Shown here: positions 1 through 41,006 of the stretch, piece by piece | How the letters are laid out: each line of letters opens with the position of its first letter | Position numbering within the stretch: the stretch's first letter is position 1 | Source: a virus | Virus record (IMG/VR): IMGVR_UViG_3300030331_002948 | Span: 1 to 41,006 of that record | Length of the DNA: 41,006 bases | Strand: one strand, 5' to 3' | Translations under genes and position numbers: made by a program | The notes under the pieces: model-generated | The model's input: the letters and a program-made list of their open reading frames with translations, nothing else | Database searches by the model: none | Told to the model about the DNA's origin: nothing

Positions 1-1312
1 AGATAATAACGACAACCCTACAACAAACGTAGCTTATTACAAGCTAGATGGGAACGCCAACGATTCTCCTTCAAGTGCTTATAACGGAACATGGAGTGGA
101 ACGGAGGCTTATGCGTACGGGCCGTATGGAATAGCGGGAGATTTCAATGGCACTAACTCAGTAATAACTGTTTCATCTTCTTTACCTTGGAGTAGTTCTT
201 TTTCTATTTCTATGTGGTTACGTCCTGCATCTGGATTATCTGGAAGTGGTTATTATTTACCTTTCATGCAAAAAGACTACGACAGCGGTGTTGGTGGTGT
301 AGGTTTAGCTTTTTATTTATATGGTTATGTATTGAGTCCTTATATTGGTGATTTAGGGGGTAGTACTTACCCTAATATATTTAATACAGGAACTTTAACC
401 GCTGATACTTGGAATCATGTCGTTTTAACGAGAACCTACAATGTTCAGTGGGAATTATTTTTAAATGGAGCCTCTTTAGGCACTTACACTACTAATGGTC
501 TAACCGAAGATTTTTCTGGTTCAGAATATTATTTTGGAGCAAATGGTTATGCAATAGGAGTCGGAGGCACTCCATATTATTATCCTGGTCAAATAGACCA
601 GGTTAGAATATTTAGTTCTGCATTGTCAGCGACTCAAGTTACATCTCTTTACGATGAGGTGTATTGCAACACAGTGAGCAAACTAGATATTTTCAATGAG
701 GGTACTAGCTCATGTCTAGCTTTATACGAGTTTGAAGACAATGCCGACTCTACTGATTCACCTACTTATGATGGCATATGGTCGGGCACAGAAGCTTATG
801 GGGGGGGACAATATAAAAAAGGCGGGATATTTAATGGTAGCACAAGTTATATAACTATTCCATCTTCTATTTCTAGCACATTTACAGATGAATTTAGTTT
901 TTCCGCATGGGTATACCCTACTGACAATTTCAATTATAATTGTATTTTTAGCAATGGTTACGGCATGGAGATTTATTATTATCAAGGAGAATTTTCCCTA
1001 TATTCTAATGATACAAATAGCGGTTCTAGTAGAAATATTAATAACTTTGCTACCACTACAACTAGTTTTTCTATAAATACGTGGCATCATGTGCTTTTAA
1101 CATTTACAAAAACTTCTCAATCTTGGTATATTAATGGTCAGGCAGAAGGAACAAATACAACGAGCTCATATACTCCTTATGATGAAAATAATCCGACTTT
1201 AGGTTATTTTTCACCTACCTCTTTATATTATTTGAGCGGGCGTTTAGACCAAGTAAGAATCTTTGACAAAGCATTAACAGCAACTGAAGCTTTACAAGTA
1301 TATACCGAATAA
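1..1312 (+). CDS. LamG-repeat adhesin or tail fibre protein, 5' end cut by window edge
   Basis: The frame (first full codon at base 2) is open from the left edge, so the protein is N-terminally incomplete; an internal ATG at 212 is not the likely start. About 437 residues remain, containing two tandem concanavalin A-like (LamG/laminin G-3) domains. The domains share short signatures: GTWSGTEAY (86-112) and GIWSGTEAY (773-799) near their starts, FNG plus T/SxSxI strands, W-HVV/LLTxT in the middle, and QIDQVRIFSSALSATQ (about 590) and RLDQVRIFDKALTATE (about 1241) at their ends. LamG domains are carbohydrate- or protein-binding beta sandwiches and are common at the tips of phage adhesins, so a receptor-binding or decoration role is inferred. 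It precedes the lysis cassette, as late fibre genes often do. An attached host-like surface protein is less likely in this context. Confidence 0.8.
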   Translation, partial: DNNDNPTTNVAYYKLDGNANDSPSSAYNGTWSGTEAYAYGPYGIAGDFNGTNSVITVSSSLPWSSSFSISMWLRPASGLSGSGYYLPFMQKDYDSGVGGVGLAFYLYGYVLSPYIGDLGGSTYPNIFNTGTLTADTWNHVVLTRTYNVQWELFLNGASLGTYTTNGLTEDFSGSEYYFGANGYAIGVGGTPYYYPGQIDQVRIFSSALSATQVTSLYDEVYCNTVSKLDIFNEGTSSCLALYEFEDNADSTDSPTYDGIWSGTEAYGGGQYKKGGIFNGSTSYITIPSSISSTFTDEFSFSAWVYPTDNFNYNCIFSNGYGMEIYYYQGEFSLYSNDTNSGSSRNINNFATTTTSFSINTWHHVLLTFTKTSQSWYINGQAEGTNTTSSYTPYDENNPTLGYFSPTSLYYLSGRLDQVRIFDKALTATEALQVYTE

Positions 1313-1313
1313 A

Positions 1314-1397
1314 ATGGAATACATACAAACAACAACATATAATAATATCAAGGTAACTTACACAATAGTAAACCCTAAAAAAAATGGATGTAACTGA
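1314..1397 (+). CDS. Possible 27-residue protein of unknown function
   Basis: A short frame starts 1 base after the LamG stop codon and ends inside the next gene (14-base overlap). It encodes MEYIQTTTYNNIKVTYTIVN followed by a Lys-rich end. There is no membrane segment and no recognisable domain. Its tight placement between two genes is the only support, and the start lacks a ribosome binding site, as do most genes here. It may be non-coding. Confidence 0.25.
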   Translation: MEYIQTTTYNNIKVTYTIVNPKKNGCN

Positions 1398-1539
1398 TTT
1401 GAAAATATATTCTATAAACGGGACAGCTTTAGGGGTGTCTATGACTGATATTGATGTTGCTTTAAAAATTATTTTACTTGCTGTTTCTATAGGATATACT
1501 ATACACAAATGGTATTTCTTAAATGGAAAGAATAAGTAA
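1384..1539 (+). CDS. Small single-span membrane protein, holin-like
   Basis: A 51-residue protein. Residues 1-25 are polar (MDVTDLKIYSINGTALGVSM...), followed by one hydrophobic helix (about 26-44, ALKIILLAVSIGYTIHKW) and a short basic tail (LNGKNK). This is the layout of small phage holins or holin accessory proteins, N-terminus out and positive tail in. It sits directly upstream of the endolysin and overlaps it by 17 bases, the usual place for a lysis gene. Similar small proteins that begin with a KIYSIN-like segment occur next to lysins in flavobacterial phages, to my recollection. Function is inferred from topology and position only. A second holin candidate lies at 1981. Confidence 0.65.
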   Translation: MDVTDLKIYSINGTALGVSMTDIDVALKIILLAVSIGYTIHKWYFLNGKNK

Positions 1540-1984
1540 ACATATATCATACAAAGAGGGAGTTTACTCTAATACTGCTACTCGATTAAATATAGATAAT
1601 TCTCCTAGCTCATACCAACTTTCAAACATGGGCGTACTAGCAGACAATGTATTTGAGCCACTCAGACAATGGGTAGGCGGTCCTATAAAAATTACTTCTT
1701 TTTTTAGATGCGAAGAATTGAATAAAGCTTTAGGCGGAAGTTCTAGATCACAGCATTGCGAGGGTAGAGCGATGGATATTGATGATGTATTTGGAAGAAC
1801 AACCAACGCTCTAATGTTTGAATATATAAAAAACAATCTAGATTTTGATCAGCTTATTTGGGAGTTTGGTGATGATAACAACCCAGATTGGATACATGTA
1901 AGCTTTCGATCACCTGACGAAAACAGGTCTAGATGTTTGAAAGCTTTCAAAGAAAATGGTAAAACTAATTATATTGTTATATGA
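1523..1984 (+). CDS. Peptidase M15-type endolysin (peptidoglycan endopeptidase)
   Basis: A 153-residue protein that matches the M15_3/VanY-like fold used by phage lysins to cut peptide crosslinks in the cell wall. The zinc ligands are readable: SxxHxxGxAxDI gives His78 and Asp85 (SRSQHCEGRAMDID), and WIHVSF gives His125. Glu114 in LIWEF is a plausible catalytic acid. The domain fills almost the whole chain, normal for a single-domain lysin of this type. There is no signal peptide, so it would need a holin; holin-like genes flank it on both sides (overlaps of 17 and 4 bases). Expected action is release of progeny by degrading host peptidoglycan from the cytoplasmic side. Confidence 0.88.
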   Translation: MERISKHISYKEGVYSNTATRLNIDNSPSSYQLSNMGVLADNVFEPLRQWVGGPIKITSFFRCEELNKALGGSSRSQHCEGRAMDIDDVFGRTTNALMFEYIKNNLDFDQLIWEFGDDNNPDWIHVSFRSPDENRSRCLKAFKENGKTNYIVI

Positions 1985-2469
1985 GTAGACCTAAAAAAAA
2001 GTTCGGCCAAACAACTGTCGGTCGATTACTCAAAGGTGCAGTTGGTTTAATAAATCCAACCTTAGGGAATCTTATTCAAGGAGAAATGTCTGTGGAACAA
2101 GTTATTGCTTCGATTAAAAATGCTGAAGCGCCATTAGAAGACAAGATACGGGCACAAGAAATGATACTAGAGGCATACGAGGCTGAGGTAGCTGATAGAG
2201 CTAGTGCAAGACAAAGAGAAATGGCTGCGGTAGCGGCTGGGTCTAATGATTTACTTTTCAAAACAGTAGGGTGGGGCATTACTCTTTGTTTTGTAGCCGT
2301 GGTAGCAGGGGCGATAGGCGTGTGGCAAATACCTGAAGAATCGCAAAGATTATTTGATATGGGCTTTGGTGCAGTAGTGGCAGCGTTTACTCAAGTTATA
2401 GGATATTATTTTGGAAGCTCTATGGGTAGTAAACAAAAAACTAATTTAATGAACGGTCAAGATGGCTAA
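1981..2469 (+). CDS. Two-helix holin-like protein (GTA holin-like)
   Basis: A 162-residue protein. A basic N-terminus and a glycine-containing segment (residues 15-35) are followed by a charged, probably coiled-coil stretch (about 38-82, many E/K/R/A). Two hydrophobic helices follow (about 95-115 and 127-147), then a basic tail. This arrangement resembles the phage and GTA 'holin of 3 TMs' type (PF11351-like). The start overlaps the endolysin stop as ATGA, which indicates translational coupling and a shared lysis role. The likely job is forming the inner-membrane lesion that releases the M15 lysin. The protein at 1384 could be the true holin and this an accessory; sequence alone does not decide. 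Confidence 0.7.
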   Translation: MSRPKKKFGQTTVGRLLKGAVGLINPTLGNLIQGEMSVEQVIASIKNAEAPLEDKIRAQEMILEAYEAEVADRASARQREMAAVAAGSNDLLFKTVGWGITLCFVAVVAGAIGVWQIPEESQRLFDMGFGAVVAAFTQVIGYYFGSSMGSKQKTNLMNGQDG

Positions 2470-2596
2470 AATATATTCAACAACACATGTTGTAAAACCT
2501 AAAATTAAAAGACCTGGGGTACATTCAAAGACGAAAACTTCTTCCCTTAAATCTTCTAGAAATTACCGCAAACTATACCGAGGACAAGGAAGGTAA
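2462..2596 (+). CDS. Very basic 44-residue protein, conserved-looking
   Basis: The ATG lies inside the end of the upstream holin-like gene (8-base overlap). The product is 44 residues with about a third Lys/Arg, including VVKPKIKRPGVHSKTKTSS and the terminal RKLYRGQGR. It has no hydrophobic segment. I recall similar small basic proteins with a KxYRGQGR end near lysis and packaging genes in marine phages. A nucleic acid-binding or virion-associated role would fit the charge, but no function is established here. It closes the leftmost late cluster; a promoter-like element follows at 2606. Confidence 0.6.
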   Translation: MAKIYSTTHVVKPKIKRPGVHSKTKTSSLKSSRNYRKLYRGQGR

Positions 2597-2605
2597 TATT
2601 ATTTG

Positions 2606-2613
2606 TATCTTTA
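2606..2613 (+). promoter_or_regulatory. Bacteroidetes-type -7 element (TATCTTTA)
   Basis: One mismatch to TAnnTTTG, 22 bases before the ATG at 2636, in the intergenic gap after the lysis genes. It is followed by the AT-rich leader ttaatttaaatttaat. No clear TTG at 17-23 bases upstream. Confidence 0.4.
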
Positions 2614-2635
2614 CGATTAATTTAAATTTAATCTA

Positions 2636-2860
2636 ATGGATATACGAAAAATATCTATCGGCCCAGATTATAAAAATAATTCAATGCATTATTTAGTGGG
2701 ACAAGATGTGTTGGCAGGTAAATATAAAATACATTTAATACAATATGATATTGACTCAAAGTCTATTAAAATATGGATTGAAAGATTAGATGAAGTATTA
2801 TTGTGGAAAGAGTTTACTGCCACTATGCCTATATCTATCGAGTATAATATTAATTTTTAA
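2636..2860 (+). CDS. Hypothetical 74-residue protein
   Basis: A small soluble protein beginning MDIRKISIGPDYKNNSMHYL, mostly alternating hydrophobic and polar residues that suggest a small beta-rich fold (VGQDVLAGKYKIHLIQYD...). No known motif. The start is preceded by the AT-rich leader taaatttaatcta rather than a Shine-Dalgarno site. Its stop codon overlaps the start of the next gene (TAATG), so it is probably co-translated with the GroES-like protein at 2860. I believe homologues occur upstream of terminase genes in marine flavobacterial phages, which would fit a role in head assembly or packaging, but this is recollection and not evidence of function. Confidence 0.7.
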   Translation: MDIRKISIGPDYKNNSMHYLVGQDVLAGKYKIHLIQYDIDSKSIKIWIERLDEVLLWKEFTATMPISIEYNINF

Positions 2861-3423
2861 TGAGATCAATACATTATTTTATTGTAAAGCCTGTAAATAA
2901 CAAAAGATATAATAACACCACTAACATTGAGGGAGTTGACTTTATAACTAGTGTTTCCCAGGAAAATCATTTAGCCTCTAATCGTGAGGCACGAGTTATT
3001 TCTACCCCATTACTTTACAAAGGACCTATAAAAACAGGAGATGTATTATTAGTGCATCACAATGTTTTTAAGTATTATTACGATATGAAAGGAAGGCAAA
3101 AAAGCAGTATGAGTTTTTTTCAAGATGATATTTTTTTTGTTGAACTAGACCAGTTTTTTATGTACAAACAAAACAACAAATGGAATTGTCACGATAGGTA
3201 TTGCTTTATCAAACCCATAAACAAAGAAGATGGATATTTAGTCAAGAGCTTTAAAGAGGAGCCTTTAGTTGGAATAGTTAAATATACAAACGAGTACCTT
3301 AAAAATCAAAACGTGAAAGAAGGGGACAAGGTGGTTTTCAAACCAGAAAGTGAATATGAGTTTAACGTCGACGGTGAAAAATTATACAGGATGTATGACC
3401 ATCAAATAACAGTGGTATTGTAG
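2860..3423 (+). CDS. GroES-like (cochaperonin-fold) protein, apparently tandem
   Basis: A 187-residue protein with two segments that read like the beta-barrel core of GroES/Cpn10. The second half is clearer: GIVKYTNEYL, then VKEGDKVVFKP (about 152-162), then FNVDGEKLYRMYDHQITVVL (168-187). This parallels the GroES order of VxxGDxVxF, an acidic loop, xxDGEEYLI and xxxDILAVI. The first half has IKTGDVLLVHHNVF (57-70) and FFQDDIFFVELDQFF (86-100), a more diverged copy. Phages such as T4 (gp31) encode their own cochaperonins to fold capsid protein with host GroEL. The position just ahead of packaging and head genes fits that role. No mobile loop with a GroEL-binding hydrophobic tripeptide was confidently located, so chaperone activity is inference. 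Confidence 0.5.
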   Translation: MRSIHYFIVKPVNNKRYNNTTNIEGVDFITSVSQENHLASNREARVISTPLLYKGPIKTGDVLLVHHNVFKYYYDMKGRQKSSMSFFQDDIFFVELDQFFMYKQNNKWNCHDRYCFIKPINKEDGYLVKSFKEEPLVGIVKYTNEYLKNQNVKEGDKVVFKPESEYEFNVDGEKLYRMYDHQITVVL

Positions 3424-3426
3424 ATA

Positions 3427-3705
3427 ATGAAATCGGAGGAACTAAAAGTAAAAATAATTGAAGCGGGGCGTAAGGCTGTAGAGCAGCTTATTAAAGTAGC
3501 AAAAGAAGACATTATAAAACCGGATCCCGAAGATGAGTTAGCGGCTGATCGTTTAAAAAATGCGGCTGCCACAAAGAAGCTTGCTATATTTGATGCTTTT
3601 GATATATTAAATAAAATAGATCAAGAAAAAGAAAATTTAACTACAAACCATAAAGAGGACAAAACAACAACAAAACAAGGATTTGCAGAACGAAGATCAA
3701 AATAA
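3427..3705 (+). CDS. Putative small terminase or packaging accessory protein
   Basis: A 92-residue, strongly helical and charged protein (about 11-40 and 40-72 helical), ending in a Lys/Thr-rich tail. It has no recognised helix-turn-helix motif. It lies 3 bases after the GroES-like gene and overlaps the large terminase start by 23 bases. Position directly upstream of terL and its small, charged, helical nature suggest a small terminase subunit (DNA recognition for packaging), but this is a positional call only. It could equally be an unrelated head-assembly helper. Confidence 0.5.
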   Translation: MKSEELKVKIIEAGRKAVEQLIKVAKEDIIKPDPEDELAADRLKNAAATKKLAIFDAFDILNKIDQEKENLTTNHKEDKTTTKQGFAERRSK

Positions 3706-5929
3706 TTTATATCACAAGGTTATTGATTACATACCTAAAACTGTTTTTGCAAATAAAAACAGAGGTAAGTCTTGGCTTTATGGTTACAACGAAAAATACG
3801 ATTTAGTAATTATATCAAAAACTGGAGAGCTCGGTGAAGTGATTAATATCAATGGTTTGTGTATAGGTTTGCCTCCCGCACCAAAAGAAGTATACAAAAG
3901 AAATAAGTCTAAAGCTCAACAGCATTGGGAGCGTAAAGACCTTCCACGCTCTCTTTCAAAAATACAGTCAATATTTCAGTGGAATGAAATGAGCTCCTCG
4001 TTTAAAAAAATGTGGGTTGACTATATAGAAAGCGAGTTTGATAAGCGTGAGCTCGGATATTGGTTTTACAACAATGGAGTTAAAACATATATAACTGGTT
4101 CACACTATATGTATCTCCAATGGACAAGTATTGATGTTGGTTATCCCGATTTTCGTGAAGCGAACAGAATATTTTTTTTATTTTGGGAGGCATGCAAGGC
4201 CGACAAAAGATGCTTCGGCTTAGACTATCTTAAAATTAGACGTTCAGGATTTTCTTTTATGGGTTCTTCAGAATGTATAAATACAGGTACACTCGCCAAA
4301 GACTCTAGGGTTGGTATTCTTTCTAAGACTGGATCGGATGCTAAAAAAATGTTTACTGACAAAGTTGTTCCAATAGCTAACAGGCTACCTTTTTTCTTCA
4401 AGCCAATTCAGGATGGTATGGATAAGCCTAAAACAGAATTAGCTTTTAGAGTTCCTGCGTCTAAGATTACAAAAAAAAATATGTATGATGTAGTAGACGA
4501 CGAGCTCTATGGTTTGGACACAACTATAGACTGGAAAAATACAGATGATAACTCATACGATGGAGAAAAGCTTTTGCTTTTGGTTCATGATGAAAGTGGA
4601 AAGTGGATTAAGCCTAATAATATATTAAATAACTGGCGGGTTACAAAAACTTGTTTAAGATTAGGAAGCAAAATTATTGGCAAATGTATGATGGGTTCTA
4701 CCTCAAACGCGCTAAACAAAGGTGGAGATAATTTTAAAAAGCTCTATGAAGATTCAGACTTAAAAAAAAGAAACAGTAATGGACAAACCAAGACAGGTCT
4801 CTACTCTCTTTTTATACCTATGGAGTGGAACATGGAGGGGTTTATTGACCAATATGGCATGCCTGTTTTTCGTAAACCATCAGAGCCAATTTTGGGAGTG
4901 GACGGAGAGTATATTGATAATGGAGCTATCGACTATTGGGAGGCTGAAGTTGATTCCCTTAAAAAAGATCCTGATGCATTAAATGAGTTTTACAGGCAAT
5001 TTCCACGCACTGAATCACACGCTTTTAGAGATGAAAGTAAGGGAAGTGTATTTAATCTAACTAAGATATATCAGCAAATTGATTACAACGATTCTTTGAT
5101 AATGGATCATCATATAACAAGAGGTAAATTTTACTGGAAAGACGGAGTTAAGGACGGAGAGGTAGTATGGACCCCTGACAATAGAGGTCGTTTTATTATT
5201 ACGTGGACTCCCCCGAAGCTATTACAAAACAAAAAAATGCAGAAACACGGTAGTTATTATCCTTTAAACGAACATATTGGAGCTTTTGGTTGTGATTCGT
5301 ATGATATATCAGGAACTGTAGGAGGTAGGGGATCAAATGGAGCTCTTCACGGATTGACTAAGTTTAACATGGAGGAAGCGCCGAGCAATGAGTTTTTTTT
5401 AGAATATATTGCTAGACCTCAAACAGCTGAAATATTTTTTGAAGAAGTATTAATGGCTTGTGTTTTTTATAGTATGCCTATACTAGTAGAGAATAATAAA
5501 CCACGGCTTTTGTATCATTTTAAAAACAGAGGATATAGAGGTTATTGTATGAATAGGCCTGATAAAAGATATAACAATCTCTCCAAAACCGAAAGAGAGT
5601 TAGGGGGAATACCTAATACTTCAGAAGATGTAAAGCAATCTCACGCGGCAGCCATAGAATCTTATATAGAAAAACATGTGGGTCTAGACATGACAGGCAC
5701 TTACCGTGATCCAGGGGATATGGGGTCAATGTATTTTAATAGAACATTAGAGGATTGGGCTAAGTTTGATGTAAGTAATAGAACTAAACATGACGCTAGT
5801 ATTAGCACAGGCCTAGCCATTATGGCAAATCAAAAATCTACTTATTTGCCAGAGAAAAAACAATCAAAAATATATCTTAACTTTGCAAGATATAGTAACA
5901 ATGGAAATTTAAGTCAATTAATTAGATGA
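3683..5929 (+). CDS. terL: Terminase large subunit (packaging ATPase-nuclease)
   Basis: A 748-residue protein resembling TerL of crAss-like and flavobacterial podoviruses. The ATPase half shows a Walker A-like segment LKIRRSGFSFMGSSE (about 183-197) and a Walker B LLLLVHDESGKW (297-308, D303 E304). The coupling motif is MMGST (336-340). The nuclease half has FGCDSYDISGT (D538, D541) and LVENN (E603). It would pump DNA into proheads and cut it. The Walker A lacks the usual GK[ST] lysine, with F190 in that place. The start is a TTG: the frame opens at 3641 and has no ATG until about residue 103. The stop overlaps the portal start (ATGA). Family call is secure; the exact start is not. Confidence 0.93.
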   Translation: MQNEDQNNLYHKVIDYIPKTVFANKNRGKSWLYGYNEKYDLVIISKTGELGEVININGLCIGLPPAPKEVYKRNKSKAQQHWERKDLPRSLSKIQSIFQWNEMSSSFKKMWVDYIESEFDKRELGYWFYNNGVKTYITGSHYMYLQWTSIDVGYPDFREANRIFFLFWEACKADKRCFGLDYLKIRRSGFSFMGSSECINTGTLAKDSRVGILSKTGSDAKKMFTDKVVPIANRLPFFFKPIQDGMDKPKTELAFRVPASKITKKNMYDVVDDELYGLDTTIDWKNTDDNSYDGEKLLLLVHDESGKWIKPNNILNNWRVTKTCLRLGSKIIGKCMMGSTSNALNKGGDNFKKLYEDSDLKKRNSNGQTKTGLYSLFIPMEWNMEGFIDQYGMPVFRKPSEPILGVDGEYIDNGAIDYWEAEVDSLKKDPDALNEFYRQFPRTESHAFRDESKGSVFNLTKIYQQIDYNDSLIMDHHITRGKFYWKDGVKDGEVVWTPDNRGRFIITWTPPKLLQNKKMQKHGSYYPLNEHIGAFGCDSYDISGTVGGRGSNGALHGLTKFNMEEAPSNEFFLEYIARPQTAEIFFEEVLMACVFYSMPILVENNKPRLLYHFKNRGYRGYCMNRPDKRYNNLSKTERELGGIPNTSEDVKQSHAAAIESYIEKHVGLDMTGTYRDPGDMGSMYFNRTLEDWAKFDVSNRTKHDASISTGLAIMANQKSTYLPEKKQSKIYLNFARYSNNGNLSQLIR

Positions 5930-8361
5930 AAGAAGTTAAAATAGACATTTCATCTGTGGGGTTTCCTAGTCAATATGTTTCAGATGCGGAGAAAGCTACT
6001 GAAGAATATGGGCTTCAAATAGGACAAGCGATTCAATACGAATGGTTTAGAAAAGATTCAACAGGGTGTAGATATTATAGCCAATGGCGTGATTTCAACA
6101 GGTTAAGATTATATGCTCGAGGCGAGCAACCTATCGCCAAATACAAAAACGAACTTGCAGTAGATGGAGATTTATCCTATTTAAATTTAGATTGGACACC
6201 AGTTCCTATCATTGCTAAGTTTGTTGACATAGTTGTAAATGGTATGTCTGACAGATTATTTAAAGTAAAGGCCTACGCCCAAGACGCATTATCACAATCC
6301 AAAAGAAGCAAATATCAAGACATGATTGAGGGCCAAATGGCCGCAAAAGAAGTGTTGCAAACTGTGCAGGAGCAGACAGGATTTGATCCGTTTATCATGA
6401 ACCCCGATGAGCTCCCTGCCTCCGACGAAGAGCTCTCGTTATACATGAATTTAAATTACAAACCCGCTATCGAAATAGCCGAGGAGCAAGCTATTGATAC
6501 TATATTTTCGGAAAATCATTATGAAGACATTCGCAAGAGGTTAGATTATGATATGATGGTAACAGGTATGGCTGTTGCTAAACACGAATTTTTACCTGGA
6601 GCTGGTGTAACAGTAAAATATGTAGACCCTGCAAACGTGGTGTACAGCTATACTGAAGATCCTAACTTTAAGGATTGTTTTTATTGGGGTGAAATAAAAA
6701 CTTTACCCATAGCAGAGTTAGTAAAAATTGACCCCACACTTACAACCGATGACTTAAATACTATCGCTCAATATAGCCAGAGCTGGTATGATTATTTTAA
6801 TACTGCTCAATATTATGAGAATGACATTTTTTATAGAGATACATGCACCCTGATGTATTTTAATTATAAGACCACTCAAAAGATGGTTTATAAGAAAAAG
6901 AAAATGGATAATGGTAATATAAAGATGATTGAGAAAGACGATTCTTTCAATCCACCAGATGAAATGTTAGAGGAGGGCAACTTTGAAAAAGTTGAAAAAA
7001 CCATAGATGTATGGTATGATGGTGTGATGGTTATGGGAACTAATATTCTGCTCAAATGGGAGTTAGCTAAAAATATGGTACGTCCTAAGTCTAGTTCTCA
7101 ACACGCTATGCCTAATTATGTGGCCGTGGCTCCCCGAATGTATAAAGGTGTAATTGAATCACTAGTTAGGAGAATGATTCCTTTTGCTGATTTAATACAA
7201 GTAACTCATCTAAAGCTTCAACAAGTTATAGCTAGGACCGTGCCTGATGGCGTGTACATAGATGCAGATGGACTTAATGAAGTAGATTTAGGTACGGGCC
7301 AAGGCTACAATCCTGAAGACGCGTTGCGTTTATATTTTCAAACTGGTAGTGTAATTGGTCGTAGTTATACGCAAGAGGGTGAATTTAATAATGCTCGTGT
7401 ACCTATACAGCAGCTCACAAGCAATTCAGGCGCTTCTAAGACACAAATGTTGATCGCTAACTATAACCACTACCTAGACATGATGAGGGCTGTAACGGGC
7501 TTAAATGAAGCGAGAGACGGTAGCACACCAAATCCTGATGCTTTAGTGGGGGTTCAAAAGTTAGCTGCTTTAAACTCTAACACAGCAACTAGGCATATTT
7601 TAGACGGAAGTTTGTACATATATAGAACATTAGCTGAAGCCTTAACTTACAGAGTCGCTGATATATTAGAGTATTCAGACTTCAAAGAAGACTTTGTCAA
7701 TAAAATTGGTAAATACAATGTAAGTATATTAAATGAAATATCCGATTTGTATATTTATGACTTTGGGGTTTTTATAGAGTTATCGCCAGATGAAGAGCAA
7801 CAAGCTATGCTAGAGCAAAACATACAGATGGCTTTATCAAAAGGAGATATCAACTTGGAGGACGCTATCGACATAAGAGAAATCAAAAACCTAAAACTTG
7901 CCAATCAATTACTTAAGGTAAAAAGGAAAGCCAAGCAAGAGTCAGATGAAAAAAGAGAAATGCAAAAACAAGCGATGGTTGCTCAGCAGCAATTACAATC
8001 GCAACAGCTAGCTGCCCAAGTAGCTGCACAAAAAATTGAAGCAGAAACAAGATCAAAGATGCAATACAAACAAGCGGAGATAGCTTTTGAAATAGAAAGA
8101 AACAAAAACGAAGCACAGCTTAAATCTCAGCTTATGGAACAAGAGTTTCAGTATAATCTACAACTTCAAGGTATAACACAAGGAGCTATATCATCAAGGG
8201 AAAAAAACAAAGAAAAAGCTAAAAGCGATAGAATCAGTCAACAGAATACTGAGCAGTCGCAACTTATAACGCAACGTAAAAATAATTTACCACCTAAAAA
8301 CTTTGAATCCAATGAAGATTCTTTAGATGGTTTTGATTTAGCCGAGTTTGAACCTCGATAA
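5926..8361 (+). CDS. Portal protein
   Basis: An 811-residue protein placed immediately after terL and before a scaffold-like and capsid gene, the standard portal position. The N-terminal third carries conserved-looking segments YYSQWRDFNRLRLYARGEQP and LDWTPVPIIAKFVDIVVNGM, typical of portals in crAss-like and related flavobacterial phages. Residues about 480-560 include QLTSNSGASKTQML and the helical MMRAVTGLNEARDG. The last roughly 170 residues are a long Gln/Lys/Glu-rich coiled coil (AQQQLQSQQLAAQVAAQK...), as in portals that extend a barrel into the capsid. It forms the dodecameric DNA channel at the capsid vertex. Translationally coupled to terL (ATGA). Confidence 0.9.
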   Translation: MKEVKIDISSVGFPSQYVSDAEKATEEYGLQIGQAIQYEWFRKDSTGCRYYSQWRDFNRLRLYARGEQPIAKYKNELAVDGDLSYLNLDWTPVPIIAKFVDIVVNGMSDRLFKVKAYAQDALSQSKRSKYQDMIEGQMAAKEVLQTVQEQTGFDPFIMNPDELPASDEELSLYMNLNYKPAIEIAEEQAIDTIFSENHYEDIRKRLDYDMMVTGMAVAKHEFLPGAGVTVKYVDPANVVYSYTEDPNFKDCFYWGEIKTLPIAELVKIDPTLTTDDLNTIAQYSQSWYDYFNTAQYYENDIFYRDTCTLMYFNYKTTQKMVYKKKKMDNGNIKMIEKDDSFNPPDEMLEEGNFEKVEKTIDVWYDGVMVMGTNILLKWELAKNMVRPKSSSQHAMPNYVAVAPRMYKGVIESLVRRMIPFADLIQVTHLKLQQVIARTVPDGVYIDADGLNEVDLGTGQGYNPEDALRLYFQTGSVIGRSYTQEGEFNNARVPIQQLTSNSGASKTQMLIANYNHYLDMMRAVTGLNEARDGSTPNPDALVGVQKLAALNSNTATRHILDGSLYIYRTLAEALTYRVADILEYSDFKEDFVNKIGKYNVSILNEISDLYIYDFGVFIELSPDEEQQAMLEQNIQMALSKGDINLEDAIDIREIKNLKLANQLLKVKRKAKQESDEKREMQKQAMVAQQQLQSQQLAAQVAAQKIEAETRSKMQYKQAEIAFEIERNKNEAQLKSQLMEQEFQYNLQLQGITQGAISSREKNKEKAKSDRISQQNTEQSQLITQRKNNLPPKNFESNEDSLDGFDLAEFEPR

Positions 8362-8380
8362 AATGCGTTAAAATTTTATG

Positions 8381-8388
8381 TAAATTTG
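8381..8388 (+). promoter_or_regulatory. Bacteroidetes-type -7 element (TAAATTTG)
   Basis: An exact TAnnTTTG match in the short gap between portal and scaffold-like genes, 15 bases before the ATG at 8404. No clear upstream TTG at the expected spacing. A promoter here would raise expression of scaffold and capsid. Confidence 0.5.
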
Positions 8389-8403
8389 TAAAAATTAAAT
8401 CTA

Positions 8404-9570
8404 ATGGAATTAAAAGTAAGAGAAATGACTGAGTTAGAGAATAAATCTACTCAGCAAGTTGAAAAAGAGCTGCTTGATAAACATGAAGCTCAACAAGAAA
8501 ACAAAGAGGAAACAAACACAGTAGAGGCAAAACAAGAGCCCGAGGTAAAAGAAGTTGAGCAAACAGAGACTACCGAAGCAACAAATGAGCCTGTACAAGA
8601 AAAAGAAGTAGTCGAGGAAACAACTGAAGAGCCTGTGCAAGAGCCTCAGTTGGACGACACAAAAGTTCTTTCATATATTGAACAAAGATATGGTAAGCAA
8701 ATAGATTCTTTTGATGAACTTCTAGCTGAGAGAGAAAAGGCTGAAGAGTTACCAGATGATGTAGCTGCTTACTTTAAATATAAAAAAGAAACAGGAAGAG
8801 GAATTAGTGATTATGTAAAGTTACAAAGAGACTATTCTGAAATGAATCCTGATTCTTTGCTTAGAGAGTATTATTCAATCACTGAAGAGGGATTGGATGC
8901 TGAAGATATCCAAATGATGATGGATGATTTTAGCTATGATGAGGAGGTGGATGAGCCTGCTCAAATCAAAAAACTCAAGCTAGCAAAGAAAAAAGAAATT
9001 GCTAAAGCAAAAAAGTTTTTCAGACAACAGCAGGAGTTGTATAAACAGCCTCTTGAGTCAAGGGAAAGTTCTGGCACTGCTTCAGAAGAGCTTCAAGCTT
9101 ATAAGCAATATTTAAATGATGCTAAGACCCAACAAGAGGAGGCAGCTAAACGAAGTCAATGGTTCGTTCAAAAAACCAACGAGGTTTTTAATCCTGAATT
9201 TAAAGGTTTTAAATTTAAGATAGACGAAACGGAATTAGTTTACACCCCTGGAAGCGCATCTGAATTAAAAAAAGCTCAAGAAACACCAATGAATTTTGTA
9301 AATAAATTCTTGGATGAAAAAGGACTTTTAGTTGATCCAGAGGGCTACCACAAGTCATTAGCGATAGCTATGAACCCTGAAAAATTTGCTCGTTTTTTTT
9401 ATGAGCAAGGGCAATCTCAAGCTACAGACAATGTGATGCGTAAGACAAAAAATATAGATATGTCTGAAAGAAACGCACCGCAAACAGTAGCAAAAGGTGG
9501 CCTACAGGTAAAAGCGATTTCTCAGCCATCGAGCCGAGGATTAAGAATAAAGAGTATTAAAAAAAGTTAA
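8404..9570 (+). CDS. Scaffold-like acidic structural protein
   Basis: A 388-residue protein between portal and major capsid genes, the normal position of a scaffolding protein. The first roughly 85 residues are almost only Glu, Gln, Thr, Lys and Val (for example VVEETTEEPVQEPQLDD) and should be disordered. A helical middle follows (SYIEQRYGKQIDSFDELLAE; GRGISDYVKLQRDYSEMNPD), then a Lys-rich coiled coil (about 190-225) and a basic C-terminus ending RGLRIKSIKKS. High charge, helical content and a basic tail match scaffold proteins that hold capsid subunits during prohead assembly. No protease domain is seen. The first ATG (8404) was chosen; a second in-frame ATG lies at 8425. Confidence 0.72.
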   Translation: MELKVREMTELENKSTQQVEKELLDKHEAQQENKEETNTVEAKQEPEVKEVEQTETTEATNEPVQEKEVVEETTEEPVQEPQLDDTKVLSYIEQRYGKQIDSFDELLAEREKAEELPDDVAAYFKYKKETGRGISDYVKLQRDYSEMNPDSLLREYYSITEEGLDAEDIQMMMDDFSYDEEVDEPAQIKKLKLAKKKEIAKAKKFFRQQQELYKQPLESRESSGTASEELQAYKQYLNDAKTQQEEAAKRSQWFVQKTNEVFNPEFKGFKFKIDETELVYTPGSASELKKAQETPMNFVNKFLDEKGLLVDPEGYHKSLAIAMNPEKFARFFYEQGQSQATDNVMRKTKNIDMSERNAPQTVAKGGLQVKAISQPSSRGLRIKSIKKS

Positions 9571-9587
9571 ATTAAAAAATTGAAATT

Positions 9588-11045
9588 ATGCCAGGACAAG
9601 TTAAATCCGTACCTACTTTCGCGTTGACTCCGAGTTCTGAAAGAACTCCATCAACCGAAAACTACATAACTAATTTCGACTTTTTGAATCAGTATCTACC
9701 TGATACTTATGAAAAAGAGTTCGAGCGTTATGGAAATAGAACTATCTCATCCTTCCTAAGAATGGTTGGAGCTGAGATGCCTACCAACTCTGACCTTATC
9801 AAATGGGCTGAGCAAGGTAGATTACATACTAAATATACATCTGTCGGAACAGCTGCACTATTAAATGCTGATACTGCAACATTCCAAGTAAATGATACAT
9901 TAGACCCTACCGCAGCAGAGCAAGTAGTGAGAGTTGGTCAAACTATCGTTGCTGTACAAAATGATGGCTCAGGTCTTAACAAGGCTGTAGTAACTGCCGT
10001 TAACAATGCAGCGGGTGGTAGAGGTCAATTCGATGTTGCTTTCTACGAAGCTGGTGGTTTAGTAACTGCTGGATCAGGAGTTGGTAACGCTGACATGACA
10101 GTATTTATATATGGTTCAGAATTTAGAAAAGGGACAGCCGGAATGGTTGGTTCACTAGAATCTAATGACTTCATCTTTGAAAACAAACCTATCATTATCA
10201 AAGATACTTACACAGTATCTGGTTCTGATATGGCACAAATCGGTTGGGTTGAAATCACAACTGAAGATGGAGCAACTGGATATCTATGGTATCTAAAATC
10301 TGAGCATGAAACAAGATTAAGATTTGATGATTATTTAGAAACAGCAATGATTGAAGCTGTGCCCGCAGAGACTAACTCTGGTGCTGCTGCCTCTTTAGGT
10401 AGCTCAGGTGCTGCTGCAAATCCAGGCGCTGGTTCAGACGGTATCTTCTATTCAGTTTCTCAAAGAGGAAACATTTGGGATGGTGGAAACCCAACTACAT
10501 TATCAGACTTTGATTCTATTATCAGTAGATTAGACAAGCAAGGTGCTATCGAAGAGAATGTATTATTTGTCGACAGACAATTTGCATTTGATATTGATGA
10601 TATGCTAGCTGCTCAAAATGCTTATGGAGCAGGCGGTACTTCTTACGGTCTATTTGATAATGATGAAGAGATGGCTCTTAATCTAGGATTCTCAGGATTT
10701 AGAAGAGGTTATGACTTCTACAAAACTGATTGGAAATATCTAAACGATCCTACAATGAGAGGTGGTCTTCCAACTGGAGCTGGTTCAGGTCGTATCAACG
10801 GTCTATTAGTTCCTGCTGGATCAACTAGTGTTTATGACCAAATTCTTGGTAAAAATGCTAAGAGACCTTTCCTACATGTACGTTATAGAGCTTCAGAAAC
10901 TGAAGACAGACGTTACAAAACTTGGATAACTGGATCTGCTGGTGGCGCTGCTACAACAGATATAGATAACATGCAAGTTAACTTCTTGTCAGAAAGAGCT
11001 GTTTGTACCATGGGTGCTAACAACTTCTTCTTATTTCAAGAATAA
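9588..11045 (+). CDS. Major capsid protein
   Basis: A 485-residue protein downstream of the scaffold-like gene and followed by a strong terminator, as expected for the most expressed late gene. The N-terminal segment with NFDFLNQYLPDTYEKEFERY and IKWAEQGRLHTKY resembles capsid proteins of flavobacterial podoviruses and crAss-like relatives (HK97 fold expected). A Gly/Ala/Ser linker (AAASLGSSGAAANPGAG, about residues 264-280) interrupts the middle and may be a loop or the edge of an inserted domain. Codon choice in this gene looks more regular (gct, ggt, aga repeated) than in its neighbours, consistent with high expression. No delta-domain cleavage site was identified. Confidence 0.9.
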   Translation: MPGQVKSVPTFALTPSSERTPSTENYITNFDFLNQYLPDTYEKEFERYGNRTISSFLRMVGAEMPTNSDLIKWAEQGRLHTKYTSVGTAALLNADTATFQVNDTLDPTAAEQVVRVGQTIVAVQNDGSGLNKAVVTAVNNAAGGRGQFDVAFYEAGGLVTAGSGVGNADMTVFIYGSEFRKGTAGMVGSLESNDFIFENKPIIIKDTYTVSGSDMAQIGWVEITTEDGATGYLWYLKSEHETRLRFDDYLETAMIEAVPAETNSGAAASLGSSGAAANPGAGSDGIFYSVSQRGNIWDGGNPTTLSDFDSIISRLDKQGAIEENVLFVDRQFAFDIDDMLAAQNAYGAGGTSYGLFDNDEEMALNLGFSGFRRGYDFYKTDWKYLNDPTMRGGLPTGAGSGRINGLLVPAGSTSVYDQILGKNAKRPFLHVRYRASETEDRRYKTWITGSAGGAATTDIDNMQVNFLSERAVCTMGANNFFLFQE

Positions 11046-11056
11046 TAGTTGACACT

Positions 11057-11109
11057 AAGGGGGGTATTGCCACGCATGCAAAAGCCCTGCTAACGCCCCC
11101 CTTTTTTTT
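11057..11109 (+). terminator. Rho-independent-type terminator after capsid gene
   Basis: AAGGGGGG (11057-11064) pairs with CCCCCCTT (11096-11103), followed by a run of T to 11109. The loop of about 31 bases is unusually long and could contain a small inner hairpin (ttgc...gcaa). It lies 11 bases after the capsid stop. Confidence 0.85.
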
Positions 11110-11130
11110 ATAAACTTTAAATTTAATTAA

Positions 11131-11877
11131 ATGAAAAATACATACAAGAATAAAGCCTATAGGCTTACACGAGAGAACGCGCCTTTGTCTCTTATACTAG
11201 CTTCTCGACACACACAAAGATTTCCTTTACTTTGGTTCGATGAAGAAACTGGCGTAAACAAACCACTAAGATATGCTAGAAATCAAAAGAGTCCTTTTCA
11301 AGATGAACAGGATGATACTGCTATTCTAGAGCCAATAGTTTTTGAAAACGGATTTCTTTCAGTGCCAAAAACCAATCAAGTGCTACAAAGATTTTTAGAA
11401 CTACATCCTGGAAATGGAAGAATATTTGTAGAGGTAAATAAAGAGAAAGAAGCAGCCGAGAAAAATGCAGCTCTTGACTTAGAAGTTGATGCTTTGATAG
11501 AGGCTAGAGGTTTGAGTGTAGAGCAAATAGAAAACGTAACACGTGTTTTATTTCAAAAAGACCCAACTACATATTCAATTGAAGAATTAAAAAGGGAGAT
11601 TTTAATATTTGCTAAAACTGCTCCAAAGGACTTTTTGAATATGATTAAAGACCCAGCGTTAAAACTTAATGCAGTCATCCAATCTTTCTTTGACAAAAAG
11701 CTGTTAACACTTAGAAATAATAAAAAAGAAATATGGTACAATACTTCATCAAACAAAAAGAAACTAATGAATGTTCCTTACGGTGAAGATCCTTTATTTA
11801 TGGCGGCATCTTTTTTTGAGAGCGACGACGGTATTGAAATGTTTAAACACCTAAAAAACGTAGCTAAAAACACCTAA
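11131..11877 (+). CDS. Hypothetical 248-residue virion-region protein
   Basis: A protein with an N-terminal beta-like part (RLTRENAPLSLILASRHTQRFPLLWFDEE), a Glu/Ala-rich helical middle (about 105-150) and a C-terminal helical region (DFLNMIKDPALKLNAVIQSFF). No catalytic motif is recognised. The sequence LMNVPYGEDPLFMAASFFES near the end is distinctive and may be family-specific. It lies between the capsid terminator and a small putative decoration protein; the start follows the AT-rich leader ctttaaatttaattaa. Proteins at this locus in related phages are usually structural or assembly factors, but its function is unknown. Confidence 0.7.
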   Translation: MKNTYKNKAYRLTRENAPLSLILASRHTQRFPLLWFDEETGVNKPLRYARNQKSPFQDEQDDTAILEPIVFENGFLSVPKTNQVLQRFLELHPGNGRIFVEVNKEKEAAEKNAALDLEVDALIEARGLSVEQIENVTRVLFQKDPTTYSIEELKREILIFAKTAPKDFLNMIKDPALKLNAVIQSFFDKKLLTLRNNKKEIWYNTSSNKKKLMNVPYGEDPLFMAASFFESDDGIEMFKHLKNVAKNT

Positions 11878-11887
11878 TTATTTGTTG

Positions 11888-11895
11888 TATCTTTG
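11888..11895 (+). promoter_or_regulatory. Bacteroidetes-type -7 element (TATCTTTG)
   Basis: An exact TAnnTTTG match in the gap upstream of the gene at 11926 (30 bases before its ATG). No good -33 TTG at 17-23 bases upstream. Confidence 0.6.
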
Positions 11896-11925
11896 TTCTT
11901 TGTTTAACCCATAAATTTTTTAAAA

Positions 11926-12204
11926 ATGGCAAAATATATTACGATTAACTCTTCTGATGATGCAGGTAATGCTCACATAAGTGCTGACAAAATTTTATTT
12001 GCTGAGACTAACTCGTCTACGGCAGCTACAATTTATTTACTAGACGGAACTAAAAACATATCAATTACAGGAACAGGTTTAACTTCAGGATTTTCACAAA
12101 ACGTAAATGCAGCTTTAGTCAAAGCAGCTGAAACAAGCTGGACAAATGCTGTAGTACCTGTAGACTTAACAGGAATGACTGTAACAGCCATAGCTATAGC
12201 ATAA
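11926..12204 (+). CDS. Small beta-rich protein, possible capsid decoration protein
   Basis: A 92-residue, cysteine-free protein rich in Thr, Ala, Ser and Ile, with alternating strand-like segments (YITINSSDD, DKILFAETNSSTAATIYLLDG, MTVTAIAIA). It is a single gene with its own promoter-like element (11888) and its own strong terminator (12234), so it forms a monocistronic unit just downstream of the capsid gene. High independent expression of a small beta-rich protein next to the capsid gene suggests a head decoration or cement protein. That role is inferred from context and composition, not from a recognised domain. Confidence 0.65.
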   Translation: MAKYITINSSDDAGNAHISADKILFAETNSSTAATIYLLDGTKNISITGTGLTSGFSQNVNAALVKAAETSWTNAVVPVDLTGMTVTAIAIA

Positions 12205-12233
12205 TTTTAGCTATAAAGCCTAGTAAATCAGAG

Positions 12234-12265
12234 AAGAGGTCAAAATCAATGACCTCTTTTTTTTT
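12234..12265 (+). terminator. Strong rho-independent-type terminator
   Basis: A perfect 9-base stem AAGAGGTCA (12234-12242) / TGACCTCTT (12250-12258) with a 7-base loop, then a T tract continuing to 12265. It separates the small 11926 gene from the connector operon. Confidence 0.92.
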
Positions 12266-12268
12266 GCG

Positions 12269-12276
12269 TATCTTTG
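12269..12276 (+). promoter_or_regulatory. Bacteroidetes-type -7 element (TATCTTTG)
   Basis: An exact TAnnTTTG match directly after the terminator T tract and 17 bases before the ATG at 12293. The arrangement of terminator then promoter supports a new transcription unit for the connector and tail genes. No TTG is visible at the -33 distance, as that stretch is the terminator itself. Confidence 0.65.
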
Positions 12277-12292
12277 TACAAACTGAAGTTCG

Positions 12293-13003
12293 ATGATAAA
12301 CTCTGTACGAAATACTGTATTAGCGATTATAAACAAAAATAATTACGGGTATCTTTCTCCATCAGATTTTAATTTATTTGCCAAACAAGCACAGCTTGAT
12401 ATTTTTGACGAATATTTTGTAAATTATAATAGACAAATCAATGAAGAAAATGCACGGGTATCAGGAACAGGATACGCTAATATAAAACAAGGATACGAAG
12501 AGGTGATTGATACTTTTTCAGTCACCGCTACTTTAGCCCAAAGCGCAGGGAATGTTTATACGCTACCAGCTGATTATTATATTATTAATAAAGTTCTGTG
12601 CTCTTCAGGAGCAGTGTTTAAAGGCGAAGCCGAAAGAGTGTCGCAGAAAAAAATCACTTTACTTAACAACTCTTTGCTTACTGCGCCGTCTACCAATTTT
12701 CCCGCTTACACTCAGCAATCTAATTTAATAACTATATTTCCATCTACGTTCAATGGAGCTACAGATATTGATTCTCAATACATAAGATACCCTCTAGATC
12801 CTAAGTGGACATTTTCTACCATATCAGGAGGTGTGCCTATATTTGACCAAAGTCAAGCTGACTACCAAGATTTTGAGCTGCCGATAGATGATGCAAATGA
12901 TTTGGTTGCTAAAATTTTACAATATGCTGGTATATCAATTAGAGAGGGAGACATATTTAAATTTGGACAAATAGAAGAACAAATGCAAAATCAAGAAGAA
13001 TAA
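12293..13003 (+). CDS. Putative head-tail connector or ring protein
   Basis: A 236-residue protein. It starts with a helical segment (VRNTVLAIINKNNYGYLSPS, then DFNLFAKQAQLDIFDEYF), continues with beta-like stretches (NVYTLPADYYIINKVLCSSG; LITIFPSTFN; DSQYIRYPLDPKWTF) and ends in a helical acidic tail (about 200-236). The profile of a short helical N-terminus and the sequence YTLPADYYxxxxV is typical of adaptor or ring proteins that bind the portal in crAss-like phages and podoviruses. It is first in a run of connector and tail genes, 2 bases from the next gene. Exact position in the neck is not determined. Confidence 0.6.
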   Translation: MINSVRNTVLAIINKNNYGYLSPSDFNLFAKQAQLDIFDEYFVNYNRQINEENARVSGTGYANIKQGYEEVIDTFSVTATLAQSAGNVYTLPADYYIINKVLCSSGAVFKGEAERVSQKKITLLNNSLLTAPSTNFPAYTQQSNLITIFPSTFNGATDIDSQYIRYPLDPKWTFSTISGGVPIFDQSQADYQDFELPIDDANDLVAKILQYAGISIREGDIFKFGQIEEQMQNQEE

Positions 13004-13005
13004 TT

Positions 13006-13926
13006 ATGGCTTACATAGATCAAAAAAAATATTATACCAATGATGGTGCAACCCCTACGGATAGTAATTGGGGGTCTTATCAATACGTTTCCTTAAAAGA
13101 TATAGTGACTAATTTTTTGCTTATGTATCAAGGAAACCACGCATTAGTAAACAATGTTAATAGATTTAAAATATTATTTCATGCGAAAAGAGGTATCCAA
13201 GAACTTAATTATGATGCATTTAAAATTATAAAATCTTTACAATTAACTATATATGATGATTTAAAATTTGTCCTTCCACCTGATTTTGTTAATTGGGTGA
13301 AATTATCTTTATTCAAAGATAACGTCATAAGAGACTTAGTGGAAAACATTCAAGTTCAATCTGCTACCTCTTTTGTACAGTCAGGTAGCTCCACCTTTAC
13401 TTATGACGCAGATGATAATGTAAATACGCAAACCTCTGGATTAGATACCGCACGAACTAACGGCACACTAGAGAGTATATATTTAAGAAATCTTAACGAT
13501 GAAAACGCAAATCCAGGACTTAATAATTTTGATAATGATATTTACGATTCTCGTATTGGAGCACGTTACGGCCTAAACACAGAGACTGCTAATGTAAATC
13601 CTACATTTACTGTTGATCGTAAAGCAGGAGTTATAAATTTTGACTCCACAATGGCAAATGAGCAATGTATACTACAATACATTTCCGATGGTTTAGAAAA
13701 TGGAAATGATGATGCGGTAAATGTAAACAAACTTTTTGAGGAGTATATATACGCTTATATTAAATATTCTTTGCTAAATAATAAATTTGGCGTTCAAGAA
13801 TATATTGTCAATAGAGCTCGTAAAGACAAACAAGCACTTTTAAGAAACGCCAAAATAAGACTAAGCAATATCCACCCATCAAGATTATTAATGAATTTAA
13901 GGGGTGAGAATAAGTGGATAAAATAA
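13006..13926 (+). CDS. Tail tube or ring protein of crAss-like/podovirus type
   Basis: A 306-residue protein. Residues about 50-100 contain FKILFHAKRGIQELNYDAFK and LKFVLPPDFVNWVKLSLF, and the C-terminus ends RLSNIHPSRLLMNLRGENKW. This combination is characteristic, in my recollection, of a conserved neck or tail-tubular protein (P22 gp4 / T7 gp11-like role) in flavobacterial and crAss-like phages. The middle (110-200) is Asn/Asp/Thr-rich and likely a surface loop. It is tightly packed between the ring-protein candidate and the tail hub gene (1-base gap to the latter), so the three are probably made from one mRNA. Confidence 0.7.
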   Translation: MAYIDQKKYYTNDGATPTDSNWGSYQYVSLKDIVTNFLLMYQGNHALVNNVNRFKILFHAKRGIQELNYDAFKIIKSLQLTIYDDLKFVLPPDFVNWVKLSLFKDNVIRDLVENIQVQSATSFVQSGSSTFTYDADDNVNTQTSGLDTARTNGTLESIYLRNLNDENANPGLNNFDNDIYDSRIGARYGLNTETANVNPTFTVDRKAGVINFDSTMANEQCILQYISDGLENGNDDAVNVNKLFEEYIYAYIKYSLLNNKFGVQEYIVNRARKDKQALLRNAKIRLSNIHPSRLLMNLRGENKWIK

Positions 13927-13927
13927 A

Positions 13928-15010
13928 ATGGCAAGGACTCAAAGAAATTTTGTATTAGGGCGAATGAACAAAAGCCTTGACGAAAGGCTTCTTCGTAATG
14001 GAGAATATGTAGATGCCCTTAATGTCCGTTTGGGCTCTACGGAAGAGTCTGAAGTAGGTTCGGTAGAAAACACAAAAGGAAATACACAGCTTAGTGAGTT
14101 ATACTTTATAGAGCCAGGGACGACAAACTCAATTTCTTTAAGTGACCGAGCTAGAACTATAGGTGTTTATGAAGACGGTGCTAATGAAACAATTTATTGG
14201 TTTGTTCATGACCCCGCGTTTAGTGTAGGCAGCACAGGTAAATTAGACATGATATTATCTTTTAATTCACTTACGGGAGAAATAATATATCATATAATTA
14301 GTATAGACGACGGCGGTGGTATAAATACAACTTTAAACTTTAATCCTCAGTTTTTAATAACAGGCACAAACAAGGTGGGTGATTTGTTATTTTTTACAGA
14401 CTTTTTAAATCCACCACGATTTATTAACGTAAAAAAATCTTATGGGGAACCTGAAGTAGCTACTCCTGTTACCCCTACAGGCGAAGTTGTATTTAGTTTC
14501 ACAGCTGGATCAATAACAAATAGCGGAATAACACGCGTAGGATTTCTACAAGGTTTAGTTCCAGGATGTCCTACACCTCTAATTGCAGTAGGAGCAGGAG
14601 CTGCGCCTACTACCACACAAATAAATCTACCTGGTACAGGATGTTACAACACTATTGTAAACGCTATATCGGTAAACGCTGTTAAGACAACTAGGGGATT
14701 TGGAATCATAGGAGCAAACAGCTTGAGCACTTTGGCCCTTATCGAGTTTAATGAAATATTTGGAGTTGTAAATACCATAAAACTAGGTTTAATTACAGCT
14801 GATGGAACAGGGAACCCTGGTTCAGGAATCTTAAGTGGGAATATTACGGGTAGTGATGGTTCTAGTGGCACTTATTATTCTAGATATGAGCCGAACCCTA
14901 CGCAGTTTACGGACGATAATGGCAGTGCTTTTAATCCTTCTAGCTCTGGAACAGTGAGTTTGATTGGACTTACTTTAACAGATGGTGTAACCTATACTTT
15001 AACAATATAA
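13928..15010 (+). CDS. N-terminal part of split tail hub protein, with inserted domain
   Basis: A 360-residue protein. Residues 1-170 (FVLGRMNKSLDERLLRNGEY; DALNVRLGSTEESEVGSVEN; ETIYWFVHDP; LLFFTDFLNPPRFINVKKSY) match the beginning of a large tail hub or stabilisation protein that I recall as one long chain in related phages. Residues about 175-360 are Gly/Thr/Ser/Pro-rich and beta-like, probably an added Ig- or lectin-like domain. The expected continuation (FSAEDILVIKKPP) starts in the next gene only 1 base after this stop and in another frame. It is therefore either a genuine two-piece protein or the product of an insertion. Function: part of the tail between neck and receptor-binding proteins. 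Confidence 0.7.
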   Translation: MARTQRNFVLGRMNKSLDERLLRNGEYVDALNVRLGSTEESEVGSVENTKGNTQLSELYFIEPGTTNSISLSDRARTIGVYEDGANETIYWFVHDPAFSVGSTGKLDMILSFNSLTGEIIYHIISIDDGGGINTTLNFNPQFLITGTNKVGDLLFFTDFLNPPRFINVKKSYGEPEVATPVTPTGEVVFSFTAGSITNSGITRVGFLQGLVPGCPTPLIAVGAGAAPTTTQINLPGTGCYNTIVNAISVNAVKTTRGFGIIGANSLSTLALIEFNEIFGVVNTIKLGLITADGTGNPGSGILSGNITGSDGSSGTYYSRYEPNPTQFTDDNGSAFNPSSSGTVSLIGLTLTDGVTYTLTI

Positions 15011-15011
15011 T

Positions 15012-18000
15012 ATGTCATATACTGATACATTTAGCGCTGAAGATATACTGGTTATAAAAAAACCACCTATTGCTGCGCCTACAATCGCAACAAGAAAAGT
15101 GCCAAATGGAAGCACTTTTTTGCAGGATAGATTCGTTTGCTTTGCTTATAGGTATGAATACGAAAACGGAGAGTTTTCAGCTACATCGCAATTTAGTGAG
15201 CCTGCATTTTCGGCAGGGATTTACACTTTTAGTCAGTCTAGTTTTTTGAATGAAGGAATGTTAAACGAGATTAATGAAGTTGACATTACTTTCAATACAG
15301 GTGGTGAATTAGTTAAAGGAATACAGCTTTTATATAAAGATATGAATGACCCTACTATCAAGGTCATTGAAACCTTAAATAAAGCTAACGATGGTCTTCC
15401 CAATTCAGGGGATTTTACTTATACCTTTAATGACCAAAAAATATTTACTGTACTTCCTGAGTCTGAAATTTTAAGACTATATGATAATGTTCCTCTAAAA
15501 GCTCAGGCGCAAACATTGATGGGAAATCGTTTAATATACGGCAACTATTTTGAAGGATATAATTTAAAAGATAGGCAAAATAGAGCGGTAAATTTTACTT
15601 ACAATGTTAATATAGAAAATCAAGAGTTTGACCAAATAGACATCTCTGATAGAACAGGTGACGGTAACTTTACCTACGGACAAACAGGAAATGTAGATAA
15701 CTCAATATTTATAATTGATTTAGGAAATAATGTATTAAGCAAAGGATCTGTAATATCGTGGGAGTTTACTTTTCAACACTCATCTTTCTATAGCTCATCA
15801 GGTGCTGCCCCTACCGAGCTTACTAGTGGTGTAACGGTAGGGTTTAACTACACACTTAACAGAGATTATGATACGGTTTACGACTTGGCTACTGATGCAA
15901 CTGATGGAGGATTTATAAATGCAATAGGGACTGCTTCAAACATACAAACTGTTACAAATTCATGTAATGGGTTTACATTTACCGATGAATTTAACTGCAA
16001 GATTCCATCAACTTTAAGCTCTTTTGCAAAAACTAATAGCGGCATAACTGGTGCAGGACAGCCCATCGCTATATCTGCATTTAGTGGACCTGAGAACTCT
16101 ACTATAGGCTTACAGCTTCTAGCTATGCAATGGGTCGATGGGGTAAACACCACATACGAATATTTTCAGGTTACTTCAGGTAATGCTTTTTTTACTACCT
16201 CAACCGATAATTATAGTTTACATAGCAACAGAGATTATGAAATAGGTATAATTTATATGGATGATTTTAACCGATCATCTACCGCTTTAGTAAGCCCATT
16301 TAACACAGCACATATTAGCTGTGGAGATTCAAGGTTCGTAAATAAATTAACTGTTAACATCCCTGGTGGTCAAGCTGGGGGAGCTCCTGCTCAAGTTGCT
16401 CCCTTTTGGGCCACTAGATATAAGTTTTGTATAAAATCTAGTAAGTCCACATACGAAACAATATACGTGTCTACCTTTGTACAAGAAGACAATGAGTCCT
16501 CTGTTTATTTTTTACTACAAGGAGAAAACGCAAACAAAGTTGAAGAAGGAGACAGGTTAATTGTAAAAAGAGACAGCTCAGGTGCATTGCCTGTATGCGC
16601 TGAAGCAGTGGTATTAGAAAAAAGCACACAGCTAAAAGGTTTTATTAGTTACACTAATCCTTTGGATAGCACAGACACTATACAAGCACCAGCTGGAGTG
16701 TACATGAAAATGATACCTACAAATTTTGCTGTAAATACATTGGCTAATTCTTTTATTACATACGGTAATTTATCAGACGAATCAGTAAGAACTGGAAATA
16801 ATCCTAGAGTATTTTACCCTGTAACTGTAATAAACCCAACAGGCTCAGGAGCAACCGCAAATATTGATTACTCCCTTCCAGTGGGTAGTACAGTTAATAT
16901 TAGAATAAGTGGCGAGAGACCAGGGGGGAAGGCTGATGCACCTTGTGAAAATCAATTATGGACCTACGAGCAAGAATTTACTGTAGATACTGAATATTCA
17001 AATTTTAAAGAATTTTTTGATAATGAGGGGTTAGGCACATCAGTCACGGGTGCAATACAAAAAAACTCTAGTTTTGTTCAAGGAAGGCCGTCTCAAAACA
17101 GAAGTTTCGATTCGGGGACTAATATAATTTATAATAATACTTTGTCTAGTAGTGCGTCAGATCCTACTTCTTCATCATTAAGCGCAGGTGATACTGTTTT
17201 TTATATGCAGTTTTTTAAAAACACTAGCACAGGTAAAACTTTTTTAGGTGTTAGTGGAGGACGAAATTGCGCTGGTCGAGATAATCCAAGATTAGATGTG
17301 GATATTGAAGTAGTAAGAGCTACTGCTTCAATTGTTTTTGAAACTAAACCAGCTGACGCTTTGCCAGATGTGTGGTTTGAAAACAACGAATCTTTTTCTA
17401 TAGACGCTTTAGGTCAGCACGCTGGTAACATTCAAAACCAAATTGTTGATTTTAACAATGCGGGTGTAATAGCTCGAGATGCTGTTATCGAAACTAACTT
17501 TTCTAACTGTATATCATTTGGAAACGGAATAGAAAGTTTTAAAATTAGGGATGCAGTAAATGGAAGAAATTTAGAGTTTGGAAATAGAGTTACTTCTACC
17601 TCTTCTCAAATGTACAAAGAGGCTCATCGGTTTGCGGACTTAACATACAGCGGTGTGTTTAATGACGAAACCAATGTTAATAAACTTAATGAATTTAATT
17701 TGGGCCTAGCTAACTTCAGCCCTCTTGAAGATTCTTTTGGACCTATTAGAAAATTATATTCAAGACGAACAGATATATTAACCCTTCAAGAAGATAAAAT
17801 TTCTTATGTTCCTGTAGGAAAAGATTTACTTACAGATGCCGCAGGTGGTGGCACATTAACTAGTGTACCTCAAGTGCTTGGTGTTCAAATTGCAAGAGAG
17901 GAAGAATATGGTATAAGTAACAATCCAGAAAGCTTTGCTGTATGGGGATACGATAAATACTTTGTTGATGCAAAAAGAGGAGCTGTGATTAGGTTAACTG

Positions 18001-19667
18001 GCGGAGGCAGCTCGCAAGAGCAATTAACGGTGATATCTCAAGCGGGGATGCGTTCATGGTTTAGAGACTTTTTTATTAATTCTTTGGGCACACAAAAACT
18101 AGGAGGGTATGACCCTTATATGAATGAGTTCGTACTAGCAGGAAATTTACAAAATACTTTTGATTTCTCATCTTGTCTAGCCTGTGATGTATCCGAAAAT
18201 TTATTAGTTATCCCTGGACAAAGAAACATGTATTGTGTTAATTTAGGTCAAAATGTAGGTCAAGTTACTGTTTCTTATATTATACCAGGGGCAACTTCTA
18301 ATGATATAATTACTGAAGTTAACACACCTTCAGGCGCGGGATTACAGGAAATGGAAACTGAAGCTGGTGTTTCCCCTATAGTAACTGAGCAAACAAACTC
18401 TGGTGTAGGGTATACTATTAGTGCATATTATAACAATGTAAAATATACTAGCGGTCTTGTTTATGTAAGCGGAAGTTTTACCTTTAACAAAAATTTAGTC
18501 GATACTTTTGAAACCACAATTGAAGCCTCAACATCTTCAACCGTTTCAGATACAATAGAAGTAACTGTAAGCTGTCCAGTTCAAACATCAATTACAGTAT
18601 ATAACATCGCTCTCACAAACAGCTCAGATGCTTTAAAAACTATTCATAATGAATATAGGTGGACAGATAATGTAAGCAGCTCTCCACTACAGTCTAATTT
18701 AGTCGAGTTTGGCAGCGGAACTAATCCGGTTGTTTCTCAGTATATAACTTCAACTGGGTCATTAGGCTCAAATGTAGTTCCTAGTGAAGGTGCGTTGGTG
18801 TCTATTATTAGCAAGAAATTTTCTTCTGATACTTTTGATTTCAACGATCAAACTAATAAACTAAGATACTTAAGAAGCGCTACAGTATATAGCAACACCA
18901 CTGCTGATATAGATGCCCTTATAGCTGCTTCAGCTGAGGCAACTCCGCTTCAAGTAGAGGGAGAGAGCAATTTTGCTACTTTTACCATGCCTAGTGGTAC
19001 AGCGAGTGAAAATAATTTGTATTTAATTTGGGATTATAGAACTATTACTCAAAGCGTTCTTTGTCAAGACACAACAGCTACAGCTATTAATGCTCAGTAC
19101 AATTCATGTTGTAATTGTACAAACCCTCCAACGGCTCAATATTCGTGCGGATCAAATCCAATAGGCTTTGCTCAAGGAGGTGGAGCTTATCCACAAGAAA
19201 AAACATTTAACATAGGATCGGGCACTGGAACAGTAGAAGTTGAATTTAATGCTTTTGATGAACCTGACCGAATGATAGTTGAGTTTGATGGAGCAGTTGT
19301 TATAGACACACAATATGTAGGAGATTCAAGAAAAATTACTAACCCAGGGGCAGCTCCTGCTGACTTCTTCTTGTCTTCCGAGTTATCAGGAAATAATCCT
19401 GATACAGGGGCTCCATATATAGAACCAATATCAGGATTAGCTTATGAGCCTAACGGAGCAGCGCCGTTACCCACAATAGAGAACGGAGGCTTTGTTGCTG
19501 AAAGATTAGTTGGTGCTCCAGGGTTTGAAAAGCTAGAAACCACCAAAGACACGTGGCAAACTTATTCATTTACAAAAAGCACCGCAACACCTACAGTAAC
19601 AGTTAAAGTTTTTGCTCCTATTCGTACTAGCACCGCGTGGCAATTAAAAGTAAAATGTGTAACTTAA
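15012..19667 (+). CDS. Large tail hub protein, C-terminal part (1551 residues)
   Basis: Begins MSYTDTFSAEDILVIKKPPI, a sequence that in related phages lies inside one protein with the upstream gene. It continues with a conserved region (FVCFAYRYEYENGEFSATSQ; EVDITFNTGG; RLIYGNYFEGYN). The middle is a long beta-rich body with a conserved block around residues 900-1070 (RADLTYSG-like, FSPLEDSFGPIRKLYSRRTD, QEDKISYVPVGKD, WFRDFFI). Near the C-terminus there is a CNCTNPP/SCGS cysteine cluster, then a beta-sandwich (FNIGSGTGTVEVEFNAFDEP; RMIVEFDGAVVIDTQYVGDS) resembling carbohydrate-binding or PPC-like modules. It likely forms the tail body and contacts the host surface. Its frame closes upstream at 15000-15002, so the ATG at 15012 is the only sensible start. 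Confidence 0.8.
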   Translation: MSYTDTFSAEDILVIKKPPIAAPTIATRKVPNGSTFLQDRFVCFAYRYEYENGEFSATSQFSEPAFSAGIYTFSQSSFLNEGMLNEINEVDITFNTGGELVKGIQLLYKDMNDPTIKVIETLNKANDGLPNSGDFTYTFNDQKIFTVLPESEILRLYDNVPLKAQAQTLMGNRLIYGNYFEGYNLKDRQNRAVNFTYNVNIENQEFDQIDISDRTGDGNFTYGQTGNVDNSIFIIDLGNNVLSKGSVISWEFTFQHSSFYSSSGAAPTELTSGVTVGFNYTLNRDYDTVYDLATDATDGGFINAIGTASNIQTVTNSCNGFTFTDEFNCKIPSTLSSFAKTNSGITGAGQPIAISAFSGPENSTIGLQLLAMQWVDGVNTTYEYFQVTSGNAFFTTSTDNYSLHSNRDYEIGIIYMDDFNRSSTALVSPFNTAHISCGDSRFVNKLTVNIPGGQAGGAPAQVAPFWATRYKFCIKSSKSTYETIYVSTFVQEDNESSVYFLLQGENANKVEEGDRLIVKRDSSGALPVCAEAVVLEKSTQLKGFISYTNPLDSTDTIQAPAGVYMKMIPTNFAVNTLANSFITYGNLSDESVRTGNNPRVFYPVTVINPTGSGATANIDYSLPVGSTVNIRISGERPGGKADAPCENQLWTYEQEFTVDTEYSNFKEFFDNEGLGTSVTGAIQKNSSFVQGRPSQNRSFDSGTNIIYNNTLSSSASDPTSSSLSAGDTVFYMQFFKNTSTGKTFLGVSGGRNCAGRDNPRLDVDIEVVRATASIVFETKPADALPDVWFENNESFSIDALGQHAGNIQNQIVDFNNAGVIARDAVIETNFSNCISFGNGIESFKIRDAVNGRNLEFGNRVTSTSSQMYKEAHRFADLTYSGVFNDETNVNKLNEFNLGLANFSPLEDSFGPIRKLYSRRTDILTLQEDKISYVPVGKDLLTDAAGGGTLTSVPQVLGVQIAREEEYGISNNPESFAVWGYDKYFVDAKRGAVIRLTGGGSSQEQLTVISQAGMRSWFRDFFINSLGTQKLGGYDPYMNEFVLAGNLQNTFDFSSCLACDVSENLLVIPGQRNMYCVNLGQNVGQVTVSYIIPGATSNDIITEVNTPSGAGLQEMETEAGVSPIVTEQTNSGVGYTISAYYNNVKYTSGLVYVSGSFTFNKNLVDTFETTIEASTSSTVSDTIEVTVSCPVQTSITVYNIALTNSSDALKTIHNEYRWTDNVSSSPLQSNLVEFGSGTNPVVSQYITSTGSLGSNVVPSEGALVSIISKKFSSDTFDFNDQTNKLRYLRSATVYSNTTADIDALIAASAEATPLQVEGESNFATFTMPSGTASENNLYLIWDYRTITQSVLCQDTTATAINAQYNSCCNCTNPPTAQYSCGSNPIGFAQGGGAYPQEKTFNIGSGTGTVEVEFNAFDEPDRMIVEFDGAVVIDTQYVGDSRKITNPGAAPADFFLSSELSGNNPDTGAPYIEPISGLAYEPNGAAPLPTIENGGFVAERLVGAPGFEKLETTKDTWQTYSFTKSTATPTVTVKVFAPIRTSTAWQLKVKCVT

Positions 19668-19676
19668 ATTTTAATT

Positions 19677-20993
19677 ATGGCAGAAGTAAATGTATTTATT
19701 GACGGTGTAAATTTAGCAGATGCGACGGCTGTGTATACAGATTCTAGTTTGACAACTTTAGCAGCGGATGCTTATTATTCAGATTTGTCTATAACAAGAC
19801 AACAATTAAACGGGAAGCTTGGTTCAATAATTACTTGCCCCTCTTGCTCGGGATCGCCTGCAACTCCTACAACGTCCACTGTCACACAAACCGTAACCAA
19901 TAATATCAGTGGAGGCACTTTAGGGGTTGACTATACTTTGTCAGGCTCTGGATATGACGGAGGTGACCCTCCTGGGCCTGTGACGCAATCTCAAGTTACT
20001 GACTACCCTTTTGACTTTACGATTACCGCTACCCCCGCAGCTGGAAAAGAATTTGATTCAGACGCACCATTTACTGCTACAAATCCCGCGGGATCCATAC
20101 CTGATGGTGGGGGAACAGTGAATAATACATTAACGGGTACAATTATTACTTCTCCCTCTACTGTTGCGGGTCAATACTATTTGTTACAAGCCTGTTTAAC
20201 TGGCGCACAAGCTTCAGCAGGCGGCTTAGAGGGTCCTGGAAACGCATACATTTATTTAAGCGCAGCACCAGCGAACGGTCAAAGATATGTTACCACTAAT
20301 ACTAGACTACCAGAGTTTTATTATTTTTTACCAAGCTCAGCCCCTTTAGATACTTTGGCAAATAGAACTGAACCTGAATTTAAACCGAGCAGTTCGGCAC
20401 CCACGCCAGGTAATTTACAGGTTGATGAAATACCAGGGGAATCATTCTGTCCCAAAGCTCAAACCAATTTGACAAAAGAATTTATTTATGAGCTAAGAAA
20501 CTGTAACACGAACTCCATTGGTCAATATTTTAAATCGCCTACACAACAAGAAATAAGCACTAGAGTGGTAGACGATGCAGGAGACACTTTTATAATAGAG
20601 CAGTTACTTTTAGAGGGTCAAGAGGTTGGACTAACTGAAAAACAAGGTGTGCTTCTAGTTGACATAGATGGAGTTACTTCTAGTAGCACTAATTTTACTG
20701 GAGCTGTGCAAGGCTGTCCTCCTCAAAATGTTCTTTTAAGATTTTGTGGTTCAGTTCCAGGTACATCTTTATTAGGTCTTAGTTTAGCCGTTGCTAAGCA
20801 AGCTCCTAATGACCCTATATTTACTAATGGACTGCTTGGCGAGGTATATTTAGATAGTGAAGGCGCGTGTTGGGTTGTTCAATTACTAACCGAATCTGGA
20901 AATCAAATAGGAAAAGGTATACCGCCAAGAAATTTAAAACAACATATAAGTGGCGGTTGTCAAGCTTGTACTAGCGGAGGCTCTTATAGTTAA
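19677..20993 (+). CDS. Tail fibre/receptor-binding candidate with CPSC module
   Basis: A 438-residue protein. The N-terminal roughly 60 residues (ATAVYTDSSLTTLAADAYYS... ending ITCPSC) form a small module that I recall as recurring in tail and fibre proteins of flavobacterial phages. Residues 65-155 are Thr/Gly/Pro-rich and Ig-like (PFDFTITATPAAGKEF). The C-terminal half is mixed beta with Cys residues and ends SGGCQACTSGGSYS, a second CxxC. Paired CxxC modules may bind metal or form disulfides outside the cell. It lies directly after the tail hub, with a 9-base gap, so a tip or adsorption role is likely. No enzyme motif is seen. Confidence 0.65.
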   Translation: MAEVNVFIDGVNLADATAVYTDSSLTTLAADAYYSDLSITRQQLNGKLGSIITCPSCSGSPATPTTSTVTQTVTNNISGGTLGVDYTLSGSGYDGGDPPGPVTQSQVTDYPFDFTITATPAAGKEFDSDAPFTATNPAGSIPDGGGTVNNTLTGTIITSPSTVAGQYYLLQACLTGAQASAGGLEGPGNAYIYLSAAPANGQRYVTTNTRLPEFYYFLPSSAPLDTLANRTEPEFKPSSSAPTPGNLQVDEIPGESFCPKAQTNLTKEFIYELRNCNTNSIGQYFKSPTQQEISTRVVDDAGDTFIIEQLLLEGQEVGLTEKQGVLLVDIDGVTSSSTNFTGAVQGCPPQNVLLRFCGSVPGTSLLGLSLAVAKQAPNDPIFTNGLLGEVYLDSEGACWVVQLLTESGNQIGKGIPPRNLKQHISGGCQACTSGGSYS

Positions 20994-21010
20994 GGTAAAT
21001 AAATTTTTAT

Positions 21011-21018
21011 TACATTTA
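21011..21018 (+). promoter_or_regulatory. Weak -7-like element (TACATTTA)
   Basis: One mismatch to TAnnTTTG in the gap before the glycosyltransferase at 21040, followed by the AT-rich leader ataatttaattta. Weak on its own; listed because the same layout recurs before other genes. Confidence 0.3.
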
Positions 21019-21039
21019 TAAGTAATATAATTTAATTTA

Positions 21040-22263
21040 ATGAATACTATTTTTGTGCAAATCGCGAGCTATCGTGACCCCGAGTTAGTCCCTACAATAA
21101 GAAGTCTTTTAGATAACGCCAAGTATCCTGGTTTATTAACTATATGCATTGCTCATCAATATGACGAAAACGATCAGTGGGATAACTTAGACGAGTTTAA
21201 AAACGACAATAGGTTTATTATAATAGATATACCTCATGACGAATCTAAGGGGACATGCTGGGCTCGATATCAAATACAAAGGTACTATAACAACCAAAAA
21301 TATGCTCTTCAGTTAGACTCACATCATAGGTTTAGTAAAAATTGGGATGAAACGTGCGTGGAGATGTTAAGAAATTTACAGATTGAGGGCAACCCCAAGC
21401 CTGTGCTTACAACCTATCTTCCCTCTTACGACCCAATTGCTGATCCTGAAGAGCGAGTAGAAACGCCTTGGGGAATGTCTTTTGATAAGTTTACGCCTCA
21501 AGGGATGGTTTTTTTTAGACCATATTATATAGAAGAGAAGGCCACTGCCCCAATTCTCGCTAGGTTTTTTTCAGGACATTTTGTCTTTACTCTAGGGAGA
21601 TTTTGTAAAGACGTTCCTTATGACCCTCATTTATATTTTCACGGTGAGGAAATAAGTATGGCAGTCAGAGCTTACACCTCTGGCTTTTCATTATTTCACC
21701 CCCACAAAGTTATAGCTTGGCATGAGTATTCGCGTGAGGGAAGGAAAAAACATTGGGACGATAGTACGGAGTGGTCGGTTTTAGACAACAAAGCTCAGAC
21801 TCGTGTCCGTAACTTGTTAGGCATTGACAACCAAGAGTGCACACCTTGCGTAAAAAAAACATTGCTTGGATATGACGTAGGGAAATGGAGCAGCATTGAA
21901 ACTTATGAAATGTATGCGGGTATAAGTTTTAAAGACCGAACAGTTCAGCAGTCTACATTAGATAACAAACCTCCTGAGTTTAGAGATGAAAAGTATTTAA
22001 GCAACATAAGACATACGATTGTCTTAGAAAGAAAAAAAATACCTAATAAAGGGGTGAAATTTGTAGCAGTAATTTACGAGGATAAAAACGGAGATCAAAT
22101 CAACAGACAAGACTACACACCTGCTCAGATAGCTTCGTTCATTAAAGACAAGCACATAGAAATAAATAGTGAATTTATAGGAAGAGAGCCATATAAATAC
22201 ATAGTTTGGCCTTACAATCAAAAAAACAAATGGGGTAATAAGATAGTTCAGCTAATCTCATAA
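21040..22263 (+). CDS. GlcNAc-transferase-like glycosyltransferase (PF11397-type)
   Basis: A 407-residue protein. IFVQIASYRDPELVPTIRSL (4-23) is the hallmark start of the Skp1-type UDP-GlcNAc transferase family (GT60-like; PF11397). It is followed by GTCWARYQIQ (71-80) and a DxD-type metal site LQLDSHHRF (91-98; D93, H95). Further conserved blocks are ARFFSGHFVFTLG, YDPHLYFHGEE and HPHKVIAWHEYSR. Residues about 270-407 are a separate C-terminal region without a recognised fold. The enzyme should transfer a sugar, likely HexNAc, from a nucleotide sugar. Being embedded in virion genes, and directly before a Thr-Pro-rich structural protein, it may modify virion proteins; host surface modification is the alternative. 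Confidence 0.82.
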   Translation: MNTIFVQIASYRDPELVPTIRSLLDNAKYPGLLTICIAHQYDENDQWDNLDEFKNDNRFIIIDIPHDESKGTCWARYQIQRYYNNQKYALQLDSHHRFSKNWDETCVEMLRNLQIEGNPKPVLTTYLPSYDPIADPEERVETPWGMSFDKFTPQGMVFFRPYYIEEKATAPILARFFSGHFVFTLGRFCKDVPYDPHLYFHGEEISMAVRAYTSGFSLFHPHKVIAWHEYSREGRKKHWDDSTEWSVLDNKAQTRVRNLLGIDNQECTPCVKKTLLGYDVGKWSSIETYEMYAGISFKDRTVQQSTLDNKPPEFRDEKYLSNIRHTIVLERKKIPNKGVKFVAVIYEDKNGDQINRQDYTPAQIASFIKDKHIEINSEFIGREPYKYIVWPYNQKNKWGNKIVQLIS

Positions 22264-22288
22264 AATTATTAGTTACTAAATAAAGTTG

Positions 22289-22296
22289 TAAATTTG
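22289..22296 (+). promoter_or_regulatory. Bacteroidetes-type -7 element (TAAATTTG)
   Basis: An exact TAnnTTTG match in the gap after the glycosyltransferase, 18 bases before the ATG at 22314. Followed by the leader ataatttaaatt. No clear -33 TTG. Confidence 0.55.
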
Positions 22297-22313
22297 TACT
22301 TATAATTTAAATT

Positions 22314-22838
22314 ATGAGCTACTTATCATGTACCGCATCCGTAGGCACAGGTACGTCTGAACCAATTATTACTCAATACTTAGGAGTAGATGGTGTTCGT
22401 TACGATGTTATGAACAGAGAAATAATAGATGTGCCTAATAACTTGGTGCTAAGCGCAGGGCTTACCCCTTATATTCAATCTAATTGGCTTAGCGGCACAG
22501 GAACGGTAACTGGTACGGGTGTAATATTAGATTCTTTGGGTAATGAATATGTAAGATTTTATCCTTCTTCGATAATTACTCCAGCCTTTTCCTTTGGCTC
22601 TCCTCAAGTTTACTACCCCTCAAATCCTGTAACACCTTTGGTAAGCGGTGAGTACACAGTTTTGACATTTGCTTTGACAATTGAAGATCCTGATGGCAGA
22701 ACTAGAGGTAGTTCACAAATATGTATTGGCGGAACAGAAATAACGCCCACGCCTACCCCTACTTTTGTGCCGACCCTTACCCCTACACCAACTCCTGTTC
22801 CTCCTACGCCAACACCCACGGCTACTCCAGTATTGTAA
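22314..22838 (+). CDS. Structural protein with Thr-Pro-rich C-terminal stalk
   Basis: A 174-residue protein. The first roughly 140 residues are beta-rich with Gly/Thr/Val (GVRYDVMNREIIDVPNNLVL; EYTVLTFALTIEDPDGRTRG), suggesting an Ig-like or small head/tail domain. From about residue 144 the chain is almost only Thr and Pro (TPTPTPT, PTPTPVPP, TPTPTATPVL; bases about 22742-22835). Such a tail would be extended, exposed and a good O-glycosylation substrate. It sits 50 bases after the glycosyltransferase and has its own promoter-like element. A virion surface role is inferred; no homologue of known function is recognised. Confidence 0.65.
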   Translation: MSYLSCTASVGTGTSEPIITQYLGVDGVRYDVMNREIIDVPNNLVLSAGLTPYIQSNWLSGTGTVTGTGVILDSLGNEYVRFYPSSIITPAFSFGSPQVYYPSNPVTPLVSGEYTVLTFALTIEDPDGRTRGSSQICIGGTEITPTPTPTFVPTLTPTPTPVPPTPTPTATPVL

Positions 22839-22857
22839 GCTCTTAATAGAAATGTCG

Positions 22858-22865
22858 TATATTTG
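22858..22865 (+). promoter_or_regulatory. Bacteroidetes-type promoter (TTG-N22-TATATTTG)
   Basis: An exact TAnnTTTG match with a TTG at 22833-22835, giving a 22-base spacer that fits the 17-23 range described for Flavobacterium promoters. It is the best two-part promoter seen on the plus strand. The -7 element is bracketed by TCGTA and TACGA (22855-22859 and 22866-22870 region), a short inverted repeat. Confidence 0.6.
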
Positions 22866-22885
22866 TACGATATATAAAATTTAAT

Positions 22886-23707
22886 ATGGCAGCTATACCC
22901 GCTTCACCAAACCCAGTTGCGCCTCCACAGGCCCCGTCTGGAGAATTATACACTTTAAGTTATAGTAATGGAGTTAGTGGATGGCCTTCATTTTACTCAT
23001 ACCACCCAGATTATATGGTTGGTATGAATAATTATTTTTACACTTTTTCAGGAGGTAATTTATACCGGCACAATACCAACGAAGCTAGAAATAATTTTTA
23101 CGGAGAACAGTTTAATTGTAAAATTACAACAGTTATAAACGACAACCCTCTTGAGAATAAGCTGTTTAAAAACTTAAGCTTAGAATCAGACTCTCCTTGG
23201 AACGTTACTATGAACACAGACATGAATAACACTGCGTTTATAAACAACACATGGTTTGAGCTAAAAGAGGGCGCGTATTATGCAGCTATAAAAAACACAG
23301 CTCAAAGCCCATCTACTTTATCGGATTTTAATTTTCGATCTGTCAATGGTATAGGTAAGACTACAGGATTTACCATGACTAACCCTAGAGTTTTTACATT
23401 TACAGTGCCTATAGATTCAATTATAAGCATTGGCGATTATCTTTACTACCTAAATGAATTTAACAACAGCCCCGCATTAGCTGGTGTAATTACAGCTAAA
23501 GATACTACCACCATAACGGTTGATAGTACAATTAACGGAGCAAGCAACCCGACTACAAACACTCCTTTAATGATGGCTCTGAAAAACACAATAGCTGAAT
23601 CTCACGGAATACTAGGTCATTATACATTAATGACGCTGGAAAACTTAGGTCCGGGTAGAGCAGAACTATTTGCTATTGAATCTCAGTTGATGAAAAGCTA
23701 TCCTTAA
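22886..23707 (+). CDS. Conserved-type virion structural protein
   Basis: A 273-residue protein with a Pro/Ala-rich start (MAAIPASPNPVAPPQAPSGE). A distinctive block follows: YSNGVSGWPSFYSYHPDYMV, GMNNYFYTFSGGNLYRHNTN, and NNFYGEQFNCKITTVINDNP. I recall this WPSFYSYHPDYMIGMNN-type signature from structural proteins of crAss-like and Cellulophaga phages. The C-terminal half (PRVFTFTVPIDSIISIGDYL; TTTITVDSTING) is beta-rich. It is probably a tail or baseplate-like component, since it lies after the tail hub and fibre genes and before the internal proteins. The exact place in the virion is not known. Confidence 0.72.
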   Translation: MAAIPASPNPVAPPQAPSGELYTLSYSNGVSGWPSFYSYHPDYMVGMNNYFYTFSGGNLYRHNTNEARNNFYGEQFNCKITTVINDNPLENKLFKNLSLESDSPWNVTMNTDMNNTAFINNTWFELKEGAYYAAIKNTAQSPSTLSDFNFRSVNGIGKTTGFTMTNPRVFTFTVPIDSIISIGDYLYYLNEFNNSPALAGVITAKDTTTITVDSTINGASNPTTNTPLMMALKNTIAESHGILGHYTLMTLENLGPGRAELFAIESQLMKSYP

Positions 23708-23714
23708 ATTTTAG

Positions 23715-23722
23715 TATCTTTG
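23715..23722 (+). promoter_or_regulatory. Bacteroidetes-type -7 element (TATCTTTG) abutting a start codon
   Basis: An exact TAnnTTTG match with only 7 bases between its G and the ATG at 23730. If active, transcription would begin at or within a base or two of the start codon, giving a leaderless or near-leaderless mRNA. Confidence 0.55.
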
Positions 23723-23729
23723 CTCTAGA

Positions 23730-24134
23730 ATGGAATTTAACATTAGGCAGCTTGAACCAACTGACTATGATACGTTATTAGTTAAGTGGTGGGATGCATG
23801 GGGTTTTAAACCACCTCCACGGGATTTTTTACCGGATGGCGGTACAGGAGGTTTGCTAATATCAAACAATGAAACACCAGTTTGCGCTGGATTTATATAT
23901 ATGACAAACTCTAAAATATCATGGATTAATTGGATTATATCCAATAAAGAATATAAAAACAAAAATAGAAACAGTGCTATAAAAACTTTATTGAAACAGC
24001 TTATAGATACAGCCATAAACAGCGATGCTTATTATGTTTTTGCAAGTAATAACAATAAGTTTTTGATAAATAAATTTACAGATTTAGGATTTGTAAAAGG
24101 AAGTAAAAGCACGGAATTAATTTTAAAAATTTAG
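23730..24134 (+). CDS. GNAT-like N-acetyltransferase fold protein
   Basis: A 134-residue protein with the layout of a short GNAT domain. The N-terminus FNIRQLEPTDYDTLLVKWWD is a typical strand-helix opening. GTGGLLISNNETPVCAGFIYM gives the central beta hairpin, SWINWIISNKEYKNKNRNSA is the strand leading to the acyl-CoA loop, and FASNNNKFLINKFTDLGFVK is the last helix and strand. The usual RxxGxG/A acyl-CoA loop is weak (KNKNRNSAIKTLLKQL), so activity is uncertain. It sits among virion genes with its own promoter-like element and a 2-base gap to the next gene. Possible roles are acetylation of a virion or host protein; none can be chosen from sequence. Confidence 0.65.
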   Translation: MEFNIRQLEPTDYDTLLVKWWDAWGFKPPPRDFLPDGGTGGLLISNNETPVCAGFIYMTNSKISWINWIISNKEYKNKNRNSAIKTLLKQLIDTAINSDAYYVFASNNNKFLINKFTDLGFVKGSKSTELILKI

Positions 24135-24136
24135 TT

Positions 24137-24886
24137 ATGGGTTTAGAAACAGCAGCAGTAGCTGCAATTGTCGGTGGAGCATTATCAGCCGGTGGAGCGG
24201 CTACCAACTTCGTTCAGGCTGGTAAACAAAGAAGAGCTGCCGAAAAAGCCGCGGATGATGCGGGTAAAGCTCTTGAGGCTGCCAGAAATAAATTACAGGT
24301 TAATTATTTAAGAGGTCTGTCAATACAAAAAGAACCATACGAGCGTGCTCGTGAAGCGGGAATCTCAACAGCAGCACAAGTTTTACAAGCAGCACAAGAG
24401 GGCAGTCAAAGAGGAGTTGCAGCTGGAGCTACACGTGCTCAGTTAGCGCAACAAAATTTAGAAAATACAAATCGTATAGCTATGGGCCAAGAGCTTCAAG
24501 GGTTACAAAGAGCAGCAGCATTGGAAGATAGAAGGCTTCAGTCGCAACAAGCTAATATAGATTTAGCCGAAGCAAGAGGTTTTCAGAACATGGCAGCAGA
24601 TGCAAGGGACAGACAACGCGCATTAAATCAAGCAGGAGCACGAGGCCTCTTAGGAGCGGGTCAGAGTTTGATGAAAGTCCCAGGTCTCTATGGTGGTGGT
24701 GGAGGAGTGTCTATTAATGATACAGCAATAGAGAGTCAAATTGAATCAACTCGTAATCCTAACTCGTCAATAAATCCAAACTTTGGTGTTGAAAGTCAAG
24801 TTATTATTGATCCTGAAAGTTTAAACCAAAGAGGGTTATTCGATAATGTAACAATTTTTGATGAAGAATCATCTGTAATATCTTAA
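24137..24886 (+). CDS. Putative internal virion / DNA-ejection protein (small)
   Basis: A 249-residue protein. The N-terminal 25 residues are Ala/Gly-rich and hydrophobic (AAVAAIVGGALSAGGAATNF), a possible membrane-inserting helix. Residues about 28-165 are a long Ala/Gln/Arg/Glu helical region (ARAKQ-type coiled coil, including TRAQLAQQNLENTNRIAMGQ). After that come a GGGG linker and an Asn/Ser-rich tail. This is the composition of internal core or ejection proteins of podoviruses (compare T7 gp14 and marine podovirus counterparts). It is the first of three adjacent genes (2-base gaps between them) that together look like an ejectosome set. No enzymatic motif. Confidence 0.65.
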   Translation: MGLETAAVAAIVGGALSAGGAATNFVQAGKQRRAAEKAADDAGKALEAARNKLQVNYLRGLSIQKEPYERAREAGISTAAQVLQAAQEGSQRGVAAGATRAQLAQQNLENTNRIAMGQELQGLQRAAALEDRRLQSQQANIDLAEARGFQNMAADARDRQRALNQAGARGLLGAGQSLMKVPGLYGGGGGVSINDTAIESQIESTRNPNSSINPNFGVESQVIIDPESLNQRGLFDNVTIFDEESSVIS

Positions 24887-24888
24887 TT

Positions 24889-26505
24889 ATGTCAACAGGA
24901 TTTGGATATGTAAGAGATAGTAAGCCAAATATAATAGATTGGGCTGACATAGGTAAGCAAATGTCAGACTCTTTGGAGTTAGAAATTAAAGACAGGCAAA
25001 AGCGTAAAGATGATATAAACGCCAAAGCAGGTGAATTTTCTAGTCAACTTTTAGACCAACCTCAAGGAGCATACGCAGAAGCAAACAGATTTTTTGCAGA
25101 CTTCTCTCAACAAGCATCACAGCAAGCCTTAAGAGATTTACAAGATCTTAAATCAGGGCGTTTGTCTGAGCAAGAGTATTATCAACGCAGAGCAAACCTT
25201 CAAAGCGGAACTGATTTAATGTTTAAAGCAGGTAAATTATTTAACGATAATTATAGCCAAGCCATGCAAAGGATACAAGACGGGAGCGCTAGTGTCTTGG
25301 AAGCTGACTTAAAAGCTAAAATGGAAGGTTATTTAAACTTTGCAAAAAGTGGTGCTTACATAAACCCACTTACAGGTACTGTTAATGTTAGCATTTTAGA
25401 TAACAATGGAAACGTATCATCCAAAAGGGGTGACTTCATGGATGCATCGGAACTAGTTAAATTGTCTAGCGAAACATTTGACAATTTTAAACTAGATGAA
25501 ACAATTAAAAATATAACTGATAGATTAGGAAATATAACTTACCGCACTCCTGATGGAAAAACTATAAAAGTTTCTACAATAGATTTTGATTTATTAGATA
25601 AAAAAGATCAAGCTAAATTTAAAAATAAATTTAATTTAGCTATAGATAATGAAGTGGATGCAATAGTAGGGGGTATTAATTCTAAAGCGGCGGCTAGTAT
25701 ATTAGCAGACCATAGTGGTGAGAGTTATTCCTTGGCCTTCGATATTAACAACACAGATGAGAACAAAATTATTTTCGATCCAAATGGAAATGTGCAGTTA
25801 ACTGAAAGCCAATTAAATAAAGCTAAAGATATAGTAAGAAATAAATTAAGGTCACAACTAGACGCTACAATATTAGAAAAACCTGCGCTGTCCGAGAAAC
25901 AAAAGCTAGAGCTAGATATATTAAGAAAAAAATTAACTGATGGTGATAAAGATAAGCCATTAGAATACGTTTCTATGGAATCTATATTCAATACAACAAT
26001 AGATCCAAAGGATACAAATAAAACTAAACAATCATTAGAGGCGATAAAACAAATAGATGATGAAGCACTAAATTCTGATAATGCTAGAGAAACATTAACT
26101 ACAATAAAAAGATTATTTGATTTTAACCCTGCGTTTTCTAATGTAAAACTAGAAGATGTGCAAGTAAAACTTAAGCCTCCTAAAATTACAAAAGAAGAAG
26201 CAAGAATAATTGTCAATAGACTGGGAAATAAAATTGACTACGTGAGAGAAAAAAATCTTAACAATCCAAGTATCGAGTTTTTTATTCCTCAAATAATGGA
26301 AAAACCTGTGTACATACCCTTATCAACAAATCAAAGAATTTTGCAGGATTTTCTTATAAAATTAGATAAACTAAACCGTCAAAATCAAATAAACAATACG
26401 AACGTAAAAGCAAAGGTTGAAGATTTTGCTGACGTTTTTCCAGACAAATCTATTTTTAATTTGTATAACAGCGGTCAAGCAAGTAACGCTAGCCAATATA
26501 ATTAG
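24889..26505 (+). CDS. Putative internal virion protein (middle)
   Basis: A 538-residue, mostly helical, charged protein. The N-terminal region (DWADIGKQMSDSLELEIKDR; GAYAEANRFFADFSQQASQQ; ALRDLQDLKSGRLSEQEYYQ) is rich in helices with Gln and Arg. A later part has DGKTIKVSTIDFDLLDKKDQ and several Lys/Asp-rich stretches. No catalytic motif or membrane helix is seen. The position between two ejection-protein candidates, with 2-base gaps on both sides, and its helical nature suggest a cargo or core protein packaged in the head and ejected with DNA. This is inference from context; the sequence is not recognised. Confidence 0.6.
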   Translation: MSTGFGYVRDSKPNIIDWADIGKQMSDSLELEIKDRQKRKDDINAKAGEFSSQLLDQPQGAYAEANRFFADFSQQASQQALRDLQDLKSGRLSEQEYYQRRANLQSGTDLMFKAGKLFNDNYSQAMQRIQDGSASVLEADLKAKMEGYLNFAKSGAYINPLTGTVNVSILDNNGNVSSKRGDFMDASELVKLSSETFDNFKLDETIKNITDRLGNITYRTPDGKTIKVSTIDFDLLDKKDQAKFKNKFNLAIDNEVDAIVGGINSKAAASILADHSGESYSLAFDINNTDENKIIFDPNGNVQLTESQLNKAKDIVRNKLRSQLDATILEKPALSEKQKLELDILRKKLTDGDKDKPLEYVSMESIFNTTIDPKDTNKTKQSLEAIKQIDDEALNSDNARETLTTIKRLFDFNPAFSNVKLEDVQVKLKPPKITKEEARIIVNRLGNKIDYVREKNLNNPSIEFFIPQIMEKPVYIPLSTNQRILQDFLIKLDKLNRQNQINNTNVKAKVEDFADVFPDKSIFNLYNSGQASNASQYN

Positions 26506-26507
26506 TA

Positions 26508-29500
26508 ATGAACGAACAAGCTTTAAATGACGCATATCTTCTTTTTATAGCAGACGGGTATAATGGTACTCTAGAAGAGTTTGTAACATTGATTAATACC
26601 AATCAAAATGCGTTACAAGATTCGTATACCTTGTTTCAGAATGATGGCTATGATCGCACTTTTGATGACTACCAAACTCTGATTGGCGTAAAAAAAAAAG
26701 ACGAAATCGAATCGGATTTACAATTGGAAGATGGCACTTCGGAGCAACAAGAATCACGCCAAGCCCCAACAGCTCCACAGGGTGAGCAAGATACACTACT
26801 TGAAAGAACATTTGGGAAAAATTCTTTTACCGATTTTTTTGGCGATTTATATAGAGCTGGAAGTTTAGGAGCAGCACAAGGAAGGTCTGTTAATGATGCC
26901 TTGGCTTTGTTTGCATCTGGTAAAGACGTTAGCGAAGAAACTTTAAATGATTACCGCCAAGCGGTAATGGATATACAAGCTCAAGGGACAAGCGACGAGC
27001 TATTAGATTATAACAAAACAGTGCAAGAGGAGGGCGGAGGTCTTTTAGGATTCATTAAGGGCTTTGCTAAAAACCCATCTGTCGCGCCTCAAGTTTTAAT
27101 TTCTTCAGTAAGAGGTATGTTTGGCGGAGGATCTCTTGCTTCAGGAGGAGCTGGTGCTGCTGCTGGCGGTCTTACAGCTGGTCCGTTAGGGGCTGGAATA
27201 GGTTTTATTGCTGGAGCTAGTGGAGCTTTAGAAACAGCCATGTCTTTCACTGAGTTTTTACAAGAAGAACTTGAGGGAAAAGCATTTACTAACGACAATA
27301 TACGAGAAGTTTTAGAAGACCAACAAGCCCTTAATAGAATCAGGCGTAAGTCAGCAAGTAGGGGATTAGTAATAGGAGCGGTCGACGCTATCACAGGAGG
27401 TGTCGCGGCTAAGGTAGGGGCTAAAGTATTCAAAGCAGGAACAACAGCTGCTAGAGCAGGTAAAGCTTTAACAACAGGAGTAATAGAAGGAGCAGGAGGA
27501 GCAACAGGGGAGGCAGCAGCGCGCGTAGTTGCAGGTCAAGAACAAGACGCAGCAGAAATAGGTTTAGAGGCAGTTGGCGGAGGTCCAATCACAGCTTTCA
27601 ATTTATCTAAGATTCTTTTAAATCCTGTATCTAGAAAAGTAAAGTCTCAAATAAAAGGCGTTCCTGTTTATAAAATTAACAATGAAGCCAGAGGTAAAGA
27701 AGAGGTTGAAGATTTTATTGCCAATGGAACTGACCAAGAAATTATAGGAGCTGAATTACAGGTTGAAGGTGATCCAGTATTAAAGCAGAAGCTGGATGAA
27801 AGAACTTTAGAGGCTGGACAAAATATTGAGATTACAAAAAATTTTAAAAGACAATATCCCGATATATCGGAGGCTGATTTAAATGAAGTTGTGCCTCTTC
27901 AACGAGAGCTAGACAATGCCAAGGCTAGTCCAATTAACACACAAGACAAAGAGAAAGTTTTAGATGATAAAATTAATTCAATAACTAATAAATATGTAGA
28001 AGATGCCATTCAAGAGCCAAGCCCAGAGGAGATATCTGTACAGGAACAATCCGAAACTAGCACAACAATTCGAGAGGGAGACACCGAAGGGACAACAGCT
28101 CCCGGAGAGACTGCACCCCAGCAAACCGAAGAGACCGCCCAACCTACCGAAGAGGTCGAAGTTGAGGCTGAGATTTCAGAGACCGAGATAGTTGAGAAAC
28201 CCCTGAATAAAAAATATGTAGCACAAATTAAAAACAACAAACTAGTAAATATAGTAGATACTAAAGGTAATGTTGCTCCTGCTAATCAAATAAACAGGTT
28301 GCAAAAAAGTTTTATAGAAAAAGGATTGATACCTTTTGCTCTTACTGAATTTGATGCTTCAACTGTAAACCCTGAAGAAGCTAACAGAGCTGTCATAGAA
28401 AATTCAAATAGCCCAAGGCAGATCGCAGAAACAATTGAGCTTTTACAAGCCGAGAAAAAAGATGTAACAGCGGTCGAGACATCATTTGATTCTGGACTAG
28501 CCTCTATGTTTGATAATATAAAATTTAGTCCTGAAAGTGTAAAAGACAAAACGGGTTTTAAAAACTTGGCTAAAGACATAGGTCGAGATTTTGTAAGAAC
28601 TTGGATAACAAAAGGAGGGAAAAGTATTAAGGATACTTACACAGACCCGCAAGGAGTTAAATTTGAACAGGATGAAATTCTAAAGTTTATTACAGACTAT
28701 CCTTCACGTGCTAAATACAAAGAACTATTTGACTCGGCCTCTGCGTTAGAAAATGAGGCCAAAGTAAAATTCACAGAGCTAACTGGTCTGAAGCCAACTA
28801 AACAAAACATAAAAGCTGTTGCTGAAACCCCATCAATCGAGGAAGAACAAACTCAAGCATTTTTAGAAGAAAGAGCTTTGGAGGAACAAAAAAAGCGAGC
28901 AGAAGATGAGGACACCCAAGAATTAATTAGAAAAGAAATAGAAAGAAGGGAGGGGAATGTAACCCCTGTAGATACGAAAGAGAGAAAAAAGTTTTTAGAT
29001 GATATTAAAAAAGAAGTTAAGAAATCTATAGGGAAACTCACTAAACCATTTAACACAATTACAGACAAATTAATAACACAAAACTTTGAAAGGTTAGGGT
29101 CGAGGATTAAGAGTTCGATCACGAGAAGAGGAACAATAACCGAGGGTATAAGAAGCACGCCTACCCCTAAAGTTGACCAAGTGCTTGGACTAAACAACAG
29201 TACAGTTGTTTATAATACAATATTTGAGCCAGTATATAAGGCCTACGCTAAATTTGCTGGTGAATTTGATGTAATAAATAATAAAGTTGACCGGGCTCAA
29301 AACCTTCTTAGAACTAAAGGAAAAGCAAAAAATCAAAACGAAGTAAATAGACAGTCCTTAGAGATCGGCGTGTACTTACAAGCCTTAGAAAGCGAAGCTA
29401 ATAAAGTGGACGGACAGTTTAGTGAGTTAGCGCCGTCGGTTAAAGACATGCTAGCTAAAACTATTGATTATTATAGAAGCGTAGGTAATAATATGGACGC

Positions 29501-31595
29501 TACAGCTTTACAAGACATAGAAAATAAATTTGAACAAAATGGTGATATAACTGCTGAAGGAGTCTTTTCTAAATTAAATCCAGGTCAAAAACAAGCTGCA
29601 AAAATATTAATAAAACAAAACGAATCTGTGTATGATTTTGCTAAAACCGCCGCAGACAGAAGAGGCAGACCCTTTGTGGTTTTAAAAAATTACACTCACC
29701 GGCAAGCGCTAGAAACGCAAAAGGAAAAAGAGGATGTTCTTAATAAAGAGGCTGAACAGTTTAGTCAAGGAGCTGGTACTTTTGCAGTTACTTTAATTAA
29801 GAGAAAAAAGGGAGCTCGCGCAATAAACTTTAATCCATTTCAAACAGTAAAAAGAGGAACACAAGAAACCTATCTTGACTATTATTTAACTCCAGATGTT
29901 ATCAAAACTCAAGAGACTGCTAGAGCTTTAAGTAATAAATATAAAAAAGGTAACAAAGGCCAAAGAGCTGCTTCACAAGCTTTACAAAGCTCCTTAAGGG
30001 AATTGTTGCAAGTTACATATTTAAATACATATACTGAGTCTAGAAGTTCCATAGCCAACAAATTTGTAAGAGAAGCCAAAAGATTGGCTTATAGAGCTCT
30101 ATTGGGATCTGCACCTAGATTTGCCGCTGAGATACTTGGAAACGCATCTATGCTTGCAGCTCAATCCCCAGAGGTTATAGCAGAAGCTTATGGAAAATAT
30201 AAAGACGTTTCTATGAAAGTTGGCGCGGCGGATAATATTAAGTTTTTAAATATACTTAAAAATTTAAATTCAGGTGAAATACGTAAACTTGGAGGTGTAC
30301 GAGGAAATTCTTTATTTGATTTGCAGGCTGACACAAAATACTCAGACGACAATAACATATTAAATCTTAGTGAATCTGAAGTGGGGATGAAAGGCCCAGT
30401 TGCACAAAAGATGGAATACTTAATCTCATCGGGTCCTAAACAAATATACTCTGGTTTAACAAAAGTTTCTGATTTTTTGATGGGCGGAGCTGATAGAGTT
30501 ATCGCTCGTCCTATTTGGATTAGTAAATTTGCCAATGAATTTAAAAAGAATGTAAAAAAATATAATAAAGAAGATATAGATTTTACTGTAGATGATTTCA
30601 AAGCGCTGCAGGTAGAAAAATCAAATTCAAAATATTTAGATACAAAATACAAAAGAGCTTTGGACGAAGCTGTATCAGATGCAGACCGCACATCTATAGA
30701 TTTAGTTACATCTGGTAACCCTATTGGTGCTATCATAAAAAATATACGCCGTCCAGAAATATCAACCCTTAAAAATTATTATAGAGCAGTAAATTCGTTT
30801 ATGGCTAACTTTACTTTAAATGAATATGCCACTGCACGTTTTGCCGTAGGCGGCTTATTAAAGGAAGGAAAAATTAGTCAACGAGAGGCTGCTCTTACTT
30901 TATCTGGTGTATTAGCTAGAATGTCATCTTATGTTATACTGTATAAAAGTTTTTCTAATTATTTAGACCAATTATTTGGTGCGCCTGAAGATGAAGATGA
31001 AGACTTGTCTTATTTTTTATCGAGGCAAATAGTAGGTTCTATGTCAACTTTAATGTTTAGGCAAAATTTAGGTAACATTCCGGCTCTTCCAATTAACTTA
31101 GGGATAGAATACATAAATAAGAATTACTTAGAGGAACTCAGAGATGGCAAACCTTATAATGCTTACGACAATTCCTTGGTGTACAGCTTAGTTAATTTAG
31201 ATCAATTGGGAAATAAACCATTACCTTTAATTCTTGCTCCGGTTGCTTTTGGTCCGGCGGGTCCCGCTTTTAGAGATTTAAGCAGAATATATGAGCTCAC
31301 TGCTAGAACACAAACAAGAAAAACAGAGGATGCTAGACAAAGAGCTTACGATGAACTTATGAATGTTTATACTTTTGATGTTTTTGGACAGTTAGGTTTG
31401 ATTCCTTTTTATAAGGATGTGAGACGTATAAACAGAAAAAAATTTTTCGATCAAGAAAAAAAAGATTCTAAGTCTATAAGTAAATCACAATTAAAAAAGC
31501 TTAACCCTGAACTCTACAAACGTCTATATGGTCCTGATTCTCCTAGAGGCAGAATGGAAAAAAGAAAAAGGGAGCTAAGAAAGCGGTTAAAATAA
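26508..31595 (+). CDS. Giant internal virion protein, 1695 residues
   Basis: The N-terminus holds two copies of a 30-residue motif: LNDAYLLFIADGYNGTLEEF and LQDSYTLFQNDGYDRTFDDY, each followed by xTLI. A Gly/Ala stretch (about 200-245, SLASGGAGAAAGGLTAGPLG and PLGAGIGFIAGASGALETAM) looks membrane-active. An acidic Glu/Thr/Pro linker (about 505-560) and long charged helical regions follow. The C-terminal third is helical with SAPRFAAEILGNASMLAAQS and a basic tail (RKRELRKRLK). Size, amphipathic Gly/Ala segment and position as the last late gene suggest a DNA-ejection channel or core protein, like T7 gp16 in role. No lytic transglycosylase or protease motif was found. Confidence 0.7.
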   Translation: MNEQALNDAYLLFIADGYNGTLEEFVTLINTNQNALQDSYTLFQNDGYDRTFDDYQTLIGVKKKDEIESDLQLEDGTSEQQESRQAPTAPQGEQDTLLERTFGKNSFTDFFGDLYRAGSLGAAQGRSVNDALALFASGKDVSEETLNDYRQAVMDIQAQGTSDELLDYNKTVQEEGGGLLGFIKGFAKNPSVAPQVLISSVRGMFGGGSLASGGAGAAAGGLTAGPLGAGIGFIAGASGALETAMSFTEFLQEELEGKAFTNDNIREVLEDQQALNRIRRKSASRGLVIGAVDAITGGVAAKVGAKVFKAGTTAARAGKALTTGVIEGAGGATGEAAARVVAGQEQDAAEIGLEAVGGGPITAFNLSKILLNPVSRKVKSQIKGVPVYKINNEARGKEEVEDFIANGTDQEIIGAELQVEGDPVLKQKLDERTLEAGQNIEITKNFKRQYPDISEADLNEVVPLQRELDNAKASPINTQDKEKVLDDKINSITNKYVEDAIQEPSPEEISVQEQSETSTTIREGDTEGTTAPGETAPQQTEETAQPTEEVEVEAEISETEIVEKPLNKKYVAQIKNNKLVNIVDTKGNVAPANQINRLQKSFIEKGLIPFALTEFDASTVNPEEANRAVIENSNSPRQIAETIELLQAEKKDVTAVETSFDSGLASMFDNIKFSPESVKDKTGFKNLAKDIGRDFVRTWITKGGKSIKDTYTDPQGVKFEQDEILKFITDYPSRAKYKELFDSASALENEAKVKFTELTGLKPTKQNIKAVAETPSIEEEQTQAFLEERALEEQKKRAEDEDTQELIRKEIERREGNVTPVDTKERKKFLDDIKKEVKKSIGKLTKPFNTITDKLITQNFERLGSRIKSSITRRGTITEGIRSTPTPKVDQVLGLNNSTVVYNTIFEPVYKAYAKFAGEFDVINNKVDRAQNLLRTKGKAKNQNEVNRQSLEIGVYLQALESEANKVDGQFSELAPSVKDMLAKTIDYYRSVGNNMDATALQDIENKFEQNGDITAEGVFSKLNPGQKQAAKILIKQNESVYDFAKTAADRRGRPFVVLKNYTHRQALETQKEKEDVLNKEAEQFSQGAGTFAVTLIKRKKGARAINFNPFQTVKRGTQETYLDYYLTPDVIKTQETARALSNKYKKGNKGQRAASQALQSSLRELLQVTYLNTYTESRSSIANKFVREAKRLAYRALLGSAPRFAAEILGNASMLAAQSPEVIAEAYGKYKDVSMKVGAADNIKFLNILKNLNSGEIRKLGGVRGNSLFDLQADTKYSDDNNILNLSESEVGMKGPVAQKMEYLISSGPKQIYSGLTKVSDFLMGGADRVIARPIWISKFANEFKKNVKKYNKEDIDFTVDDFKALQVEKSNSKYLDTKYKRALDEAVSDADRTSIDLVTSGNPIGAIIKNIRRPEISTLKNYYRAVNSFMANFTLNEYATARFAVGGLLKEGKISQREAALTLSGVLARMSSYVILYKSFSNYLDQLFGAPEDEDEDLSYFLSRQIVGSMSTLMFRQNLGNIPALPINLGIEYINKNYLEELRDGKPYNAYDNSLVYSLVNLDQLGNKPLPLILAPVAFGPAGPAFRDLSRIYELTARTQTRKTEDARQRAYDELMNVYTFDVFGQLGLIPFYKDVRRINRKKFFDQEKKDSKSISKSQLKKLNPELYKRLYGPDSPRGRMEKRKRELRKRLK

Positions 31596-31600
31596 AATAA

Positions 31601-31690
31601 TTAAAAGAGAGCTCTCCACAATATATAGACTATAACTGTATTTAGAACAATCACTATAAGCATTTCTGTTTTGGGGTCTTTTATATCCAT
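31601..31690 (-). CDS. Possible 29-residue single-span membrane protein
   Basis: On the minus strand, just beyond the phosphoesterase stop, an ATG at 31690 encodes MDIKDPKTEM followed by a hydrophobic helix LIVIVLNTVIVYILW and RALF. An aggaga sequence sits right before the start. It is too short for certainty, but the charged head plus hydrophobic helix is a sensible membrane peptide. An overlapping frame starting at 31700 gives a 37-residue product with less regular composition. It lies at the convergence point of the two transcription arms. Confidence 0.4.
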   Translation of the reverse strand: MDIKDPKTEMLIVIVLNTVIVYILWRALF

Positions 31691-31699
31691 ATCTCCTCA

Positions 31700-32419
31700 T
31701 TATAAATCCATCATGCAATTAAATGCTGTATGGCCTCCTAACACCACTCCCACTCCAAGAGCTTGCCTTTTAAAGTTTTTAGCGTAAGCTGTTGCATAAC
31801 TTTTTATATCAATACCACAGCCCGTCTGCATACCGAAAACTCTAAACCTTTTCCCTACAAACCATTTTACATAAGCCTCCGTATGTGTATGCCCACAGAC
31901 ACTGCTCATCATATTATTCTTGGCTTTCATCTGGGCTTGCCCACCCTCTCCGTGCTCATACAAAACATCATCGTACACCACGTTTTCTACCCAATTCCAT
32001 CCAGGTGTACCTAATATATCGTTGTAAGATCGAAGCCATTTTTGCGGTACTCCTGCGCTAAACACTTTTCTAGAGGCCATTCGGTCGTGATTACCTATAC
32101 ACACGTCTGCTTTAGGAAAAGCTTGATACCAAAACGATATTTTTTTAACAGCCAAACTTAGCTCATCACCTGGAGACATACCGTCAGGATCTGACTCATG
32201 ATAGTTCCACCCGTGCGAGTCAATTATATCTCCTATATACACTACCTGATTTAGCAAGTGCTTGGCATATATCTCTTTACAGAAATCAAGATAATCAGGG
32301 TGGGTAAACGGCTCGTGTAAATCGCCTATAACAAGTATACGTTTTTCAGGAGTGTTGAGGTTTTCGTAAGCTAGAAGTTTGTTTCCTTTTAGGCGAGGTC
32401 TAAAATCTTTATATTTCAT
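31700..32419 (-). CDS. Calcineurin-like metallophosphoesterase
   Basis: A 239-residue protein with the full set of family motifs: GDLH (32-35), GDIID (63-67), GNHD (109-112), HGE (156-158) and GHTHT (176-180). These bind two metal ions and catalyse phosphoester hydrolysis on nucleotides, nucleic acids or proteins. The substrate cannot be read from the sequence. Neighbours upstream on the same strand are replication genes, so a role in nucleic acid metabolism is plausible; related phosphoesterases occur in crAss-like and flavobacterial phages. The start overlaps the upstream 62-residue gene by 11 bases, so it belongs to the same leftward operon. The C-terminus contains a GCGIDIKSYA segment close to the active site. 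Confidence 0.9.
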   Translation of the reverse strand: MKYKDFRPRLKGNKLLAYENLNTPEKRILVIGDLHEPFTHPDYLDFCKEIYAKHLLNQVVYIGDIIDSHGWNYHESDPDGMSPGDELSLAVKKISFWYQAFPKADVCIGNHDRMASRKVFSAGVPQKWLRSYNDILGTPGWNWVENVVYDDVLYEHGEGGQAQMKAKNNMMSSVCGHTHTEAYVKWFVGKRFRVFGMQTGCGIDIKSYATAYAKNFKRQALGVGVVLGGHTAFNCMMDL

Positions 32420-32597
32420 CTTTAATGGATTCGTTCACGGATTTTAATTTGCGAACTAATTCAGACACTTCACTAGGTAACAAGTGATAGTCTTTGTCCA
32501 TTAGTAGTTCGTAAATATTATCAATAGAGCCGTGAAGATCATCCATTATGAAGTTTATATTTTGGATTCTCTTTCTTTCAAACGGGGCGATGTTCAT
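32409..32597 (-). CDS. Hypothetical 62-residue helical protein
   Basis: A small, charged, mainly helical protein (IQNINFIMDDLHGSIDNIYE; PSEVSELVRKLKSVNESIKD). No cysteine, membrane segment or known motif. It overlaps the phosphoesterase gene by 11 bases and follows the gene at 32604 after a 6-base gap, so it is part of one leftward operon. Role unknown; small helical proteins of this kind in phage early regions are often regulators or inhibitors of host proteins, but nothing here supports a specific one. Confidence 0.65.
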   Translation of the reverse strand: MNIAPFERKRIQNINFIMDDLHGSIDNIYELLMDKDYHLLPSEVSELVRKLKSVNESIKDEI

Positions 32598-32603
32598 GGC
32601 AGA

Positions 32604-32831
32604 TTAGTTATGCATTAATAATCTTCCCCCCATTTCATTATCAATTGATTTGATAGCGCGATATATTTTGCGTGAATATTTTTTAGCTGTGTCTACTTCA
32701 GTCTTTGATGAATCTGTTCCTATATCTGAGTATAGGTACATATCAATCTCAAGCAGTGTATCTATCTTTCTTCTTTTAGACCAGCTTTTAAAATCTAATA
32801 TTTTCTGTATATCACTAATTGTATAACTCAT
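32604..32831 (-). CDS. Hypothetical 75-residue protein
   Basis: The start was placed at the ATG at 32831 (MSYTISDIQKILDFKSWSKR); a longer frame would need a TTG at 32840. The product is helical and rich in charged residues: KIDTLLEIDMYLYSDIGTDS, then KKYSRKIYRAIKSIDNEMG and RLL near the C-terminus. I recall similar small proteins in flavobacterial phage replication regions but no function. A weak TAnnTTTA element (TAACTTTA, 32858-32851) lies 19 bases upstream of the start. Confidence 0.65.
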   Translation of the reverse strand: MSYTISDIQKILDFKSWSKRRKIDTLLEIDMYLYSDIGTDSSKTEVDTAKKYSRKIYRAIKSIDNEMGGRLLMHN

Positions 32832-32855
32832 GCTAATCAATTAATGAACATAAAG

Positions 32856-33245
32856 TTAGTAATTTTTTTTTAATCTTTCCAACTCCCCTCTTAAATAGAT
32901 TATTTGGTTCAGTAATTTTGAATAATAATTTTTGCGTGTAAGCCTAGTGTTAATGCGCTTTTCTTTTTCAATGTCTTCTAATATTTCTATGACTTCATTG
33001 TAAACTTTAAGGTACTCGTTCTCATTCCACTCATCAAACAAGTCAAAAATTTTAATACCGTGGAGTACTGTAGCGTGATCCTTGTTTACAGTTTGTCCTA
33101 TTTTTTCTAGCGAGCATCTAACCTTTTCTTTACATATTTTAAAATACACAGCCCTCTGGTAGACATACGGACGTTTGCGTGATTTCCTGTTTAGTTTAGA
33201 GTCAAATTTTTCTTCAACTAACTGTTTGATTTTTGAGAGATTCAC
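32856..33245 (-). CDS. Stand-alone DnaA domain IV (DNA-binding) protein
   Basis: A 129-residue protein starting at a GTG (33245). Residues 27-70 carry the DnaA C-terminal domain pattern: YVYQRAVYFKICKE, then SLEKIGQTVNKDHATVLHGI (45-64). DHATVLHG (56-63) is close to the DnaA signature DHTTVLHA that contacts DnaA boxes. A helical tail (70-129) follows; no AAA+ ATPase domain is present. In bacteria this domain gives sequence-specific origin binding; here it may bind a phage origin, regulate host replication, or act as a repressor. It overlaps the upstream gene by 32 bases and lies in the replication arm. The family resemblance is clear; the role is inferred. Confidence 0.8.
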   Translation of the reverse strand: MNLSKIKQLVEEKFDSKLNRKSRKRPYVYQRAVYFKICKEKVRCSLEKIGQTVNKDHATVLHGIKIFDLFDEWNENEYLKVYNEVIEILEDIEKEKRINTRLTRKNYYSKLLNQIIYLRGELERLKKNY

Positions 33246-33588
33246 TTGTAAAAGTTTTGTTTTGTATTATGTAATCTAAATAATCATCACAATCTATAAT
33301 ATCAAGTCTGTATAAAACAGGATATCTTTTTTTTAAGTTAACAAACTTAACGCTAAAAAACAAAGGCGGTTTGGATTTTACCACTCCTGCCACCGAACCA
33401 AAGTGAGCGGTAAATATATTGGTAGGCTCTGGGTAATCTTTAGATAAGACTTTATCAATTTGTAAAAGAATAGATGTACTATATTCTACAGGCAGCTCAT
33501 CTAAAGAATCTAAGAACTGTTCTTCAAGTGCATAATAATAATCATCCTTTGTGTACTTCCGCGTAAAATCCGTGTCTTTTGAGCTCAT
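33214..33588 (-). CDS. Hypothetical 124-residue protein overlapping the nuclease gene
   Basis: The start chosen is the ATG at 33588 (MSSKDTDFTRKYTKDDYYYA), inside the end of the VRR-NUC gene in another frame, a 47-base overlap. A longer start at 33693 would overlap still more and is not needed. The protein is acidic at the N-terminus (ALEEQFLDSLDELPVEYSTS) and beta-like later (FTAHFGSVAGVVKSKPPLFF; YPVLYRLDIIDCDDYLDYII). No motif recognised. Location between VRR-NUC and DnaA-like genes points to a DNA-related role, not more. Confidence 0.55.
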   Translation of the reverse strand: MSSKDTDFTRKYTKDDYYYALEEQFLDSLDELPVEYSTSILLQIDKVLSKDYPEPTNIFTAHFGSVAGVVKSKPPLFFSVKFVNLKKRYPVLYRLDIIDCDDYLDYIIQNKTFTSESLKNQTVS

Positions 33589-33781
33589 CCATTCTGTATT
33601 GCTGTAGTTTCGATACCTTCCCCCTGGTTGTCTTAATCTCATAAAATCGAATACCTTTTTGTGGATGTAGCGCCAGAACATCTGGTATGCCATTCTTATT
33701 GGTTTTTATAAGTTTTAAAACATAATACCCGAGCTCTTCTAGTTCTTTAATTTTTTTTAATTGAATCTGTTGCTCAGTCAT
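33542..33781 (-). CDS. VRR-NUC domain nuclease
   Basis: A 79-residue protein that is a bare VRR-NUC fold (PD-(D/E)XK superfamily). The catalytic core reads NGIPDVLAL (D34), RFYEIKTTRGKVS (E48, K50) and KLQQYRMDELKRHGF (Q60/Q61). Virus-type single-domain VRR-NUC proteins are dimeric structure-specific endonucleases or junction resolvases. It lies immediately downstream of an SNF2-type helicase gene, a pairing common in phages and consistent with replication fork or junction processing. A TAAATTTG -7 element ends 4 bases before its ATG, so it may have a leaderless transcript of its own. Confidence 0.88.
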   Translation of the reverse strand: MTEQQIQLKKIKELEELGYYVLKLIKTNKNGIPDVLALHPQKGIRFYEIKTTRGKVSKLQQYRMDELKRHGFYAEVHKG

Positions 33782-33785
33782 TATG

Positions 33786-33793
33786 CAAATTTA
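33786..33793 (-). promoter_or_regulatory. Bacteroidetes-type -7 element on minus strand (TAAATTTG)
   Basis: Reads TAAATTTG on the minus strand (33793 to 33786), with 4 bases between its G and the VRR-NUC ATG at 33781. It lies in the 22-base gap after the helicase stop. No -33 TTG seen. If active, the mRNA would be leaderless. Confidence 0.45.
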
Positions 33794-33803
33794 CTAAATC
33801 ATT

Positions 33804-35030
33804 TTATAAGGTTTGTATATCCTTTTTAAAATGGTCTAATGTATATTTTTTCTTTTGTGCTACTACTTTATATATTTTATGTTCGATACCCCCTTTAGAA
33901 AAGATCCAATATATATGATTTATTTTGGTGTCTTTGGTTGTCATTCGATCCTTAGACTGCCAATAACTAGTGGCACTAAAGTCAATGTTATAGTAGACTA
34001 GATAATCAGCTAGGCGTAAACTTATACCTTCGCGTCCGCTTTGGATTTGTAAGGCTATAGATTTGTTGGTGCTGTCAAACTCAGATAGGTCATTAGTGAG
34101 CTTATCTTTGTAAACGTCTTTGAGGACTTTCCATTCTTGTTGAAACTTATAGAATATTCCGATCTTGTTATTGCCAAACTTATCATATATAAACTGGGCC
34201 TTGGAATCGTCTAAAGTTTGTGCGTTTCCGCTTTCAAACTTAACAGTACCTGAGGATATTTGGTGCACTTTAGACATTAGTTTGACCGCAGTATCTGCTA
34301 GTATAACCTCATCTTTCCCCTCGATAACTAAGTCTTGTTTTAACTTTTTAATTAAATACTTAGTTGTGTCTTTCATGTTTACATCTAAAATAGTTTCAAA
34401 ATTTTCTACATTAAAACCAGCTTGCTTCTGAGAATAGCTAATCATGTATGGTTTAAGATGCTCCAAAATTATTTCTTTACCATTCTTATAATCATTGACT
34501 AAATGAGTACCAAATTTTTTTTGTACCACATCTACGTAATCTCTCGCAAAGGAATAAAAGTTTTTATAAGTCTTGAAAGGGTTGTTAAAACAAAAATAAA
34601 CCTGGTGGTAAAGTTGAGAGTAAGACTCTGGAGATGGAGTACCAGATAAAAGTATTACTCTGCATTGACATCTATTAAGTATTTTAAGGACTTGTTTAGT
34701 TCTACCGGAGGGTTTAGGAAAAGCCCCTAGGCTATGAGCCTCATCTAATATTATCAAATCGTAATATGATTTTACTTTATGTAAGCTTTCATAATTAATT
34801 ATATCAATATTGTATGGAGGTGAGTATATATCATAATCTATTTTAATAGAGCTAATTGCTTTTTTCTTAGTAACAAACAACACATGCTTAGCTTTTACCT
34901 TAGAGGCTATACCCAAACTAGTTAAAGTTTTTCCTGTCCTAACCTCCATAGCCAAATAAACAAATCCGTGCCTGATAATAATTTCAGTGGCTTTATCTAT
35001 TATTTTAAGCTGATAATCTCTAAATTTCAT
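33804..35030 (-). CDS. SNF2/DEAD-like superfamily 2 helicase
   Basis: A 408-residue protein with SF2 motifs in order: FRDYQ opening (3-7), motif I MEVRTGKT (28-35), motif II LDEAH (95-99), motif III LLSGTP (127-132). Then come motif V ALQIQSGREGISLRLADYLV and motif VI YWQSKDRM in the C-terminal RecA-like half. The FRxYQ start and short length are typical of phage SNF2-like translocases. It would use ATP to move along or remodel DNA. Motif VI has QSKDRM where QxxGRxxR is usual, still with the arginine position kept. It is the gene upstream of the VRR-NUC nuclease, so a helicase-nuclease pair is likely. Walker A and B are intact. Confidence 0.9.
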   Translation of the reverse strand: MKFRDYQLKIIDKATEIIIRHGFVYLAMEVRTGKTLTSLGIASKVKAKHVLFVTKKKAISSIKIDYDIYSPPYNIDIINYESLHKVKSYYDLIILDEAHSLGAFPKPSGRTKQVLKILNRCQCRVILLSGTPSPESYSQLYHQVYFCFNNPFKTYKNFYSFARDYVDVVQKKFGTHLVNDYKNGKEIILEHLKPYMISYSQKQAGFNVENFETILDVNMKDTTKYLIKKLKQDLVIEGKDEVILADTAVKLMSKVHQISSGTVKFESGNAQTLDDSKAQFIYDKFGNNKIGIFYKFQQEWKVLKDVYKDKLTNDLSEFDSTNKSIALQIQSGREGISLRLADYLVYYNIDFSATSYWQSKDRMTTKDTKINHIYWIFSKGGIEHKIYKVVAQKKKYTLDHFKKDIQTL

Positions 35031-35104
35031 GTTGTTCTAAATTTTTAAAGCTCACAGAAGCTCTCTAATGAAAGATCTCAATGAAAGTGATACCTAGATA
35101 CCCC
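35031..35104 (-). other. 74-base gap between primase-helicase and SNF2 helicase genes
   Basis: On the minus strand it carries a direct repeat (TTTCATTgagatcTTTCATT) and a second (GAGCTTctgtGAGCTT), ending with the AT-rich leader aaaaatttagaacaac before the helicase ATG. No TAnnTTTG match. Could be a leader or a protein-binding site; no gene. Confidence 0.3.
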
Positions 35105-37519
35105 TTAAAAATTAACCTCTGTTTGCTCTCCATAGTCTACGTGTGACTTAATTATTATCCATTTACCCGTTCCATCACGGCCCTCATCAGGGGCAATGTT
35201 ATATTTAAACAAACAATAAGCATTTAACCATTTATAAAATCTAGTACGCGATATAGTCATTTTAGCTTTAGGCCCGTAGTCAGGATACTCTTCTATAAAT
35301 TCATAGTACAAATCATTCATATATATTTTCGTTTTAGGTTTAAGTTTGGAATTTGGTTGCATGCCTTTAATTAGACCACACCACTCAATAAATTCGTGTG
35401 AGGTTTCAGCAGATAGCACTCTTATTTTAAGGTTTACAAACTCTGATTTAATTAATCCTTTTTGTAAATATAACTGCAAGCACCATATCATATAACCATC
35501 AAACTTACACCACTCCTGGTCGTCCCAATCTCCAAAAAGTAATTTGCCAAACTCTTGTAGTGGGGTATGATTTTTATTATAGTGTTGATTTAATTCAAGT
35601 TCCCACTTACGCCGTGCAAAAGAATTACCATGTCCTTTGATAGCGTAGTTAGTAGTAATGGCTATCTTTGGAGATTTAGCAAAAGGAATTTTTATTGCAT
35701 CCTTGTTTTTCTTTTCTAGTGTCAACCCCTCGGTTACTACACTAAATAACCTTTCAAACTCAAAGTATTTTTTTACATCATCAAAACATAATATCTGAGT
35801 GTCAGCAGAAACAAGCTGATATGCAAATGACTTTTCAAAATTGAAAGCTTTACCATCTATTGTTACAAGCTTCTTCATGTGTCCAAGGGCATTAAAGAAT
35901 ATACCTTTGCCAGTTCCACCCTCGGGGTTGTCTGATATCTGTTCGTCGTTTAGAATTACGGCGGGACAATAAGATAAATTCTTATGGCCATGCATGAGAA
36001 AACCTATAGTAGATTCCATCGTAAGGGTACGATCAGGGTTTTTGGCGCATATATTATTTATGAATGTTCGGTAATCACACTCTGTACTATCACACTTTTT
36101 GTACATCCTATCTATGACATGATCCTTCCAAACATATCCATTTAAATCTATATAGTCGATTGCTTCAACCTCGTCTTTTGTAATACGCACCGCACAGTTT
36201 TTAAAATACAAATAAGATGATGTGCTAGTGTCTTCGCTAAAGAATATATCTATTGTTCCCAGGAGTGTTAAAAACTCCTCCTTAAATATACGAGTTTGGT
36301 CTGCAAAGTAATTATATATAGTAAGGTCTTCTATTTTTTCAAGATACCCTAAGACAAAATCTTTAATCTCTTTTTCAGAGGTATGGTCAATTAAGTTATT
36401 GGTAACCTTTACAAAAACATAGTTTCTTGACCCTTCTGGACAATACTTATAGTATCCATTGTCCTCCAAGAATTTTTTAAATAATATAGGTACAGCTTTA
36501 ATAACACCCTTATCGCTTTTGGACCAAAACTTATCTTCAGACTCAGCCTCTGCCTTGTCTAGGATGGAGTCTATTACCTCGCTTTCCAACATCGACTCCT
36601 CTAAATGTTGGCGGATTTTCTTTTTTGCTTCTCCGCGCCGTAGCCTTTGAGATATTTCGTTTATCTTATCGGTGTCCTCGTAGTATTTACTGCCAAAGTT
36701 TTTTGCATTAGAGTAAGCAGAGTTTATAGTGGTTTTAATCTCTTGAGTTTTGAAGTCTTTTGATTTATACTCTAAGCACACGTGTTCAGCCAAAGCTTTG
36801 TTTACTCCAAAGTCATTAAAAGCCATGGCTAATTTAAAAAGGTTTTCATTTCGCACCCCTTCAGTCATAGGGTACTTTTTATGCCACCACTTCAGTAGTA
36901 TCTCTACTATTTTATTTTCATCAGAGATAGGAATAGTCGGTATGTCTTTTCTTGCATGTACTTCTTTGTATTCATCATCTTCTTTTAAAGTCCACACCAG
37001 GGACTTAGTGTTGATATAGATTAGTGGATCATAAGATTCATAACATACCCTCGATACGTTTTTAGTAGTCTTGTCAAAATATTCAGAGTTAAACTCTTTC
37101 TCAAGTGAGTTAAAATATTTCTTATGGTTGTCAGGGTCTTGTGGTATTTTGACTATAACCTTGAGGCCCAAACCTGAAGGTGAAATAAATACTGACAAAA
37201 CAAATTTGTTTTTTTGAAACTTTTCTTTGTCTTGAAGCAAGTCCTTTTGTTTGTTGTAGCCATCAAAGTCCAAACATATATAACCACTGTGGTTAAGTAA
37301 TGAGGAGTCTGACCTTTTATTAAACTCACCAGAGAAACAAATCGCTGGTAGCTGACGTTTCAAATCATTACGGTCAGATTTATTTTTTTCCTTGCGGATT
37401 CTTTTAACCAAGCTAGCAGAGGAGCCCTGTTTAATTCTGTTAAGTATAAATTCTATACTTTTAAAGAACGGGGCCTCTGTTTCCCTTATGTTTTTAAATA
37501 TGGTTACTTTGTTGCTCAT
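35105..37519 (-). CDS. Primase-SF3 helicase (BT4734-like primase plus D5-like helicase)
   Basis: An 804-residue protein. The N-terminal part resembles the BT4734/VirE-N-type archaeo-eukaryotic primase: CLDFDGYNK (82-90), FISPSGLGLKVIVKI (111-125), SRVCYESYDP (156-165). A PriCT-like linker includes EGVRNENLFKLAMAFNDFGV (220-239). The C-terminal part is an SF3 helicase: Walker A EGGTGKGIFF (533-542), Walker B ILCFDDV (576-582) and motif C KIAITTNY (618-625), and ends with a small winged-helix-like region (TISRTRFYKWLNAYCLFKYN). It should prime and unwind phage DNA and is the central replication protein in the window. No DNA polymerase accompanies it here. Confidence 0.9.
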   Translation of the reverse strand: MSNKVTIFKNIRETEAPFFKSIEFILNRIKQGSSASLVKRIRKEKNKSDRNDLKRQLPAICFSGEFNKRSDSSLLNHSGYICLDFDGYNKQKDLLQDKEKFQKNKFVLSVFISPSGLGLKVIVKIPQDPDNHKKYFNSLEKEFNSEYFDKTTKNVSRVCYESYDPLIYINTKSLVWTLKEDDEYKEVHARKDIPTIPISDENKIVEILLKWWHKKYPMTEGVRNENLFKLAMAFNDFGVNKALAEHVCLEYKSKDFKTQEIKTTINSAYSNAKNFGSKYYEDTDKINEISQRLRRGEAKKKIRQHLEESMLESEVIDSILDKAEAESEDKFWSKSDKGVIKAVPILFKKFLEDNGYYKYCPEGSRNYVFVKVTNNLIDHTSEKEIKDFVLGYLEKIEDLTIYNYFADQTRIFKEEFLTLLGTIDIFFSEDTSTSSYLYFKNCAVRITKDEVEAIDYIDLNGYVWKDHVIDRMYKKCDSTECDYRTFINNICAKNPDRTLTMESTIGFLMHGHKNLSYCPAVILNDEQISDNPEGGTGKGIFFNALGHMKKLVTIDGKAFNFEKSFAYQLVSADTQILCFDDVKKYFEFERLFSVVTEGLTLEKKNKDAIKIPFAKSPKIAITTNYAIKGHGNSFARRKWELELNQHYNKNHTPLQEFGKLLFGDWDDQEWCKFDGYMIWCLQLYLQKGLIKSEFVNLKIRVLSAETSHEFIEWCGLIKGMQPNSKLKPKTKIYMNDLYYEFIEEYPDYGPKAKMTISRTRFYKWLNAYCLFKYNIAPDEGRDGTGKWIIIKSHVDYGEQTEVNF

Positions 37520-37594
37520 GCTACAATGAAAAACGAGGATCTAAACATCGAGGTTGGATGATAAAATAAATCTAGACCCTCGCGTCCACATAAA
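37520..37594 (-). other. 75-base gap with imperfect inverted repeat
   Basis: Between the SSB-like and primase-helicase genes. Contains CGAGGATCTAAACATCGAGG (a CGAGG direct repeat) and, about 20 bases on, TCTAGACCCTCG, which is imperfectly complementary to CGAGGATCTA. Could fold as an mRNA structure or serve as an operator. No gene and no TAnnTTTG element seen. Confidence 0.3.
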
Positions 37595-37936
37595 TTAGAA
37601 AGGCAAATCTTCAGATGCTTCCTCTTCAGTTTCTTGCTCTTGTACTTGTGGCTCTTCAGGTGTGTAGGCATCTATTCTCCAACCCTGGATAGAATTAAAA
37701 TACTTGGTTTCATTTTCAGGACTGACCCACTCTCTACCTTTTAAATTTATACCAACAACTACATCTTGTCCAGTTTTGTAAGAGTCAAGTAAAGTTGTAT
37801 TATCATTTACAAACTCTATTGAGATAAGTTGTGGATATTTTTCTTCCGTTTGAATAACGATTTCTCTTTTTTGAAAACCTTTGTTTCCATAAGTTTTAGT
37901 TGTGTCAATAAATTTTATTTTTCCTTTTATTTCCAT
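37595..37936 (-). CDS. SSB-like DUF3127 protein
   Basis: A 113-residue protein resembling DUF3127 (PF11325), a Bacteroidetes and phage family with an OB fold. The pattern is MEIKGKIKFIDTTKTYGNKG (1-20), FQKREIVIQTEEKYPQLISI (21-40) and VVVGINLKGREW (59-70). The C-terminus is acidic and ends EEASEDLPF, similar to the DDIPF tip through which bacterial SSB recruits partner proteins. It would cover single-stranded DNA and recruit the nearby exonuclease, annealing protein or primase-helicase. The gene is 5 bases from the exonuclease gene, so they are co-transcribed. Confidence 0.8.
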   Translation of the reverse strand: MEIKGKIKFIDTTKTYGNKGFQKREIVIQTEEKYPQLISIEFVNDNTTLLDSYKTGQDVVVGINLKGREWVSPENETKYFNSIQGWRIDAYTPEEPQVQEQETEEEASEDLPF

Positions 37937-37941
37937 TGTAT

Positions 37942-38751
37942 TTATGTTAGAATTGTATTATATATAAATTGTTTTACGTTCCTCGTGCCGTCCATGTGGG
38001 CCTTGTACCTTTTAATTGCCTCCATAGTTTTATTCTTACCTCTTAAAATCACTTCATCAGTCGCAGCATGTATACCTATCTCATAATATTTAGTGCCATC
38101 GGCATACTTCTTTTGTGTGTTGCCCACAACAACAAATACAAAAGGTAATTTAAATATCTGCTGATATATGTATGCTTGGGTGTCATAGCTAGAGTCATAT
38201 TTTACTGCTTGAGGAAACCTACGTACATTTTCAGTAGTTTTAAAGTCCAAAATAATATCATTTGATATCATGTCGGCTTTACCTTTGAACTCTATCCCGT
38301 CTATCTCTTCAATACCTGGTTGCTCTTTTAAGGCTTTTTTGTCATGTATGAAATCAGCAATAGATCGGTCAGATATCATGTTATTATGTAACTTCTCATT
38401 GTCCTTGGACAAAAACCATTCGACTTGTTCTTCGACTGCCTCAGCTTCGCTCTGTGTAAGTGCTATCTCTAACCCGTTTTCGTTGATAAATTCTGTATAA
38501 ACTTTTTGCCTACGAGTAGGGCATGGAGCGATAAGAAAAGTATCTTTTAGCTTAGGCTCTAATACTAATGTATGAAAGTACCTTCCTTTTAACATCTTAT
38601 CGGTTTCTTTTCTTTTGCACCCGTACTGCTCTTCATCATACAAAAGAGTATAAACGTCGCTATTAGAAAGAAATTGTTTGCCAAATTTTCCGTAATAATG
38701 TTTATTATCACTAAGCTTTTTTAACTGCTGTTCTCTTTTCTTGTTTTCCAT
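37942..38751 (-). CDS. PD-(D/E)XK exonuclease (RecE / lambda exonuclease-like)
   Basis: A 269-residue protein with the family layout: MLKGRYFHTLVLEP (53-66, with G56 and H60), EFKGKADMI (154-162, D160), IILDFKTTENV (166-176, D169 and K171) and SYDTQAYIYQQIF (188-200, Q192 and Y194). These match the DUF3799/PDDEXK_1 RecE-like exonucleases, which chew double-stranded DNA ends to leave single strands. The gene overlaps the annealing protein by 41 bases and is followed by the SSB-like gene, a classic two-step recombination operon. The role in replication, concatemer formation or break repair is well supported by context. Confidence 0.87.
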   Translation of the reverse strand: MENKKREQQLKKLSDNKHYYGKFGKQFLSNSDVYTLLYDEEQYGCKRKETDKMLKGRYFHTLVLEPKLKDTFLIAPCPTRRQKVYTEFINENGLEIALTQSEAEAVEEQVEWFLSKDNEKLHNNMISDRSIADFIHDKKALKEQPGIEEIDGIEFKGKADMISNDIILDFKTTENVRRFPQAVKYDSSYDTQAYIYQQIFKLPFVFVVVGNTQKKYADGTKYYEIGIHAATDEVILRGKNKTMEAIKRYKAHMDGTRNVKQFIYNTILT

Positions 38752-39337
38752 TTAAATTAGATTTCATTTGATTTAATTGTTCAATCTTTACACTAGGATA
38801 AGTTTTCTTTATGTAAGGCAATACTTCTTTATCCCAATCTTTATTAGCCTTTTTTGCTTTACGTATTAGTTCCATGATTGCAAATGGCTCATCTTTTTCT
38901 TCTTTCTTTTGACTAACCTCTGGAGTTTTAATAGTATTAGTTTCAGTCAAATCCTCACCTATCCAAAGGTTTATACCAAGCCCATGCATTGCTATGGCCT
39001 TTACCGTACTTCTTTGAATTGTTTTGTTTACTTCAAAAGATGTTATGTTATTTAGCTCTATTGATTTGTTTTGGTTATTCATAATTGGTAAATAGTCGAT
39101 ATGCTCTAAACCATTTATCGTTACACCTACCTTTACATATCCAGTTTTACCGTCAGTAAAATAATTGAGGCCCGTCTCAGCACTCTCATATACTGTTCTG
39201 TTTGCATCAGGATATCTTTCTTTTACGATAGCCCATGCATGAGCCCACGATAGGTAATCAAACCTACCCTTTTTTTCGACCTTAGAAGTAATGTCTATCT
39301 TGGTCAGCTGACTAAATGTTGTTTGTTTTTGTGTCAT
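38711..39337 (-). CDS. DUF1071-type single-strand annealing protein
   Basis: A 208-residue protein. SKVEKKGRFDYLSWAHAWAI (18-37) and VKERYPDANRTVYE (38-51) are the marker segments of DUF1071 (PF06378), a phage family thought to anneal single strands (SSAP). The domain continues with DGKTGYVKVGVTINGLEHID (62-81) and VNKTIQRSTVKAIAMHGLGI (103-122). The C-terminal 60 residues are Lys-rich and helical, probably a flexible DNA-binding tail. It lies directly upstream of an overlapping exonuclease gene, as expected for a SSAP-exonuclease pair. The start overlaps the 156-residue gene upstream by 26 bases. Confidence 0.82.
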   Translation of the reverse strand: MTQKQTTFSQLTKIDITSKVEKKGRFDYLSWAHAWAIVKERYPDANRTVYESAETGLNYFTDGKTGYVKVGVTINGLEHIDYLPIMNNQNKSIELNNITSFEVNKTIQRSTVKAIAMHGLGINLWIGEDLTETNTIKTPEVSQKKEEKDEPFAIMELIRKAKKANKDWDKEVLPYIKKTYPSVKIEQLNQMKSNLNGKQEKRTAVKKA

Positions 39338-39782
39338 GATTATTTATTTTATTTGTTATTTTATAAATTTTATTACATATTCTTTGCTTAGTATTATCTA
39401 AGTGCTCTTTTTCCTTTACGCTAGACTTGTTGTTTCTCAAGTCTCGCATCCGTTCTAATATTTCATCTAGTTGTTTCTCATATTGTTTCTTTTTAATTTC
39501 ATATACGCCACCTCTCCACCCTTTATCTAAAAAATAGTCATATTGACCCTCGTTAATCTCGGAATAATAATTACCAGACTTCCTCGGATCATATATGATG
39601 ACTGCTCCCGTACAAATATCTTTGACTATCTTAATACCCTCATATATATATGCCTTATATCCGCTTGAATGTAAAGACCTAGTTGAGTTATCTTTTTCAG
39701 CCTGGAGAAAAATGTTATCTAACTTTTCCTTTCTCCTTATTTCTTCAAACAAATCAGGGTTTCTATTTGACTTCATCAACAT
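39312..39782 (-). CDS. Hypothetical 156-residue basic protein
   Basis: A charged protein: MLMKSNRNPDLFEEIRRKEK, HSSGYKAYIYEGIKIVKDIC, TGAVIIYDPRKSGNYYSEIN, then WRGGVYEIKKKQYEKQLDEI. A long Lys/Glu coiled coil follows (about 95-145). The ATG at 39782 is used; a second ATG lies 6 bases inside. It overlaps both neighbours (20 and 26 bases), so it is part of the leftward recombination operon. The beta-rich segment at 40-75 reads like a small DUF-type fold, but I do not recognise the family. Confidence 0.65.
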   Translation of the reverse strand: MLMKSNRNPDLFEEIRRKEKLDNIFLQAEKDNSTRSLHSSGYKAYIYEGIKIVKDICTGAVIIYDPRKSGNYYSEINEGQYDYFLDKGWRGGVYEIKKKQYEKQLDEILERMRDLRNNKSSVKEKEHLDNTKQRICNKIYKITNKINNHDTKTNNI

Positions 39783-40080
39783 TTATATTTGACAAATGGT
39801 TTACAATTATTGGATAATCCTCGTCTTGTTTAACTAGTTTTTCTACATCATCTATACCTTTATAAATAGCAACTCGACTCATCTCTTTTCCGTTTTGTTT
39901 TAAGTAATGTAGTATCTCAACTACTTTCATATTAGCATGTACAGAACAGATGTAAAACAATATTTTTCTAGCTAACGCCACTCCATTTACCCTCTGGTCT
40001 GAGAACAATATCTCTGGAGTAATACTCATGTGCTCACAAATATTGGAAACGTATTGTTGAAATTTATATTCTTTAAACAT
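39763..40080 (-). CDS. DnaA-C-like helix-turn-helix protein
   Basis: A 105-residue helical protein with a pattern like DnaA domain IV: ITPEILFSDQR (20-30), ALARKILFYICSVHANMKVV (35-54), EILHYLKQNGKEMSRVAIYK (55-74) and DDVEKLVKQDED (77-88). The opening ITPEILFSDQRxxxxALARKI matches the DnaA C-domain first helices well, while the recognition helix (SRVAIYKGID in place of DHATVLHGIK) has diverged. The fold call is moderate. It is the second such protein in this arm besides the one at 32856. A promoter-like element lies 38 bases upstream of the start. Confidence 0.6.
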   Translation of the reverse strand: MFKEYKFQQYVSNICEHMSITPEILFSDQRVNGVALARKILFYICSVHANMKVVEILHYLKQNGKEMSRVAIYKGIDDVEKLVKQDEDYPIIVNHLSNINVDEVK

Positions 40081-40118
40081 TTTATTAAATTTAATTAAAC
40101 TGTTAATAAAACTCTAAA

Positions 40119-40126
40119 CAAAACTA
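40119..40126 (-). promoter_or_regulatory. Bacteroidetes-type promoter on minus strand (TTG-N20-TAGTTTTG)
   Basis: Reads TAGTTTTG on the minus strand (40126 to 40119), an exact TAnnTTTG match, with a TTG 20 bases further upstream, within the Flavobacterium spacing range. It lies in the gap between the genes at 39763 and 40139, followed by the leader ttaattaaatttaataaa. Likely drives the recombination operon. Confidence 0.55.
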
Positions 40127-40138
40127 TAAAAAGATTTG

Positions 40139-40270
40139 TTAAATACCAAGTATGGCATTTACTTTTTGTTCGAGTTCTTTGTTTTTTTGCTTACATTTTT
40201 GAAGTTCAATCTCTAAAACCTCGATTCTTTTATCTCTATATTCTATTTCAGTCTCTTTTATTGATGCCAT
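40139..40270 (-). CDS. Small coiled-coil protein, 43 residues
   Basis: The ATG at 40270 encodes MASIKETEIEYRDKRIEVLE followed by IELQKCKQKNKELEQKVNAI. The heptad-like spacing of I, L and V (VLEIEL, ELEQKV) shows a short parallel-type coiled coil. It overlaps the 92-residue gene upstream by 23 bases. Function unknown. Similar one-helix proteins in phages often oligomerise or act as regulators. Confidence 0.55.
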   Translation of the reverse strand: MASIKETEIEYRDKRIEVLEIELQKCKQKNKELEQKVNAILGI

Positions 40271-40526
40271 AATTTTCTATATAGTGTCTTAATCTTTTTT
40301 GCTTGTAGAAACATTTTACAATCTCATTGAGGGTGTCCCCACAGATTGAAAACGATTTCTTGCTCATATTAGAATCAGTAAAGTTTATTAGTTTACTTCC
40401 TAATAACCTAATCTGTCTATCCATTTTAAAATGTTCCTCTTTCATACGCTCAAGTTCTTCGTTGTATCCAAACTTTTTGTTATAAAAGGATTGAGTTTGT
40501 TTGATTAATTTTTTTAATGCTATCAT
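40248..40526 (-). CDS. Hypothetical 92-residue helical protein
   Basis: A charged helical protein. Segments include MIALKKLIKQTQSFYNKKFG, ELERMKEEHFKMDRQIRLLG and TLNEIVKCFYKQKRLRHYIE. It has two Cys residues but no metal motif. It overlaps the coiled-coil gene by 23 bases and the zinc-ribbon gene by 4, so it belongs to the early leftward operon. Not recognised. Confidence 0.6.
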   Translation of the reverse strand: MIALKKLIKQTQSFYNKKFGYNEELERMKEEHFKMDRQIRLLGSKLINFTDSNMSKKSFSICGDTLNEIVKCFYKQKRLRHYIENYGINKRD

Positions 40527-40693
40527 ATATTGTGATTTATGTTTATATGTTTTGTGTGATATTCAATTCCTATGTTACCACAAGAACCACATTGTATTTC
40601 TTCTGTTGAGTAATCTCCATAATATTTATGGGTAAGAAACACTAGCTCAGATGAGCCACACAAACGACAAGTTTTGTCTTTTCGTTTTCTCAT
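40523..40693 (-). CDS. Small zinc-ribbon protein
   Basis: The start is placed at the ATG at 40693 (MRKRKDKTCRLCGSSELVFL); the longer reading would need a TTG at 40705. A 56-residue protein with two CxxC pairs: CRLCG (9-12) and CGSCG (35-38), separated by about 22 residues, a standard zinc ribbon. Basic N-terminus and His-rich C-terminus. Such proteins bind nucleic acids or RNA polymerase; in phage early regions they can be transcription regulators. The 4-base overlap with the next gene suggests coupled translation. Confidence 0.7.
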   Translation of the reverse strand: MRKRKDKTCRLCGSSELVFLTHKYYGDYSTEEIQCGSCGNIGIEYHTKHININHNI

Positions 40694-40728
40694 AAAGTTA
40701 TGCAAGATAATAAAATTTTAAAATAAGA

Positions 40729-40881
40729 TTATCTAAAGCTAGCCTGGAAACAAGCATACGAACAATGAGTTTGTGCTTCTTTAATAGGTCTCCCACACTC
40801 CTTACATTCATTATTAGACTTGTTCCATCCCCTATAATTATGTTCTTGTTCTACTAACCAATTATCATAGTCCATTGTCAT
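40729..40881 (-). CDS. Small CxxC-type zinc-binding protein, 50 residues
   Basis: The ATG at 40881 encodes MTMDYDNWLVEQEHNYRGWN, then CKECG (26-29), and later HCSYACF (C40, C44). The CxxC...HCxxxC arrangement could bind one zinc ion. The start overlaps the upstream 43-residue gene by 17 bases in another frame. A second ATG lies 6 bases inside. It is one of two small Cys-pair proteins in the early region. Function unknown; regulator or host-interaction protein is possible. Confidence 0.55.
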   Translation of the reverse strand: MTMDYDNWLVEQEHNYRGWNKSNNECKECGRPIKEAQTHCSYACFQASFR

Positions 40882-40996
40882 TTGCTTTAGAAAATTTATA
40901 ACTACTAATTTTAAGTTTGCTCTCTTTTATTTTTTTTTCATGATACAGAATTATTTGTTCTTCTTCTTGTATCAATTTGTCATATAGGTTTGTCAT
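40865..40996 (-). CDS. Hypothetical 43-residue helical protein
   Basis: The ATG at 40996 is 10 bases from the window edge. It encodes MTNLYDKLIQEEEQIILYHE and a Lys-rich helix (KKIKESKLKISSYKFSKAND), without hydrophobic or metal motifs. It overlaps the following gene by 17 bases, which supports translation in one early operon. The upstream promoter would be outside the window. Confidence 0.45.
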   Translation of the reverse strand: MTNLYDKLIQEEEQIILYHEKKIKESKLKISSYKFSKANDNGL

Positions 40997-41006
40997 TTTA
41001 TTTTAT

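Follow-up and report, generated by a model that had tools for sequence, protein, structure and literature searches.

Why would a phage keep a gene for a polypeptide glycosyltransferase directly upstream of a gene whose product ends in a stretch of Thr and Pro? This question is raised by a 41-kb viral fragment of the Bacteroidota-phage type (41,006 nucleotides; the whole stretch of DNA analysed is referred to here as the window). The annotated phages closest to it are those of the Flavobacterium "elemo" type and Cellulophaga phages, e.g., phi13:2, an outgroup to the crassviruses (PMC10172136), and the gene at 9588 gave a weak, subthreshold match to a crAss capsid. Elsewhere in the window, the ORF at positions 2 to 1312 encodes a C-terminal laminin-G/ConA-like lectin domain (PF13385; E = 3e-42) and may specify an adhesin, and the 187-amino-acid product of the ORF at 2860 to 3423 has a Cpn10-like C-terminal segment (PF00166; E = 1.4e-4) and is a possible phage co-chaperonin. 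An initial annotation had proposed that the transferase and its neighbor form a pair with which the phage O-glycosylates its own virion. The features on which this proposal turns are as follows.

21040 to 22263, + strand: predicted GT60-like (PF11397) polypeptide HexNAc-transferase, 407 amino acids, ATG start, with a C-terminal β-rich domain
22314 to 22838, + strand: virion-type protein of 174 amino acids with an N-terminal β-sandwich domain and a C-terminal Thr-Pro stalk (phrog_38031 over residues 11 to 167; E = 1.5e-25)
22740 to 22835, + strand: Thr-Pro stalk, residues 143 to 174, the proposed acceptor segment, from composition and pN versus pS

In a profile search, the product of the gene at 21040 to 22263 matched PF11397 with an E value of 2.8e-75 (254 bits; cutoff, 21), the best stretch covering profile positions 98 to 351 and an N-terminal stretch covering positions 1 to 45, and it matched phrog_24687 (glycosyltransferase) at an E value of 7e-157. 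The family marks that had been pointed out are indeed there: the ORF opens with MNTIFVQIASYRDPELVPTI, and D93-S94-H95 is in place. D93, H95, R97, F98, D103, and H228 are invariant across 31 homologues, and the predicted D-x-H...H metal-site pattern (D93, H95, and H228) is intact. A sequence search of solved structures with this protein returned no match, and a fold search was therefore used. With the AlphaFold model (pLDDT of 85) as the query, all of the top 30 PDB matches were polypeptide GalNAc-transferases (best E = 1e-12; TM score of ~0.5), and the modelled fold is nearest to that of the mucin-type polypeptide GalNAc-transferases, which initiate Thr/Ser O-glycans. The metal-site residue pattern of the GT27 enzymes, which carry out this initiation in animals, is D-x-H...H, the same as that of the window transferase; however, the likeness stops at this TM score and at 11 to 16% identity, and the C-terminal ricin-lectin domain of GT27 was not recognized in the window protein.

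Members of GT60 are polypeptide α-GlcNAc-transferases, whose targets are Thr/Ser residues of mucin domains or the hydroxyproline of Skp1 (PMC3188802, PMC8724618). The window transferase resembles two GT60 enzymes of Dictyostelium, the mucin-type enzyme and Skp1 Gnt1, in its Pfam family, PF11397, and in the D-x-H motif, but it is a phage protein encoded in a tail operon next to the gene for its presumed substrate, carries an extra C-terminal β domain, and has a putative activity. By family likeness, UDP-HexNAc is the putative donor and a polypeptide the putative acceptor. Bacteria with homologues include members of the Bacteroidota, Burkholderia-type bacteria, and Enterobacterales, and hence the PF11397 family is not phage specific.

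The neighboring gene begins 50 bp past the stop codon of the transferase gene and, as had been noted before, is rich in T and P at its end: the final 32 residues are ITPTPTPTFVPTLTPTPTPVPPTPTPTATPVL, with 12 T and 12 P, so that a dense Thr/Ser-Pro domain adjoins a predicted polypeptide HexNAc-transferase. The richest 30-residue stretch of this protein consists of 80% T+P, compared with 43% for the runner-up ORF in the window, and this peak was not reached once when the protein was shuffled 20,000 times. Across six genomes, pS was 0.70 and pN was 0.060 in the Thr-Pro tail, versus 0.71 and 0.217, respectively, in the remainder of the gene. Since pN is far lower in the tail at equal pS, the tail is selected at the protein level, and drift of a DNA microsatellite was ruled out as its origin. 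In the structure model of this protein (pLDDT of 87), the N-terminal domain is a β-sandwich for which the fold matches were only subsignificant (best E = 2e-3).

The position of the two genes within the tail module is given by the features around them.

13928 to 15010, + strand: muzzle N-terminal piece, which assigns the locus to the tail-tip module (crAss_MUZ, PF25731, a weak match at E = 2.4e-6, just below the curated cutoff)
15012 to 19667, + strand: tail (muzzle-type) structural protein (phrog_14478, virion structural protein; E = 5e-190)
19677 to 20993, + strand: upstream structural gene, TP free in the window, with homologues that have (XP)n stalks in many relatives
22289 to 22296, + strand: TAnnTTTG (Bacteroidota-type -7 element) before the stalk gene, TAAATTTG, 25 bp ahead of the ATG, from a consensus match alone
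22858 to 22865, + strand: TAnnTTTG element before the MUZ_C gene, TATATTTG, 28 bp ahead of the ATG, likewise from the consensus
22886 to 23707, + strand: crAss muzzle C-terminal-domain (MUZ_C) protein of the tail tip (PF25729, E = 4.6e-16; phrog_38031 over residues 180 to 460, E = 2.4e-98)

The products of the genes at 22314 and 22886 correspond to the N- and C-terminal halves of one protein (phrog_38031), which is fused in most relatives of the window's clade (the fused homologues are L002, L004, and L019 to L029); the gene fission, with a TAnnTTTG element for each of the two genes, is common to the window and L012 to L018. One protein split by a frameshift or recoding was ruled out: the 22314 gene stops at a TAA codon, the 22886 gene is read in a different frame and is preceded by a TAnnTTTG element of its own, and L012 to L018 are likewise split. 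In the fused relatives, the TP stretch is the linker between the N-terminal domain and the muzzle C-terminal domain, and the stalk thus belongs to a tail-tip-type protein. The pair matches a protein that has the crAss muzzle C-domain and is situated in the tail module, and its products are candidate virion proteins; the 22886 product has approximately 410 relatives in IMG/VR. TAnnTTTG elements at 11888, 12269, 22289, 22858, and 23715 lie 15 to 38 bp ahead of five late-gene starts. In L012, the nearest relative, an ankyrin-repeat ORF (L012:7038-7391) is inserted between the transferase and stalk genes. The muzzle-type protein at 13928 to 19667 is encoded by two genes in the window (360 and 1,551 amino acids) and is a single protein of ~1,470 to 1,620 amino acids in most relatives that lack TP stalks. 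In phi13:2 and MW202828, the two near relatives examined, no glycosyltransferase is annotated in the slot.

It is conceivable that the transferase acts on a virion protein other than the adjoining one, e.g., the product of the gene at 19677 or 15012, since homologues of these proteins bear stalks in many relatives (those of the 15012 product do so in some sister clades). However, the window's own 19677 and 15012 products are TP free, and no stretch encoded in the window other than the 22314 tail is T/P rich; we regard such a target as very improbable.

If the stalk is the substrate of the transferase, the two might be expected to come and go together. Relatives were gathered with three baits, namely, the transferase, the MUZ_C gene, and an oxygenase that adjoins MUZ_C in sister phages, and were dereplicated at 95% of the MUZ_C core, with at least 5 kb of upstream sequence needed, which left 92 loci. 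A T/P-rich stalk and sugar or hydroxylation genes were both present in 44 of the 92 loci and both missing in 48, with no mixed case, and stalk thresholds of 0.45, 0.5, and 0.55 gave an identical table. In this version of the check that the initial annotation had called for (co-occurrence of PF11397 proteins with TP-rich partners), the stalk-enzyme association is complete among MUZ_C-bearing relatives. Loci baited by the neutral MUZ_C gene alone gave the same picture (28 both, 48 neither, none mixed). On the MUZ_C tree, the joint state changes four times, with two of the changes forced by well-supported branches; with only four changes, the 92 loci are not independent observations, and the stalk-enzyme association stands on few independent lineages in the crAss-like group. 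The most telling single case is L231, which is nested in the window's clade (an 18-row branch; SH-aLRT, 99) and has kept the N-terminal domain; both the transferase and a stretch of ~40 TP columns are absent, a joint loss of the two. The cassette-less relatives mostly have a short MUZ_C protein (259 to 288 amino acids) without the N-terminal extension. An exception is L075, a cassette-less locus in which a gene farther downstream encodes an AP/TP-rich segment although the contig has neither PF11397 nor PF13640.

Phage glycosyltransferases often change the host O-antigen, and this frequency lends some weight to a different reading of the locus, in which the enzyme modifies a host surface glycan or some other target, so as to mask receptors or exclude superinfecting phages, the TP stretch serves as a spacer that stays unmodified, and both are cargo of one variable slot. 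The joint presence or absence of the two in 92 of 92 loci, together with the joint loss in L231, argues against it, as do the polypeptide-transferase fold predicted for the enzyme and the strong selective constraint on the stalk sequence itself. Homologues in unrelated phages bear on both sides of the matter. The transferase profile has at least 591 viral relatives, and 53 dereplicated non-crAss loci were sampled from the best 80 of these matches. A joint T and P criterion was used to define a stalk; a count of P alone was dropped because it also picks up bacterial loci with a high GC content. With this criterion, a T- and P-rich segment was found in 26 of the 53 loci, compared with 2 of 39 viral loci picked at random (minimum length, 8 kb; P = 2.7e-6), and several of the T/P partners lie only 21 to 61 bp from the transferase gene. 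Among bacterial transferase loci, 11 of 80 have a T/P segment. The T/P enrichment around the transferase in unrelated phages thus speaks against a host glycan as the target. On the other hand, approximately half of the non-crAss homologues in this sample (53 loci from the best 80 of at least 591 matches) have no T/P partner within 8 kb, which is in keeping with such a target. The same is true of the jumbo phages XacN1 and RAS14 (L092 and L093), in which the PF11397 homologue lies away from recognized tail genes and is followed directly by a carbamoyltransferase gene (annotated in XacN1). Among the isolates in INPHARED, no cultured crAss-like phage has a transferase of the 21040 type, and matches were found only in three Xanthomonas/Stenotrophomonas jumbo phages. 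On balance, we consider a host-glycan role for the window enzyme improbable. The expectation that homologues of the transferase would come with a TP-rich partner is borne out in part: none of the 92 MUZ_C-bearing loci breaks the pairing and 26 of the 53 non-crAss loci have a stalk, but the rest of the latter, about half, do not. The transferase-stalk partnership beyond the tail-tip group is common, not universal.

The other large clade of MUZ_C-bearing phages has a two-domain 2OG-Fe(II) oxygenase in the same slot. In phmmer searches, this protein matched the prolyl 4-hydroxylase (P4H) of B. anthracis at an E value of 7e-24 and that of Chlamydomonas at an E value of 1e-12; across 69 sequences, the Fe ligands of its first domain (H92/D94/H161) do not vary at all, and those of the second domain hardly vary. 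By this likeness, the sister-clade oxygenase is a predicted P4H, with examples in tail loci of marine crAss-like phages at L068:972-2198, L089:3016-4317, and L038:758-1930. Its partners vary and comprise an O-fucosyltransferase (O-FucT) with a carbamoyltransferase, a GDP-mannose dehydratase with a protein resembling hydroxyproline-O-arabinosyltransferase (HPAT; a weak match to the HPAT family, PF23452; E = 1.3e-5, 25.2 bits against a cutoff of 23.9), a PF11397 protein, or uncharacterized proteins. The stalks are kept while the enzymes swap, as expected of a substrate and its interchangeable tailoring enzymes. In L236, L238, L240, L242, and L038, extremely long (VP)n, APTPVPV, and (QP)n stalks lie beside the P4H gene, mostly with HPAT-like genes.

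Which residue would carry the sugar? The stalks are period-two repeats, and the fixation of the X register versus the P register was scored for each locus. In non-crAss GT60 phages, Thr/Ser occupies a median of 0.92 of the X positions and Pro occupies ~0.47 to 0.51 of the P positions (e.g., TPTITPTITP), whereas P4H phages have Pro at 0.78 and Thr/Ser at 0.47, and some of their stalks contain uninterrupted (VP)n or (QP)n runs (VPVPVP and QPQP). The difference between P4H and non-crAss GT60-only loci has a P value of ~5e-10 with loci as units and kinship uncorrected. The fixation of Thr/Ser but not of Pro in non-crAss GT60 phages points to Thr as the acceptor, and the simplest reading is that the acceptor would be Thr where GT60 acts alone and hydroxyproline in phages that have a P4H. 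The window's clade lies in between (Thr/Ser, 0.67; Pro, 0.67), so that both registers are about equally conserved there; Thr is nonetheless the favored candidate for the residue that would bear the sugar in this clade (clade A), since 23 of its records (incomplete records of up to 58.6 kb) yielded no P4H with PF13640 or with a P4H-protein query, the latter run without a positive control. The 2OG-Fe(II) oxygenase was found in neither the window nor the clade-A records and is present only in the sister clades, and no P4H was detected in the 20 records of non-crAss GT60 phages examined, which range up to 223 kb.

These results also qualify the label "Skp1-type" given to the transferase by the initial annotation: the PF11397 family stands, but mucin-type Thr/Ser transferases belong to the same CAZy family, and the hydroxylase that a Skp1-like linkage implies was not among the genes of the window's lineage recovered by these searches. 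A hydroxyproline linkage in the window would have a host enzyme or an unrecognized prolyl hydroxylase act first, followed by the GT60 enzyme in the manner of Skp1 Gnt1, itself a GT60-type enzyme that acts on hydroxyproline; P4H genes in the same slot of sister clades, some of them also with PF11397, lend themselves to this idea. However, the P4H-free records listed above, and the finding that the Thr/Ser register is the conserved one where P4H is absent, make it unlikely, and hydroxyproline chemistry is unsupported for the window.

Taken together, the comparative evidence makes it probable (at roughly 0.77) that the 21040 transferase O-glycosylates the Thr-Pro stalk of the 22314 product as a self-encoded virion module. 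The earlier proposal that the phage decorates its own virion thus gains support from the co-occurrence, the joint loss in L231, the T/P enrichment in non-crAss phages, and the GalNAc-transferase fold; from these, we infer the chemical link, with the stalk as the probable acceptor and GlcNAc, by family analogy, as the putative sugar. Late in infection, the GT60 enzyme would take HexNAc from a host UDP-sugar and transfer it onto Thr residues of the stalk, part of the tail-tip (muzzle) complex, by which a disordered stalk might become a stiff, sugar-coated rod on the virion surface. The benefit, one may speculate, could be rigidity or extension of the stalk, protease resistance, or glycan-mediated attachment; the purposes suggested by the initial annotation, binding of host glycans or evasion of defense, would be just as conjectural. 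In a broader scheme, to which we give slightly better than even odds, marine Bacteroidota phages would have modular stalk glycosylation with two chemistries in one tail-tip slot. These would be a mucin-type chemistry, with GT60 alone acting on Thr, and a plant-like one, with P4H and HPAT-like, fucosyl-, or GT60 transferases acting on hydroxyproline and with carbamoyl- and methyltransferases adding further groups to the glycan. The repeat would record the chemistry, with Thr fixed without the hydroxylase and Pro fixed with it, and the Thr type would recur in unrelated phages.

Virion glycosylation as such is known from mycobacteriophages, whose own glycosyltransferases modify the capsid and the tail tube (Freeman et al. 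2023, as cited in PMC10877033). As far as that citing account goes, other virion proteins and other hosts are concerned there, whereas the window enzyme would act on a dedicated tail-tip stalk of Thr and Pro; the novelty therefore lies in the combination of a mucin-like stalk with a mucin-type transferase at this site. The sister clades, with P4H and HPAT-family genes beside (XP)n stalks of variable X, recall the extensin and arabinogalactan-type hydroxyproline glycosylation of plants and algae (P4H plus HPAT), but this likeness concerns those clades and not the window, is set in a phage context, and includes the weak PF23452 match. Papers on phage PF11397 proteins or on hydroxyproline glycosylation by phages were not found in the open-access literature searched.

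In summary, the locus yields a concrete enzyme-substrate prediction for virion glycosylation in crAss-like tail tips, whose receptor-engaging parts are poorly understood, and the predicted system is compact, consisting of one glycosyltransferase and one 32-residue peptide. The sister lineages hint, in addition, at phage-encoded hydroxyproline glycosylation. Since a T/P or (XP)n stalk can be read from the sequence and is tied to a modification enzyme, glycosylated tails may become predictable in uncultured viruses.
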